A model generated the notes under the pieces. It had not been told where the DNA came from, searched no databases, and saw only the letters and a list, made by a program, of their open reading frames with translations. The position numbers were made by a program, and so were the translations under genes. A DNA stretch of 56,821 nucleotides from Chloracidobacterium sp. (GTDB lineage: Bacteria; Acidobacteriota; Blastocatellia; Pyrinomonadales; Pyrinomonadaceae), in the NCBI GenBank assembly GCA_025362075.1, contig JANYIL010000252.1:1-56821 (forward strand). The letters run 5' to 3'. Below are positions 1 through 56,821 of this stretch, one piece after another; the first letter of the stretch is position 1; every line of letters starts with the position of its first letter.

Positions 1-94
1 GGGCAATCTCGGCCCGTTTATTCAAAAGCCGAAGCAGCTCGTTGTCTATCGCATCGATCTCCGCACGCGGATTTTCGATTGGCTGTTCGTTCAT
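1..94 (-). CDS. chorismate mutase domain, N-terminal fragment (possibly the start of pheA)
   Basis: The minus strand opens with ATG at 94 and reads out of the window's left edge. The 31 visible residues contain the first helix of an AroQ-type chorismate mutase, with the motif AEIDAIDNELLRLLNKRAEI: an Ile/Leu pattern, the E-I-D start and the L-x-x-R-x-x-I end. This domain converts chorismate to prephenate. It could be a free chorismate mutase or the N-terminus of the bifunctional P-protein; the rest lies outside. It follows the ilv operon on the same strand but is separated by 220 bases that hold a palindromic element, so co-transcription is uncertain. Confidence 0.8.
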   Translation of the reverse strand, partial: MNEQPIENPRAEIDAIDNELLRLLNKRAEIA

Positions 95-155
95 TATTCT
101 GAAGCTATTATATTGGAGCGGACAAATTTATTCATACGTTAAAGTGACGGATCGC

Positions 156-253
156 GTCAGAACCACCTGCGGTAGCGGGTGGTTAAAGTTGGGTTTGATT
201 CAACAATAGATGTCCACGCCACAGTTCAACCAGCTATCGCAGGTGGTTCTGAC
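156..253. repeat. palindromic element, family D (GTCAGAACC ends)
   Basis: Inverted repeat. The left arm 156-176 begins GTCAGAACCACCTGCG and the right arm 233-253 is its complement with one mismatch, around a 56-base centre. It fills most of the 95-314 gap. Its outer nine bases and a GCGATAGC-like core are shared with the family A elements at 27464 and 48865. Confidence 0.8.
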
Positions 254-314
254 CTGCCATTGACGTAACGCTAGCGACCAACAATGAGTCCGCGCATTAC
301 CGGCGGTCCGCACA

Positions 315-686
315 CTAAACAGCCCAAAGGTGATCTTCCGGCTTGTAATGCAGCCAGTAGTCTGTATTTTCCCGCCATTCGGGCCGGTAATTTGTGCTGA
401 CGACCGCGAGCGTGTCTTCGAGGGCGACGGATGAGTGCTCGATATTTGGCGGTATCACAAGTGTCTGGTTCGCTTTAAGCTCAACGGTTTTGCCGTCAAG
501 ATTGACCTGCCATTTACCGCGAACCACGTAGATGATCTCCTCATATTCATGGCTGTGCGGCGCGGTGATTGCGCCTTCGTCGAGTTCGACATGGGCCATC
601 ATTATGTTTTCGCCTACGGCCACGCCGCGTCTATAGCCGCCGACCTCAGTTCGCGTTTTTTCGTCGCTCCAATCGTAAAACTTCAT
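315..686 (-). CDS. single-domain cupin protein
   Basis: 123 residues forming one cupin fold. Cupin motif 1 is seen as HSHEYEE followed by Y-x-x-x-G-K (about residues 43-54) and motif 2 as PPNIEH (about 79-84). These His/Glu residues normally bind one metal ion. Small cupins serve as sugar-nucleotide or amino-acid modifying enzymes or as ligand sensors, so no reaction can be assigned. The start codon is preceded by AGGAGCACGAG and lies nine bases after the ilvC stop, so it is very likely the last gene of the ilv operon. A second cupin of the same size and similar ending (AxALEDT) is at 38547. Confidence 0.85.
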   Translation of the reverse strand: MKFYDWSDEKTRTEVGGYRRGVAVGENIMMAHVELDEGAITAPHSHEYEEIIYVVRGKWQVNLDGKTVELKANQTLVIPPNIEHSSVALEDTLAVVSTNYRPEWRENTDYWLHYKPEDHLWAV

Positions 687-695
687 CTCGTGCTC

Positions 696-1712
696 CTAGT
701 TTACCTGCTTATTGACCAATGTTTTTTCGCCCAGCCACGGCATCATTGCCCGCAGGCTCTTGCCAACGGTTTCGATCGAGTGCGCCTCACCTTCGGTTTC
801 AAGACGTCTGAAATTAGGCTTGCCGCTCTCGCATTCGCTCATCCATTCATCGGCAAATTGACCGCTCTGGATCTCACCGAGTATCTTCTTCATCTCCGCT
901 TTCGTTTCGTCATTGACGATACGTCCACCGCGTGTCAGGTCGCCAAATTCGGCCGTGTTCGACACGGAGTAACGCATATTCCCGATACCGCCCTCATAGA
1001 GCAGATCGACGATCAGTTTCATTTCGTGCAGGCATTCGAAATACGCCATTTCCGGTGCATATCCGGCCTCGGTCAAAGTCTCGAAACCGGCCTGAATCAG
1101 CGAGGTCAGGCCGCCGCACAGCACAGCCTGCTCACCGAAGAGATCGGTCTCGGTCTCTTCCTTAAAGTTCGTCTCGATGATCCCGGCCTTGCCGCCGCCG
1201 ATCGCCGACGCGTACGACATCCCGATGCCGCGCGTGTCGCCGGTTACGTCCTGATGAACGGCAAGCAGGCATGGCACGCCGCGTCCGCGTTCGTATTCGC
1301 TGCGTACCAGATGGCCCGGCCCTTTCGGTGCGACGAGAAATACATTCACATCCGTGGGCGGCACGATCTTTTTGAAATGAACACCGAAACCGTGAGCAAA
1401 GGCGAGGTATTTATTGGCCTTGAGAGCCGGAGCGATCTCGTCACGATAAACGCCCGGAGCGAGTTCATCGGGCACAAGCACCATGATCACGTCCGCCACC
1501 TCGGCGGCGTCGCGAGAATATAAAACCTCTAACCCTGCGTCTTTTGCCTTTTGAATAGATCGGCTGTCCTTTGGCAATCCGACGATCACATCGGCACCCG
1601 ATTCTTTCAGATTATTTGCGTGAGCATGTCCTTGCGAACCGTAACCAATGATCGCAACCCGTTTGTCCTTAATAAGTTGCGAATCGGCGTCCGCATCGTA
1701 AAAAACCTTCAT
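696..1712 (-). CDS. ilvC: ketol-acid reductoisomerase
   Basis: 338 residues, the length of class I (short) enzymes. It converts acetolactate or acetohydroxybutyrate into the dihydroxy acid in valine, leucine and isoleucine synthesis, using NADPH and Mg2+. The Rossmann motif [17 protein letters not shown] is near residues 23-39. The GPG-H loop of the first domain ([20 protein letters not shown]) and the acidic metal-binding helices of the C-terminal domain ([29 protein letters not shown]) are intact. The start codon follows GAGGAATAATT. It sits 18 bases after ilvN in the ilvB-ilvN-ilvC-cupin operon and is probably controlled by the upstream attenuator. Confidence 0.97.
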
Positions 1713-1730
1713 AATTATTCCTCGTAAAAT

Positions 1731-2261
1731 CTATGCTTGTGCAGACTCGGCAATTTTCGTCATTCGCTCGAACGGCGAAAGCCGCGTGATCGCGACCGAG
1801 CCGCTCCGAGTTACATCATTGACCTCCAGGGGTTTGAGCATCTCGATAAATGTGTCGACCTTTTCCCGCGTGCCCGACATTTCCAGGATCATCTTTTTAT
1901 GCGAAATATCGACGACCTTAGCTCGAAAGATAGCGACCAGATTCATTATCTCCTGCCGCTCGGATCCGGCCTTGGCCGAAACGTCTATCAACGCCATTTC
2001 CCGCTCGATGTGCGGCTCGCCGGTGATCAGTTTAACCTCGCGAACGCGAGCAAGCCTTGCGCATTGCTTGACGATCTGCTCGATGGTGCGCTCGTCACCG
2101 GACGTTACAATCGTTGCCCGTGACCATTCCGGTTCAAGCGTTTTGCCGACGGAGATCGTCTCGATGCCATAACCGCGCGCGCTAAACAGCCCGACGATCC
2201 GCGACAGTTCGCCGGCCTCGTCCGCAACGGTAATAGTGAGTGTGTGTCGGTTATTGCCCAT
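1731..2261 (-). CDS. ilvN: acetolactate synthase small (regulatory) subunit
   Basis: 176 residues. The N-terminal ACT domain (residues about 5-80) starts HTLTITVADEAGELSRIVGL and holds the GYGIETISVG segment that binds valine for feedback inhibition. A second ACT-like domain follows (ALIDVSAKAGSERQEIMNLV onward). It activates and regulates the large subunit IlvB. The ATG is two bases after the ilvB stop codon, so the two subunits are translationally coupled. Nothing looks damaged here, unlike in ilvB. Confidence 0.96.
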   Translation of the reverse strand: MGNNRHTLTITVADEAGELSRIVGLFSARGYGIETISVGKTLEPEWSRATIVTSGDERTIEQIVKQCARLARVREVKLITGEPHIEREMALIDVSAKAGSERQEIMNLVAIFRAKVVDISHKKMILEMSGTREKVDTFIEMLKPLEVNDVTRSGSVAITRLSPFERMTKIAESAQA

Positions 2262-2263
2262 AA

Positions 2264-3061
2264 CTATTTGAGGATCATATTTTCCGACCCGAGCCCGGCC
2301 GGGATAATCGGAAATACGTTTTCCTCCTTCGATACGACGATGTCAAAAATGGTGACGCCCGGATGGCTTAGCCCTTTTTCCAAAACGTCGGTTAGCTCTG
2401 CGGGCGTAGTCGCCCGCAGTCCCAGTGCCCCGTATGCTTCCGCCAACTTTACAAAATCCGGTGACACCGACAGATCAACTTCGGAATACGCCCGGTCGTA
2501 AAACATCTCCTGCCATTGACGCACCATGCCGAGATAGCCGTTATTCATAATCAGAACTTTGAGCGGAATACCGTACTGGACGGCGGTGATGATCTCCTGA
2601 TTCGTCATCTGAAAACCGCCGTCGCCGACAATCGCGATCACCTGTTTATCCGGTCGTGCAAGCTGCGCACCCATCGCCGCTGGCAGCCCGAATCCCATAG
2701 TGCCCAAACCGCCGCTTGTGATAAATTGACGCGAATATTTGCACGGATAAAATTGGGCCGCCCACATCTGGTGCTGGCCGACATCGGTGACGATGATGGC
2801 TTCGCCATTGGTTACGCGATGTAGGTTTTCGATCAGGGATTGTGGCTTTATCTCCGTTTCGGATTGCTCGCAGACAAGCGGCACAGACGCTTTCCATTCG
2901 TCGATCTTTCGCCACCAGATTAGGCGCGCGTCCTGACTCCTCTCGATCTCTGCCTCGGCCCGCTCCGCAAGATTTGCCGACATCGCAATCAGGGCCGACT
3001 TTGCGTCCGCGACGACCGACAAATGCGGCTGCTTAATTCTTGCCGATATTTGATGAGTCAA
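2264..3061 (-). CDS. ilvB: acetolactate synthase large subunit, C-terminal part (downstream of a frameshift)
   Basis: This open frame carries the C-terminal half of IlvB. It has the end of the central domain, then the thiamine-diphosphate-binding domain with GDGGFQMTNQE and MNNGYLGMVRQWQEMFY, and the normal C-terminus. The enzyme condenses pyruvate with pyruvate or 2-ketobutyrate. The first nine codons from the in-frame ATG at 3061 are frame-shifted copies of upstream coding sequence and are not a genuine N-terminus. True homology starts at KQPHLSVVAD, directly after the stop of the upstream part. Removing one of the two A bases at 3035-3036 would join both parts into a normal protein of about 588 residues. 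Confidence 0.9.
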   Translation of the reverse strand: MTHQISARIKQPHLSVVADAKSALIAMSANLAERAEAEIERSQDARLIWWRKIDEWKASVPLVCEQSETEIKPQSLIENLHRVTNGEAIIVTDVGQHQMWAAQFYPCKYSRQFITSGGLGTMGFGLPAAMGAQLARPDKQVIAIVGDGGFQMTNQEIITAVQYGIPLKVLIMNNGYLGMVRQWQEMFYDRAYSEVDLSVSPDFVKLAEAYGALGLRATTPAELTDVLEKGLSHPGVTIFDIVVSKEENVFPIIPAGLGSENMILK

Positions 3062-4031
3062 TGTCGATGTGAATTATCTCGGCGTTCGGCGCAAATGTCG
3101 CCAGTTTGCCAGTCACGCGGTCGTCAAACCGGACCCCGATCGCAAAGAGCAGATCGCATTGCTGGATGGCCGTATTCGCCGTGTAAGTGCCGTGCATGCC
3201 GAGCATCCCGAGCGAAAGTGCGTGTGCTGTCGGAAACCCCCCAAGCCCCATAAGGGTCGGCGTGACCGGAACTTGCAGCGTCTGGGCGACTTTCATTAGC
3301 TCATCAGATGCATCGGATGTGACGATACCGCCGCCGACATAAAAGACCGGCTGCTTTGCTGCTAGAAGCTTATCGACGACCTTAGCAATCTTTGTACGGT
3401 CAATATATTGTTCGGGCTCGGCGAACATCAGCTCGTTTTTGCGCGCGTTGCCTTTTTCACATATCAAACCCGAAACATCCTTTGGAATGTCGATGACGAC
3501 CGGCCCCGGCTTGCCGGAACTGGCTATCTCAAACGCTTCGTCTATCACCCATTCGAGATCCCGAACGTCTTTGACAAGATAACTGTGTTTGACGATCGGC
3601 AGCGTAATTCCAAAGGTATCGACCTCCTGAAACGCATCAGTGCCGATCACCGCCGTCGGCACCTGACCGGTGATCACGACCAGCGGGATTGAATCCATAT
3701 AGGCGTCGGCAATTCCCGTCACGGCATTGGTCGCTCCCGGCCCAGACGTCACGAGTGCAACGCCGACCTTGCCTGTCGACCGGGCATACCCCTCGGCAGC
3801 GTGGACCGCTCCCTGCTCGTGCCGCACCAGGTAATGCGTGATCTCATCGCGAAACCGCCAGATCGCGTCATAAATATGCAACACCGCACCCCCCGGGAGT
3901 CCAAAAACAGTATCGACACCATTTTTGATCAAACCGCGCACGAGGATCTCAGCACCACGAGATGGTTCCTGAACGTTTTCAAGCGTGGGGACCGGTAGTG
4001 CCGGTGATCCGGCTTCGATGACGTCTCTCAT
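3033..4031 (-). CDS. ilvB: acetolactate synthase large subunit, N-terminal part (upstream of a frameshift)
   Basis: 332 residues holding the N-terminal TPP-binding domain (ILVRGLIKNGVDTVFGLPGG at about 30-48, catalytic Glu in VRHEQGAVHAAEG near residue 72) and most of the central domain. The frame ends abruptly at IIHIDIDSSNIGKN with a TAA at 3033-3035, where the family continues with a Q-P stretch. That continuation is found intact in the next frame. The start ATG has a good GAGGAA ribosome site and lies just after the attenuator hairpin. Either the gene is truly broken or the assembly has a one-base error. The sharp edge and otherwise perfect conservation favour a recent event or an error. 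Confidence 0.92.
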   Translation of the reverse strand: MRDVIEAGSPALPVPTLENVQEPSRGAEILVRGLIKNGVDTVFGLPGGAVLHIYDAIWRFRDEITHYLVRHEQGAVHAAEGYARSTGKVGVALVTSGPGATNAVTGIADAYMDSIPLVVITGQVPTAVIGTDAFQEVDTFGITLPIVKHSYLVKDVRDLEWVIDEAFEIASSGKPGPVVIDIPKDVSGLICEKGNARKNELMFAEPEQYIDRTKIAKVVDKLLAAKQPVFYVGGGIVTSDASDELMKVAQTLQVPVTPTLMGLGGFPTAHALSLGMLGMHGTYTANTAIQQCDLLFAIGVRFDDRVTGKLATFAPNAEIIHIDIDSSNIGKN

Positions 4032-4048
4032 AACTTCCTCGTAAAACG

Positions 4049-4103
4049 AAAAAGGTCATCACCGTTCCCGGAAATGACCTTTTTCATAATCCCGCAAAAG
4101 GCC
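4049..4103 (-). promoter_or_regulatory. ilv operon attenuator: antiterminator and terminator hairpins
   Basis: On the minus strand, AAAAAGGTCAT (4084-4074) and ATGACCTTTTT (4059-4049) form a perfect 11-bp stem that ends in U residues, 17 bases before the ilvB ATG. Upstream, GGCCTTTT (4103-4096) can pair fully, with one G-U pair, with AAAAGGTC (4083-4076), the left arm of the terminator. The two structures exclude each other, as in classical amino-acid attenuation. Confidence 0.88.
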
Positions 4104-4104
4104 A

Positions 4105-4221
4105 TTATTCACAGGAAATAATAATGACTACAACGCTGATAAATACGTAAAAATACACGCCAACCGATCGGATGCGTGACGCTTCGTTATTGAACTTTGC
4201 TGTGCGGCTCTGTATTAGCAT
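4105..4221 (-). CDS. ilvL: ilv leader peptide (38 residues)
   Basis: A short frame from ATG at 4221 to TAA at 4105 encodes 38 residues. Near its end it has six consecutive regulatory codons, GTT GTA GTC ATT ATT ATT (4134-4117, Val-Val-Val-Ile-Ile-Ile), and further Val and Ile codons just before (VGVYFYVFIS). The stop lies one base before the antiterminator arm at 4103. A ribosome waiting at the Val/Ile codons would leave that arm free, while one at the stop would cover it. This fits valine/isoleucine-responsive attenuation. The ribosome site is weak (AGAAGA), and the transcript probably starts only about 11 bases upstream. Confidence 0.85.
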   Translation of the reverse strand: MLIQSRTAKFNNEASRIRSVGVYFYVFISVVVIIISCE

Positions 4222-4238
4222 TTCTTCTAAACATTTAG

Positions 4239-4267
4239 AGATTATGACAAAAATTTATGCGTGTCAA
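4239..4267 (-). promoter_or_regulatory. sigma-70-type promoter of the ilv operon
   Basis: On the minus strand TTGACA (4267-4262) is followed after exactly 17 bases by TAATCT (4244-4239). The predicted start is near 4232, just upstream of the leader-peptide ATG. Confidence 0.85.
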
Positions 4268-4456
4268 TATATTTCTTTAATAATTGCGTGTATTTGCCGA
4301 TGTTGTCCTTAAATTCCCTATCCTGTGTTTCCTTGCAGACAATCATCTGCACACAAAGCACGATAAGGTAGGTCTAAGGCCGATTTGGTATAGAGAGAGT
4401 GGGAGTCATCTTTCCGTTCCCACCGTAAACCATTGACAACTATGAATTTGGCCTTT

Positions 4457-4473
4457 TTGGCACGGTGGTTGCG
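4457..4473 (+). promoter_or_regulatory. sigma-54-like (-24/-12) promoter
   Basis: TTGGCACGGTGGTTGCG matches the RpoN consensus TGGCAC-N5-TTGC, with GG and GC ten bases apart. It lies 53 bases before the ATG of the glycine-zipper gene. The rest of 4268-4525 holds no gene that could be recognised. Confidence 0.75.
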
Positions 4474-4525
4474 CTTCTATAAGGCGTCAACAACTATTGG
4501 CAATCAGTAGAGGGGGATTTTTACC

Positions 4526-4888
4526 ATGAAGAAATACGTTACAACAATTATGCTGGCTACAATGTTAGCCGCTATGGTGCCGCTATTTGCGAGCACGACA
4601 CTAGGTCAGACACGTTATTACCGAACGCGAGATGGTCGGGTTGTCGCCGTAAAACGGCCTAATCTGTACCAGCGTCATCGCAAGGCCTTCAACATCGGCG
4701 GCGGAACGGTCGCCGGAGCGTTGATCGGCGGATTGATCGGCGGCAAAAAGGGTCTCGTGATTGGCGGCTTGGCCGGAGCGGGCGGCGGAGCCCTGTTTAA
4801 TCATAAACAGAAGCCGAAGAATTACTATCGCCGGCACTATATCAATGTAAGACCATATACGGCGCGTCGAGTGTATCGAAATCCTTAA
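4526..4888 (+). CDS. secreted glycine-zipper (YMGG-like) protein
   Basis: 120 residues. An N-terminal signal peptide (MKKYVTTIMLATMLAAMVPL, cleavage near TTLGQ) is followed by a basic Tyr/Arg-rich stretch. A glycine zipper comes next, GGGTVAGALIGGLIGGKKG then GGLAGAGGGALF (about residues 58-92), and then a basic Tyr/Arg tail. Glycine zippers of this kind pack as transmembrane hairpins in outer-membrane lipoproteins and stress proteins; the exact role is unknown. The ATG follows AGAGGGGGATTTTTACC. The sigma-54-like promoter upstream suggests induction by an enhancer-binding regulator, perhaps in envelope or nutrient stress (inference). Confidence 0.85.
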   Translation: MKKYVTTIMLATMLAAMVPLFASTTLGQTRYYRTRDGRVVAVKRPNLYQRHRKAFNIGGGTVAGALIGGLIGGKKGLVIGGLAGAGGGALFNHKQKPKNYYRRHYINVRPYTARRVYRNP

Positions 4889-4907
4889 TTGGTTTCTCGA
4901 TAAGGTC

Positions 4908-4946
4908 AAAAGCCTCGGCACCCTTTCACGGATGGTCGGGGCTTTT
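4908..4946 (+). terminator. intrinsic terminator
   Basis: AAAAGCCTCG (4908-4917) pairs with CGGGGCTTTT (4937-4946) with one G-T wobble and is followed by more T residues. It ends the glycine-zipper transcript. Confidence 0.8.
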
Positions 4947-4970
4947 TATTTTCAAAGAACCAAAGACAGC

Positions 4971-6752
4971 CTAAAAAACATACGTATTCGCCTCGATCAA
5001 CGTCGCGGCGATCCGCTGGCGGGAAGCAATGGTGTTGATGGGCGTGTTGTTTTTCGTAAACCGCTTTAGCGCAACCAGCAAAGTGCGGCCTTCGTCGCCC
5101 TCTGCAATCGCAGCGATCGTATTTTTTGCTGCGGCCTCGACACGCTGGATCGCGTCGTTGCAGTAAACCGAGGTCATGTCGATATAGCTTTGGGCGGCTT
5201 CCTCGCCGTTAGCTTCGGCGTATTTTTTGGTTCGCAAAATGGCAGTTTCCATTTGATAGGCATCCATGATGATGTCGGCGCAATTTAGCAGCACTTCTTG
5301 CTGATCGGCAAGGCCCATCATGTATTTTTGGGCCGCCGTGCCGAGCACCATGAGAGCGACCTTTTTTGCGTTTTGTGCAAGCTTGGTCTCAGCCGCGAGT
5401 AGGCTCGTATCCTCATCAAACGACATCTGCGGATTGAGTATCTCGTCCTGCAAAGCCTTTGCCGCTTGCAATAGACCGAGCTTGCCTTTCATCGCACGCT
5501 TCATCAATTGACCCGGGATCAGGAGACGGTTGATCTCGTTCGTGCCTTCGAAAATGCGGTTGATGCGCGAATCGCGATACGCCTTTTCCGCCGGATAGTC
5601 CGCCGAATAGCCGTAGCCGCCATATATCTGCACCATCTCATCGACGACGTAATCAAGCGCCTCGCTGCACGCAACCTTGTTGATCGACGATTCGACGGCG
5701 TATTCCTCGATCGACTGTAATTTTGTTGCGTTGTCGGCACCGTCGCCGATCAGGGCGTCGATCATGCCGACCGTGCGATAGGTGATCGACTCGGCAACCC
5801 AAGTGCGGATGGCCATCTCGGCGAGCTTGTGTTTGATCGCTCCGAAAGACGAGATCGGCTTGCCAAACTGATGCCGTTCGTTGGCGTAGCGGACCGCATC
5901 GTGGATCGCGAGTTTACAGCCGCCCGTGACGCTTGCTCCGAGCTTAAAACGACCGACGTTGAGGATATTAAACGCAATTTTAGCTCCGTCGCCGACGTTG
6001 CCGATCAGATTGGTTACCGGAATTTTTGCGTCCGAGAGAATGAGCGCGGTGGTCGATGACGACTTGATGCCCATCTTGTGTTCTTCGTGGCCGGGACGGC
6101 AGTTTTCGCTGCGTTCGACGACGAATGCAGAGAATTTTTCCTTCTCGCCATCGACCTTTGCAAAGACGATAAAAACGTCCGCAAACCCACCGTTCGAGAT
6201 CCACATCTTCTCGCCGTTGAGTACGTAATGCTGGCCGTCCTCGCTGAGCCTCGCGACCGTTTTTGCCCCAAGAGCGTCTGAGCCAGAACCGCTCTCGGTC
6301 AGGCAATACGCCGTTACTACCTCGCCCGAAATGATCGGCGGTATCCACCTCTTTTTAAGTTCTTCGGAACCAAAATAGAGCAACGGCAGCAGGCCGATAG
6401 AGGTCTGAGCACCAAACGTCGTGCCAAATCCGCCCGCACGTCCGATCATCTCGGCGATGACGACACCAGTCGTCTGATCGAGCCCGAGACCACCGTATTC
6501 CTCGGGAATGGTCGCACCCAAAAGGCCAAGATCGCCGCCTTTTTTGACTAGCTCGCGAGCGATCTCCCACGCATGATTTTCAAGCGCGGGAAGCTGCGGC
6601 CAAATCTCGTTATCGACAAATTCCTTCGTCGTCTCGCCGATCATACGGTGCTCGTCGGTAAAATCCTCGGGCGTAAAAACCTCAGCCGTCGTCGCATCCG
6701 CGATCAAAAACTCGCCGCCCTTTACATATTCTTTTTCCATTTGTGGTTCCAT
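4971..6752 (-). CDS. fadE: long acyl-CoA dehydrogenase (FadE type)
   Basis: 593 residues: a standard acyl-CoA dehydrogenase core (about 30-420) plus a C-terminal extension of about 170 residues. Size and layout match Bacillus subtilis FadE. It oxidises acyl-CoA to trans-2-enoyl-CoA with FAD. Seen: the FAD/substrate segment CLTESGSGSDALG, the central GGYGYSADYPAEKAYRDSRI, and FEGTNEINR, which includes the catalytic Glu. The frame is open back to a GTG at 6770, but that codon lies inside a family F repeat. I therefore start at ATG 6752; ATG 6740, preceded by GGAACC, is also possible. It is the last gene of the fad cluster. Confidence 0.93.
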   Translation of the reverse strand: MEPQMEKEYVKGGEFLIADATTAEVFTPEDFTDEHRMIGETTKEFVDNEIWPQLPALENHAWEIARELVKKGGDLGLLGATIPEEYGGLGLDQTTGVVIAEMIGRAGGFGTTFGAQTSIGLLPLLYFGSEELKKRWIPPIISGEVVTAYCLTESGSGSDALGAKTVARLSEDGQHYVLNGEKMWISNGGFADVFIVFAKVDGEKEKFSAFVVERSENCRPGHEEHKMGIKSSSTTALILSDAKIPVTNLIGNVGDGAKIAFNILNVGRFKLGASVTGGCKLAIHDAVRYANERHQFGKPISSFGAIKHKLAEMAIRTWVAESITYRTVGMIDALIGDGADNATKLQSIEEYAVESSINKVACSEALDYVVDEMVQIYGGYGYSADYPAEKAYRDSRINRIFEGTNEINRLLIPGQLMKRAMKGKLGLLQAAKALQDEILNPQMSFDEDTSLLAAETKLAQNAKKVALMVLGTAAQKYMMGLADQQEVLLNCADIIMDAYQMETAILRTKKYAEANGEEAAQSYIDMTSVYCNDAIQRVEAAAKNTIAAIAEGDEGRTLLVALKRFTKNNTPINTIASRQRIAATLIEANTYVF

Positions 6753-6765
6753 AATTATCTTTTTT

Positions 6766-6815
6766 GCCACGAATTACACGAATGGCACGAATAAAAAATT
6801 TGTGTAATTCGTGGC
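6766..6815. repeat. family F repeat (CACGAATTA nonamers), gene-less copy
   Basis: The left arm GCCACGAATTACAC (6766-6779) and right arm GTGTAATTCGTGGC (6802-6815) are perfect complements. The left side runs on as CACGAATTA-CACGAATGG-CACGAATAA, three 9-bp units. The ends are the same as those bracketing the GxxExxY gene at 31581-32025. Confidence 0.85.
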
Positions 6816-6828
6816 TAAAACTCCTGTC

Positions 6829-8010
6829 TTAATCTAACCTTTCAAAAATCCCAGCCGCGCCCATGCCGCCGCCGACGCACATTGTGACCATGCCGTAGCG
6901 TTTGCCGGTGCGTTTTAGTTCCTGCAAGACCGTTGCTGTCAATTTTGCACCCGTGCAGCCCAAAGGATGTCCGAGTGCGACCGCTCCGCCGTTGACATTG
7001 ACCTTTGCCGGGTCCATTTCGAGGACCTTCATAACCGACAGCCCTTGTGCTGCAAACGCCTCGTTCAGTTCGATAACGTCGATCTGGTCGAGCGTCAGCC
7101 CGGCCATCTTGAGCGCCTTGGGGATGGCATTGACGGGGCCAATGCCCATTTCTTCGGGCAGGCATCCAGCAGTCGCAAACGAGATAAATCTAGCGAGCGG
7201 CTTGATGCCAAGCTCGCTTGCCTTGTCAGCGGACATCACGACAGCGGCTGCAGCACCGTCCGACATCTGCGACGAATTCCCCGCCGTGACCGTACCGTTA
7301 ACGTGAAACACGGCCCTGAGTTTTGCGAGACCCTCGACCGAAGTATCGGCACGCGGGCCTTCGTCCTGAGCGAAAACGACCTCCTTGCGGCGAACACGTC
7401 CGCCTACGTCGATCTCATCGACAAAGACATTCATCGGGACGATCTCATCTTTAAACCTGCCCCCGGCAATCGCGGCAAGGGCCTTCCGATGCGAGTTATA
7501 GGAAAACTCATCGGCCTGTTCGCGGGTGATCTCGTATTTGCGTGCGAGATTCTCAGCCGTGAGGCCCATGTTTAGGTAATAATCGGGATAAGTATCGACA
7601 ATGTGCGGATTTGGCCGCACGACGTTGCCGCCCATCGGGATCATCGACATCGTCTCGAGACCGCCCGCGACGATCGCATCCGCGCCGCCCGTCATAATAC
7701 GTTCGGCCGCCAGAGCGATCGTCTGCAAACCCGACGAGCAATAACGGTTGACCGTCATCGCCGATGTCTCGACCGGCAGACCCGCCGCGATCGACGCTGT
7801 CCGGGCGACGTTCATTCCCTGCTCGGCCTCGGGAAACGCGCAGCCCATGATGACATCGTCGATCAACGACGGATCGAGATTAGGCACACGAGCTACCGCC
7901 TCCTTTATCGCCGCCGCCCCAAGATCGTCCGGCCGCGTATTTTTCAAAGTGCCCTTCGGCGCCTTACCCACAGCCGTTCGCACGGCCGATACTATTACTG
8001 CTTCTTTCAT
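6829..8010 (-). CDS. fadA: acetyl-CoA acyltransferase (3-ketoacyl-CoA thiolase)
   Basis: 393 residues from the ATG at 8010 (the open frame back to GTG 8025 lies in a repeat). It cleaves 3-ketoacyl-CoA with CoA at the end of each beta-oxidation round. All thiolase active-site elements are present: the nucleophilic Cys in [10 protein letters not shown] (about residue 88), the His in [11 protein letters not shown], and the second Cys in [14 protein letters not shown] near the C-terminus. It lies between ybaK and fadE, in line with the FadN-FadA-FadE set of Bacillus. Repeats of family F occupy the gaps on both sides. Confidence 0.95.
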
Positions 8011-8019
8011 ATTCTTTTT

Positions 8020-8083
8020 AACCACGAAAAGTCACTAAAAATCACTAAACAATTTTTTAGTGTCTTTCGTGCATTTCGTGGTT
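8020..8083. repeat. family F-like inverted repeat (AACCACGAAA type)
   Basis: AACCACGAAA (8020-8029) pairs with TTTCGTGGTT (8074-8083). Inside are CACTAAA units at about ten-base spacing and their complements. It fills the fadA-ybaK gap. Confidence 0.75.
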
Positions 8084-8087
8084 CCTC

Positions 8088-8567
8088 CTAGTCTTCAATC
8101 CCTACTTCGACCTCGTCTATCTTCAATATCTCCTTCAAAATCCCCGGGTCGATCTCAACCAAAAACCCGCGTTTTCCGCCGTTGATATAGATCTTGTCGA
8201 GTTCAAAGATCGTCTTTTCGACGTAAACGGGCATCGCCGTTCGCGTGCCAAATGGCGATGTGCCGCCGACGAGATATCCTGTATGTTTAGATGCCCGGTC
8301 GGGCGTCGCCGGTTCGACCGATTTGACGCCAACGTGCCGGGCCAGGTTCTTGGTCGAAACCAGCCGGTCGCCGTGCATCAGCACGATCAGCGGGTTTTTC
8401 TCGTTCGTTTCAAATATCAGAGTCTTAACGACCGCGTGTTCGTCCACGCCAAGCTGCCTGGCCGATTCGCCCGTACCGCCTTTTTCAACGTAATCGTAAA
8501 GGTGCGGTAAAAACCCGACCTTTTTCTCTCTCAAAAACCTGACCGCTGGCGTTACCGGATACTCCAT
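8088..8567 (-). CDS. Cys-tRNA(Pro)/aminoacyl-tRNA deacylase, YbaK/EbsC family
   Basis: 159 residues, a single YbaK domain that trans-edits mischarged tRNA (typically Cys-tRNA(Pro)). The opening YPVTPAVRFLREKKVGFLPH is characteristic. So are the conserved Lys in DEHAVVKTLIFE, the GDRLVSTKNLARHVG helix and the late YLVGGTSPFGTRTAMPVYV segment with its Gly-rich substrate loop. I prefer ATG 8567 over GTG 8591 because the family starts there. Its place inside a fatty-acid operon is unexpected. It has no obvious role in beta-oxidation and probably travels with tag as an insertion between fadN and fadA. Confidence 0.88.
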   Translation of the reverse strand: MEYPVTPAVRFLREKKVGFLPHLYDYVEKGGTGESARQLGVDEHAVVKTLIFETNEKNPLIVLMHGDRLVSTKNLARHVGVKSVEPATPDRASKHTGYLVGGTSPFGTRTAMPVYVEKTIFELDKIYINGGKRGFLVEIDPGILKEILKIDEVEVGIED

Positions 8568-8591
8568 TTCGTTCTTTTTGCTCTCAATCAC

Positions 8592-8902
8592 GCCGGGACA
8601 AGATCGGTGTCGAGATCGCCGTTAATCATTGTCAATACAAAGTTTAGGCCTTAAACCGCCGGAATGCTGTCCCACCTTGTCCCGCTCTTGTCCCACCCAT
8701 TAAGCGGGACAAATAACTCTTTATATTTCAACGTGTTACAGCACGTTTTTTAGCTCTGTCCCGCGTTTTTTAAAAAAAATATGACATTGTCTTACAGATG
8801 AGAGAAAGCTTTTTCTCCTATTGTTTCAAATATCATGCCGAAAACACGTCCAGCAGCGTTGCAAGCGTAGCACGTTGTTGCACGAGAGTCAATGTTTTTC
8901 TG
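8592..8902. other. intergenic region with repeated TGTCCC motifs and a possible minus-strand promoter
   Basis: No gene is seen in these 311 bases. TGTCCC or its complement GGGACA occurs six times within 8596-8763, several as CTTGTCCC. On the minus strand TTGACT (8892-8887) and TACGCT (8869-8864), 17 bases apart, look like a promoter that could drive ybaK-fadA-fadE with a long leader. Function of the motif cluster is unknown. Confidence 0.45.
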
Positions 8903-9463
8903 CTATCGCCCGCCTACCTCTTTGTACCTAAAACACGTCACCAAATGATCGTTGACCATGCCTGTTGCCTGCATAAACGCGTACATAATGGTCGAGCCGA
9001 CAAAGTTAAATCCGCGCTTTTTTAGGTCTTTCGAGATCGCGTCCGAGATCTCGGTCTTTGCCGGAACGTCATCGCCTTTCAGCTTGTTGTCGAGAGTCTC
9101 TCCGCCGACAAATGCCCAGATATATTTGTCGAACGAGCCAAATTCCTTTTGCACCGCGAGAAACGCTGTTGCATTTCGCACCGCCGATTTGATCTTCAAA
9201 CGGTTGCGGATAATGCCCTCGTTAAGCAGCAATTTCGCGCATTTTGCGTCGGTGTATTTCGCGACCTTTGCCGGATCGAAATTATCGAACGCCTCGCGAT
9301 ACGCTTCACGCTTTCGCAGGATCGTATCCCAGCTCAGACCGGCCTGAGCACCTTCGAGAACGAGAAACTCGAACAACGCGCCATCATCATGCACCGGCAC
9401 GCCCCACTCCGTGTCGTGGTAAGCGATATTCAGTTCATTTATTGCCCAAGTGCAGCGGTTCAT
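8903..9463 (-). CDS. tag: DNA-3-methyladenine glycosylase I
   Basis: 186 residues, the usual Tag length, starting at ATG 9463 with MNRCTWAINE. It removes 3-methyladenine from alkylated DNA. Seen: the N-terminal zinc Cys (residue 4), the YHDTEWGVPVHDDGALFEFL stretch with its signature D-x-E-W-G, and the catalytic/recognition helix LEGAQAGLSWDTILRKREAYR. Also seen are the C-terminal zinc ligands (AFMQATGMVNDHLVTCFRY, His and Cys). The frame stays open another 58 codons upstream, but those codons read through the family E palindrome and have no homology. It follows fadN on the same strand after a 104-base gap. Confidence 0.93.
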   Translation of the reverse strand: MNRCTWAINELNIAYHDTEWGVPVHDDGALFEFLVLEGAQAGLSWDTILRKREAYREAFDNFDPAKVAKYTDAKCAKLLLNEGIIRNRLKIKSAVRNATAFLAVQKEFGSFDKYIWAFVGGETLDNKLKGDDVPAKTEISDAISKDLKKRGFNFVGSTIMYAFMQATGMVNDHLVTCFRYKEVGGR

Positions 9464-9465
9464 AT

Positions 9466-9552
9466 GGAACGCGGAGATTCGTGTCCGCAACGAGCGCGAG
9501 ACTCGACGCTTTTCGTCACCGGCGGAGATGCGGACATGAGTGTCCGCGTTCC
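9466..9552. repeat. palindromic element, family E (GGAACGCGGA ends)
   Basis: The 23-bp arms at 9466-9488 and 9530-9552 are inverted copies with three mismatches. Each holds GGAACGCGGA at its outer side and TGTCCGC at its inner side. It sits exactly between fadN and tag. Confidence 0.8.
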
Positions 9553-9567
9553 CGTATTTTTCGATCT

Positions 9568-11973
<2,406 letters not shown>

Positions 11974-12018
11974 AGCTTATTATCGAACCCTAAAAATATT
12001 GTGATCTAAATTGGTGAA

Positions 12019-12048
12019 ATTATAACTGAATGAATGTTCATTCAGCAA
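12019..12048 (-). promoter_or_regulatory. fad promoter with FadR-type operator
   Basis: On the minus strand TTGCTG (12048-12043) and a perfect TATAAT (12024-12019) are 18 bases apart. Between and overlapping them is the palindrome CTGAATGAA-TG-TTCATTCAG (12026-12045). It has the same TGAATGA-N4-TCATTCA pattern as the operator of the TetR-family acyl-CoA sensor FadR in Bacillus. Binding would block RNA polymerase until long-chain acyl-CoA appears. Confidence 0.82.
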
Positions 12049-12063
12049 GTTGAAAAAAAGTAA

Positions 12064-12093
12064 TTGCAGTCGATAGCATCTCTGTAATACAAT
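12064..12093 (+). promoter_or_regulatory. possible promoter of the AbrB/PIN toxin-antitoxin pair
   Basis: TTGCAG (12064-12069) and TACAAT (12088-12093) with an 18-base spacer lie just before the antitoxin ATG. TCGATA and TATCGA flank the region and might form part of an operator. Confidence 0.5.
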
Positions 12094-12105
12094 TATCTTA
12101 TCGAT

Positions 12106-12312
12106 ATGGAAACCGTAACACTATCACCAAAATTTCAGGTTGTTATACCCCGCTCGATCCGTGAAGCACTCGAATTAACCCCGGGGGAAAAGCTGAGGGT
12201 TATACGGTATTCCGACCGGGTCGAGTTCATTCCGGTCAAAACCGCAGCCGAAATGCGGGGCTTTCTGCGCGGAATCGACACGACCATCGAGCGTGAGGAT
12301 GACCGGTTGTGA
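12106..12312 (+). CDS. AbrB/MazE-type antitoxin (VapB-like)
   Basis: 68 residues. The swapped-hairpin AbrB/SpoVT DNA-binding domain fills residues 1-45 (VTLSPKFQVVIPRSIREALE, with the K-x-Q-V-V-I-P-R pattern, then LTPGEKLRVI). A charged tail follows that would wrap the toxin (TTIEREDDRL). It neutralises the downstream PIN RNase and normally represses its own promoter. The stop overlaps the toxin's GTG start (GTGA), the standard coupling of such pairs. Confidence 0.9.
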   Translation: METVTLSPKFQVVIPRSIREALELTPGEKLRVIRYSDRVEFIPVKTAAEMRGFLRGIDTTIEREDDRL

Positions 12313-12677
12313 CCGATTTTAATGTGGTCGATTCGTCCGGGTGGCTTGAATATCTGGCCGACAGTGACCGCTCCGGCTTATACGCCGGGGCCATCGAGGA
12401 CGCCGCACACCTCATAGTACCTGTGATCTCGATCTACGAGGTTTTTAAAAATGTACTGCGGGCACGCGGCGAGGATGACGCCCTGCAGATTGCGAGCGTC
12501 ATGCAGTCAGGCCTTGTGGTCGATCTTGATACATCGCTCGCTCTGGAGGCTGCCCGACATAAATTACCGTTTGCTGACAGCATTATCTACGCGACCGCGT
12601 TGCGGTATAACGCGACTCTGTGGACGCAGGATGGGGATTTTAACGGCCTCCCAAATGTGCGGTATTTCTCGAATTAG
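12309..12677 (+). CDS. PIN-domain toxin (VapC-like RNase)
   Basis: 122 residues beginning with GTG inside the antitoxin stop. The four acidic PIN residues are visible: Asp in NVVDSSGWLEYLAD, Glu in SIYEVFKN, Asp in LPFADSIIYATAL and Asp in TQDGDF. They form the Mg2+-dependent RNase site. Such toxins cut specific RNAs (often tRNA or rRNA) when the antitoxin is degraded. The pair stands alone between the fad promoter and the alcohol dehydrogenase gene. Confidence 0.92.
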   Translation: MTDFNVVDSSGWLEYLADSDRSGLYAGAIEDAAHLIVPVISIYEVFKNVLRARGEDDALQIASVMQSGLVVDLDTSLALEAARHKLPFADSIIYATALRYNATLWTQDGDFNGLPNVRYFSN

Positions 12678-12739
12678 GTGCTTTCGCATGGGCTTGTTGT
12701 GGGATAAAAATCCTTCACGAAAGCCACTAAGAACGTAAA

Positions 12740-12759
12740 AAAGCCGTTTGCCGTCGGCT
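12740..12759 (-). terminator. intrinsic terminator overlapping the alcohol dehydrogenase stop
   Basis: On the minus strand AGCCG (12759-12755) and CGGCT (12746-12742) form a short GC stem followed by a run of T. It begins inside the stop codon region of the dehydrogenase gene. Confidence 0.55.
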
Positions 12760-13796
12760 CAAAATCTGTCGATAACGGTCACGCCGGTCGAAGTAAAATT
12801 ATTCATGTCCATGAGCTCCGACGGAGCGTCGTCGAGAGAAACGGTTTTGCCGATCAGCTTCTGCGGCTGCAATTTGCCGAGGCGAATCAGTTCGAGCATT
12901 TCTGGGTAGCGATGGGCCTGCATACCGTGGCTGCCGATGATCTCGAGTTCGCGGGCGATAACCTTGTCTATAGGGATCGGTGTTTGATGCTGGCCGGATT
13001 CCATTATGCCGACCTGAATATGTTTTCCGCGTTTCCGTAAAGATGATACAGAATTGATCAAAATTTCAGGATGGCCGAGCGCGTCGATCGAGATGTGCGT
13101 ACCGCCATCGGTTATGTCTAATATCGCCTCAATCGTCAGCCCGTATGCGGAATTGATCACGACCTCGGCTCCGATTTCTTTAGCAAAAGCGAGTTTGTCC
13201 TCCGCAATGTCGACCGCGATTACGCGGGCACCGAAGGCGGCGGCGATCATGATCGCCGAAAGCCCGACACCGCCGCAGCCGTGGACGGCAACCCATTGTG
13301 CGGATTCGACCTTGCCCTGATCGACGATGGCACGATAAGACGTCGCGAAACGGCATCCAAGCGATGACGCGGTAACAAAATCGATCTCATCGGGCAAATG
13401 CACGAGATTTGTATCCGCATATTCAATCGCGACATATTCGGCAAACCCGCCCCAGGCAGTGAACCCGGGCTGAAATTGGCGATCACAGATCTGTTGATCG
13501 CCATTGAGACAAGGTTCACACGTGCCGCAGCCGCAGACGAACGGCAGCGTGACGCGGTCGCCTAATTTGAAATTGGAAATTTCAGATCCTAAAGCAACAA
13601 CCTCGCCTGACAACTCATGTCCCGGCACATGCGGCAACGCGATGTCCGGATCGTTGCCCATCCAGCCATGCCAATCGCTGCGGCAAATGCCGCAGGCTTT
13701 GACCTCGATCACGACGCCTGTCGGAGACGGGGTAGGGTCAGCGACATTTTGTATTGTGGGCGGTTGTTGAAACTCTTCGAAAACGGCAGCTTTCAT
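12759..13796 (-). CDS. zinc-dependent alcohol dehydrogenase (MDR family)
   Basis: 345 residues from ATG 13796 ([10 protein letters not shown]), the usual family start. The open frame runs 86 codons further upstream into non-homologous sequence. Catalytic zinc ligands are seen as [11 protein letters not shown] and GHE (about residues 40-70). The structural zinc site is the four-Cys [17 protein letters not shown]. The NAD(P) site follows as [20 protein letters not shown], and the Asp after strand beta-2 (VIAVDI) suggests NAD preference. It oxidises an alcohol to an aldehyde or ketone; the substrate is unknown. It is divergent from the peptidoglycan-binding gene at 13999. Confidence 0.92.
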
Positions 13797-13865
13797 GATC
13801 TGAATTTGAAATGATCTTAATGAATTATTGAACCTATATCCTAATCGAAATTGCCGTAAATAACC

Positions 13866-13893
13866 TTGACTTGTAGAAGAAATCGGATAATAA
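13866..13893 (+). promoter_or_regulatory. possible promoter of the peptidoglycan-binding protein gene
   Basis: TTGACT (13866-13871) and TAATAA (13888-13893) are separated by 16 bases, about 105 bases before the ATG at 13999. Confidence 0.5.
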
Positions 13894-13998
13894 TTCTCTC
13901 GTTCAAATAAACTATTTGGGTGCGTTTTGAATTTGGCAACGTTGTCTTTGTCGGGGCCCTTTATTCGGAACGCTATCCCACCAATAAGGAGAAAATCG

Positions 13999-14694
13999 AT
14001 GTTCAAACAAGTATTGGTCGCTGTCTCTGTCTCAATATTTCTATCTCTTGGCATTTTCGCTCAAGAAATGGTGACAGCTAAAACAACAACAACCAGCAAC
14101 ACGGCCAAGGGCCCCGTCTTTCGTCCTACCAAGGATCAGATCAAGCAGGTTCAGACCATTCTCAAAGATAAAAAGCTCTATACCGGCGAAGCCAGCGGTA
14201 CGTACAACGATGACACGCGAACCGGGATCAAGACCTTTCAAAAAGGCAACGGCCTGAAGGAGACCGGGACATTAAATCGCGCAACACTCGAAAAATTTAG
14301 CGTTGAGCTCACGGACACGCAGAAGCAAATACCGGTGTCACCAGGCTCGTTTGCCTCGTCCAGCAGCACATCGACGAAAACAACTTCGACAAAATCAAGC
14401 ACAACATCCTCATCGTCAGGCTCGAAAAAACCGGCCCCGTTTCGGGCCAGCGGCGATCAGATTAAGGCGGCGCAAAAGATTCTAAAGGACGGCAAAATGT
14501 ACCCGGGCGATCAAACCGGCAAACTCGACGACGCGACCCGCGATGGCCTGAATAAATATCAGGGAGCCAACAGCCTCAACGTAACCGGTACGCTAAACCC
14601 GACGACGCTCGATAAGATGGGCATTGCTCTGACCGACGCGCAAAAAGCGAATGTTGCAGCCCAGGCAGCATACGATGCCGCAAAGAAGAACTAG
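13999..14694 (+). CDS. secreted protein with two peptidoglycan-binding (PGBD1) domains
   Basis: 231 residues starting at ATG 13999 after AATAAGGAG. A signal peptide ([20 protein letters not shown], cleavage at about FAQ) leads to two three-helix PG-binding domains of about 60 residues each. Both show the internal repeat DQIK-x-x-Q-x-ILKD and G-x-Y-x-DDxTR-x-G-x-x-x-x-Q, ending TGTLN-x-x-TL. They are joined by a long Ser/Thr/Lys-rich linker ([20 protein letters not shown]). No catalytic domain is present, so it probably anchors to, or senses, the cell wall in the periplasm. The upstream open frame (24 codons) is not part of it. Confidence 0.88.
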
Positions 14695-14703
14695 GCAAAA
14701 GGT

Positions 14704-14734
14704 TGCAGAAGCCCGCGCGTAAGCAAGGGCGTAA
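14704..14734. repeat. half copy of palindromic family C
   Basis: This copy matches the left arm of the complete element at 54411 with one mismatch at most (TGCAGAAGCCCGCGCGTAAG, then CAAGGGCGTAA). No matching right arm follows. Confidence 0.75.
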
Positions 14735-14835
14735 CACACAACATTGACAGTTGCTCACCGCCGCGGAGAGCGGGTCGATTATTATTGCGTTCTCCGCAGC
14801 TTTGAGTGAGAATGCCTTAGAGGCCGCCTCAAAAT

Positions 14836-15264
14836 ATGAAGCAAACAATACTCGCCACCGCTTTCCTACTTATTTCATTCCTCTCATCCTACGCGCAGGA
14901 AAAGGAATCAAAAGCACTCCGCAAGGTCATGGACGACCAGGGCGTCGCATGGAACAAGGGCGACATTGACGGTTTTATGGCCGGATATTGGAAATCGGAA
15001 AAGCTAACGTTTCTCTCAGGCACCGATGTCACCCACGGCTGGCAGCCGACGCTCGATCGTTATAAAAAAGGCTACGACACACGCGCAAAAATGGGTACGT
15101 TAACCTTTTCCGATCTCGAAGTAACAATGCTCGCCAAGGACGCCGCCGTAGTCCTCGGCAGTTGGTCACTCGCCCGAGACAAAGACAATCCGCACGGCAA
15201 ATTCACCCTAATTTTCCGCAAATTTAAGGAAGGCTGGCGGATCGTGATGGATCATACATCGTAA
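14836..15264 (+). CDS. secreted SnoaL/DUF4440-like (NTF2-fold) protein
   Basis: 142 residues. The signal peptide is MKQTILATAFLLISFLSSYA, with AQE at the cleavage site. The mature part looks like a DUF4440 domain of the NTF2 superfamily: LRKVMDDQGVAWNKGDIDGF opening helix, a conical beta sheet (FLSGTDVTHG, VLGSWSLAR) and the closing FTLIFRKFKEGWRIVMDHTS. Proteins of this fold bind small ligands or act as isomerases; no catalytic residues can be named. The gene seems to be a single unit, with a possible hairpin in the preceding 14760-14803 region. Confidence 0.82.
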   Translation: MKQTILATAFLLISFLSSYAQEKESKALRKVMDDQGVAWNKGDIDGFMAGYWKSEKLTFLSGTDVTHGWQPTLDRYKKGYDTRAKMGTLTFSDLEVTMLAKDAAVVLGSWSLARDKDNPHGKFTLIFRKFKEGWRIVMDHTS

Positions 15265-15274
15265 TGAATTGATC

Positions 15275-15307
15275 TTGACAGGTGGTATGACTGATGGTAT
15301 GACTAAT
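15275..15307 (+). promoter_or_regulatory. promoter and direct-repeat operator of a toxin-antitoxin pair
   Basis: TTGACA (15275-15280), 17 bases, then TATGAC (15298-15303). The spacer and -10 consist of two 12-bp direct repeats, GGTATGACTGAT (15284-15295) and GGTATGACTAAT (15296-15307). A ribbon-helix-helix antitoxin would bind such tandem sites to repress its own operon. Confidence 0.7.
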
Positions 15308-15309
15308 AT

Positions 15310-15552
15310 ATGAGCGTTGCTAAAGTGACCGTTTCGATCGAGTCGGATGTTTTGAGGCAGCTGGATCGGTTGGTGACCGAACGTGTTTTCCCCAACCGTA
15401 GTCAAGCTGTTGACACCGCCGTAAAGGAAAAGATTGCCCGACTAAACAAATCCCGACTTGCCCGTGCATGCGAATTGATTGACCCACTTGAGGAACAAGC
15501 ATTTGCTGAGATCGGGGCGTCTGCGGACCTTGAAGAATGGCCGGAATACTAA
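15310..15552 (+). CDS. ribbon-helix-helix antitoxin
   Basis: 80 residues. The N-terminus AKVTVSIESDVLRQLDRLV, then NRSQAVDTAVKEKI, is a ribbon-helix-helix DNA-binding domain: one beta strand, two helices and the N-x-S turn. The acidic C-terminal tail (residues 58-80, ending ADLEEWPEY) would bind the toxin. The gene overlaps the MazF-like toxin gene by 16 bases. Its likely operator is the pair of 12-bp repeats immediately upstream. Confidence 0.9.
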   Translation: MSVAKVTVSIESDVLRQLDRLVTERVFPNRSQAVDTAVKEKIARLNKSRLARACELIDPLEEQAFAEIGASADLEEWPEY

Positions 15553-15875
15553 GAGGCGATATTTATTGGGCCGACCTTGACCCGACGGTCGGAAACGAAC
15601 AGGCTGGACGGAGGCCGGTTCTTGTTTTGAGCAACCACATCTTTAATCAACGTACAGGAACGGTGATCGCTCTGGCGGTAACAAGTAAGGAGCCGAAAGT
15701 CCCGTTTCCCTTGACCTCCGCTCTATCAAATCGGGACCTTCCCAAACCATCGTGGGTCAAAATCGGTCAGATCCGGACTCTCTCAATCAGACGGCTCGGT
15801 CGAAAGATCGGAAACGCCTCTATGAGCGATCTCGAACTCATCGTTGAAGGGTTGAACGAAATCATTGACAGCTAA
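15537..15875 (+). CDS. MazF/PemK-type endoribonuclease toxin
   Basis: 112 residues with the full MazF fold: ILRGDIYWADLDPTVGNEQ, then RRPVLVLSNHIFN (conserved Gly-x-x-x-x-x-x-R-P-V-L-V-L-S). The TSKEPKVPFP loop and [17 protein letters not shown] follow, with the Q-I-R-T motif that carries catalytic Arg and Thr. It cleaves mRNA at short sequences in the absence of antitoxin. Its overlap with the antitoxin gene keeps toxin translation dependent on it. The next gene is on the opposite strand. Confidence 0.94.
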   Translation: MAGILRGDIYWADLDPTVGNEQAGRRPVLVLSNHIFNQRTGTVIALAVTSKEPKVPFPLTSALSNRDLPKPSWVKIGQIRTLSIRRLGRKIGNASMSDLELIVEGLNEIIDS

Positions 15876-15912
15876 CCGTGATTATTCACGCCAAAGAAAA
15901 AGCAACTGAGGG

Positions 15913-18639
15913 CTACTCCAACCCGACAAAATCAATATTCGTCAGATCGCTGCTGACTGTCAGAGTGCGGGTCTGAAACCGGTACAGCCGCGAAACGACG
16001 CTGACGGTGTAGCTTGCTCCGGTCGGCAGACTGTCGAATTGGTATAGGCCGAACGAGCTGGTCGTCGCAAAGCGTGAAGCGCCTTGTGAATCCGTAAGCC
16101 GCACGCTCGCGTTTCGCAGACCGGTCCCGTTTGGCGTTGTGATGCGTCCGCTGATGGTGGCGCTGGCGGCGGCAATGTTGTAGTCCCACATTCCGCGGCC
16201 GTGCGTTGCGATCCGCAGGATGCGGAATGCAGGCTGAATTTCCATGCCAAAAACGGCAACGCGTGGCAGGCCGGTGCTAAACGGTATCCAGTTTGCCCCG
16301 CCATCCGACGACTGAAAAACGCCGATGTCGGTACCGGCATAAAGCATCTGGGTGTTGGCCGGATCGACGACGACGACGTTGACGGGCGTATCGGGGATGC
16401 CGTTTCCGGCGGCCGTCCAGGTCGGATTTCCGGATGTCAGATTGGTCGTCTTCCAGACATGCTGGCCGGACACTAGACCAAAGCCATTTAGAGCGACATA
16501 GGCAATGTCCTGATTTGTCGGATCGATGGCAATCCGGCCGATATATCGGGCCGGAATCGGACCTGTGACATTTGTCATCGTGGTGGCCCCGGCGGTTGTC
16601 GACAGGAAAAGGGTGCCGTTTGTCGTGCCAACGAGCCGGATATTGTCATTTTGCGGCGAAATACCGATGGCGCTGATGCGGGTGTTGCCACCCGGCAAGA
16701 TGCCGCTTACGTCGGCCATGGTCGTGCCCCGGTCGATCGAACGATAGAGACGGCTTGAGCCAAAATACAGCGTGTTGCCGTTGCTGCCCGGGGCATTCGG
16801 GCCGACGACGAGCGGTGCATAAAACAGAACCGCATCCGCGCAAATTATGCCGTTATTGGACGTGCCGTTGTTGCAACCGATTATCGATCCCCAATTGGGG
16901 TCGCCGGGCGAAACGGTTGACGTCGCCCGCGAGAATCCAAGCTGCGTGCCGCTCGAATTGAAAAAGGTGTGATAGGCGACGATGTTTGTAGTATCGGTCG
17001 CATTCTTGTCGATCGCGGCAAAACCACCATCGCCACCATCGGACCTGATCCATGTCGCTCCGTCGGGGGCCAGAAACTGCGTGCCATTGTCCTGTGTGCC
17101 GCCAAGCGAATAATTGCGATCCGTTGGATGCAAGGTCAGGCCCATGAATTGGGTAGCGCTGATGGTCGAGTTATTGAGCGTCGTCCAGGTGATCGTCGCG
17201 GCGCTGACGTCGTTCGTCTTCCAAATACCGCCGTCACTGCCGAAATACATGATGGTCGGGTTCGAAGGCGCAATCGCAAATGCCTGCGTGTCGACATGGA
17301 GATTGGTCGAGCTATTGACAAACGCCGTCGCCGCGCCATTAGTTGAACGCCCAAACGGCAGGCTCGGCGAACCACCGAGATAGACCTTGTTGGCGTCGGT
17401 CGGGTCAACCTCGACAGCTATATCGTAAAAACACTGCGTGGTGCACCACCCGGTCTGGGCACCCGACGCGGCAAAAGTTGCCCCGCCATCGACCGATTTG
17501 AAAAGCGTGCCATTTGCCGTTCCAGTCGCGGCGTAAACCGTGACGACTGAGCCCGCCTTATTTACCGCAAATTCGGTCCGCCCGAGCGACGAGCCGTCAC
17601 CGTTTGTCAGCGTTCGCGTAAATGTCGGCACGGCATCGAGAGCGTTTGCCGTCAGATAGACGCCGCCGTCACCGCCCGTACCACCGGTGCTGCCGCCAAC
17701 GATCGCCGCGACGAGCCGCTGCGGGTTGCCGGGTTCGATGGCGAGGTCGGTGATCGAGCGGCTCGATTGATTTGTTCCCTGGATCGCAATTTTTTCGAAT
17801 ACGGGACTAGCCGCGAGGGCATTGGCCGTGCGATAGAGGCCGGCTGCGGGGAGCGTCAATCCGTTAACTGTCGAGCCGATTCCGGCGATGCCGCTTGTCG
17901 TCGCCGTAAAGAGAATGTTCGGGTTTGTCGGGTGAACGATGATCTCGCTGACTGCCCGACCCGTAAAAACGTCGGCCCCGTTCGTGTCCTTGTTTAGCGG
18001 ATCGGAAAGCACGGGCGTGGTATCGGCGTTTGTTATCCGGTAGAGTCCGACACCGATAAAGCATCCGCTGCCGCAAAGCCCGGCTTCTCCCGTACCGACA
18101 AAAACGGTCGTCGGATCGGATGGCGAGATCGCCACCGCTCCGATCGCCAGCGTCAGGGCATTGTCCATCAGCGGCGTCCATGTCGTGCCGCCGTTGAGCG
18201 ACCGGTAGAGTCCGCCCTGCGCCGTGCCAACGTAAACAATATTCGGATTTGTCGGATGAACGGCTATCGCGGAAACGCGGCCGCTGTAGGACGTGTTGGC
18301 GTTGAGCGGTATCGGGGCCGGGCCGAGCGGTGTCCACGACGCGGGGTCGGGCTGATTCGTGAGACGGGTTTTTAGCTCGAGGGCTTGTTCGCCTTTCTTC
18401 ATCTCAGCGACGGCTTTGGCACGCGAATCGGGCCGGGCCGTGTCAAATCCGCGCAGCATGTCCATCTGCTCGATCCGCATTCTTAAGTATTCTTCGCGGT
18501 CGATCTGGACGCCCAGCGGCAGATCAGGGTCGTCCTCGATAAAGAATTTACCGATCAGGTCGCCCGCGCCAATAAACCAGGTCGACGACGCCAGAACTCC
18601 GACAACCAACACTAAAAGCAGTATATTGTATTTCTTCAA
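15913..18639 (-). CDS. large secreted Asp-box (BNR/sortilin-like) beta-propeller protein with a C-terminal carboxypeptidase-regulatory-like domain
   Basis: 908 residues starting at TTG 18639, with GAGG seven bases upstream. The N-terminal membrane anchor or signal is KKYNILLLVLVVGVLASSTW. From about residue 100 to 820 there are repeated propeller blades with Asp-box patterns such as RSLNGGTTWTPL, KSVDGGATFAASG and QSSDGGANWIPFS. Recurrent P-T-N-P/D-x-V-Y-V-G-T units accompany them. The last 85 residues (ATISGRITTPNGTGLRNASV onward) are a beta-sandwich CarboxypepD_reg-like domain. No hydrolase residues are recognised; it could bind polysaccharide or protein at the cell surface. Confidence 0.85.
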   Translation of the reverse strand: MKKYNILLLVLVVGVLASSTWFIGAGDLIGKFFIEDDPDLPLGVQIDREEYLRMRIEQMDMLRGFDTARPDSRAKAVAEMKKGEQALELKTRLTNQPDPASWTPLGPAPIPLNANTSYSGRVSAIAVHPTNPNIVYVGTAQGGLYRSLNGGTTWTPLMDNALTLAIGAVAISPSDPTTVFVGTGEAGLCGSGCFIGVGLYRITNADTTPVLSDPLNKDTNGADVFTGRAVSEIIVHPTNPNILFTATTSGIAGIGSTVNGLTLPAAGLYRTANALAASPVFEKIAIQGTNQSSRSITDLAIEPGNPQRLVAAIVGGSTGGTGGDGGVYLTANALDAVPTFTRTLTNGDGSSLGRTEFAVNKAGSVVTVYAATGTANGTLFKSVDGGATFAASGAQTGWCTTQCFYDIAVEVDPTDANKVYLGGSPSLPFGRSTNGAATAFVNSSTNLHVDTQAFAIAPSNPTIMYFGSDGGIWKTNDVSAATITWTTLNNSTISATQFMGLTLHPTDRNYSLGGTQDNGTQFLAPDGATWIRSDGGDGGFAAIDKNATDTTNIVAYHTFFNSSGTQLGFSRATSTVSPGDPNWGSIIGCNNGTSNNGIICADAVLFYAPLVVGPNAPGSNGNTLYFGSSRLYRSIDRGTTMADVSGILPGGNTRISAIGISPQNDNIRLVGTTNGTLFLSTTAGATTMTNVTGPIPARYIGRIAIDPTNQDIAYVALNGFGLVSGQHVWKTTNLTSGNPTWTAAGNGIPDTPVNVVVVDPANTQMLYAGTDIGVFQSSDGGANWIPFSTGLPRVAVFGMEIQPAFRILRIATHGRGMWDYNIAAASATISGRITTPNGTGLRNASVRLTDSQGASRFATTSSFGLYQFDSLPTGASYTVSVVSRLYRFQTRTLTVSSDLTNIDFVGLE

Positions 18640-18669
18640 GTCAAAACCTCACCAATGGTTAATGAAAAT

Positions 18670-19071
18670 CTACGGCGTCGGCATTCCGCTCGAATTACAG
18701 GTCATCTGGATAACGGTGTTTTTGCTCTTTAACCGCGACAGTTCCTCTCGCTGGCGATCCATAATTTCAAGATAATCAGCCGGCGGGTTTCCCCAACAAC
18801 CCTGGAGATAGTAAAAGACGATGGGTTTTCGTTTCCCATCCACGAGCTTTCCGTGCGAGCATTTCGCCTTCAATTTTTTCAGGCTCTGCGCGACCGTCGT
18901 TTTTTCGATTATCATCTTGCCCGTGGGTGACGCGGTCTGGCCCGTGCTGACCACCGAATCTTCCTTTACGTTCGAGGGTAAACATGGATATTTCTGGGCA
19001 AGGCCGACAGAGCAGAAAAATCCCACACAAAGCACGATGCACACATTCTTCATAGTAATCTTAGCAATCAT
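18670..19071 (-). CDS. small secreted protein of unknown function
   Basis: 133 residues. An N-terminal signal sequence (VCIVLCVGFFCSVGLAQ) ends near residue 26. The mature part has four Cys residues (CLPS, KCSHG, GCWGN, TCNSS) that could form two disulphides, and a basic helix near the C-terminus. I recognise no family. ATG 19071 is preceded by AGGA; the next Met (19053) would also give a complete signal peptide. It lies just upstream of the Asp-box protein gene on the same strand and may be co-transcribed. Confidence 0.7.
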   Translation of the reverse strand: MIAKITMKNVCIVLCVGFFCSVGLAQKYPCLPSNVKEDSVVSTGQTASPTGKMIIEKTTVAQSLKKLKAKCSHGKLVDGKRKPIVFYYLQGCWGNPPADYLEIMDRQREELSRLKSKNTVIQMTCNSSGMPTP

Positions 19072-19106
19072 TATATCCTGAATTTATGATTTGCGTACGG
19101 AAATAC

Positions 19107-19213
19107 GGAGTAGCAATCTCCTCCGCGTCCTCTGCGAAAATCTCTGCGCACTCTGCGTTTACCTGACTTTTCAACGCAGAGGCCGCTTGAGGAAGACGCA
19201 GAGAAACGCCGTT
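19107..19213. repeat. family G repeat (CTCTGCG type), copy 1
   Basis: About 107 bases with internal complementarity: CCTCTGCG, CTCTGCGTTT and later AACGCAGAG, ACGCAGAG. A near-identical copy in the same orientation lies at 22202-22308. Confidence 0.8.
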
Positions 19214-19251
19214 TCTCCTCAGCACCACAGGAATCAGGACATTGCCCAAAA

Positions 19252-20424
19252 CTATTCGGGCAAACCGTCGGACAACAGTTTCAAAACATTACCGCCCATG
19301 ACCTTTGCAATGTCATCGTCCGAAAATCCTTCGTCAATGAGGGCTTCGGTTACGAGCGCCTCGCCGCTCGCGTCGAACGGAGCCTTTACAGACCCGTCGA
19401 AGTCCGAGCCCAATCCCACATGTTCGATGCCGGCGACACCGATGGCGTACTTGATCGCTTTGGCAATGCTCCGGGCATCGTCGCCGCAGACAGCAGTGTC
19501 CCAAAATCCGATACCGATAACGCCGCCCGTCGCCGCGATGCGACGGAGTTGGTCGTCGGACAGATTTCGCTGATTGTCGCAGGTCCCCTTCACGCCCGTA
19601 TGCGAAACAACCACCGGCCGCGTCGCCATCGCAAGTACGTCGTCAATCGTTTTGGCGGATGCGTGGGCCACGTCCACAAACATGCGTTTCGTCTCCATCC
19701 GGCGGACCATGTCACGGCCTTTGTCCGTGAGACCGTGCTTTTGGATGCCGTGAGCCGACCCCGCGATGTCATTGTCGAAAAAATGCGTTGGCGCCATCAT
19801 GCGAAACCCCGCATTGAAAAGCATGTCGATATTATCGAGATCGCCGTCGAGCGCATGGGCACCTTCGATACCGAGCCAACCGCCGACTTGTCTTTCGGTT
19901 TTGCGACGCTCAATAAAGGCGGCCAGATCGCGTTTATTTTCGATGACGACGAGGCGGCCGTTAGAGGCGGCGGCGTGTTCGTGCAGCTTTTTCGCCTGAT
20001 AGAGAGCCCGCTTTGTCAGGCTAAAAAGATTTTCGAATGGCTGCCGCTGGGCCAGAGCCAACAGAAAGATATTGTCGGTGGTGTCGTCGTTACGCTCGAT
20101 GTTCATGCCGCGAGGTGTCTTTGTTACGACCGTGAACGCCTGGAGCGAAACGTTGCCGCGCAGCAGCTTTGGCACGTCGACGTGGGCCATCGGCGAGTCG
20201 TCATTTAGATCGCGATTCCATAACAGCGCATCGGCGTGCATATCGGCGACGAACAGCCTTTCGTGCAATTTCGCTGCCCGGTCGCTGACCTGATAGGGTG
20301 GCCGGGCAATCACCGGATTGAGCCACCTCTCCGTAACCGATGCCGCAAAGACGAAGAAAAAGACGAGAAAGCCGACGACCAGCAGGCTGAGGACAGCAGC
20401 GATAGTTTTAATGAGCTTTTTCAT
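19252..20424 (-). CDS. membrane dipeptidase (peptidase family M19)
   Basis: 390 residues. An N-terminal transmembrane segment (TIAAVLSLLVVGFLVFFFVF) anchors the enzyme with its catalytic part outside. Metal ligands of the M19 TIM barrel are seen: ADMHADALLW (H-x-D), the Glu of GWLGIEGAHAL, then His in VDVAHAS and SHTGVKG, and GLGSDFDG near the C-terminus. The enzyme cleaves dipeptides, including D-amino-acid forms. Its ATG is six bases after the stop of the Gfo/Idh/MocA oxidoreductase, so the two form an operon. Confidence 0.93.
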   Translation of the reverse strand: MKKLIKTIAAVLSLLVVGFLVFFFVFAASVTERWLNPVIARPPYQVSDRAAKLHERLFVADMHADALLWNRDLNDDSPMAHVDVPKLLRGNVSLQAFTVVTKTPRGMNIERNDDTTDNIFLLALAQRQPFENLFSLTKRALYQAKKLHEHAAASNGRLVVIENKRDLAAFIERRKTERQVGGWLGIEGAHALDGDLDNIDMLFNAGFRMMAPTHFFDNDIAGSAHGIQKHGLTDKGRDMVRRMETKRMFVDVAHASAKTIDDVLAMATRPVVVSHTGVKGTCDNQRNLSDDQLRRIAATGGVIGIGFWDTAVCGDDARSIAKAIKYAIGVAGIEHVGLGSDFDGSVKAPFDASGEALVTEALIDEGFSDDDIAKVMGGNVLKLLSDGLPE

Positions 20425-20430
20425 CGCCGA

Positions 20431-21513
20431 TCAAACGCTGATTACACGTCCCGTGGCATCCGATTCCCGGCCCGCATCCAATACCTTTTGAACCATGAGT
20501 CCGTCCTCGAAGGTTGCGGCGTTTTCGACAAGGTTTCGTCCCTCGCGGATCGATTCGATGATCCGGGGAGCGAACGCCATAAATCCACGCGAAAACCCCG
20601 TATCGGGAACGCCATCGATCGCCGATCCCAAATCGATCTCGATCTCGCGGTACCCGGGCTCGCCATTGCGGGCGACGGACAGCCGGCCGCGATTTGTCAG
20701 CCGCATCACGCCCTCGGAGCCGAAAAATTCCAGATGGGCGAAAAATTTTGGGCCTTCGGTCATGGAGACCGATACCAGCCCCGTCGCATCTTCGGTCAGC
20801 GAGCTGTCCGCAAATCGCAGCATCATGATCGATTGGTCATCGCTCGTCACCGGCCGCATGAGGCCCGCCGCGTCCTTTCTCTCTTTGATATGCGTCTGAA
20901 GTTGGCAGGAAACGGAGTCCGTCCGCGTACCGAGCAGCCAGTGAAACGAATCGATAATGTGCGAAACGATGGCCCCGTGGCTACCGCCGCCGGCGTCCGC
21001 GTCCGACCACCAGTTCCACGGCAATGTGGCGTCGCCGCGATGCGGGGCCTGAAACATGTATCGGGCATGACGCACCTTGCCGATCTCGCCCATCCGGAGC
21101 ATCGCATACGCCGTCTGACGGCCCTGTTGAAAACGCAGCTCGTGGTCGATCAGCGCCAAGACCCCTACCGATTTAGCCGCCTCGGTCATTTCAGACGCCT
21201 CGGCGACATTCATGGCCATCGGCTTTTCGCAGAGAATGTGTTTTTCCTGTTCGACAGCAAAAAGCACCATTTCCCGATGCAGCAGCGGCGGCGTTGTGAT
21301 GCAGACGAGATCAACGTCGGCATGAGCAACCGTCTCGCGCCAGTCAGATGTATAATGCTCAGCCCCGCAGGCGTCGGCGGTTTCGCGGGCATTTTCGAGC
21401 CGAGAGCTCGCAACCGAAGCGATCCGGGCATCGTCGCACGCCAAAAACGCCGGGATCTGGACGTGCCGTCCAAAACCTGTTCCGATAATGCCGATACCAA
21501 TCGTTTCTTTCAT
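20431..21513 (-). CDS. Gfo/Idh/MocA family oxidoreductase
   Basis: 360 residues. N-terminal Rossmann domain with GIGIIGTGFGRHVQIPAFLA, the classic CEKPMAMNVAEA motif carrying the catalytic Lys (about residue 95), then the alpha/beta substrate domain with WWSDADAGGGSHGAIVSHII. These NAD(P)-dependent enzymes act on sugars, inositols or related compounds; the substrate cannot be told. It is directly upstream of the M19 dipeptidase gene, which hints at a shared role in recycling cell-wall or exogenous material (inference). Confidence 0.9.
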   Translation of the reverse strand: MKETIGIGIIGTGFGRHVQIPAFLACDDARIASVASSRLENARETADACGAEHYTSDWRETVAHADVDLVCITTPPLLHREMVLFAVEQEKHILCEKPMAMNVAEASEMTEAAKSVGVLALIDHELRFQQGRQTAYAMLRMGEIGKVRHARYMFQAPHRGDATLPWNWWSDADAGGGSHGAIVSHIIDSFHWLLGTRTDSVSCQLQTHIKERKDAAGLMRPVTSDDQSIMMLRFADSSLTEDATGLVSVSMTEGPKFFAHLEFFGSEGVMRLTNRGRLSVARNGEPGYREIEIDLGSAIDGVPDTGFSRGFMAFAPRIIESIREGRNLVENAATFEDGLMVQKVLDAGRESDATGRVISV

Positions 21514-21540
21514 AATCTTGTGGTGCTCAAAAATAATAAC

Positions 21541-21562
21541 AAAAAAAGCGTCCTGAGACGCT
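21541..21562 (-). terminator. intrinsic terminator after the PilZ gene
   Basis: On the minus strand AGCGTC (21562-21557), a TCAG loop and GACGCT (21552-21547) are followed by six T. It separates the PilZ gene from the downstream oxidoreductase gene. Confidence 0.8.
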
Positions 21563-21590
21563 CGATTTAGTGTTTGAATTTTTACTGGAC

Positions 21591-22055
21591 CTAGTCAATT
21601 CCAAGTTCCAGGCTCGCCGCGCCTTTGATCCGGCGGCCGCCGAAACGCAGGAATCGTTCATACGTTTCCTTATTGGCCCCCGTAAGCTCGAGTATCTGAG
21701 CCCCGACCATAAATCGCTCGACCGATATGTGTTCGCCGACCTTTTCATATCGGCGTCCGATCACTCGCATAAAAACTTTGCCGGCCGGCAGATCGATCTC
21801 AACATTGAGCTTTCTCTCGTGGCCGACGAGGTATTTTTCTTTAACCCGGATCGAGGGGACAAGAAAAGCGATCCCGCTGCGGCTGATGTCGACCGTTTCG
21901 CCAAGCACACAAGCCGCACGGGCCGCTTCGCGTGCGGGTTCGCTATTGATGTCAGAATCGAACCATATCTTGACCGGCGCCCTATGGTGTCGCCGCGACG
22001 AGACCATGCGCTCGGACAAAGACCGGTTAAATTTGGAGATCAGCTCGCGTATCAT
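21591..22055 (-). CDS. PilZ-domain protein (c-di-GMP receptor)
   Basis: 154 residues. The two c-di-GMP-binding motifs are present: the arginine motif R-R-x-x-R in VSSRRHHRAPVKIWF (residues about 19-33) and D-x-S-x-x-G as DISRSGIAF (about 56-64). A beta barrel follows (KLNVEIDLPAGKVFMRVIGR). It therefore probably binds c-di-GMP and passes the signal to a partner protein. It is a single gene with its own terminator; an HD-GYP phosphodiesterase gene at 44994 could belong to the same signalling network. Confidence 0.88.
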   Translation of the reverse strand: MIRELISKFNRSLSERMVSSRRHHRAPVKIWFDSDINSEPAREAARAACVLGETVDISRSGIAFLVPSIRVKEKYLVGHERKLNVEIDLPAGKVFMRVIGRRYEKVGEHISVERFMVGAQILELTGANKETYERFLRFGGRRIKGAASLELGID

Positions 22056-22201
22056 TTGTTTATCTGGACAAAAAGACAGGAGAATCTAATGTATAAACTT
22101 ATTTATACTAATTTTCAACACCTTTTTTCACATTTTTGTAAAACGCCTATTTTGGTACTGTCCTGGTCTTGCGGCTTCGTTCTGATTTGTGACCGCGAAT
22201 A

Positions 22202-22308
22202 AGGAGCAGCAGTCTCCTCCGCGTCCTCTGCGAAAATCTCTGCGGCCTCTGCGTTTACCTGGCTTTCAACGCTGAGGCCGCTTGAGGAAGACGCAGAGAA
22301 ACGCCGAG
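22202..22308. repeat. family G repeat, copy 2
   Basis: Second copy of the 107-base CTCTGCG-type repeat, same orientation as 19107-19213 and differing at only a few positions. It fills most of the 292-base gap 22056-22347, where no gene is visible. Confidence 0.8.
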
Positions 22309-22347
22309 GTTTTTACTTCCATTTCTTCCCGGCACCATAGGATTAGC

Positions 22348-23247
22348 CTATTTCCGCATCGGCTTTCCGCCCGAATCTTTGCCCGTCACATGCGAAATTC
22401 CCTTGCCATCGAGCTGAAGCACGAACGACATCCGGCCGCTCTTGCCATACTCGGCCGGCACTGCGTTGGCGAAATATGACTTGTTGCCAGGCGTCAAGGT
22501 GACGGTAAAATTGTACCCGGTCGAGGCGCTCGTCAGAACGTCATCGGGCAGCAGCCCGGCGGCGATCAATGTCGCAAAATCGGCGCATGTGCCGCCATTT
22601 TGCAGACTATAGGCAAGCTCCGCCTTTGAGATGCGCTCGAGCATTTTCTTGGCTTCGTCTTCGTGGGTTTCGAGGCGGAGATTGTAGAAATACTGTTTAC
22701 CCTCGGCCTTGATGCGTTTCTCGGCCGCGTCATCGACGGTCAGGATGACCCAGATCCCGTTCTCGCGCCGCAGGTTTATTTTTTGCAGCTCATTTTTGTC
22801 CGAGTCGTTGGTCGGCAGATTGGCGGTCACGGTCGCCACGTCACCGGTGACGATCTCGCCGTTGATCTCAAGGTCGGCCGGCACTTGGCCCGCGATGGCT
22901 TCGAAATCGAGCGAGAAATCCTTTAATTCTCTGTCGGTCAGCCCTTCGATCGCCGGCCGCAAATTGGTCAGAAATATCGCCTCGCGAAACTTCTTTTCCC
23001 GCAGGCTCTTATAAAACGCACGGACAGTATCCGCCGGTCCGCCGCCCTCGATCTTGATCGTCGAGCCTTTCGGGGCCGATGCGGCGTTTGCGGACACGGC
23101 CGAGTTTACCGGAGCATCCGCATTAGCCGAAGCTGCATTGGTCTTTTCCGCAACCGAACACGCCGGGCCAAAGGTGACGACCGTCAGCAAAAACAACGGC
23201 AAATAAAGATTTCCGGATCGACGGGTAAAGATCGAAAATTTACTCAT
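22348..23247 (-). CDS. lipoprotein with NTF2-like and C-terminal domains, unknown function
   Basis: 299 residues from ATG 23247. The signal peptide ends in the lipobox TFGPAC, so it is lipid-anchored. An Ala/Asn-rich linker (NAASANADAPVNSAVSANAA) leads to a domain starting DTVRAFYKSLREKKFREAIF, which looks like DUF4878/NTF2-type lumazine-fold domains, with an AELEINGE-like beta sheet. A C-terminal domain (SKAELAYSLQNGGTCADFAT onward) resembles the globular part of type IV pilin-like proteins: Q-x-x-G-x-Y/C pattern and a final G-K-S-G-R-M-SF strand. Function unknown. Confidence 0.75.
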   Translation of the reverse strand: MSKFSIFTRRSGNLYLPLFLLTVVTFGPACSVAEKTNAASANADAPVNSAVSANAASAPKGSTIKIEGGGPADTVRAFYKSLREKKFREAIFLTNLRPAIEGLTDRELKDFSLDFEAIAGQVPADLEINGEIVTGDVATVTANLPTNDSDKNELQKINLRRENGIWVILTVDDAAEKRIKAEGKQYFYNLRLETHEDEAKKMLERISKAELAYSLQNGGTCADFATLIAAGLLPDDVLTSASTGYNFTVTLTPGNKSYFANAVPAEYGKSGRMSFVLQLDGKGISHVTGKDSGGKPMRK

Positions 23248-23284
23248 TTTTTGAAAACTTGAATGGATAAACCGTGGATACAAG

Positions 23285-23321
23285 AAAAAAACGACACGCT
23301 AAATTGTATTATAGCGTGTCG
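23285..23321 (-). terminator. strong intrinsic terminator of the OPT transporter gene
   Basis: On the minus strand CGACACGCTA (23321-23312) pairs perfectly with TAGCGTGTCG (23301-23292) and is followed by seven T residues. Confidence 0.9.
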
Positions 23322-23356
23322 CAAATTAAAGGTAAAATAAAATTTTACCAAGGGAC

Positions 23357-25690
23357 CTACGTCGATTTCTTGCCCACCAGCAGACGTTCCCTGCCGACCA
23401 ACGCCAGGATCACGGCCAGCACGAGGAAAGGCAACAGCCCGAGGACGTCGGAATAGCCGCCTTCGAAGAACGGGTTGCCCGTCTTTGCCCATGATTCCAT
23501 CGAATCCTGAACACCTTTTAAGGCCGGAACAACGGCAAAAACAGCGATCAAAATACCGGCGATCGCACCGCCCGCAATGTAACCTGATGCGAGCAGGACG
23601 CCGTTAGACTTGTCGGTCTCGGCGATGATCTGGTCTTCGGTCAGGTTTTTGGCGGCGAGTTTTCGTTTTAGATAGAGATCGACGATGTAACGCACGATGC
23701 CGCCGATAAATATCGGTGTCGAGGTAGATATCGGCAGGTAAATACCCACGGCAAACGCCAGCGCCGGAACGCCCGATATCTCAAGCACGACCGCCATCAT
23801 GGCTCCAAGAATAACGAGACCCCACGGCAGATTTTGTCCAAGCACACCCTTGATGATGTAGCTCATCAGCGTTGCTTTTGGTGCGTCGAAACGCTCAAGC
23901 TCCTTGCCGTCGTCGTCTTTTTTCAGGATGCCGTTGATACCGGGATCGACGAAATAGACCGGCTTGCCAGACGAATCGACGAGGTATTTGCCAACTTGTC
24001 CGGCGGAGGGTTCGGTATTTTGCCAGACGTGGTATTCGGTGGTGTCGGTATCTTTATATTTTCCACCAGCTTTTTCGGTCTTGACCTGGCCGTTTTCGCG
24101 GAAAAGTTTTGGGTCGGTGATGGAGACCTTTGCCTCAGGCGAGGTGGCATCGACCTTTTGATAATAAGTTCGCGAACTATTAAGGAATATAAGCAGCGAA
24201 CCGAGCACCAACGCCGACGCAAGTGCCCCGATCAGAATCGCGACCTGCTGCCGCCACGGCGTGCTGCCGACCCAGAACCCCGTTTTGAGATCCTGCGAGG
24301 TCGTGCCGCCATTTGACGCCGCGATACAGACAATGCCGCCGATCGACAATGCGGTTACGAAGTACGGATCGGCCGCAGTCCACCCTAGACCGAGGAAAAC
24401 GAGACAGGTGATAAGAAGAGTAGCGACCGTCATGCCCGAGATCGGGTTTGATGAAGAACCAACCTCGCCCGTCAGCCGCGACGAAACCGTCACGAACAAA
24501 AATCCGAGAATGATGATCAGGATCGCACCGAAAAACGAAACAAGCGGGCTCACAAAAACGCTCAGCCCAAGCTGCGGCGCGAGCATGATCGCCGCGATGA
24601 GGCCGATCACGCCGACGACGACCCATTTCATCGAGAGGTCCTGATCGGTGCGAGGCAGCTTTGACCCGTCCGCATTTGCCTGGCCGCCGCGAATGTCTGC
24701 GAGCCCGCCCTTCAGTCCGTGCCAGATCGTCGGCAGGCTGCGAGCGAGCGAGATCATACCCGCCATCGCAACGGCTCCGGCACCGATGTATAAAATGTAC
24801 GAGCTGCGGACCTGTCCGGGAGACATTTCTGAGATGAGCTTGCTCGCCTCAGGGGCGACAGGGCTCGTGACCGCGGCTCCGAAAAATTTGATCATCGGGA
24901 TCAGGACGAGATACGACAAAACGCCGCCGCCCATCATCAGTCCGGCGATCTTCGGCCCGATAATATAGCCGACTCCGAGCAGCGTCGGGTCATTGTCGGA
25001 ATTTATTGAGCCGCCCTTAAACCCCGACTTTGTAAAATCGTATCCCGGCGACCCTTTCCAGAAGAACAGCACGTTCATCAACCCGTTAAAGACAAATCCG
25101 ATCAAAAAACCGATGGAGATAATCTTGCCGCCCTGCAACGCGGCATCGTCGCTGCCCTCAGCACCGCTCTCGATCGACGCGTCGCGCGATTCTTTTGACG
25201 CACCAGCCTTGAGCACCTCGGCACACGCCGTGCCCTCAGGATATTTCAGGTATCCATGCTGCTCTTTAATCAGCGCCCGCCTCAGCGGGATCATCATCAG
25301 GATTCCGAGCAATCCGCCCATGACGGCAACGAGCATCACCCTCGTAATATCGAGGTCGAATCCGAGGATCATGATCGCCGGCATGGTCACGCCGATACCG
25401 AACGCGATCGATTCGCCGGCCGAACCGGCCGTCTGCATCACATTTGCCTCGAGGATCGTCGCGTCGCGCATCCCGATCTTTGATAGCAGCCGAAAAACAG
25501 TGATCGCGATCACGGCCACGGGGATCGACGCCGAGACGGTCAAACCGGTCTTTAGCACGAGATACAGCGACGAGGCACCAAAGATAATGCCGAGCAGCGT
25601 GCCGACGATCAGGGGCAGCGGCGTTAATTCGCGCAGATTTGCCGCATCAGGAATGTAAGGCCGGAAATTCTCGAGAAACGGATTCTTCAT
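23357..25690 (-). CDS. OPT family oligopeptide transporter
   Basis: 777 residues with about 15 hydrophobic segments. N-terminal residues PYIPDAANLRELTPLPLIVG and GIIFGASSLYLVLKTGLTVS are typical of bacterial OPT proteins. So are the KYPEGTACAEVLKAG motif and the late GGIVRYIVDLYLKRKLAAKN. These carriers import oligopeptides or metal chelates with protons. A large hydrophilic loop (roughly residues 500-590) faces one side. It stands alone, with a strong terminator after it and 165 bases without recognisable features before it. Confidence 0.93.
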   Translation of the reverse strand: MKNPFLENFRPYIPDAANLRELTPLPLIVGTLLGIIFGASSLYLVLKTGLTVSASIPVAVIAITVFRLLSKIGMRDATILEANVMQTAGSAGESIAFGIGVTMPAIMILGFDLDITRVMLVAVMGGLLGILMMIPLRRALIKEQHGYLKYPEGTACAEVLKAGASKESRDASIESGAEGSDDAALQGGKIISIGFLIGFVFNGLMNVLFFWKGSPGYDFTKSGFKGGSINSDNDPTLLGVGYIIGPKIAGLMMGGGVLSYLVLIPMIKFFGAAVTSPVAPEASKLISEMSPGQVRSSYILYIGAGAVAMAGMISLARSLPTIWHGLKGGLADIRGGQANADGSKLPRTDQDLSMKWVVVGVIGLIAAIMLAPQLGLSVFVSPLVSFFGAILIIILGFLFVTVSSRLTGEVGSSSNPISGMTVATLLITCLVFLGLGWTAADPYFVTALSIGGIVCIAASNGGTTSQDLKTGFWVGSTPWRQQVAILIGALASALVLGSLLIFLNSSRTYYQKVDATSPEAKVSITDPKLFRENGQVKTEKAGGKYKDTDTTEYHVWQNTEPSAGQVGKYLVDSSGKPVYFVDPGINGILKKDDDGKELERFDAPKATLMSYIIKGVLGQNLPWGLVILGAMMAVVLEISGVPALAFAVGIYLPISTSTPIFIGGIVRYIVDLYLKRKLAAKNLTEDQIIAETDKSNGVLLASGYIAGGAIAGILIAVFAVVPALKGVQDSMESWAKTGNPFFEGGYSDVLGLLPFLVLAVILALVGRERLLVGKKST

Positions 25691-25855
25691 GCCGTGTTGT
25701 CTCCTAGGTTTTTCTTGTCATCACCACCCGCGATGACGGGTGAGGCAGTTTCTCTGCCGCGATGGGGAAAGGTTTTTTCAGACTTGCGTTAATTTACATT
25801 GCATTCGTAAAAAAGGCAATCACGGGCCACTGGATGCCTATTCGCTCCCGTCGGA

Positions 25856-27454
25856 TTACTTCTTCTTTTTGCCCACACCGGGCTTAAACAGAAAAATCAG
25901 CGGGATCGCGCAGATGACCAGGATCATCATGTAATAAAACACGTCGATAAAGGCAAGCATCAAGCCTTGCCGGTGGATTTCGGCAAACATTATCCCTTGC
26001 GCCTTACCGGCGGCTTCGACAGCAGTCAACCCGGCATTCTGCAGCGACTGGGTCGTGCGCTCCATCCACCCGACGTAGTTTGGATTATAGTTGGACGCCT
26101 GGGCGCTCAAAACTCCGACGTGATATCGCGTGTTGTTCGCAAGCAGCGTGGTGAGCAGCGCGATACCAAAACTCCCGCCAAGACCCGCCGCCGTGGTAAT
26201 CAGTGATGACGCATTATCGGCTTTACCGTCCGGCACGCCGCGAAAGGCGGCGGCCATGACCGGCGAAAACAGAAACGCACCGGCAAAGGTCTGTAATCCA
26301 CGACGAAACGCCAGATCCCAATAGCCCGCATCGGGACTGAGACCGGCCAGATTCCACAGGGCAAACGCCGCAAATGAAAGCCCGGCTACCGCCAGATACC
26401 TGGCATCGATCCGCTTCATCATAAAGCCGGCGACCGGTATCATTATCAGCGAAACGATCCCGCCTGCGGTATTTATCATTCCCGAATCCTGGGCGGTAAA
26501 TCTGAGCATTCGCTGGGCAAAAAGCGGTATCAACACGGAGGTTCCATAGATCATAAACGCGATCACAAAAACGACAATCGCCCCGGCGGCGATGCTCCGG
26601 TTTTTGAGCAGCCCGATGTCGACCGCCGGATTTTCACGCGTTAATTCCCAGGTCACGCCGATAACCAACGCCAAAAAAGCAATGATCGAGAACGTAACTA
26701 TAAAGTTCGATTGGAACCAATCCTCGCGGTTGCCCTTATCCATAACAATGGTCACGGCGGCAATCCCGACCGTGATCAGGAATATCCCGACCCAGTCGAC
26801 CCGCTGACCGGAGGCACGCAGCTTCTTCCTTTCCTCGATCGTCGATTTAGGCTCAAAAACAAAATTAGAAACGAGTAAAAGCGACACGATGCCGATCGGA
26901 ACATTAATAAAAAATACCCAATGCCAACTGTAAGTATCGGTTAGCCAGCCCCCAAGCGCGGGAGCAAAGATCGGTGCGCAGACAATGGTGGCCCCGTAAA
27001 TGGAAAATGCCATGCCCCGCTGCTCAGACGGAACCGAGTCGACGATAAACGCCTGTTCGAGAACCACGAGATTGCCGCCGCCGAGCCCCTGGATGATCCG
27101 AAAAAAAACCAGCATCTCGAGGCTCGTCGAGACGCCGCACATAAATGATGCGCCGATGAAAATAGCCACGCAGGCCAAATAAAGCCGCTTACGGCCAAAA
27201 TAGGTCGAGAGCCAACCGGTGATAGGCACGATCACGGTGTTTGCGACAAGGTACGAGCTGGTTACGAGTGAGGCCTCCTCAGGTGTGATCGACAGGTTTC
27301 CGGCGATGTTAGGCAAGGCGACGTTGGCGATTCCGGAATCCAGAATCTCCATAAAGCTCGCAATCGTCAAGATCATGACCATCACGAGCGGATGCGACCT
27401 TAAAAACGATTTTTTTTCGGCGGGAGATTCGAGTGCGATTGCTTCGGCGGCCAT
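25856..27454 (-). CDS. DHA2 family (EmrB/QacA-like) multidrug efflux transporter
   Basis: 532 residues with about 14 transmembrane helices. Helix 1 is ILTIASFMEILDSGIANVAL, including the D-S/T-x-I-V/A-N-V-A-L-P pattern of the 14-TMS drug/H+ antiporters. Motif A is GWLSTYFGRKRLYL and motif C lies in GATIVCAPIFAPALGGWLTD. It would act with the HlyD-type adaptor encoded just upstream to expel hydrophobic compounds across both membranes. The 95 bases between the two genes are almost entirely a perfect palindromic element (family A). Confidence 0.93.
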   Translation of the reverse strand: MAAEAIALESPAEKKSFLRSHPLVMVMILTIASFMEILDSGIANVALPNIAGNLSITPEEASLVTSSYLVANTVIVPITGWLSTYFGRKRLYLACVAIFIGASFMCGVSTSLEMLVFFRIIQGLGGGNLVVLEQAFIVDSVPSEQRGMAFSIYGATIVCAPIFAPALGGWLTDTYSWHWVFFINVPIGIVSLLLVSNFVFEPKSTIEERKKLRASGQRVDWVGIFLITVGIAAVTIVMDKGNREDWFQSNFIVTFSIIAFLALVIGVTWELTRENPAVDIGLLKNRSIAAGAIVVFVIAFMIYGTSVLIPLFAQRMLRFTAQDSGMINTAGGIVSLIMIPVAGFMMKRIDARYLAVAGLSFAAFALWNLAGLSPDAGYWDLAFRRGLQTFAGAFLFSPVMAAAFRGVPDGKADNASSLITTAAGLGGSFGIALLTTLLANNTRYHVGVLSAQASNYNPNYVGWMERTTQSLQNAGLTAVEAAGKAQGIMFAEIHRQGLMLAFIDVFYYMMILVICAIPLIFLFKPGVGKKKK

Positions 27455-27463
27455 ATAAAGTAA

Positions 27464-27542
27464 GTCAGAACCGGGAGCGATAGCGACTGGGTTCTTCTCC
27501 TCATGGACGCGGAACCCAGTCGCTATCGCTCCCGGTTCTGAC
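27464..27542. repeat. palindromic element, family A, perfect 31-bp arms
   Basis: The arms 27464-27494 and 27512-27542 are exact complements. Each outer end reads GTCAGAACCGGGAGCGATAG, followed by CGACTGGGTTC. The loop has 17 bases. It separates the stop of the adaptor gene from the start of the transporter gene by itself. Confidence 0.92.
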
Positions 27543-27549
27543 CTGACGA

Positions 27550-29001
27550 CTAGAGGACGCGAACCTTCGACGAGACGCTCATGCCGGGCACGAGGAGATG
27601 CGCATCATCGGGCTTTTCTTCGAACAGGATCTTTACCGGTACGCGCTGGACGACCTTAACGAAATTTCCGCTCGCATTCTCAGGCGGCAAAACACTGAAC
27701 GCCGAACCGGTACCGGCCTGAAAGCTCTCGATCCGGCCGCGAAAGGTTTTGCCCGGAAACGCGTCGACCTTAATGTCGACCGCCTGCCCTATCCGCATTC
27801 GTTCAAGCTGAGTTTCCTTAAAGTTGGCGACGATCCATACGTCGGTCTGCGAGATCGCCATAAGGGCCGCACCCGGCTGGACAAGCTGGCCCTCCTGCAC
27901 ATTTTTTCGTGCGACAAAGCCGTCCTCGGGAGCGACTATCTTGGTGTACGAAAGCTCGAGCTCGGCTTCGCGCAACGACGCCTCGGCCTTTTCGACGCCC
28001 GCGTCAGCAGTCCCGATTTCCGATTCGTTTACCGCTATCCGCTCCGGAGCTGCATCGGCATCCTTGAGTCGGCCCATCGATTCATCCACCTCTGATCGGG
28101 TGCTGTTGATCCGCGACAGCGACTGCCGGTAATTGCTCTGGGCAGTCGTCACCCTGGCCTCGGCCTCTTCAATGCGCGACTCGGCGGCGGTCACCTGGTT
28201 GCGGGCGGCATTCAGCTCGGCCGTGGCGCGTTCGAGAGCATTTTGGGAAACATCCAGGCTTTGCCGGGAAATCGATCCAGATTCGTAGAGCGAACGCGTC
28301 CGGTCGTGTTCCAGCTTGGCCAGCTTCAGGTTTGATTCGGCCGGCGGAATCTGGGCTTCGGCCAAGGAGCGGTTCGCCCGTGCTGTTTTGACCGCCGATT
28401 CCAATTGGCGAATTTCTGTCCGTTTTGCGTCAGCGACGAGACCCGATTCGACAACATTGTTACGTGCCGTCTCGACATTCGAACGGGCCTGATCGGTCGA
28501 GGCGCCTGTAACCTTGCGAGTCAGATTAGTCTGTGCGAGTGACCGCTGGCGAAGTGCCTGGGCCTCGTGAAGCTGTGATTTTGCATTTTCAAGCCGGGCG
28601 GTCGGGCCATCCGCATTAAGCTCCACGAGTAGATCGCCTTTTTTTACAAACTGGTTTTCTTTGACATAAACCCGCGACACGTAGGCCGAGATTTTTGGAC
28701 TGACCTGGACAATTTCTCCGTCTACAAACGCATCATCGGTAAACTCGAACTGCCGTGCATAAATCCAATAAATGAGGCCCGAGATGGCCGCGATCAGCAA
28801 GATTCCACCGGCGATATAATACGCCCGCCGATTGCGGTTTTTTGGTTCGGCTTGTTCCGTGGGGTCGATGGGATCGGTCTCAACCGCAGGTTGATAATCC
28901 TCGATATGAGCCGCAGAGCCGCCACCCAGACCGTTTTCACGCGCATCACCGTTAGTTGATGCCATTACCTTATCTGTTTCTTTACTGAGAGTATCACTCA
29001 T
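27550..29001 (-). CDS. HlyD family membrane-fusion adaptor (EmrA-like)
   Basis: 483 residues. A cytoplasmic N-terminus precedes one membrane helix (YYIAGGILLIAAISGLIYWI). Next come the lipoyl half DGEIVQVSPKISAYVSRVYV, a long coiled coil (about residues 130-330, rich in Ala, Glu, Arg and Gln heptads) and the second lipoyl/beta-barrel part YTKIVAPEDGFVARKNVQEG. The coiled coil has direct internal repetition (TAESRIEEAEARVTTAQSNY). It links the DHA2 pump to an outer-membrane channel. No TolC-like gene is nearby. Confidence 0.93.
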   Translation of the reverse strand: MSDTLSKETDKVMASTNGDARENGLGGGSAAHIEDYQPAVETDPIDPTEQAEPKNRNRRAYYIAGGILLIAAISGLIYWIYARQFEFTDDAFVDGEIVQVSPKISAYVSRVYVKENQFVKKGDLLVELNADGPTARLENAKSQLHEAQALRQRSLAQTNLTRKVTGASTDQARSNVETARNNVVESGLVADAKRTEIRQLESAVKTARANRSLAEAQIPPAESNLKLAKLEHDRTRSLYESGSISRQSLDVSQNALERATAELNAARNQVTAAESRIEEAEARVTTAQSNYRQSLSRINSTRSEVDESMGRLKDADAAPERIAVNESEIGTADAGVEKAEASLREAELELSYTKIVAPEDGFVARKNVQEGQLVQPGAALMAISQTDVWIVANFKETQLERMRIGQAVDIKVDAFPGKTFRGRIESFQAGTGSAFSVLPPENASGNFVKVVQRVPVKILFEEKPDDAHLLVPGMSVSSKVRVL

Positions 29002-29025
29002 TAACGGTAACTCATTGAAAAACCA

Positions 29026-29054
29026 ATATTATTGAGGGGCGTACGGGGCTGCAA
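29026..29054 (-). promoter_or_regulatory. promoter of the efflux operon
   Basis: On the minus strand TTGCAG (29054-29049) and TAATAT (29031-29026) are 17 bases apart, about 25 bases before the ATG of the adaptor gene. No regulator gene adjoins. Confidence 0.55.
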
Positions 29055-29199
29055 CATAATTTAGCATAGTATTTGCGGATTTTACCAGCCATTTTTCCTG
29101 TTTCAGTGACATCTATCCCAGTCGGAAAACCTCACGCAGCGACAAATGGAGTGGAAATCAACTAATATAAAAAACATCCCGAACGATCAGGTCAAAAAT

Positions 29200-31578
29200 A
29201 TGAAACGACTTTCCTTTTTTTCGTTGTCCTTGTGTCTCTGTTGTGCTTTTCTCGCGCTGACCGTCGCCGCCCAGACCGTGCCCGCGCCAAAGGATGTGCT
29301 CGGTTGGACGCCGGGTGACGACCGCAAGCTCGCAAGCTGGGCGCAGGTCGTCGAGTATTTTAAGAAACTTGACGCCGCCAGCGACCGCGTTCAATTTCAG
29401 GAGATCGGCAAGACGACGATGGGTACTCCGTTTGTTTACGCGACGATCTCAAGCCCTGAAAATCTAAAAAACCTTGAAAAATACAAGCAGATCAACGCCA
29501 GGCTGGCCGATCCGCGAACATTCAAATCGAGCGACGCCGAGGCAAAACGGCTGATCGCACAGGGCAAGACGATTGTTGAAATAACGTGCGGCGTTCATTC
29601 GACCGAGGTCGGCAGCTATTTGTCGTCGATGCTGATCGCTTATCGATTAGCCTCCAGCAATGATCCGTATATAAAAAACATCCTCGACAAAACGATCATC
29701 CTGCTTGTACCTTCCTTAAATCCCGACGGCGTGGACATCGTCAACAACTGGTATCAAAAAACGCTCGGCACGCCATACGAAGGCACCGAACCGCCCGAGC
29801 TTTATCACAAATACGTCGGTCACGACGACAACCGCGATTGGTACGCCTTCACGCAGGTCGAGACGCAGCTTACGGTCGATAAAATTCACAACGTCTGGCA
29901 CCCGCAGATCCTCCACGACATCCATCAGCAGGGAGCGAACGGCTCGCGCCTGTTCCTGCCGCCATACATGGAGCCCGTCGAGCCAAACGTGCCAAAACAG
30001 ATCGTCGAGGGCTATACCGAGCTTGGCCGTTATATGGCTGCCGATCTCCGCAAGCAGGGTTTCGAAGGGATAACGACCGATTCGACATACGATGCGTGGA
30101 CGCCTTCGCGAGCGTATTCGCACTATCACGGCGGCGTCCGCATCCTGTCCGAAACAGCCTCGGCAAAGCTCGCGACGCCGATCACCGTCAAATTCGAAGA
30201 CCTTCGCCCCGGCGAGCATTACGACCCGCGAAAAGAAGCCCCAAACTTCGGCCCCGTCTGGAAAGGCGGCGAATGGCACATCGGCGACATCACGCGATAT
30301 ATGACAACCGCCGCGTTTAGCCTGCTGCACAACGCCGCCGATAATCGGGAGCATTGGCTGTCGCGGTTTTACGAGATCGGGAAAGAAGCGGTACGGCCGA
30401 GGAAAGATGGAGAGCTATTTGCGTTAAGGATACGGCCGTCGTTTGAAGGATTTCAGATTGAAAATATATTTGATCGTGCGGGTGTACAGGTGGAAAGCGT
30501 CGCAAGCTCCTCGGCAAATGAAACGCTCCGAACCGGCGACCGCGTCGTTAAAGCTGAACAACCGTATTTCGCATTTGCCAAGGCGCTTTTGGAGCCTCAG
30601 AAATATCCGGATCTTCGCGATTCAGATGGGCATCCGATTCCGCCGTATGACGTTACCGCACATTCGCTTTTTTACCTTATGGATATAGGAGTTCTTCCGA
30701 TTTACGAAAGCTTTGATACATATTCTGGCAGATCCGGCCTCGGAAACGGCTCCGACGATAATTCTCGTTGCCGTGGGGTTCTAAATTATGCGACATATCG
30801 ATCATATGTCCCGTCAATCGACGAAGGGTGGACCCGCTGGGTAGTCGAGAGTTATGATCGGATGATCTCAAAACAAAAATATTGCAGCTCTGAGCATCAA
30901 TCGCTTTCTAATCGTCAAATTACGGGACAAGGCCTATCAAATAAATTAAATGTAATAATCTTTCCCGATCAACCACCCGCTCAGATCCTCAACGGCTATG
31001 CAAAAGGCTCGATGCCGGATGAATACGCGGGCGGCGTTGGTCAGACAGGCGTTGAGAATCTCAAAAAATTTGTCGAGAACGGCGGAACGCTCGTCTTTCT
31101 AAACCGCTCGTCCGATTTTGCCATTGAGCAGTTCAATCTGCCAATAAAAGACGTTACAAAGGGTCTCGCCCGCAAGGATTTCTACATCCCCGGCTCGATC
31201 CTCCGCACCGAGCTTGATACGACCTCCCCGATCGCCAGAGGAATGCCTAAGGAGTCAATCGCGTGGTTTGAGAACGGACCGGTGTTTGAGGTTGGGAGTT
31301 CCGGCTTTAGCCGGCCTTCCCCCGCAGGAGGGCCGCCTGAAGGCGGAACTCCGAACGGCGGAATGCCTGAGATCCGCGTCATCGCCCGCTACCCGTCCGA
31401 CCCGTCCAAGATCCTCCTCTCCGGCTGGGCGCTCGGAGCGGAGAAAATCGCAGGCAAAGCCGCGCTCGTAGAGGTTCGCATGGGCAAAGGCAAGATTATC
31501 CTCTTTGGCTTTCGCCCGCAGTACCGCGGACAGTCGTTGGCTACCTATCCGCTGCTGTTCAATGCTATAAGTCAGTAA
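29200..31578 (+). CDS. secreted M14-family zinc carboxypeptidase-like protein with in-frame palindrome
   Basis: 792 residues from ATG 29200 (MKRLSFFSLS, signal peptide ending at about VAAQ). The M14 zinc ligands are H133 and E136 in CGVHSTEVGSY and a later His in ILHDIHQQGANGSRLFLPP; GGVRILSETASAK probably carries the catalytic Glu. It would remove C-terminal amino acids in the periplasm or outside. The long C-terminal part has a Rossmann-like domain (KLNVIIFPDQPPAQ, FVENGGTLVFLNRSSDF). Residues about 698-719 (SSGFSRPSPAGGPPEGGTPN) are encoded by a family B palindrome at 31291-31356, 66 bases or 22 codons. The insert is absent from what I know of the family's conserved regions. Confidence 0.87.
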   Translation: MKRLSFFSLSLCLCCAFLALTVAAQTVPAPKDVLGWTPGDDRKLASWAQVVEYFKKLDAASDRVQFQEIGKTTMGTPFVYATISSPENLKNLEKYKQINARLADPRTFKSSDAEAKRLIAQGKTIVEITCGVHSTEVGSYLSSMLIAYRLASSNDPYIKNILDKTIILLVPSLNPDGVDIVNNWYQKTLGTPYEGTEPPELYHKYVGHDDNRDWYAFTQVETQLTVDKIHNVWHPQILHDIHQQGANGSRLFLPPYMEPVEPNVPKQIVEGYTELGRYMAADLRKQGFEGITTDSTYDAWTPSRAYSHYHGGVRILSETASAKLATPITVKFEDLRPGEHYDPRKEAPNFGPVWKGGEWHIGDITRYMTTAAFSLLHNAADNREHWLSRFYEIGKEAVRPRKDGELFALRIRPSFEGFQIENIFDRAGVQVESVASSSANETLRTGDRVVKAEQPYFAFAKALLEPQKYPDLRDSDGHPIPPYDVTAHSLFYLMDIGVLPIYESFDTYSGRSGLGNGSDDNSRCRGVLNYATYRSYVPSIDEGWTRWVVESYDRMISKQKYCSSEHQSLSNRQITGQGLSNKLNVIIFPDQPPAQILNGYAKGSMPDEYAGGVGQTGVENLKKFVENGGTLVFLNRSSDFAIEQFNLPIKDVTKGLARKDFYIPGSILRTELDTTSPIARGMPKESIAWFENGPVFEVGSSGFSRPSPAGGPPEGGTPNGGMPEIRVIARYPSDPSKILLSGWALGAEKIAGKAALVEVRMGKGKIILFGFRPQYRGQSLATYPLLFNAISQ
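31291..31356. repeat. palindromic element, family B variant, inside the M14 gene
   Basis: The left arm starts GTTGGGAGTTCCGGCTTTAG and the right arm ends AAGGCGGAACTCCGAAC. The arms are complementary with about four mismatches. Length 66, a multiple of three, and the frame is kept. Confidence 0.75.
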
Positions 31579-31580
31579 GA

Positions 31581-32025
31581 TTTTTGCCACGAATTACACG
31601 AATAACACGAATGGAAGAAAGCATTTTATATAAAGATCTCTCATATAAAATAGTTGGCCTTGCCATGCAGGTTCATTCCGAATTGGGGTTTGGGTTTCTT
31701 GAGAAAGTCTATGAAAATGCCCTGATGGTCCTATTTGAGGAAAATGGAATCAAAGCTATCCAGCAGGTGCCGATTCTCGTCCCATTTCACGGAAAAATAG
31801 TTGGAGAATATGTTGCCGATATAGTTGTCGAGGATTCCATTATTATCGAACTCAAAGCCCTTGATCGAATAGCCGAGATTCACAAAGCCCAAACACTCAA
31901 CTATCTAAAAGCCACGAGCTATCGACTTGCCCACCTGATAAATTTTGGTAAGTACAAATTAGAGTACGACCGTCTCGTCCTGTAAACTCCTTATTCGTGC
32001 CATTCGTGTAATTCGTGGCAAAAAA
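31581..32025. mobile_element. candidate element: GxxExxY gene bracketed by 23-bp inverted repeats (family F)
   Basis: TTTTTGCCACGAATTACACG with AAT (31581-31603) and its exact complement (32002-32024) flank a single gene. Each side continues with further CACGAAT nonamers. The gene fills all the space between the repeats. A gene-less copy with the same ends is at 6766-6815. No target-site duplication was identified and no transposase is encoded, so mobility is inference. Confidence 0.45.
31611..31985 (+). CDS. GxxExxY protein, PD-(D/E)XK-nuclease-like
   Basis: 124 residues from ATG 31611, whose A is the base after the third repeat nonamer. The name-giving motif is G28-F-L-E31-K-V-Y34. Next comes a nuclease-like core: D70 in VGEYVADIVVEDS and E80-L-K82 in IIIELKAL, the spacing of a PD-(D/E)XK active site. 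The conserved HKAQTLNYLKATSYRLAHLI helix and the LINFG strand follow. The biochemical function of the family is unestablished. An earlier in-frame ATG at 31584 would translate the repeat itself (PRITRITR), a frequent artefact in this family. Repeat arms lie directly before and after it. Confidence 0.88.
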   Translation: MEESILYKDLSYKIVGLAMQVHSELGFGFLEKVYENALMVLFEENGIKAIQQVPILVPFHGKIVGEYVADIVVEDSIIIELKALDRIAEIHKAQTLNYLKATSYRLAHLINFGKYKLEYDRLVL

Positions 32026-32031
32026 TTCTTA

Positions 32032-33321
32032 ATGAAAGAAGACATACAAGAAACACGCCTCGCAAATGGCCTGACAATTCTAACCGACCGAATGCCCGGA
32101 GTAAGGTCTGCTACGCTCGGGTTCTTTTTCCGCGTCGGTGCCCGGCACGAGCCAGCGGAACTGCATGGCATATCTCATTTTATCGAGCATACTGTCTTCA
32201 AAGGCACGACGAAACGCTCCGCGCTAGAGATTGCGATCGAAACCGACAGTTTAGGCGGTAACCTCGATGCTTTTACGACGCACGAAGAGACCGGCTTTGC
32301 GATCAAGGTCATCGACGACCGCGTCCAACAGGCGTTCGACCTGATCGCCGATATTCTCACAAATCCGCGTTTTGACGAGGCCGACCTGAAAAGCGAGCAA
32401 CGCGTCATCATCGAGGAAATGAAGATGATCGACGATTCGCCGGAGGACTATCTGGGTGAGATCTTTAGCGAGGGACTTTTCCCGGATCATCCCTTGGGCA
32501 TGTCGATCGCGGGAACGCCAAAAACGGTACGGAGTTTTAACCACGAAGTCACACGAAGGTATCACGAAGATGTTTTTAACGCATCAAATCTTGTCATAAC
32601 GGCGGCGGGGAATGTTGATCATGAGCAGATCGTGGAACTGGCGTCAGCCGTTTGGAGTTCCAACTTTAGTTGGCAAATCGGCGCGAAAGGCCAGCTAAAG
32701 CTGGAACTCCAAACGCCGACCCTCGCGGCTCCGATATTAATCAAGCAAAACAAAAACCTCGAACAAGCTCATCTCGTAATCGCAACACCGCTCGTGTCGG
32801 CGACCGACGAGCGGCGATATGCGGCCGACGTATTGGCAAATATTATAGGCGGCGGCACGTCGAGCCGCCTCTGGCAAAAGGTCCGTGAAGAACGCGGCCT
32901 GGCGTACAGCGTGGGTGCCTCGGCCGTTTCGTATCAGGATTGCGGAATGTTTTCGATATTTGCCGCGACTTCGCCAGATCAGGTCGAAGAGGTTGTCGAT
33001 CTCTCGATTGCCGAAATGCAAAGCGTGGTACGCGATGGCGTAACCGAGGATGAACTCGAACTCGCCAAACAGCAGGCTGTCGCCTCGATCCTGCTCAGCC
33101 TCGAGGATTCCGCCGCACGGGCCGCGACGCTCGCCCAATCAGAAATGACGCACGGTCGGCAAATATCCGTCGAAGAGACGGTCGCCAAGCTAGACGCCGT
33201 TACCGTCAACGAGATTCAGAATATAGCCACCGAATTTTTCGTGACCGAGAATGTGGCGTTTGCCGCACTGGGTGATTTAAAGAACTTAGTAATTGACCGT
33301 GAGCGACTAAGAATTAATTAA
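32032..33321 (+). CDS. M16 family zinc peptidase with in-frame palindrome
   Basis: 429 residues, the size of processing-peptidase-like bacterial M16 proteins. The inverted zinc motif H49-F-I-E52-H53 (HGISHFIEHTVFKG) and the downstream Glu in EQRVIIEEMKMIDDSPED make the active site of the N-terminal half. The C-terminal half carries the R/Y pattern (SSRLWQKVREERGLAYSVGA). It degrades peptides, probably in the cytoplasm or periplasm; no signal peptide is seen. Residues about 207-228 (VWSSNFSWQIGAKGQLKLEL) are written by a family B palindrome in the linker between the domains. A stretch at 32539-32571 also resembles CACGAA repeats. Confidence 0.92.
   Translation: MKEDIQETRLANGLTILTDRMPGVRSATLGFFFRVGARHEPAELHGISHFIEHTVFKGTTKRSALEIAIETDSLGGNLDAFTTHEETGFAIKVIDDRVQQAFDLIADILTNPRFDEADLKSEQRVIIEEMKMIDDSPEDYLGEIFSEGLFPDHPLGMSIAGTPKTVRSFNHEVTRRYHEDVFNASNLVITAAGNVDHEQIVELASAVWSSNFSWQIGAKGQLKLELQTPTLAAPILIKQNKNLEQAHLVIATPLVSATDERRYAADVLANIIGGGTSSRLWQKVREERGLAYSVGASAVSYQDCGMFSIFAATSPDQVEEVVDLSIAEMQSVVRDGVTEDELELAKQQAVASILLSLEDSAARAATLAQSEMTHGRQISVEETVAKLDAVTVNEIQNIATEFFVTENVAFAALGDLKNLVIDRERLRIN
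32650..32714. repeat. palindromic element, family B, inside the M16 gene
   Basis: The arms 32650-32674 and 32690-32714 (GTTTGGAGTTCCAACTTTAG and its near complement, two mismatches) flank a 15-base loop. The intergenic copy at 43985 is nearly the same. Confidence 0.85.
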
Positions 33322-33386
33322 CCACGAAATAGCACGAAAACTGCACTAAAAAATTTCGTGTACCTTTTGTGTAATTTAGTGGTTAA
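33318..33386. repeat. family F-like inverted repeat (TTAACCAC ends)
   Basis: TTAACCAC (33318-33325) and GTGGTTAA (33379-33386) enclose CACGAAA, CACTAAA units and complements. It fills the gap between the convergent M16 and queC genes and overlaps the M16 stop. Confidence 0.7.
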
Positions 33387-34054
33387 GTCTCTTGATACTT
33401 GATCGGATCTTTTACTCCAGCTCGTTCAAATCCTCGCAGTCTCAATGCACACGAATCACATGTGCCGCAAGCAAGCTCTTCGCTGCGATAGCACGACCAC
33501 GTAAGATGCAGCGGAGCGTCGAGACCGCTGCCCTTTCTGACGATCTCGGCCTTTGAAAGGTCGATGATCGGTGTGCGGATCTCAATATTTGTATCAGGTT
33601 TTGTGCCTGTTTCGACGACCTTTTGAAATGCCCTGTAAAACTCCGGCCGGCAATCCGGGTAACCGCTCGAATCTTCCGCAACGGCACCGATATAGATCGC
33701 TCTCGCTCCGATGACCTCAGCCCAACTCACCGCGATCGAGAGCATATTCGCGTTGCGAAACGGCACATAACTGGTCGGCATTTCTTTCGACGCGAGATCG
33801 GCCTCGGAAACCGCTATCCTGGTATCCGTCAGCGACGAACCACCGATCTTTGCCAAATGCTCGATCGAAATATCGAGCCGCTTCTCAACGGCATAATGAT
33901 CGGCAATGTCGTTAAACGCCTGCCGCTCGCGGGCCTCGGTCAATTGGCCGTAGGAAATGTGCAGAAATGCGATCTCGTCATTTTGCGGGTGGGCGATCGC
34001 CGCAGTAACGCAACTGTCCATTCCGCCGGAGACGAGAACAATAGCGATTGTCAT
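33383..34054 (-). CDS. queC: 7-cyano-7-deazaguanine synthase
   Basis: 223 residues. It converts 7-carboxy-7-deazaguanine to preQ0 with ammonia and ATP in queuosine synthesis. The PP-loop SGGMDSCVTAA at the N-terminus binds ATP. The C-terminal zinc site has four Cys in SCYRSEELACGTCDSCALRLRG. The central YVPFRNANMLSIAVSWAEVI and IYIGAVAEDSSGYPDCRPEF are family hallmarks. It follows queE on the same strand with 62 bases between. queD and queF are not in the window. Confidence 0.96.
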   Translation of the reverse strand: MTIAIVLVSGGMDSCVTAAIAHPQNDEIAFLHISYGQLTEARERQAFNDIADHYAVEKRLDISIEHLAKIGGSSLTDTRIAVSEADLASKEMPTSYVPFRNANMLSIAVSWAEVIGARAIYIGAVAEDSSGYPDCRPEFYRAFQKVVETGTKPDTNIEIRTPIIDLSKAEIVRKGSGLDAPLHLTWSCYRSEELACGTCDSCALRLRGFERAGVKDPIKYQET

Positions 34055-34116
34055 AGGTATAAAGTTAAACGCCAGCTAGTAGCTATTAGCTAACGGCTGT
34101 CAGCTTTTTTTTAAAA

Positions 34117-34764
34117 TCAGACCCCTCTTGCATCAGCTCCCCAAATGTACTTGTGTAATTGTAGATTCAACCTAACTTTGAGTCCGCTTCGCGAAACGGC
34201 CTCAGCGATCTCGGCAAGGTCATCAATGTCGTGAACCGGTGATATCAATATCTCTTTTGCGCGGTCCATCAGGTCGTATTTCTCAAGAATTTCCTTCGCG
34301 TATTCCCAATCCGCCATGTCGGCGACGACAAATTTCACTTCGTCCATTTCCGGCCGCACACGCTTGAGGTTTGGCCAATGGTTTCGCTCCGCCTCGCCGG
34401 ATGCGGGACATTTTACGTCGAGAATTATCTTTGCGCGGGGATCGACGTCTTCGATTGAAACATACCCGCCCGTCTCAATCAGGACTTCGAAACCACGGTC
34501 GCACAGCTCAGTGATAAACGGCAAAACAGCCTTTTGGGCCAGAGGTTCGCCACCGGTGACCTCGACCAGGTTGCAGCCAAATTCCTCGAGTTTTGTAAAA
34601 ATAGCCTCGAAAGACATTCGTTCTCCGCCGGTGAAAGTGTATTCGCTGTCGCACCAAACGCACCGCATCGGGCAACCCGTCAGACGCACAAACGAGCAGG
34701 GCCGGCCGGCGTGAGACGACTCGCCCTGGATCGAAAGAAATATCTCGGTGATGCGCAGATCCAT
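34117..34764 (-). CDS. queE: 7-carboxy-7-deazaguanine synthase (radical SAM)
   Basis: 215 residues. It makes 7-carboxy-7-deazaguanine from carboxytetrahydropterin. The [4Fe-4S] site is C-P-M-R-C-V-W-C within FVRLTGCPMRCVWCDSEYTF (residues about 26-45), the CX3CX2C spacing of QueE. VTGGEPLAQKAV is the SAM-binding GGE motif. The start IFLSIQGESSHAGRP is typical. It is the first gene of the queE-queC pair and is preceded by a family H repeat. Confidence 0.95.
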   Translation of the reverse strand: MDLRITEIFLSIQGESSHAGRPCSFVRLTGCPMRCVWCDSEYTFTGGERMSFEAIFTKLEEFGCNLVEVTGGEPLAQKAVLPFITELCDRGFEVLIETGGYVSIEDVDPRAKIILDVKCPASGEAERNHWPNLKRVRPEMDEVKFVVADMADWEYAKEILEKYDLMDRAKEILISPVHDIDDLAEIAEAVSRSGLKVRLNLQLHKYIWGADARGV

Positions 34765-34776
34765 CGGAACATATTA

Positions 34777-34853
34777 ACAGGGATAAAGGAGATAAAAGGG
34801 ATATTTGAATTCAAATACATTGATTTCATCCCATTTATCCCCTTCATCCCTGT
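34777..34853. repeat. family H inverted repeat (CAGGGATAAAGG type)
   Basis: ACAGGGATAAAGGAGATAAA (from 34777) and its approximate complement ending at 34853 (CATCCCTGT) enclose an AT-rich centre. GGGATAAA-like units recur at about nine bases. Confidence 0.75.
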
Positions 34854-34862
34854 AAATTATTT

Positions 34863-35297
34863 CTAAAACAATCCGAACCAGCCGTATCGATTCATCAACT
34901 CGCCAAAGCCAAACGAGGCAAGGTTTGCGATGACGATGGCCGTTAAACAGCGAACCCAGTCGCCCGTTTCCAAAAGTCCCTTGCTTCGAAACGCCAGCCA
35001 AAACAGCGTGCATTCCGCAAGCGGGGCGAAAGTCTCGGCGACGAACAAGTAAAGAAATCGCGACGACCCGAGAAAGATTGCCGGTAGAACAAGAATTACA
35101 ATCGGGTACGTGCACGCCGTAAGCCATGCGCCGCACCACAGCTTTTGCCTGAGCGAAACCTTTGGCGAGAGTCCGACGATCAGCACCGGCGTCTCGATCA
35201 TGATCGTAAATAGATACCCGATCGGCAAAAACCGCCAAAGTTCATTCAGCGGCAGGCTTTGGGTTTGAACAAAATCAACCTTGTCAAAAGGAAACAT
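34863..35297 (-). CDS. small integral membrane protein of unknown function
   Basis: 144 residues from ATG 35297. Four hydrophobic stretches are visible (about LWRFLPIGYLFTIMIETPVL, WLTACTYPIVILVLPAIFL, FAPLAECTLFWLAF, CLTAIVIANLASFGFGEL). A conserved Glu lies in helix 1 and another in helix 3 (ETFAPLAEC). I recognise no family. It follows the hydroxyproline epimerase gene on the same strand with about 30 bases between and may be co-transcribed. The in-frame GTG at 35318 is a weaker start. Confidence 0.72.
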   Translation of the reverse strand: MFPFDKVDFVQTQSLPLNELWRFLPIGYLFTIMIETPVLIVGLSPKVSLRQKLWCGAWLTACTYPIVILVLPAIFLGSSRFLYLFVAETFAPLAECTLFWLAFRSKGLLETGDWVRCLTAIVIANLASFGFGELMNRYGWFGLF

Positions 35298-35326
35298 AAT
35301 TATTTGCCGACAAAACACAGCGTGAC

Positions 35327-36256
35327 CTACGCGATCCCAAAACAGAACGGGTCGTTTGGGTTCAGGATCAGCTCGATCTCAGCGGTCACGAACGCCGATC
35401 CGCGAATCGACGGAATGATCTTTCTGTCCACAATATTGACCGTGCCTTCGAAAACGCTGTCGATAATGCTTTCCTGCCGCCATGTTTCACCGATCGCTAG
35501 TTTGCCATCGGCGTAAAGGCAGGCGAGCTTTGCGCTCGTGCCGGTACCGCACGGCGAGCGGTCGTATTCGATGCCAGGACAAAGGACGAAATTGCGGCTG
35601 TCCGCGTTTTCTGTTGGCGAAAAAAGCTCGATGTGGTCGATCTCGGCACCGTCTGCTCCGGTGATATTATTTTTGACCAAAGCATTGCGAACACGGGCGG
35701 AAAAATCCGTAAGCTTTTCTAAATACTTGAGTTCCAGCGTCAGCGGATGATGGCCAATAAGGAAAAACCAGTTGCCGCCATACGCGACATCGCCAGTAAC
35801 CGGACCGAAACCCTCGACCTGGACCGTCACATCTTTTGCATGCCGGTAGCTCGCAATATTAGTGATCGTGACTGTTCCGTCGGCGTTCAGATTGGCTTCG
35901 ACGGTGCCCACAGGAGTCTCGATCTTGTGGTGTCCGGCAGCGATCCGGCCCATGTGTTCGAGCGTTTTGACCAAGCCGATAGTACCGTGGCCGCACATTC
36001 CGAGATAGCCGACGTTGTTAAAAAATATGACTCCGGCGGCTGAATTGGTATCGACCGGTTCGCACAGTAAGGCTCCGACGACAGCGTCATGTCCGCGAGG
36101 TTCGCGGACGATAGCAGATCGCAACCTATCGTGGTCCCGTTTGAAGATCTCAAGCCGCTCAGCCATTGCTCCGCCGCCCAGATCGGGGAAACCTGCCGTG
36201 ACAACCCGCGTTGGCTCGCCGCCCGTGTGTGAGTCGATTGCTTTTATTCGCTGCAT
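35327..36256 (-). CDS. 4-hydroxyproline 2-epimerase / proline racemase family protein
   Basis: 309 residues. The two catalytic Cys are present: C88 in [13 protein letters not shown] and C236 in [16 protein letters not shown]. Both positions are those of bacterial hydroxyproline epimerases. With Cys at both positions, it interconverts L- and D-forms by a two-base mechanism rather than dehydrating trans-3-hydroxyproline, where one Cys is Thr. The start [19 protein letters not shown] is typical. No dedicated hydroxyproline dehydrogenase is adjacent. Confidence 0.9.
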
Positions 36257-36357
36257 TTTAGTAAGTGATTACAGAACGAAATATAACATTCCAAAGCCGA
36301 TAACCGAAAATCCCTTGAGCTATGATATTCTCAACTCACTTTACCTTAGGAGGAGCT

Positions 36358-36819
36358 ATGAAGATCGGACTATTTTTGACCCTAACATTAGTTTTTGGAG
36401 CTTTTAGCGTCGTTGGCGTCAATGCGCAAAGTGCGGACGTAATGAAAACGATAAATCAATTTGTCGATGGATTTAACAAGGGCGATGTAAAATCGGCCGT
36501 TGCCGCGTGTGCTGAGCAGACGTCGATAATTGACGAATTTCCGCCCCATGAATGGCACGGCCCAAATGCGTGCCTTAACTGGGCAAATGACTACGACGCC
36601 GACGCTAAAAAGAACGCCATAACCGATAGTGTTGTAAACCTTGGTAAGCCAAAGCATCTGGACATAAATGGTGAGAACGCTTTTGTCGTGATCCCTTCGA
36701 ACTACATTTACAAAAAGAAAGGCAAGCTCATCAAACAGATCGGTTCGGCCTTTACGTTCGCCCTACATAAAGAATCTTCGGGCTGGAAAATAACGGGCTG
36801 GTCTTGGGCCACGAATTAA
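36358..36819 (+). CDS. secreted SnoaL/NTF2-like protein
   Basis: 153 residues from ATG 36358, preceded by a strong TTAGGAGGAGCT. The signal peptide is MKIGLFLTLTLVFGAFSVVG, cleavage near VNAQ. The mature protein has an NTF2-like fold: MKTINQFVDGFNKGDVKSAV, then EWHGPNACLNWANDYD, and a closing SAFTFALHKESSGWKITGWS strand. It resembles the protein at 14836 in length and build but is only distantly similar. The stop codon touches the ATG of the histone-deacetylase-like gene, so the two are likely co-expressed. Confidence 0.82.
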   Translation: MKIGLFLTLTLVFGAFSVVGVNAQSADVMKTINQFVDGFNKGDVKSAVAACAEQTSIIDEFPPHEWHGPNACLNWANDYDADAKKNAITDSVVNLGKPKHLDINGENAFVVIPSNYIYKKKGKLIKQIGSAFTFALHKESSGWKITGWSWATN

Positions 36820-37761
36820 ATGAAAACCGCTCTCATCCATCACCCAATCTACCAAAAGCACGACACCGGCCCGAGCCACCCGGAAACGCCGCTGCGTTAC
36901 ACGGCTGTGATGGACGCTTTGCGAGAGGACGAGGCTTTCTGGGCGACATTGATGGAGATCACGCCCGAAAAAGCGTCGAAGGGGTTGATGCTTGCGGCCC
37001 ATACCGCGCAGCATTTTAAGCGTGTCGAAGGGGCGGTCGAGCATGGCGTTGATCGGCTCGATGCGGACACGATTATTTCGATGCAATCGTTTGACGCGGC
37101 GCTTTTTGCTGCGGGCGGAGCAGTCGCGGGCGTCGATGCGGTGATGCAGGGCGAGGCGAAAAATGCGTTTGTCGCGGTGCGTCCGCCGGGGCATCATGCG
37201 TCGGCTGAAAATGCGATGGGCTTTTGCCTGTTCAATAACGTCGCTGTCGCCGCTCGTTACGCCCAAAATCATTACAAAGAGATCGAGCGTGTCGCAATCA
37301 TCGATTGGGACGTGCATCACGGCAACGGCACGCAAGGCATTTTTTACGACGACCCGAGCGTCTATTTTTTCTCGATGCACCAGTATCCCTGGTATCCGGG
37401 TACCGGAACTCGCGGCGAGACGGGACACGGCCGCGGGCTTGGGAAAACGATGAATATTCCGGTCAAAGCAAATATCGAAGCCGGCGAACAGACGCGGATG
37501 TTGGAAGGTGCGCTTGAGGATATTTCAGCAAAATTCAAGCCCGATCTGATCATGATTTCCGCCGGTTTTGACGCACATCTGACAGATCCGCTTGGGCAGC
37601 TACGGCTCGAAGATCCTGATTTTATGGCGATGACGCGAACGGTTAAGCAATGGGCGGACGACGCTTGCAGCGGACGGATCGTGTCGTGTCTTGAGGGCGG
37701 CTACAACCTTGAAACGCTTGGCGAGACCGTCAAAGCCCATGTTGAAGCGTTATCAGAATAG
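36820..37761 (+). CDS. histone deacetylase family protein (acetylpolyamine amidohydrolase-like)
   Basis: 313 residues of arginase/deacetylase fold. The active-site parts are RPPGHHASAENAMGFCLFNN (tandem His), DWDVHHGNGTQGIFY with the zinc-binding D-x-H, and the late MISAGFDAHLTDPLGQLRL with the third zinc Asp and the tunnel. A C-terminal CLEGGYNLETLGE motif completes the class. It removes acetyl from Lys or polyamine-like substrates. It starts one base after the NTF2-like gene and overlaps the end of the convergent SDR gene by nine bases. Confidence 0.93.
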   Translation: MKTALIHHPIYQKHDTGPSHPETPLRYTAVMDALREDEAFWATLMEITPEKASKGLMLAAHTAQHFKRVEGAVEHGVDRLDADTIISMQSFDAALFAAGGAVAGVDAVMQGEAKNAFVAVRPPGHHASAENAMGFCLFNNVAVAARYAQNHYKEIERVAIIDWDVHHGNGTQGIFYDDPSVYFFSMHQYPWYPGTGTRGETGHGRGLGKTMNIPVKANIEAGEQTRMLEGALEDISAKFKPDLIMISAGFDAHLTDPLGQLRLEDPDFMAMTRTVKQWADDACSGRIVSCLEGGYNLETLGETVKAHVEALSE

Positions 37762-38544
37762 AGATTTTATCCAGCCACCATCCACTGCGATGGAGCTGCC
37801 CGTGATATAACTTGCCCTTTCGGAAACCAGAAAAGCGGCCAGAGCAGCGAACTCTTTCGGGTCTCCAAGACGACGCATCGGGATCTCGGATTCCCAACGA
37901 CCTCGGATCTCATCGGCGGATAAACCCTCTTTTTCGGCCAGAAATTCGATCAATTCGTCGAGCCGTTCGGTCAGCGTGTAGCCGGGCAGGATGTTGTTGA
38001 CGGTGACGCCATCGGACGCGACCTCGTTGGCCAGAGTTTTGGCAAAGCCGGTGACGGCGGCACGTAAACTATTGGAAAGCATGAGGTTATCGACGGGTTG
38101 CTTGGAGGCTATCGAAGTGACATGTAGGATGCGGCCCCATCGGCGTTCTCGCATTCCGGGCAGAACGAGCTTGGTTAGTTCGATGACGCTTGTGAGCAAA
38201 ATTCGGGTTGCGTCATCCCACGATTCGCGAGTTAGCGAGTCAAATGGTCCGGCCGGCGGCCCACCGGAGTTAGTCACGAGGATATCGATCTTGCCGAACC
38301 GCTCGGTGCCAGCGGCTACGAGGCGCTCGATATCGGCGACACCCGAAACATCGACAGCCAGCGACAGAACGTCGGCACCGGTCTCGCTGCGGATCGATTC
38401 GGCGGCGGCATTGATCGCATCCGATCTGCGCGAACAGATCACTATCGACGCTCCTTCGTTTGCGATCTCGCGTGCTACCGCAAGCCCGAGGCCCTGGCTC
38501 GCGGCGCACACCAATGCTGTTTTTCCTTTAAGCCCGAGGTCCAT
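37753..38544 (-). CDS. SDR family protein without the usual catalytic Tyr/Lys
   Basis: 263 residues, Rossmann fold of the short-chain dehydrogenases: GKTALVCAASQGLGLAVARE, NSGGPPAGP (N-S-G instead of N-A-G) and the Ser of HVTSIASKQP. The expected Y-x-x-x-K is replaced by LSNSLR-like residues in VDNLMLSNSLRAAVTGF. A known SDR subgroup shows this change and its chemistry is unclear. The C-terminal ITGSSIAVDGGW is normal. It is three bases downstream of the cupin gene stop, forming a cupin-SDR operon. Confidence 0.9.
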   Translation of the reverse strand: MDLGLKGKTALVCAASQGLGLAVAREIANEGASIVICSRRSDAINAAAESIRSETGADVLSLAVDVSGVADIERLVAAGTERFGKIDILVTNSGGPPAGPFDSLTRESWDDATRILLTSVIELTKLVLPGMRERRWGRILHVTSIASKQPVDNLMLSNSLRAAVTGFAKTLANEVASDGVTVNNILPGYTLTERLDELIEFLAEKEGLSADEIRGRWESEIPMRRLGDPKEFAALAAFLVSERASYITGSSIAVDGGWIKSLF

Positions 38545-38546
38545 AA

Positions 38547-38918
38547 TTATTTCTGCCTGAGGTAATCGTCGGTCTTATCGAGCCAATCCTGACGCGGCGG
38601 GTCGAAAATGTCGACATCGAGCGTATCTTCGAGTGCCTCGGCCATGTGGAGGACGTTCGACGGGATGACAAGGACCTCGCCCGCCCGCACGATCTGCTCG
38701 CGTTTTTCTTCGCCGATCCAGAATTTCAGAGCCCCGTTGAGAATGTAGGTCAGTTGTTCGTTTTCATGCGAATGCTGCGGGACGATACAGCCTTTTTCGA
38801 TATAAACGTGGGCGAGCATCATCCGGTCGCCCGTGATCAGGCGGCGTCCGAGCTGGTCCGAGACGCGTTCCTTTTCCATATCGTCCCAGCGATACCAAGT
38901 GGCAGTTTTTTGTTCCAT
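38547..38918 (-). CDS. cupin-domain protein
   Basis: 123 residues. Cupin motif 1 is QHSHENEQLTYILNGAL (His-x-His, Glu) and motif 2 is IPSNVLHMAEALED. The N-terminus (TATWYRWDDMEKERVSDQLG) and the LITGDRMMLAHVYIEKGCIV strand are typical of small metal-binding cupins. It is likely an isomerase or dioxygenase-like protein, or a binding protein. It is the first gene of a pair with the SDR protein. I start at ATG 38918; ATG 38930 is possible. Confidence 0.85.
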   Translation of the reverse strand: MEQKTATWYRWDDMEKERVSDQLGRRLITGDRMMLAHVYIEKGCIVPQHSHENEQLTYILNGALKFWIGEEKREQIVRAGEVLVIPSNVLHMAEALEDTLDVDIFDPPRQDWLDKTDDYLRQK

Positions 38919-39059
38919 AGTGGTTATCAAATATAAATCCGATTGGCCCGAATAGCAAAATTTGCGAGGCTGAAGAACCGCTTTGCGGTTAATGAAAACG
39001 GAGCGTCGTGTGCTAAACTCACAGTTATAACCGTCAACTTAACGGCCGGAGGAAACGCT

Positions 39060-39341
39060 ATGCCAGATGTCCAAATCCCGTGTGTGCAGTGCAAAGATAT
39101 CTTTGTTTTCAGCGAAAAAGATCAGGAAATGTATTATCAGCGGAATATGATGACGCCGCAGCGGTGTACGAAATGCCGGTCGAAAAAATTGGCGATGCGT
39201 GAGGATGCGCCGAAGCGTTTTGAAATCGTATGCGATAATTGCGGACGGCACGACACTGTGCCGTTTCAGCCAAAGGTCGGCCGCTCGGTCCTGTGCAAAG
39301 ACTGCCACGAAGCCAGCCGCTCGCGGGCTCGCCACGCTTAA
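39060..39341 (+). CDS. double zinc-ribbon protein
   Basis: 93 residues from ATG 39060, with a good GGAGG seven bases upstream. Two four-Cys zinc sites: CVQC (residues 9-12) with CTKC (about 38-41), and CDNC (about 61-64) with CKDC (about 83-86). The first resembles the probable zinc-ribbon (zf-trcl) domain with DIFVFSEKDQEMYYQRN. Such proteins are thought to bind nucleic acid or RNA polymerase; its role is not known. The preceding 129 bases hold no other feature. Confidence 0.85.
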   Translation: MPDVQIPCVQCKDIFVFSEKDQEMYYQRNMMTPQRCTKCRSKKLAMREDAPKRFEIVCDNCGRHDTVPFQPKVGRSVLCKDCHEASRSRARHA

Positions 39342-39349
39342 GAGGATCG

Positions 39350-39432
39350 CCACAAAAGGCACAAAAGACGCAAAAAAGAGTTAGTGATGTTTGGTTGAAA
39401 GTTTTATTTTGCGCTTTTTGTGCCTTTTTCCG
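39350..39432. repeat. family I inverted repeat (CACAAAAGG type)
   Basis: GCCACAAAAGGCACAAAAGA (39350-39369) is followed after an AT-rich centre by a partly complementary GCGCTTTTTGTGCCTTTTTC (39411-39430). It fills the gap before the enoyl-CoA hydratase gene. Confidence 0.65.
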
Positions 39433-39450
39433 GCTAAAAAATAGATTTAT

Positions 39451-40245
39451 ATGAGTTTTGAAACAGTAAATTACGCGATTGAAAACGGTGTCGCGACGGT
39501 GACAATGAATCGTCCTGACGCTCTTAATGCACTTTCGCTGCAACTGACGCTTGATCTGGCGGCGGCTATCAAACAGGCGACCGACGATAATGCATGTGCC
39601 GTGGTCCTGACCGGCAGCGGACGCGCGTTTTGCTCGGGCGGTGACCTACGCGAGATGAAATCGATGTGGGATAAGGAAGGGCGGATCGAAGCATTTCTTG
39701 AGGAGCCGCTGGCGGCGCTGCATAAGGTAATTATGCTGATCCGCGAGACGCCGATTCCGTTTGTCGCGGCGGTCAACGGCGTTTGCGCGGGTGCGGGGAC
39801 CAATTTTGCTCTGGCGTGCGATATTGTTTTTGCGGGCGACGATGCGGTATTTCGCGAGGCGTTTGTTCGCATCGGACTCTCGCCCGACTGCGGCGGGACA
39901 TTTTTTCTGCCTCGCGCGGTCGGCGAAAAGATCGCCGCCGAGCTGTTTATGACCGGCGACGCCGTTACCGCAGAGCGTGCGGCTCAGATCGGGATGATCA
40001 ACCGCGTGGTCGCGGCAGATTCGCTACAGGACGAGGCGAAACAGTTTGCCGCAAAACTCGCCGCCGGCCCGACCGGTGCGATCGGCCGGATCAAACGAAT
40101 GCTCAACGCATCATTCTCAAACGACCTACGCTCCCAACTCGCAATCGAGCATGAATGCCAGATCGAGAGCGGCAAAGCTGACGATTTCAAAGAGGGTGTC
40201 GCGGCATTCTTTGAAAAACGCCCGCCGAATTTTACCGGACGATAA
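39451..40245 (+). CDS. enoyl-CoA hydratase/isomerase (crotonase) family protein
   Basis: 264 residues. Crotonase landmarks: NRPDALNALS, the oxyanion-hole GSGRAFCSGGDLREMKS, then VAAVNGVCAGAGTNFALACD and FREAFVRIGLSPDCGGTFFL. At the hydratase Glu positions it has A-x-x-N and D (about residues 118 and 146), so it may be a specialised hydratase, isomerase or hydrolase rather than the housekeeping enzyme. It is outside the fad cluster and has its own terminator. Confidence 0.88.
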   Translation: MSFETVNYAIENGVATVTMNRPDALNALSLQLTLDLAAAIKQATDDNACAVVLTGSGRAFCSGGDLREMKSMWDKEGRIEAFLEEPLAALHKVIMLIRETPIPFVAAVNGVCAGAGTNFALACDIVFAGDDAVFREAFVRIGLSPDCGGTFFLPRAVGEKIAAELFMTGDAVTAERAAQIGMINRVVAADSLQDEAKQFAAKLAAGPTGAIGRIKRMLNASFSNDLRSQLAIEHECQIESGKADDFKEGVAAFFEKRPPNFTGR

Positions 40246-40266
40246 AATATTTCGATTTGGATAAGG

Positions 40267-40306
40267 AAAGAGCCGCGGGGAAACTTAGTTCCCGGGGCTC
40301 TTTTTC
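40267..40306. terminator. bidirectional terminator
   Basis: AAAGAGCC (40267-40274) pairs with GGCTCTTT (40296-40303), with an additional inner CGGG/CCCG pairing, between the convergent crotonase and TonB-receptor genes. A/T runs flank both sides. Confidence 0.8.
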
Positions 40307-40330
40307 TTAACATTTTGCGTTTATGGCCCA

Positions 40331-42556
40331 CTAGAAACGCAAGCTGTAATTTAGCCGTACGCCTCGCCCGGTTTCTGGTGCGATATTCTTGATAAACGAC
40401 AGGTGATTGCGGTAGAGTTTGTCCGTCAAATTATAACCACTAACCGAAAATACATGCACCGCGCGTCCTGAGAAAAGTGTATATGAAGCGTCGACATTGA
40501 CGCCGCCGTAACCGGGGGTTGACGTTTCATTGTCGAAAACGCGGTCCTGCTTTCCCGCCAAAATGATCTCAGGACGCAGGCTCAATGCCTTATAACGCCA
40601 ATCGAGACCAAGTGTGCCGCGCAGCGGCGGGATGCGAGGCAACGGTTTGTTTATTGTCGTGAGTTCGGCTCGAACATAATCAACTTTGCCGTTCAACCAC
40701 AGACTCTCAAAAATCTTCGCCTCTATGGCCGTTTCCCCTCCAAAATAACTACTGCGGCCTTGCGCGTATTCGATAACCGGCAGATGCGATGCCGCGTCGA
40801 CTGCTCCTGTAAAGGACGTATAAACGAAATTGCGGATATTGTAGTAATAGAAACCGCCATTGAGGCGTAGTCGGCCTGTGTTATGACGCAGCGAAAGGTC
40901 AATGCCGTCGCCTTGCTCCGGTTTCAGGTTTGGATTGCCGATGTCAAAGACGAGAATTCCGGGATGCGGCCCATTATTGTATAACTCCTCAAGGGCCGGA
41001 GCGCGGAAAGAATGCTGGTAGTTTGCGACAAATGAGCCGCCGTTCCAGAGCGGCACACGCAAGCCGGCACCGCCGGAAAAGCCTGTGAAATTTCGACTTC
41101 GCAAACGGCCTGCCGGGTTGTAGCCGTTCTGCTCGATGCGTCCGCCGAATTGAAAACCGATATGCTCAAAATCGAGGCGCTCCAGTCCGTAAACCGCAAA
41201 GGAATTTTGTTTTGTGCGCGGAGCCGGAGCCTCGGCTCCGACCGCCTCGTAGTCGCGTGTAAAGCCGGAAAGCCCGAATGTGCCGGAGAATTTGCCGCTT
41301 CGCCGGTGATTAAGGTTGGCACGGTAGTTAAAATTTTTGTTGGTTGCGACCGATTCAAGTTTGGTCTTATTTTCGTCCGATTCAAACTCGAAATCGCGGG
41401 CTTTGTAATCGTTATAACTTACGCCAAAATCGCCGCTCTCGATAAAACCGCCGAGATCCCGCAGGCCGCCTTTTAGTTCCGAACCAACACGACGCTCGTT
41501 TAGTGATCCGAAGTCAATAGCGCCGGCCGATACCGGGATGCCATGCCGCCGCCGATCATAAGAGAAATCGAAAACGAGCCAGCCTTTGCGGGGAAACCAG
41601 CCCGTGCCGCCGTTCACATTTCCGCTGCGGGCAAAAGAATTTAGGACCGTTCCGATCGGCGTACGGTATTCGTTGGCTTTTTGATACCCGCCGTTAGCAA
41701 ACAAGAGAAAATTCCTAAATCCATATTTGAAACCTCCGCTGCCGCCGGCCTGCCAATTATTTGTGCCTCCAAAAGCGGTCAAATAGCCGGATAGCCCAGT
41801 TTGATAAACGTCATTTGTGGAAATGCCGTTGACCACGCCGCCGATGGCGTTGCTCCCATAGAGTAGAGTTGCGGGGCCCTTGACGATCTCGACACGGTCG
41901 AGCGAGAGCACATCGATGGGTTCTACTTCGTCACCTGACTGCGATGAGATGCCACCGACACGTAAACCATCCTGCAGGATCAATACCCGGTCGCCATCAA
42001 ACCCGCGAATAACCGGACGGCCCGAACCCGGCCCGAAACTGCGCTTTGCCACACCGGGCTGATTATCGAGGGCCTCGCCGATGGAAAGCGTGTTTTTTTC
42101 GGCCAATTTCAGCGCACCGACGGTTGTGACAGATTGGTAAGAATTGTTCGTCGATTCCAGTGAGCCTGTGGCCGTGACCGTAACCTGTTCGCTGATCGCG
42201 TTGATCGTTAGCTCAAAATTAACCGTCGCGGGGCCATTTACTTCAACGGTTTTCACCATATCGGAAACTCTGTCGAGATGGACGATCAGATTATATTTTC
42301 CGGCAGGAATGTACGTAAATTCATATTTGCCATAGCTGTCGGTAAGCGTTGAGCGTTTCAATTCGGCAATTGTGACACTCGCATTTCGGATTTTTACACC
42401 CGATTCATGGAGTGTTATCGTGCCATTTAGAATATTGTCAGCCCGGCTTTGAGAAGAAACCTCTGTAGTTGACTGAGCGACGCAGATGGACGCTCCGGGA
42501 GCGAAAAAAATGACGAATATACTTACGGTGCGAAAAGCGGAACGGAAAAAAAACAT
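40331..42556 (-). CDS. TonB-dependent outer-membrane receptor
   Basis: 741 residues from ATG 42556, chosen for the GGAGG seven bases upstream; earlier Met codons lie in the regulatory region. A signal peptide precedes a carboxypeptidase-regulatory-like domain (NGTITLHESGVKIRNASVTI). The plug follows (LGEALDNQPGVAKRSFGPGS and RPVIRGFDGDRVLILQDGLR), then VEIVKGPATLLYGSNAIGGV, and a long 22-strand barrel ending in Phe (RGVRLNYSLRF). It imports a siderophore, metal complex or cobalamin using TonB energy. A Fur-type box lies upstream, so a metal substrate is likely. Confidence 0.93.
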   Translation of the reverse strand: MFFFRSAFRTVSIFVIFFAPGASICVAQSTTEVSSQSRADNILNGTITLHESGVKIRNASVTIAELKRSTLTDSYGKYEFTYIPAGKYNLIVHLDRVSDMVKTVEVNGPATVNFELTINAISEQVTVTATGSLESTNNSYQSVTTVGALKLAEKNTLSIGEALDNQPGVAKRSFGPGSGRPVIRGFDGDRVLILQDGLRVGGISSQSGDEVEPIDVLSLDRVEIVKGPATLLYGSNAIGGVVNGISTNDVYQTGLSGYLTAFGGTNNWQAGGSGGFKYGFRNFLLFANGGYQKANEYRTPIGTVLNSFARSGNVNGGTGWFPRKGWLVFDFSYDRRRHGIPVSAGAIDFGSLNERRVGSELKGGLRDLGGFIESGDFGVSYNDYKARDFEFESDENKTKLESVATNKNFNYRANLNHRRSGKFSGTFGLSGFTRDYEAVGAEAPAPRTKQNSFAVYGLERLDFEHIGFQFGGRIEQNGYNPAGRLRSRNFTGFSGGAGLRVPLWNGGSFVANYQHSFRAPALEELYNNGPHPGILVFDIGNPNLKPEQGDGIDLSLRHNTGRLRLNGGFYYYNIRNFVYTSFTGAVDAASHLPVIEYAQGRSSYFGGETAIEAKIFESLWLNGKVDYVRAELTTINKPLPRIPPLRGTLGLDWRYKALSLRPEIILAGKQDRVFDNETSTPGYGGVNVDASYTLFSGRAVHVFSVSGYNLTDKLYRNHLSFIKNIAPETGRGVRLNYSLRF

Positions 42557-42580
42557 CAATAGCCTCCAAAAAATATAGAT

Positions 42581-42603
42581 GATAATGAAATTCATTTTCA
42601 TTA
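42581..42603 (-). promoter_or_regulatory. Fur-type box upstream of the TonB receptor
   Basis: GATAATGAAATTCATTTTCA (42581-42600) is close to the 19-bp Fur consensus GATAATGATAATCATTATC. It sits about 25 bases before the start codon of the TonB-dependent receptor. Repression by metal-loaded Fur (or Zur/Mur) is inferred. Confidence 0.75.
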
Positions 42604-42698
42604 AGTAATAAGAGAATATTATATTGATGTGGCGAGAGTCAAGACCGGTCAACCTTATAATACTTCGCGTTTACGCCCCGACCGTCTATTCTCTATAA

Positions 42699-43979
42699 AT
42701 GCACTCGCTGACCTATGGTGAATTGATACGCGGAAATCGTAATTTTCGCAATCTGCTGGCCGGACAATTTATCTCGGAGCTTGGAAACTGGTTCAACTTT
42801 ATTGCCGGTCTTGGGTTGGTGCGCCTGGTTTCGGAAGCGTCGCCGACGGCTGCGGGATTATTTTTTCTGGCTCGTTTGCTGCCGTTTGCGTTGATGTCGC
42901 CGATTGCGGGGACCTTTGTGGACAGGTTTTCGCGGCGGACGGTGATGATCGCGACCGATCTGCTGCGGTCGGTTCTGGCGCTGTCATTTCTGCTCGTAAC
43001 CAACGCCGACAATCTCTGGATCGCGTACGTTGCGACCGTTTTTCTACATGTATTTGGGGCGTTTTTTGACGGAGCGAAGAACGCCGCCGCGCCGAATCTA
43101 TCGGGCAAGGAAGGTCTGCTTGCGGCGACCGCGTTGCTGTTTTCGACAAGGTTTTTACTAATGGCGATAGGCTCGGCGTTGGGCGGATGGGCTGCGGCGA
43201 TCTTTGGTTACAAGGCCGCTTTTATCATCAACTCCGCGTCGTTTTTGATCTCGGCCTTTACCGTTTGGCTTATTCCCGAGGAGGCTGTAAGAGAAGGGGA
43301 AAAGAGGAGAAAAGGAGAAGATGGAAAAGAAATTGATCCCGTAAGGGAATCATTTTGGTCTGAGCTGAAAGAAGGCTTTCGATACGCGCTGGGCAATCAT
43401 TTTGCTCTCACGATCCTGATAATGAACGTCATCTGGGCGACCGGTGGCGGGGCGATAAATATTATCTTCGAGCGTATCGGCGGTGTGCATTTCGCGATGG
43501 CCGAGGGGTGGAATCCGGACATCGCGGTTGCGTTGCTGTGGACCGCAACGGGGTTCGGATTGACCTTTGGGATGCTGCTTGCCCACCGGGCATCGATCTA
43601 CCTTGATCGCAAAGGCCGCAATCACGGCTTTATCGGCTGGACGCTGATCGTTCACGGCGTGCTGTTCTCGGCGGCCGCGTACATGCCGAAATTGTGGATG
43701 TTTGCGGTGCTTGTATTTATCTCGCGGGCGGTAGTTGGCGTCGAATACGCGGTGCAGGAGACGATGTTTCAGCGAAGCCTGCCTGATTATATTCGCGGAC
43801 GCATATCGACGCTTGATCGTGGGGCGGAGTTGACCGTATTCGGGCTGGTCAGCTATGCCGCGAGCGGAATGATGTTTTATATCACCCCGCAGACGCTGAC
43901 AATAATATCGGGGATATTATCGGCACTAGGCGGAGCTGTTTGGTTTTTGCGAGAGAAAAGGTCAGAACCGACAGCCTGA
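42699..43979 (+). CDS. MFS transporter
   Basis: 426 residues, about 12 transmembrane helices. N-terminal GELIRGNRNFRNLLAGQFIS is typical of the enterobactin-exporter-like/MFS_3 group, followed by PIAGTFVDRFSRRTVMIATD (motif A, G-x-x-x-D-R). A charged loop (REGEKRRKGEDGKEIDPVRE) divides the two halves. Its export substrate is unknown. It is divergent from the Fur-boxed receptor gene, which fits a role in metal or siderophore traffic, though the Fur box is nearer the receptor. A GTCAGAACC motif sits at its 3' end. Confidence 0.9.
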   Translation: MHSLTYGELIRGNRNFRNLLAGQFISELGNWFNFIAGLGLVRLVSEASPTAAGLFFLARLLPFALMSPIAGTFVDRFSRRTVMIATDLLRSVLALSFLLVTNADNLWIAYVATVFLHVFGAFFDGAKNAAAPNLSGKEGLLAATALLFSTRFLLMAIGSALGGWAAAIFGYKAAFIINSASFLISAFTVWLIPEEAVREGEKRRKGEDGKEIDPVRESFWSELKEGFRYALGNHFALTILIMNVIWATGGGAINIIFERIGGVHFAMAEGWNPDIAVALLWTATGFGLTFGMLLAHRASIYLDRKGRNHGFIGWTLIVHGVLFSAAAYMPKLWMFAVLVFISRAVVGVEYAVQETMFQRSLPDYIRGRISTLDRGAELTVFGLVSYAASGMMFYITPQTLTIISGILSALGGAVWFLREKRSEPTA

Positions 43980-43984
43980 GCCCT

Positions 43985-44052
43985 GTTTGGAGTTCCAGCT
44001 TTAGCTGGCCTCCGACTCGGCGAAGAGGCCAGCTAAAGCTGGAACTCCAAAC
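43985..44052. repeat. palindromic element, family B, perfect 27-bp arms
   Basis: Left arm 43985-44011 (GTTTGGAGTTCCAGCTTTAG, then CTGGCCT) and right arm 44026-44052 are exact complements with a 14-base loop. It sits between an MFS gene and a convergent gene. Confidence 0.92.
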
Positions 44053-44054
44053 GA

Positions 44055-44987
44055 CTACGCAGTAATAATTACCGCCTTAGCGCCGGTCAATTCCGAAAAA
44101 TCTTTTGTGTAGATCGTATCGACGCGACGGATCTCGGCTATTGTATCGACGATGTCCTGCGTTTGAATAAAGCCGGATTCGACGTGGGCGATGGCCCAGT
44201 TTTTTATGTGCGAGGCTTTGCGGAGCGTTGCTTCGAGCAGGTGAAGATATTGCGATTTGGTTTCGGTAGCGGCACCGAGCTTGCCGGCCATTGCGGACTC
44301 AAAATCGTCCCAGAAATCGCTGCCGCCGCGAAGCCACTCTTCGCGCCACGCTCCGCGGCCGAGATAGCCGCGTGTGCCCTGAGCATGTGAGGCGGGCAGC
44401 CGTAAAAACATCAGGTCCGACGGCGTTTCTGAGATGAAATCGTCCGCGTTTTTGTTTGAGCAGGCGTTGGATTCGCCGTTATTAAAAGGCTCGGGCTGTA
44501 TTGACCACAGGCGGCGATAGACGATAGACAGCGGCTGGCGCAGCTCACGTGTTTCTTCCTTAAATGACAGCACATATTCGCCGACCGAGATCGCGATGCT
44601 CGACGCGATCGCCCGAGACATCGGCGATTGGAGACGGTCGATATTGCGGCGGACATTGTCGAACCACCAGGCGTCGACCTCGGAAAACCAATTGGCAAGT
44701 GCCGGATTGTGCAGGCGATAGCCGGGGACGTAGGCGTCTTCGAGCACAATGCCGACCTCCTCGTCCGCGAGCTTTTCCTTGTTGTTGGCGATCTCGGCAA
44801 AACACCGCGTCCATGCGGACTGCATCGGGTGGTTGGCCAAGACTCGGACGTTCGAGCGTTTCAGGTAGGCTCCGAGAGCCGCACTGTCGGCAAACGGCAA
44901 CGCGGCCGACGCAAATTTCATGCGGCGCAGGACGTTGAGGTCGAACGCAAGCCAGCTTTTTGGTGATGCTTTGGTCTGTCCGTGCAT
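44055..44987 (-). CDS. unknown protein, possibly a degenerate D12-class adenine methyltransferase
   Basis: 310 residues, no confident family. Residues 31-43 (PFADSAALGAYLK) and RVLANHPMQSAWTR (48-61) resemble the SAM-binding and second motif of D12 DNA adenine methyltransferases. Around residues 191-210 the sequence DLMFLRLPASHAQGTRGYLG has the shape of the methyltransferase motif D-x-x-Y-x-D-P-P-Y, but the DPPY is replaced by RLPA. If the comparison holds, it has the fold without the catalytic site. It follows an HD-GYP gene by six bases, so the two are an operon. Confidence 0.55.
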   Translation of the reverse strand: MHGQTKASPKSWLAFDLNVLRRMKFASAALPFADSAALGAYLKRSNVRVLANHPMQSAWTRCFAEIANNKEKLADEEVGIVLEDAYVPGYRLHNPALANWFSEVDAWWFDNVRRNIDRLQSPMSRAIASSIAISVGEYVLSFKEETRELRQPLSIVYRRLWSIQPEPFNNGESNACSNKNADDFISETPSDLMFLRLPASHAQGTRGYLGRGAWREEWLRGGSDFWDDFESAMAGKLGAATETKSQYLHLLEATLRKASHIKNWAIAHVESGFIQTQDIVDTIAEIRRVDTIYTKDFSELTGAKAVIITA

Positions 44988-44993
44988 AACTTT

Positions 44994-45635
44994 TTACAGG
45001 ATCGACAATCCGCCGCCAAGCGGTTCTACAGATACTGTCTGGGGCAGCGATTCTTCCCGTACCTGGAGCGAGAGAAATGCCTTGACGACTGCCGGGTCAA
45101 ATTCGATCCCGGCCCACTCGGTCAAATATTTCCTCGCATTCTCGACCGCCATCGCCGGGCGAAAAGGCCGGGCGGCTGTCAGAGATGAAAACGTGTCCGC
45201 GACCCGCAGGATCCGTGCGGCGACCGGAATCTGCTCGTTTTCGATGCCATCGGGATAGCCCGCGCCGTTCCACCATTCATGATGCCAGCGGACGATGAGC
45301 TGCACGCCGCGAGGCAGGCCCAATTTTGCAGCTTCCTGTTCGCCGATCACCGGATGCCGCTGCAGGTCGATCCTCTCGCTGGACGTGAGGCCGGTGGTGC
45401 CGCGAATGTATTCGCGGTTCATCGTCATTTCGCCGATGTCATGAATCAGCGCGGCCTGCTGGAGAAAAAACCGGTCCCGCGAAGCGAGGTTAAACGCCGC
45501 CCCAAGAGCGTCGGCGATCGCCGCAACCCGCCCGCCATGCGCGTTCGAGTAGCCCTCGAACTGATCCATGCGGGCCGAGATGCCCAATAATTTCTCATCA
45601 ACCAAAGATGTTTCGGCGAGTAGGCTGTTCACCAC
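44994..45635 (-). CDS. HD-GYP domain phosphodiesterase
   Basis: 213 residues, a stand-alone HD-GYP domain. HDIGEM carries the HD pair, HPVIGEQEA the middle motif and HHEWWNGAGYPDGI the G-Y-P. RILRVADTFSSLTAARPFRP completes the metal site. Such proteins hydrolyse c-di-GMP to GMP. It has no receiver or sensor domain of its own. It is transcribed before the methyltransferase-like gene; a gene for a DUF4388-DnaJ protein lies upstream on the same strand. Confidence 0.92.
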   Translation of the reverse strand: MVNSLLAETSLVDEKLLGISARMDQFEGYSNAHGGRVAAIADALGAAFNLASRDRFFLQQAALIHDIGEMTMNREYIRGTTGLTSSERIDLQRHPVIGEQEAAKLGLPRGVQLIVRWHHEWWNGAGYPDGIENEQIPVAARILRVADTFSSLTAARPFRPAMAVENARKYLTEWAGIEFDPAVVKAFLSLQVREESLPQTVSVEPLGGGLSIL

Positions 45636-45653
45636 ATTAGTTTAAAGATAAGA

Positions 45654-45681
45654 GTTCAAAGTTCAAAGTTCAAAGTTCAAA
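45654..45681. repeat. tandem repeat, four copies of GTTCAAA
   Basis: Four exact 7-bp units, GTTCAAA, run from 45654 to 45681, directly before a shortened family C palindrome and upstream of the HD-GYP start. Confidence 0.9.
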
Positions 45682-45686
45682 AATCA

Positions 45687-45724
45687 ATGCCGCAAGCCCT
45701 TGCTTACGCGCGGGCTTGCGGCAT
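45687..45724. repeat. shortened palindrome of family C
   Basis: Arms ATGCCGCAAGCCC (45687-45699) and GGGCTTGCGGCAT (45712-45724) are perfect complements. The middle TTGCTTACGCGC and the CCGCAAGC/CGGGCTT pieces match the family C copy at 54411, as if an inner part had been lost. Confidence 0.75.
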
Positions 45725-45732
45725 AGCAGATT

Positions 45733-47280
45733 CTATTTTTTTAAGCTATCAAGCAGCTCGCGGGCCTCGCGGTTGCCGGGAAAAATCTTGAGCAGACGCT
45801 TTAATTCGCCCTCAGCACGTTTGAGCAGATTGAACTGGATAAAGAATTCAGCCAGCAAAATGCGAAATGTCGGGTTGTTGGGATCGATCTTGACGGCGGT
45901 CTGCATCTCGGATTCGGCCTTGTGCCGTTGTTTTTCGTTAGCCGAGAGGGCCTTGCCGTAATACGCGTGGTAACGGCCGTTTTTGGGAGCATAATGAACC
46001 GCCCGCGCTAGGAACGGCAGAGATTCGTCAAAATTGTCGTCCATCAACAGGCTGAAACCGCGCTGAAAATGATTCTCGGCCTGTTCGGTCTGTCCGGCCT
46101 CGGCAGCGGTATCCTCGCTCAAACCGCTTGACATTCGCTTTTCACGATCCGCGAGTTCCTTGCGAGCGCGATAATCGTATAGTTCGCGATTGGCGTCGCT
46201 TTTGAGCGTTTCATGTGCCTGGGCGAGTTCGGTAAATGCGCTCTGGATCCGCTTAAAGACCTCCTCCCTCTCGGAGTGATACCGGTCGGGGTGAAACATT
46301 TTTGCAAGCTTGAAGTATGCCTGTTTGATCTGCGCCGCATCGGCCTTAGGCTCGACACCGAGGAGATCGTAGTACGTGTCAGCACCTTCGACCTGTTGGA
46401 AATATTCTTCGAGCGTGATTGGGTTCTCGGTTTCTACGACCGGTTCTTTCTCTGGCGTCTCGGTAGCAGGAGCCTCGACAGGAGCTTGGATCAGTGGCAT
46501 TTTTGCTTCCTGTTTCAGCTCCAGCCTGGCTCCAAGCATTGCTCCGACCGTAGCTTCGGAAAATGCGGGCCGCCAGTCGTCGCGGGCGATCATCCCGCCT
46601 AACCATAGCGTGTAGATAATGTGAAGGGCTTTCCCTTCCGGCATCCCGCCGACGGCCGAAAGATCTGTCACCGTCACCGGTTCGTCACCGATGCGCGAAA
46701 ATATGAACCCTTCGTCGGATGTGAGATTTAGGCTTGTCTCGCTCGATAACAGCCTGCGAAACCGTTCGTCGAAACTGCGAAACCGCGACAGGACAGCGTT
46801 TTCGGCCATGGCCCTGGCGTAATCGAACAAGATACGCGTTGCGTCCACGTCGAAGGTCAGTCCGTCGCGCACGCGTTTCAGCGAGCTAAAGGCCCACTCG
46901 CCGTCGGGCCATTCGAGGATGTCGACAATGATCGCCTCGATCTGGTCCGTAAAAAGGCGGTGGGAATCTGCCTTGGTCAAAAAGTCTTTATTTTCGAGAA
47001 AGGCCACGAACTCAAAGTCGTTAGAAAAGTTGGGAACCTGGACGACATCCTTTTTAGTCAGCCGGTTGCGCTGGAGCATGATGTCGAACAGACGCGATGA
47101 GCGGGCATTGGAAACGGCAAATACAACGCGGCCGTCTTTCAGATAGATCACGCATTTCCGGTCTTTCACGGAAACGCGAAGGCTACCGCTAACCCGCGCC
47201 TGTGCGATCTCGGCGAGGAGTTCGGCAAACGGATGCGTCAGGAAATTTCCCTTGATCTCTAGATCGGATTGCGGTGTCAT
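45733..47280 (-). CDS. DUF4388 - J-domain - TPR protein
   Basis: 515 residues. Residues about 1-110 form a DUF4388 (PatA N-terminal-like) domain: GSLRVSVKDRKCVIYLKDGR. A J domain follows at about 305-370, DLLGVEPKADAAQIKQAYFK with the H-P-D signature in MFHPDRYHSE. Degenerate tetratricopeptide repeats fill the C-terminus (AENHFQRGFSLLMDDNFDES onward). It probably recruits DnaK/Hsp70 to partners, perhaps for motility or gliding-type processes where DUF4388 occurs (inference). The DnaK partner is not in the window. Confidence 0.9.
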   Translation of the reverse strand: MTPQSDLEIKGNFLTHPFAELLAEIAQARVSGSLRVSVKDRKCVIYLKDGRVVFAVSNARSSRLFDIMLQRNRLTKKDVVQVPNFSNDFEFVAFLENKDFLTKADSHRLFTDQIEAIIVDILEWPDGEWAFSSLKRVRDGLTFDVDATRILFDYARAMAENAVLSRFRSFDERFRRLLSSETSLNLTSDEGFIFSRIGDEPVTVTDLSAVGGMPEGKALHIIYTLWLGGMIARDDWRPAFSEATVGAMLGARLELKQEAKMPLIQAPVEAPATETPEKEPVVETENPITLEEYFQQVEGADTYYDLLGVEPKADAAQIKQAYFKLAKMFHPDRYHSEREEVFKRIQSAFTELAQAHETLKSDANRELYDYRARKELADREKRMSSGLSEDTAAEAGQTEQAENHFQRGFSLLMDDNFDESLPFLARAVHYAPKNGRYHAYYGKALSANEKQRHKAESEMQTAVKIDPNNPTFRILLAEFFIQFNLLKRAEGELKRLLKIFPGNREARELLDSLKK

Positions 47281-47423
47281 TTGGGCAAAAGCTGGAGTAG
47301 AGCGGCAAGCCGACTAGGCGGCCTGTTAAAATTGTAACAAATCCGGGACGGTAAAGTTAAGGGAAATCTTTCGCCTTTCGCGAATTTGTTTGATACGATT
47401 TTGTTTCGATAGCAACGAGTTTA

Positions 47424-48173
47424 ATGGAAAATGAGATAGAGATACGCGAATGCAAGACGCTCGACGAGCTGGCCGAATGCGTTCAGTTGCAACGCGAGGT
47501 TTTTGCCCTGCCGGAGGTCGAATTGTCTCCGGTTCGCCATTTTGTCGTGACGCGAAACGCTGGCGGATTTACGCTCGGGGCCTATATCGGCGGACGTCTC
47601 GCGGGGTTTGTGCTGAGTGTGCCGGCTTTTATGCGGGGTGAACGGGCTTTTTATTCGCACATGACCGGCGTCCGGCCCGAGTATCAAAGCCATGGGATCG
47701 GCGCCAAATTGAAATGGGCACAGCGGACGCGGGCCATGAGCGAAGGCGTTCGATATCTGAAGTGGACGTTTGAGCCAGTCAAGGCGCGCAACGCTCATTT
47801 TAATCTCGAAAAGCTCGGTGCGACGGTTTGTGAATTTCAGCCTAATTTTTACGGCACCGACTATGTGACCGACCCCGGCAGTGGACGCAAGATCGGCATG
47901 CAGAGCGACCGGCTTTTTGCCGAATGGGATCTGGAGAGCCCAAAAGTACGGGCCCTGGCGGCGGGCGAGAAATATATCGAACCGGGAGCCCCCTCCGCGA
48001 CGATCTCAATAATGAGCGATTGGCTCAGCCTCGTCGATTCCGATCCCGAGCGGGCGTTGGCGGAGCAACTGCGTATCCGAGACGAGTTTGTTGAGGCTTT
48101 TGCACGGGGCCTGATCGGCCGGGCGTTTCGCCGCAGCGACGAGCATCCTATGTATCTGCTTTATTTGGAATAG
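47424..48173 (+). CDS. GNAT family N-acetyltransferase
   Basis: 249 residues. The N-terminal GNAT fold is clear: IREC-KTLDELAECVQLQRE, AGFVLSVPAF and the acetyl-CoA loop GVRPEYQSHGIGAKLKWAQR (R-x-x-x-x-G-x-G/A). It belongs to the COG3375-like group, with a C-terminal half of unknown role (ITD-like). The substrate is unknown. Its stop is two bases before the Rieske gene, so the two are co-transcribed, possibly with ligA. Confidence 0.88.
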   Translation: MENEIEIRECKTLDELAECVQLQREVFALPEVELSPVRHFVVTRNAGGFTLGAYIGGRLAGFVLSVPAFMRGERAFYSHMTGVRPEYQSHGIGAKLKWAQRTRAMSEGVRYLKWTFEPVKARNAHFNLEKLGATVCEFQPNFYGTDYVTDPGSGRKIGMQSDRLFAEWDLESPKVRALAAGEKYIEPGAPSATISIMSDWLSLVDSDPERALAEQLRIRDEFVEAFARGLIGRAFRRSDEHPMYLLYLE

Positions 48174-48175
48174 TT

Positions 48176-49279
48176 ATGCCATTGTTCGAGATTGATCCCG
48201 ATATTCGAAAAGCTCGAACGCTCGCGTCGGAGTTTTACACTGATCCGGCGTGTTTTGAGCTGTCGAAGGAAAAGATATTCGTGCATTCGTGGCAATTTCT
48301 CGGCCATGCTGACGAGGTTGATGGCTTAAAACCCGCGACGATCCTGCCTGGCTTTCTGGACGAACCAGTTTTACTGGTTAAGACGGACGAGACGTTAGCC
48401 TGTCTCTCAAACGTTTGTACCCACCGAGGCAAAATACTGGTCGAGGAGCCGTGCCAAGCCAATCTGATCCGTTGCGGATATCACGGACGGCGGTTTTCGC
48501 TCGACGGCAAATTTCTCTCGATGCCGGAATTTGAAGGCGTCGAAAATTTTCCGTGCGAATCTGATAATTTGCGGCAGTTGCCATTTTCGACTCTCGGCGG
48601 TTTTATGTTTGCGTCGATCGATCCGGTCGCACCGTTCAACGCGTTTGTAAATGACGCCGCACCTTTGCTCGGTGATACCCAGCCGCAATTACTACGGCTG
48701 GTCGAGACCCGTGAATACGAGGTCAATGCTCATTGGGCGTTGTATTGCGAAAATTACCTTGAGGGGTTTCATATCCCATACGTTCATCGCAGCTTGAGTG
48801 AAATTGTCGATTACGGCAGTTATACGACCGAGACGTTCCGGTATTCCAGTCTACAGACCGCGCTGTCAGAACCGGGAGCGCCATCAATTACAGGAACTGG
48901 GTTTCAAGTTGGCGACGAGAGGCACCCAGTCGCTACCGCTCCCGGTTCTGACGCGCATTCCAACATCGCAGCCAGTTATCTATTCATCTTTCCAAATTTG
49001 ATGTTCAATTTCTATCCCTGGGGCCTCTCTGTAAATGTTGTCCGTCCCGTAACACCGTCGAAAACGGTGGTCGAATTCCTAACGTATGTTAGCGACGAAA
49101 CGTTGATGGAAACCGGTGCCGGAGCCGACCTGCACGGCGTCGAAATGGAAGACGAGGCGGTCGTCGAGAGCGTACAAAAGGGAATCCGCTCACGGTTCTA
49201 TTCCCATGGCCGATATTCACCGACACGCGAGCAGGGGACGCATCATTTTCACCGCCTGATCGCGGAATTTATGAAATAA
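48176..49279 (+). CDS. Rieske non-haem iron oxygenase alpha subunit with in-frame palindrome
   Basis: 367 residues. Rieske [2Fe-2S] ligands are C81-T-H83 and C100-G-Y-H103. The mononuclear iron site is suggested by NYLEGFHIPYVHRSL with two His, and an Asp/Glu is expected later. It would hydroxylate or demethylate an aromatic or quaternary-amine substrate with NAD(P)H. Residues about 230-259 (PGAPSITGTGFQVGDERHPV and flanks) are encoded by a family A palindrome, replacing what is usually a short loop before NIAASYLFIFPNLMFNFYPW. The frame and the rest of the protein are intact. Confidence 0.9.
   Translation: MPLFEIDPDIRKARTLASEFYTDPACFELSKEKIFVHSWQFLGHADEVDGLKPATILPGFLDEPVLLVKTDETLACLSNVCTHRGKILVEEPCQANLIRCGYHGRRFSLDGKFLSMPEFEGVENFPCESDNLRQLPFSTLGGFMFASIDPVAPFNAFVNDAAPLLGDTQPQLLRLVETREYEVNAHWALYCENYLEGFHIPYVHRSLSEIVDYGSYTTETFRYSSLQTALSEPGAPSITGTGFQVGDERHPVATAPGSDAHSNIAASYLFIFPNLMFNFYPWGLSVNVVRPVTPSKTVVEFLTYVSDETLMETGAGADLHGVEMEDEAVVESVQKGIRSRFYSHGRYSPTREQGTHHFHRLIAEFMK
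48865..48952. repeat. palindromic element, family A, inside the Rieske oxygenase gene
   Basis: Perfect 16-bp outer arms GTCAGAACCGGGAGCG (48865-48880) and their complement (48937-48952). An inner ACTGGG/CCCAGT pair and CGCTACCGCT also match the copy at 27464. Confidence 0.9.
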
Positions 49280-52629
<3,350 letters not shown>

Positions 52630-52713
52630 TGGATACCGATTCGGATTATCATTATTTCATAAACTTAAATGATATTTAAGATTTTTTGACAAGAAACTAT
52701 ATCCTTTCAAATT

Positions 52714-54012
52714 ATGAGCGATTTTTTTACTGCAAACATATCAGAAGCAGACCCAATTGTTAGCAACGCGATTGACAACGAGGTTCGGCGGCAGACGGAG
52801 GGGCTTGAGCTTATTGCGTCGGAGAATTTTGTGTCCGAGGCCGTTTTGCAGGCGATGGGCACGGTCTTTACAAACAAATACGCCGAAGGGTATCCGGGCA
52901 AGCGGTATTACGGCGGGTGCGAGTTTGCGGATGTCGTTGAGAATTTGGCGATTGACCGGGCGACGCAGCTATTTGGGGCCGAGCACGCAAACGTTCAGCC
53001 GCATGCTGGGGCGCAGGCGAATATGGCGGTTTTGATGACGGCTCTTGATCACGGCGATCAGATATTGGGTATGAATTTGTCGCACGGTGGGCATTTGACG
53101 CATGGGCATCCGCTCAATTTTTCAGGGATTAATTACAAGGTTGCGGATTACGGCGTCAGTCGGGACACCGAGCAGATCGATTATGACGAATTAGAGCGAA
53201 TCGCAGAGGAAAGTAAGCCTAAACTGCTGATTTGCGGGGCGTCCGCCTATCCGCGGACGATAGATTTTGAGCGAATTGGCGAGATCGGCCGCAGCGTTGG
53301 GGCAAAGATCATGGCCGACATAGCACATATTGCGGGATTGGTCGCGACGGGGCTGCATCCTTCGCCGGTGCCGCATTGTGAATTTGTGACGACTACTACG
53401 CATAAGACGCTGCGCGGGCCGCGTGGCGGGTTGATTCTGTGTCGTGAGGAATTTGCGGCGGATGTTAACCGCAGCGTTTTTCCGGGCACGCAGGGCGGGC
53501 CGTTGGTGCACATTATCGCGGCAAAGGCGGTCGCGTTTGGCGAAGCTCTGCGGGACGATTTCAAGATCTATCAGCAGCAGATCATCGATAACGCACGGGT
53601 GTTGGCCACGACATTGAGCGACGCCGGCTTGCGGCTCGTTTCGGGCGGTACGGACAACCATTTGGTACTCGTGGACGTCTTTATGGATGGCAAGGGCATA
53701 ACCGGCAAGGCGGCGGAAAAGGCACTCGGCGACGTGGAGATAACGGTGAATAAGAACACGATACCGTTCGACACGCAGAAGCCGTTTATTGCCTCGGGCA
53801 TAAGATTGGGAACTCCGGCCCTGACGACGCGTGGAATGAAAGAGGCCGATATGAGGCTCATCGGCAAGATGATCGCGTCGGTCATCCAAGATCCGGAATC
53901 GGAAGAGGTCAAGGCCAGGGTCAGACGCGACGTGGCGGAATTGACGGCCAAATTTCCGATGTACCCGGACCGGCTCAAAGAGCCACATGGTGATGCGGTA
54001 TCAATGAGCTGA
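52714..54012 (+). CDS. glyA: serine hydroxymethyltransferase
   Basis: 432 residues. It interconverts serine and glycine with tetrahydrofolate. It starts with [20 protein letters not shown], followed by [34 protein letters not shown] and [19 protein letters not shown], with the PLP-binding Lys, are the family signatures. The C-terminus is complete. It stands as a single gene with an AT-rich 84-base leader that lacks a clear ribosome site; no glycine riboswitch is apparent in that short space. Confidence 0.97.
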
Positions 54013-54035
54013 AATCGCCGTTTTGTTAAAAACGT

Positions 54036-54401
54036 ATGAGGAATTTTGCCGCAGTTTTACTTTTTTCCATTCTGTTTGCTGTCAACGCTCCCTCTCAAGT
54101 CAGACAGGTTTCGACGCCGGCCGAGCCGCCCGCGGATTTCAAAGGCGACGGCTGTACGGCGTTTCCCGATGGCGACTGGGGTGACTGTTGTTTCGAACAC
54201 GACAAAGCATATTTCCGCGGCGGTACCGCTATGGAACGCCGCGAGGCTGACAAAAAGCTATTCCAATGCGTGAAAGCTAAAAAGGGGCTGCACCATGCGA
54301 TCATTGCTCCGATGATGTGGATGGGCGTGCGTGTCGCCGGGATGGAGCTGTTGCAGGCTCCATTTAGCTGGGGTTTTGGGCAGCCAAAAACTAAGAAATA
54401 A
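54036..54401 (+). CDS. secreted phospholipase A2-like small protein
   Basis: 121 residues. The signal peptide (about 1-20, MRNFAAVLLFSILFAVNAPS) is followed by FKGDGCTAFPDGDWGDCCFE, then HDKAYFRGG. C51-C52-x-x-H55-D56-x-x-Y59 has the pattern of the phospholipase A2 catalytic helix (C-C-x-x-H-D-x-C-Y), here with Ala in place of the last Cys. Residues 70-110 form a further helix and a hydrophobic tail (IIAPMMWMGVRVAGMELLQA). It may hydrolyse phospholipids outside the cell, or be an inactive relative. It follows glyA by 23 bases. Confidence 0.72.
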   Translation: MRNFAAVLLFSILFAVNAPSQVRQVSTPAEPPADFKGDGCTAFPDGDWGDCCFEHDKAYFRGGTAMERREADKKLFQCVKAKKGLHHAIIAPMMWMGVRVAGMELLQAPFSWGFGQPKTKK

Positions 54402-54410
54402 AAACTTTAT

Positions 54411-54487
54411 TGCAGAAGCCCGCGCGTGAGCAAGGGCGTAAGATCCAACTTGAGTGTTACGCCCTTGCTTACGCGCGGGCTTCTGCA
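54411..54487. repeat. palindromic element, family C, complete copy
   Basis: 31-bp arms 54411-54441 and 54457-54487, one mismatch, loop of 15 bases. Outer ends read TGCAGAAGCCCGCGCG. Other copies: 14704-14734 (half) and 45687-45724 (shortened). Confidence 0.9.
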
Positions 54488-54512
54488 TCTGAGCAATCCG
54501 TGGTGGAAGGTT

Positions 54513-55133
54513 CTAATCCCCGCGCGGCTCGACTTCCGCATCAAACTGTTCGAGAATATCGCGAGCCTCGTCCGAGTCAAATTCGTAGGCTTTTTGCTCG
54601 AGCGACGCGGCGGCGATACCGGCGTACAGGGGGTCGTCGAGCAGCGGGATAAGGTTTGGGATCGGCATCATCGCAAGTGTTTCGTAGGCGATAGCACGTA
54701 TCTGAGGCATATCGGTCTGGCGGATGACCTCGGCGATCTCGCCCGATGAATACCGCTCGGTCAAATGATCGGCGAGTTTGTCGAGACGGTTATAATCATT
54801 GTCCTTGATCGCGCGCGTCGCGAGCTGGATAAAAACCTCGGCCGACGCCGACTGCGATTCCAAAACAAGTACGCACGTATTGGCGAGCCGAGTTATCTCA
54901 GTTAGCTTGGCAATATCTTTGCGGATCTCGATCGTCTTTGATTGCTCGTCGAGGGCTGTGAGCAGACGGCTAACTTCCCAGTCGGCGTGTGCGTCGTAGG
55001 AGAATTTTGGAGTTGGTAAATTTGCCGGCCCCGTTTTGCTGGCTTGCAGGGCACCGACAAGCATTTTTTTTGTGATCGGCCGCAAGCCATCCCAAATGCT
55101 CGCAACCGTTCCGCCGAATTCCTTGATCATCAT
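54513..55133 (-). CDS. hypothetical protein with helical-repeat character
   Basis: 206 residues, no recognised family. Almost the entire sequence is alpha-helical by inspection (KIDEL-like helices, many Leu/Ala heptads: SRLLTALDEQSKTIEIRKDI, EVFIQLATRAIKDNDYNRLD). HEAT/ARM-like pairs appear near PLLDDPLYAGIAAASLEQKA. The C-terminus is acidic. It may be a scaffolding protein. It is downstream of the 55171 gene on the same strand but separated by 37 bases, probably in the same operon. Confidence 0.65.
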   Translation of the reverse strand: MMIKEFGGTVASIWDGLRPITKKMLVGALQASKTGPANLPTPKFSYDAHADWEVSRLLTALDEQSKTIEIRKDIAKLTEITRLANTCVLVLESQSASAEVFIQLATRAIKDNDYNRLDKLADHLTERYSSGEIAEVIRQTDMPQIRAIAYETLAMMPIPNLIPLLDDPLYAGIAAASLEQKAYEFDSDEARDILEQFDAEVEPRGD

Positions 55134-55170
55134 GTCAATGGATTAAGTTTGCAGTCAGTCTCGACACTTG

Positions 55171-55509
55171 TCAAGCACGTTTTACTTTGCCGATGGATTC
55201 GCCGAGCCGCGTTTCTACCGAGCAAAGAGCGTCTTCAAAATCGGTTGAATATTCGTCGACATTCTCGACCAGGGCATATGGCGTTTCGCCCAAATGGCGT
55301 ATTTCCCACGCAACGCCCCCGGACAGCGGCGGCCGCGAAAACCACGCCGCGTCGACCTCGGCGTCGATAACCTGCACGCCGTCAACGAATTGCGAGATGC
55401 CGTCGTTCACACGAGCTTTCAACGTCGGAGTGAGCAAAACCCGCCGTAAAACCCAGCCGTGTTTTTCGTAAACCGCGATGATCTCGCCGATATTTTCAGC
55501 ATCGATCAT
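55171..55509 (-). CDS. hypothetical cytoplasmic protein
   Basis: 112 residues, no recognised family and no signal peptide. It begins with an amphipathic helix (AENIGEIIAVYEKHGWVLRR) and continues with an alpha/beta pattern (SGGVAWEIRHLGETPYALVE). The ATG overlaps the stop of the lipoprotein gene at 55506 (ATGA), so the two are translationally coupled. It is probably the middle gene of a three-gene operon (lipoprotein, this, 54513). Confidence 0.68.
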   Translation of the reverse strand: MIDAENIGEIIAVYEKHGWVLRRVLLTPTLKARVNDGISQFVDGVQVIDAEVDAAWFSRPPLSGGVAWEIRHLGETPYALVENVDEYSTDFEDALCSVETRLGESIGKVKRA

Positions 55510-56078
55510 TTGGCGTTCTTATTTGATTTCGGATCCAAGGGGCCTATATTTGCGATCGTCGGTTTCAGATTTGAACTCGGGGCGATAACGGTCGTATTTG
55601 TCTGAGCGTTGGCCGCCTGTTTTTCGAGAAAGTCGCGGCCGGGTCCGGGCGATGTGAACGATCCGGCAAACAGGTCACCAACGGCCAACTTCCACCCGCC
55701 ATCCTCTTTCATGAACGGCAGATCTTCCCATTTGCTTTCTTTCGAATTCCAAACCTCAATCGAACCCATATCGCCGTTAACTCGTTCGTCGCGGATATTT
55801 GGCATCGTTTCCGCGAACGTGGTCTGTGTAAACGCATTTTCGTAGACCTGTTCGAGCGGCTTTTTGTTTCGCTGCGACTGCATGACGCCCAATTCGAGCG
55901 TTTTCTTGGTCATTAGCTTCTTGATCGCTTCGGTATCCTTGGTTTTGACGACGGCGAAAATAAGTTTGTACGCGTCGGTCGGCGACGTCCCGCCGCCGCC
56001 GCCGGAACTTTGCCCACCGCATGCGAAGGCCAATGCCAATACGGAAAGTGCTATGATCGCCAATATTATTCTGTACAT
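55506..56078 (-). CDS. lipoprotein with DUF4878-like domain
   Basis: 190 residues from ATG 56078 (MYRIILAIIALSVLALAFAC). The lipobox LAFAC places the lipidated Cys at residue 20, followed by a Gly/Ser-rich linker (GGQSSGGGGG). The domain beginning PTDAYKLIFAVVKTKDTEAI, then KWEDLPFMKEDGGWKLAVGD, is the DUF4878/NTF2-like fold. Membrane-anchored proteins of this kind often serve as binding or stability factors; its function is unknown. It is the first gene of the operon with 55171. Confidence 0.75.
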   Translation of the reverse strand: MYRIILAIIALSVLALAFACGGQSSGGGGGTSPTDAYKLIFAVVKTKDTEAIKKLMTKKTLELGVMQSQRNKKPLEQVYENAFTQTTFAETMPNIRDERVNGDMGSIEVWNSKESKWEDLPFMKEDGGWKLAVGDLFAGSFTSPGPGRDFLEKQAANAQTNTTVIAPSSNLKPTIANIGPLDPKSNKNAK

Positions 56079-56222
56079 AATTACGATATTTTTGCTCAAC
56101 CTGAACTATGATTTGAAGTATATTACGATCGAGTGGAAAAACCAATATTCTTGCCCGTGCGGGGCGCATTTACTAATTAACGCTCCTCGCTTATCATCAA
56201 ACCCATCAATTTCTAATAGTCC

Positions 56223-56705
56223 ATGAAGAACTGTCCGGCATGCAAGACTCAATATTCTGACGATACGCTGCAATTCTGCCTGCAGGACGGCACGCCGCTC
56301 GAATGGATGGGGCAAGCGGAGACGCAGACCGTTGTGCTTGGCGAAACCGAGACGGTCGTCGGACGGGGCGGGCAAGGACGCGTAAATATTCCTGTTGCCG
56401 ATCCGAATCAATCTGCATGGCAGCCCAGCCAGGTGACGCACGTCGCGACGGCGATGCCCGAAAAGAAAGGGTCGAATACCATGCTTGCGGTGCTGATCAC
56501 GGCCGTGGGAATGCTCATATTGTTCGGCATTATCGGATTGGCCGCGCTGTTTTTTTGGAAAAACGCGCAACGGGCTTCGGTTGGCAACACTAACGATGCA
56601 AACCTGACCGGCTGGAACGTCAACGGAGGCAACGTAAACAGCGGCACCTACTCTAAGTCGCCGATGCCGACATCGACGCGGCCGTCCTCGACACCTACCC
56701 CATAG
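56223..56705 (+). CDS. zinc-ribbon protein with one membrane helix
   Basis: 160 residues. The N-terminal zinc ribbon is [20 protein letters not shown] (C-P-x-C, then F-C-x-x-D-G), a fold common in Blastocatellia proteins of this type. A Thr/Val linker follows, then one transmembrane helix ([20 protein letters not shown], residues about 84-103) and a Ser/Thr/Pro tail. It may be a membrane-anchored sensor or assembly factor. Its 3' end overlaps the tail of a gene on the opposite strand by 58 bases. Confidence 0.7.
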
Positions 56706-56821
56706 ATGTCGCGCACCCTCTCGGCCGTCAGCTCCGCGGGCGTGCCGTCAAACACGATGCGCCCAAGCTGCATCGCCACGATCCGGTCGCAGTAGACCCG
56801 CGCCGTATCGAGGTGGTGCAG
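56648..56821 (-). CDS. ABC transporter ATP-binding subunit, C-terminal end (phosphonate-type)
   Basis: Fifty-seven codons and a TAG stop (56648-56650) enter from the right edge. They begin with [20 protein letters not shown], whose first His is the H-loop, followed by [21 protein letters not shown]. This is the usual C-terminal end of ABC ATPases such as PhnC, where the IYG near the end is common. The rest of the protein lies outside, so the substrate (phosphonate-like or other) is not known. It is convergent with the zinc-ribbon gene and overlaps it by 58 bases. Confidence 0.8.

Follow-up and report, generated by a model that had tools for sequence, protein, structure and literature searches.

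Genes of the GxxExxY family were found packaged between inverted arms made of short tandem units, and hairpins built from the same units are scattered through the genome without a gene. Given that the gene lies nearly always within its own inverted repeats and that matching hairpins are dispersed, the arrangement looks like an undescribed selfish element. The reading that we consider probable is that of a promoterless selfish element of about 430-600 bp centred on a nuclease, in which the protein would recognise both the arms around its gene and the hairpins. The starting point was one such element in a stretch of 56,821 nucleotides of Chloracidobacterium sp., hereafter called the window.

The element in the window is a 454-bp insert (31577-32030) that separates two co-directional peptidase genes, and within it a gene of 124 codons is enclosed by a left and a right arm. 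The upstream host gene encodes an M14 zinc carboxypeptidase (29146..31578, plus strand) and the downstream one an M16 peptidase (32032..33321, plus strand) that starts 1 base past the right edge; the GxxExxY/PDDEXK_3 nuclease gene between them (31611..31985, plus strand) encodes 124 aa. The arms are about 36 bp each, are inverted relative to each other and contain three CACGAAT units apiece. The left arm (31577..31612, plus strand) reads AAGATTTTT-GC-CACGAATTA-CACGAATAA-CACGAAT, with the three units in tandem, and overlaps both the M14 stop codon and the nuclease start codon. The right arm (31993..32030, minus strand) is the left arm inverted, with GCCACGAATTACACGAATGGCACGAAT on the minus strand plus the mirrored edge AAGAATTTTTT. 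The conserved edges of the element reach to 31577 on the left (AAGA, which shares bases with the TAA stop codon of the M14 gene) and to 32030 on the right (TTCTT), and those of the left arm resemble the edges of the gene-less hairpins. The initial annotation had described 23-bp perfect inverted repeats around the gene, and these were recovered as a perfect 23-nt stretch inside longer arms (31581-31612 and 31993-32024) that are 94% complementary over 32 nt. It had also placed the gene start one base after the left repeat, which proved incorrect since the ATG at 31611 falls within the third left unit, and the gene end 16 bases before the repeats, a distance that holds from the stop at 31985 to the perfect 18-mer but not to the innermost right unit, which is 7 bases away. 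No Rfam match was obtained at the element. The single nonamer was not significantly enriched in the window (22 occurrences versus 15.9 expected, 1 mismatch allowed), and the signal resides in the tandem arrangement and at the genome-wide level rather than in the single nonamer within the window.

The product of the window gene was matched to PF13366 of Pfam (E = 3.6e-38, 130.9 bits against a cut-off of 22) and to TIGR04256 of NCBIfam (E = 3.9e-39, 133.6 bits against a curated cut-off of 35). The GxxExxY motif corresponds to G28, E31 and Y34, and the residues of the PD-(D/E)XK site, D70, E80-x-K82, Q94 and Y98, are nearly invariant among 139 sequences and intact in the window protein. No sequence relative of this protein is present in the PDB, and the nearest solved fold to its AlphaFold2 model (pLDDT 96) was that of the Cas4 protein SSO0001 (Foldseek E 6e-4; VIA Z 9.8 over 98 residues, 3.2 A). 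Holliday-junction resolvases (1gef, Z 7.0) were also in the fold list, and no family was assigned from them because such Z values are common. Profile searches gave only PDDEXK_3/GxxExxY for the window gene and no known transposase domain (DDE, HUH, serine or tyrosine recombinase). Where dS could be measured, dN/dS in orthologous pairs was mostly 0.04-0.12 and at the highest 0.25, which places the protein under strong purifying selection. The low dN/dS together with the kept catalytic residues indicates that it is active in some role visible to selection.

Six matches to the family were found in the genome from which the window comes (G000), representing five loci because one gene is split by a frameshift, and all five lie between inverted arms, each with its own flavour of unit: CACCGAT/CACAGAT/AACGGAT, CGCAGAG, CACTAAA/CACGAAA, CACGAAT (the window element) and CGCGAAT/AACGAAT. 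The 18-mer GCCACGAATTACACGAAT occurs in 40 copies (at most 1 mismatch) in this 3.9-Mb genome versus 0 for a reversed-pattern control, and the window flavour is also seen in about 20 hairpins, 50-60 bp long, that contain no gene. One of these, already noticed in the initial annotation at 6766-6815, extends over 6761..6820 (unstranded, as are the following two) between a thiolase and an acyl-CoA dehydrogenase gene. Two further copies had been regarded as degraded relatives, at 8020 and 33318; they are instead hairpins of a second flavour (CACGAAA/CACTAAA), at 8020..8083 (AACCACGAAA..CACTAAA) and 33320..33384 (AACCACGAAATAGCACGAAAACTGCACTAAA), and match the arms of another GxxExxY gene of this genome (L003). 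Other palindromes were also noted in the window. A tandem-unit palindrome or arm of other flavours is present at 39354-39428 and 22284-22304 (AAAAGGCACAAAAGACGCAAAA; GAGGAAGACGCAGAGAAACGC), and a separate set of GC-richer palindromes with the look of classical REP sequences (GTCAGAACC...GGTTCTGAC and GGAGTTCC...GGAACTCC) lies at 27464-27542, 43985-44052, 32649-32715, 156-253 and 31291-31356.

The general link between gene and repeat, which had been put forward as a test, was examined at GxxExxY loci drawn from a collection of 85,000 species plus relatives of the source genome. For each gene the 180 bp on its upstream side were compared with the 180 bp on its downstream side, and a locus was counted as having arms if the best inverted match scored at least 12. 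Inverted arms were present at 76% of 112 GxxExxY loci, compared with 4.7% of mismatched pairs and 5.7% of 88 neighbour genes, and within the genus alone at 79% of 84 loci, compared with 7.6% of mismatched pairs. Small multicopy PIN genes of the same genomes had arms at 1 of 30 loci, so that all controls fell at 3-8% and the link was borne out. About one quarter of the GxxExxY loci were without arms by this 180-bp test. The listed loci span Bacteroidota, Planctomycetota, Acidobacteriota, Chloroflexota, Pseudomonadota and one Methanophagales archaeon, the arms of the latter scoring 11, just below the threshold of 12; the association is broader than first proposed. The median element length was 503 bp. 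The reading frame is open through the arm in 40 of 85 loci, which makes plausible the suggestion that misannotated N-termini of this family translate the repeat. A PIN-domain gene is present in the window itself (12324-12644), and up to 28 PIN matches occur in this genome; the PIN loci tested had no arms.

The GxxExxY gene runs parallel to both neighbours at 93 loci and opposite to both at 6 (53 to 0 in the genus), compared with 6 with and 5 against for PIN genes, and this same-strand bias suggests that the genes are probably expressed from host transcripts and promoterless. The strong bias would also fit an action at the RNA level like that of the intervening sequences (IVS) of 23S rRNA, in which the arms would pair in the polycistronic RNA and RNase III would excise the element or set mRNA ends; the tolerance of operons would then come from RNA cutting, and the nuclease would have another role or act on copied nucleic acid. 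The RNA of the window element is predicted to fold with its arms paired (-129.6 kcal/mol, z -5.5), that is, with complementary ends pairing around one ORF as in an IVS. Its size is near that of the Coxiella IVS, 428 nt in length, in which an S23p ORF lies between complementary ends (inverted repeats) and which is excised by RNase III (PMC4990558). Given that no described relative of this layout other than the Coxiella IVS was found, an RNA-level role stays the main rival. It also gains from the packaging of the S23/IVP family in these genomes: PF05635 genes (23S rRNA IVP, a four-helix bundle) located outside rRNA had inverted arms at 27 of 30 loci (L292-L321), with a median score of 20.5. IVP genes number up to 17 per genome in this set, with 15 matches in G000, and 21 run with their neighbours and 1 against. 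Their arms are made of tandem 7-10-bp units unlike those of GxxExxY, e.g. AGTTACGG, GTGGTCA and AAGTCTGGA. IVP and GxxExxY are unrelated families with the same packaging and other units, and the parallel suggests a shared lifestyle of promoterless elements in host operons.

We nevertheless consider the RNA-level explanation unlikely, because the predicted fold of the nuclease resembles DNA nucleases, the flavour of the arms tracks the nuclease lineage, and mismatches between arms are tolerated in spacers and not in units, which looks like reading of the units by a protein. Between the two arms of one element the unit positions agree at 90% and the spacers at 56%, and when inner spacers were compared between the two arms of window-flavour hairpins, agreement was no higher than after shuffling. 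Since the units are conserved between arms and the spacers are not, unit reading is suggested rather than selection for an unbroken stem. Protein identity and arm similarity were correlated (Mantel rho 0.33 overall and 0.47 in one genus, with pairs of similar outer flanks removed), the null having a standard deviation of 0.02 and 0.05 and largest permuted values of 0.09 and 0.14, respectively. The seventh, last base of the unit (T, G or A) required 6 changes on the protein tree versus a mean of 34 and a minimum of 30 after shuffling, and T-type and G-type units are both present within one genus. Judged from these comparisons, arm sequence follows the protein lineage and not the host. Pairs with more than 70% protein identity mostly have the same arms although their sites are unrelated, which indicates that gene and arms travel as one unit. 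Linkage alone could yield such co-divergence, and the correlation therefore supports a unit of inheritance and is not proof of binding. Protein columns suggestive for the base specificity of the unit were noted, with few independent base switches.

The number of hairpins was compared with the presence of a matching gene. Window-flavour 18-mers number 40 in G000 and 21 in G024, the two genomes with an intact matching gene, versus 1-2 in G005 and G007, where the matching gene carries a stop, and 0-11 in the remaining genomes. The ACAGGAT flavour was found in 5-26 copies in five genomes with the gene and at a median of 0 in those without it (p = 0.003), although two genomes have many such hairpins with no matching gene detected (28 in G000 and 40 in G008), and for a third flavour, CCGCGAAT, copy number was unrelated to gene presence. 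A direct case of a gene-bearing copy internally deleted to a hairpin is seen in the gap between two genes that we take, from reading of the flanks, to be sufD and sufS: G019 has a full gene element, G017 has both arms intact with the first codons only, and G009 has another hairpin. The picture of an autonomous element with non-autonomous derivatives, drawn in the initial annotation, thus gained support from the flavour-matched hairpins, from this one internal-deletion intermediate and from the recurrence of gene plus arms at unrelated sites.

Comparison of sites across related species revealed different occupants in the same gaps. The thiolase/acyl-CoA dehydrogenase gap contains CACGAAT hairpins in G000 and G020, a CACAGAG hairpin in G023, and CGCGGAG/CGCCGAG-type hairpins in G007 and G012; in G015 it is nearly empty, at only 35 bp. 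The M14/M16 gap is occupied by the gene element in G000 and by AACGCGGAT hairpins in G015 and G018, and in G004 it lacks all of these repeats. G024 and G007 have a CACGAAT-flavour element after apparently the same M14 gene end, and a locus of G005 (L187) matches the same flank. At another gap in the sister pair G019/G009, one species has a gene element and the other a hairpin of another flavour. Several element sites are common to species that are about 70-75% identical in DNA, and since many sites are shared by distant species turnover is slow. Neither a target-site duplication nor an empty site at the level of strains could be read from these comparisons: the gaps of sister species differ, but their intergenic DNA is too diverged or has already been replaced. 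Some loci had unusual arrangements. In the thiolase gap of G023 (L240) an arm of CGCAGAT flavour lies inside the CACAGAG hairpin, a possible nested insertion. After the thiolase stop in G011 and G014 (L246, L248) an unrelated small ORF (MEEKIRIDLSKDEAIVLFEFLSSF...) begins immediately beyond a CGCAGAG-type arm; it may be cargo or represent a third family with this packaging. At L285 (G010:C25, about 560-1430) an ORF of about 250 residues lies between two CACGAAT hairpins, and its start resembles that of the gene after the second hairpin, an apparent hairpin-bounded duplication.

The purifying selection on the protein, the long-kept sites and the position of an arm directly at the start codon would be expected of an autoregulated host gene, in which the arms are operators of a useful (e.g. 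defensive) nuclease and the hairpins non-mobile regulatory or target sites. This is quite improbable given that the gene is patchy among the relatives (0-10 copies per genome, many of them broken, and zero in G004 and G022), that inverted arms lie on both sides of it and that sister species have different flavours in one gap. That some other enzyme moves the palindromes and small genes are trapped between them is very improbable, because flavour tracks the GxxExxY lineage at depth and the unrelated small multicopy PIN genes lack arms, even though similar hairpins can have other genes next to or between them (the small ORF after one arm in L246; the 250-residue ORF in L285).

In the layout observed, a Cas4/RecB-like PD-(D/E)XK gene is enclosed by inverted arms, each with about three units of 7 bp set apart by spacers of 2-3 bp. 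If the gene and its arms are a nuclease-centred selfish element, the nuclease gene would be transcribed from the upstream host gene and the protein would recognise units of its own flavour, in the two arms as well as in the hairpins. It might then cut the DNA of the element or hairpin, the substrate perhaps being an extruded cruciform or lagging-strand DNA, and cutting could help gene-bearing copies and hairpins to spread or persist in short intergenic gaps. Any movement might proceed by copy-out, by gap repair or through the resolution of recombination. A wider and more tentative proposal, to which we give somewhat less than even weight, is that bacteria and archaea harbour a class of selfish elements whose single small non-transposase protein reads co-diverging inverted arrays of tandem 7-bp units and spreads itself and hairpins by an undescribed mechanism, with GxxExxY as the case described here and IVP as a parallel. 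GxxExxY is a very common unexplained annotation, and hairpins of the CACAGAG/CACGGAT type are common unexplained intergenic repeats; the link between gene and repeat gives the family a probable substrate and the hairpins a probable maker, and dozens of naturally varied pairs of protein and site could be used for work on specificity. Among the openly available journal papers searched, none was found that ties GxxExxY or IVP to repeats of this kind outside rRNA.

Several known systems share parts of this organization. Like insertion sequences and MITEs, the elements have inverted ends, one gene and internally deleted non-autonomous copies, but the gene has no known transposase fold, the ends are tandem units and no target duplication could be read from the diverged gaps. 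The window element is not a known IS or MITE. With the Cas4/RecB nucleases the protein shares the predicted fold and the D, ExK and QxxxY residues, but it is only about 124 aa long and has no CRISPR or helicase partner within the window. The 23S rRNA IVS (PMC4990558) is similar in being an element of about 430 bp with complementary ends around one small ORF within host transcripts, whereas the window element lies between M14 and M16 protein genes and not in 23S rRNA, encodes an unrelated nuclease and has tandem-unit arms. In REP/REPIN sequences with RAYT, short and often paired intergenic palindromes flank one related gene kept by selection and non-autonomous copies accumulate (PMC3116915, PMC3733652). 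The resemblance to this system pointed out in the initial annotation holds for the palindromes, which flank the GxxExxY gene and are dispersed in forms related to the ends of the gene copy, but not for the enzyme: the sole gene between the window arms encodes PDDEXK_3, a PD-(D/E)XK protein with a Cas4/RecB-like predicted fold and no HUH domain, whereas RAYT is a Y1 HUH transposase. The arms also differ in being tandem 7-bp units with many flavours per genus, and the GTAG/CGTC tag is absent at the foot of the window palindrome (AAGATTTTTGCC). By analogy, the element would work most like REP/REPIN with RAYT, yet it is not a member of that system.
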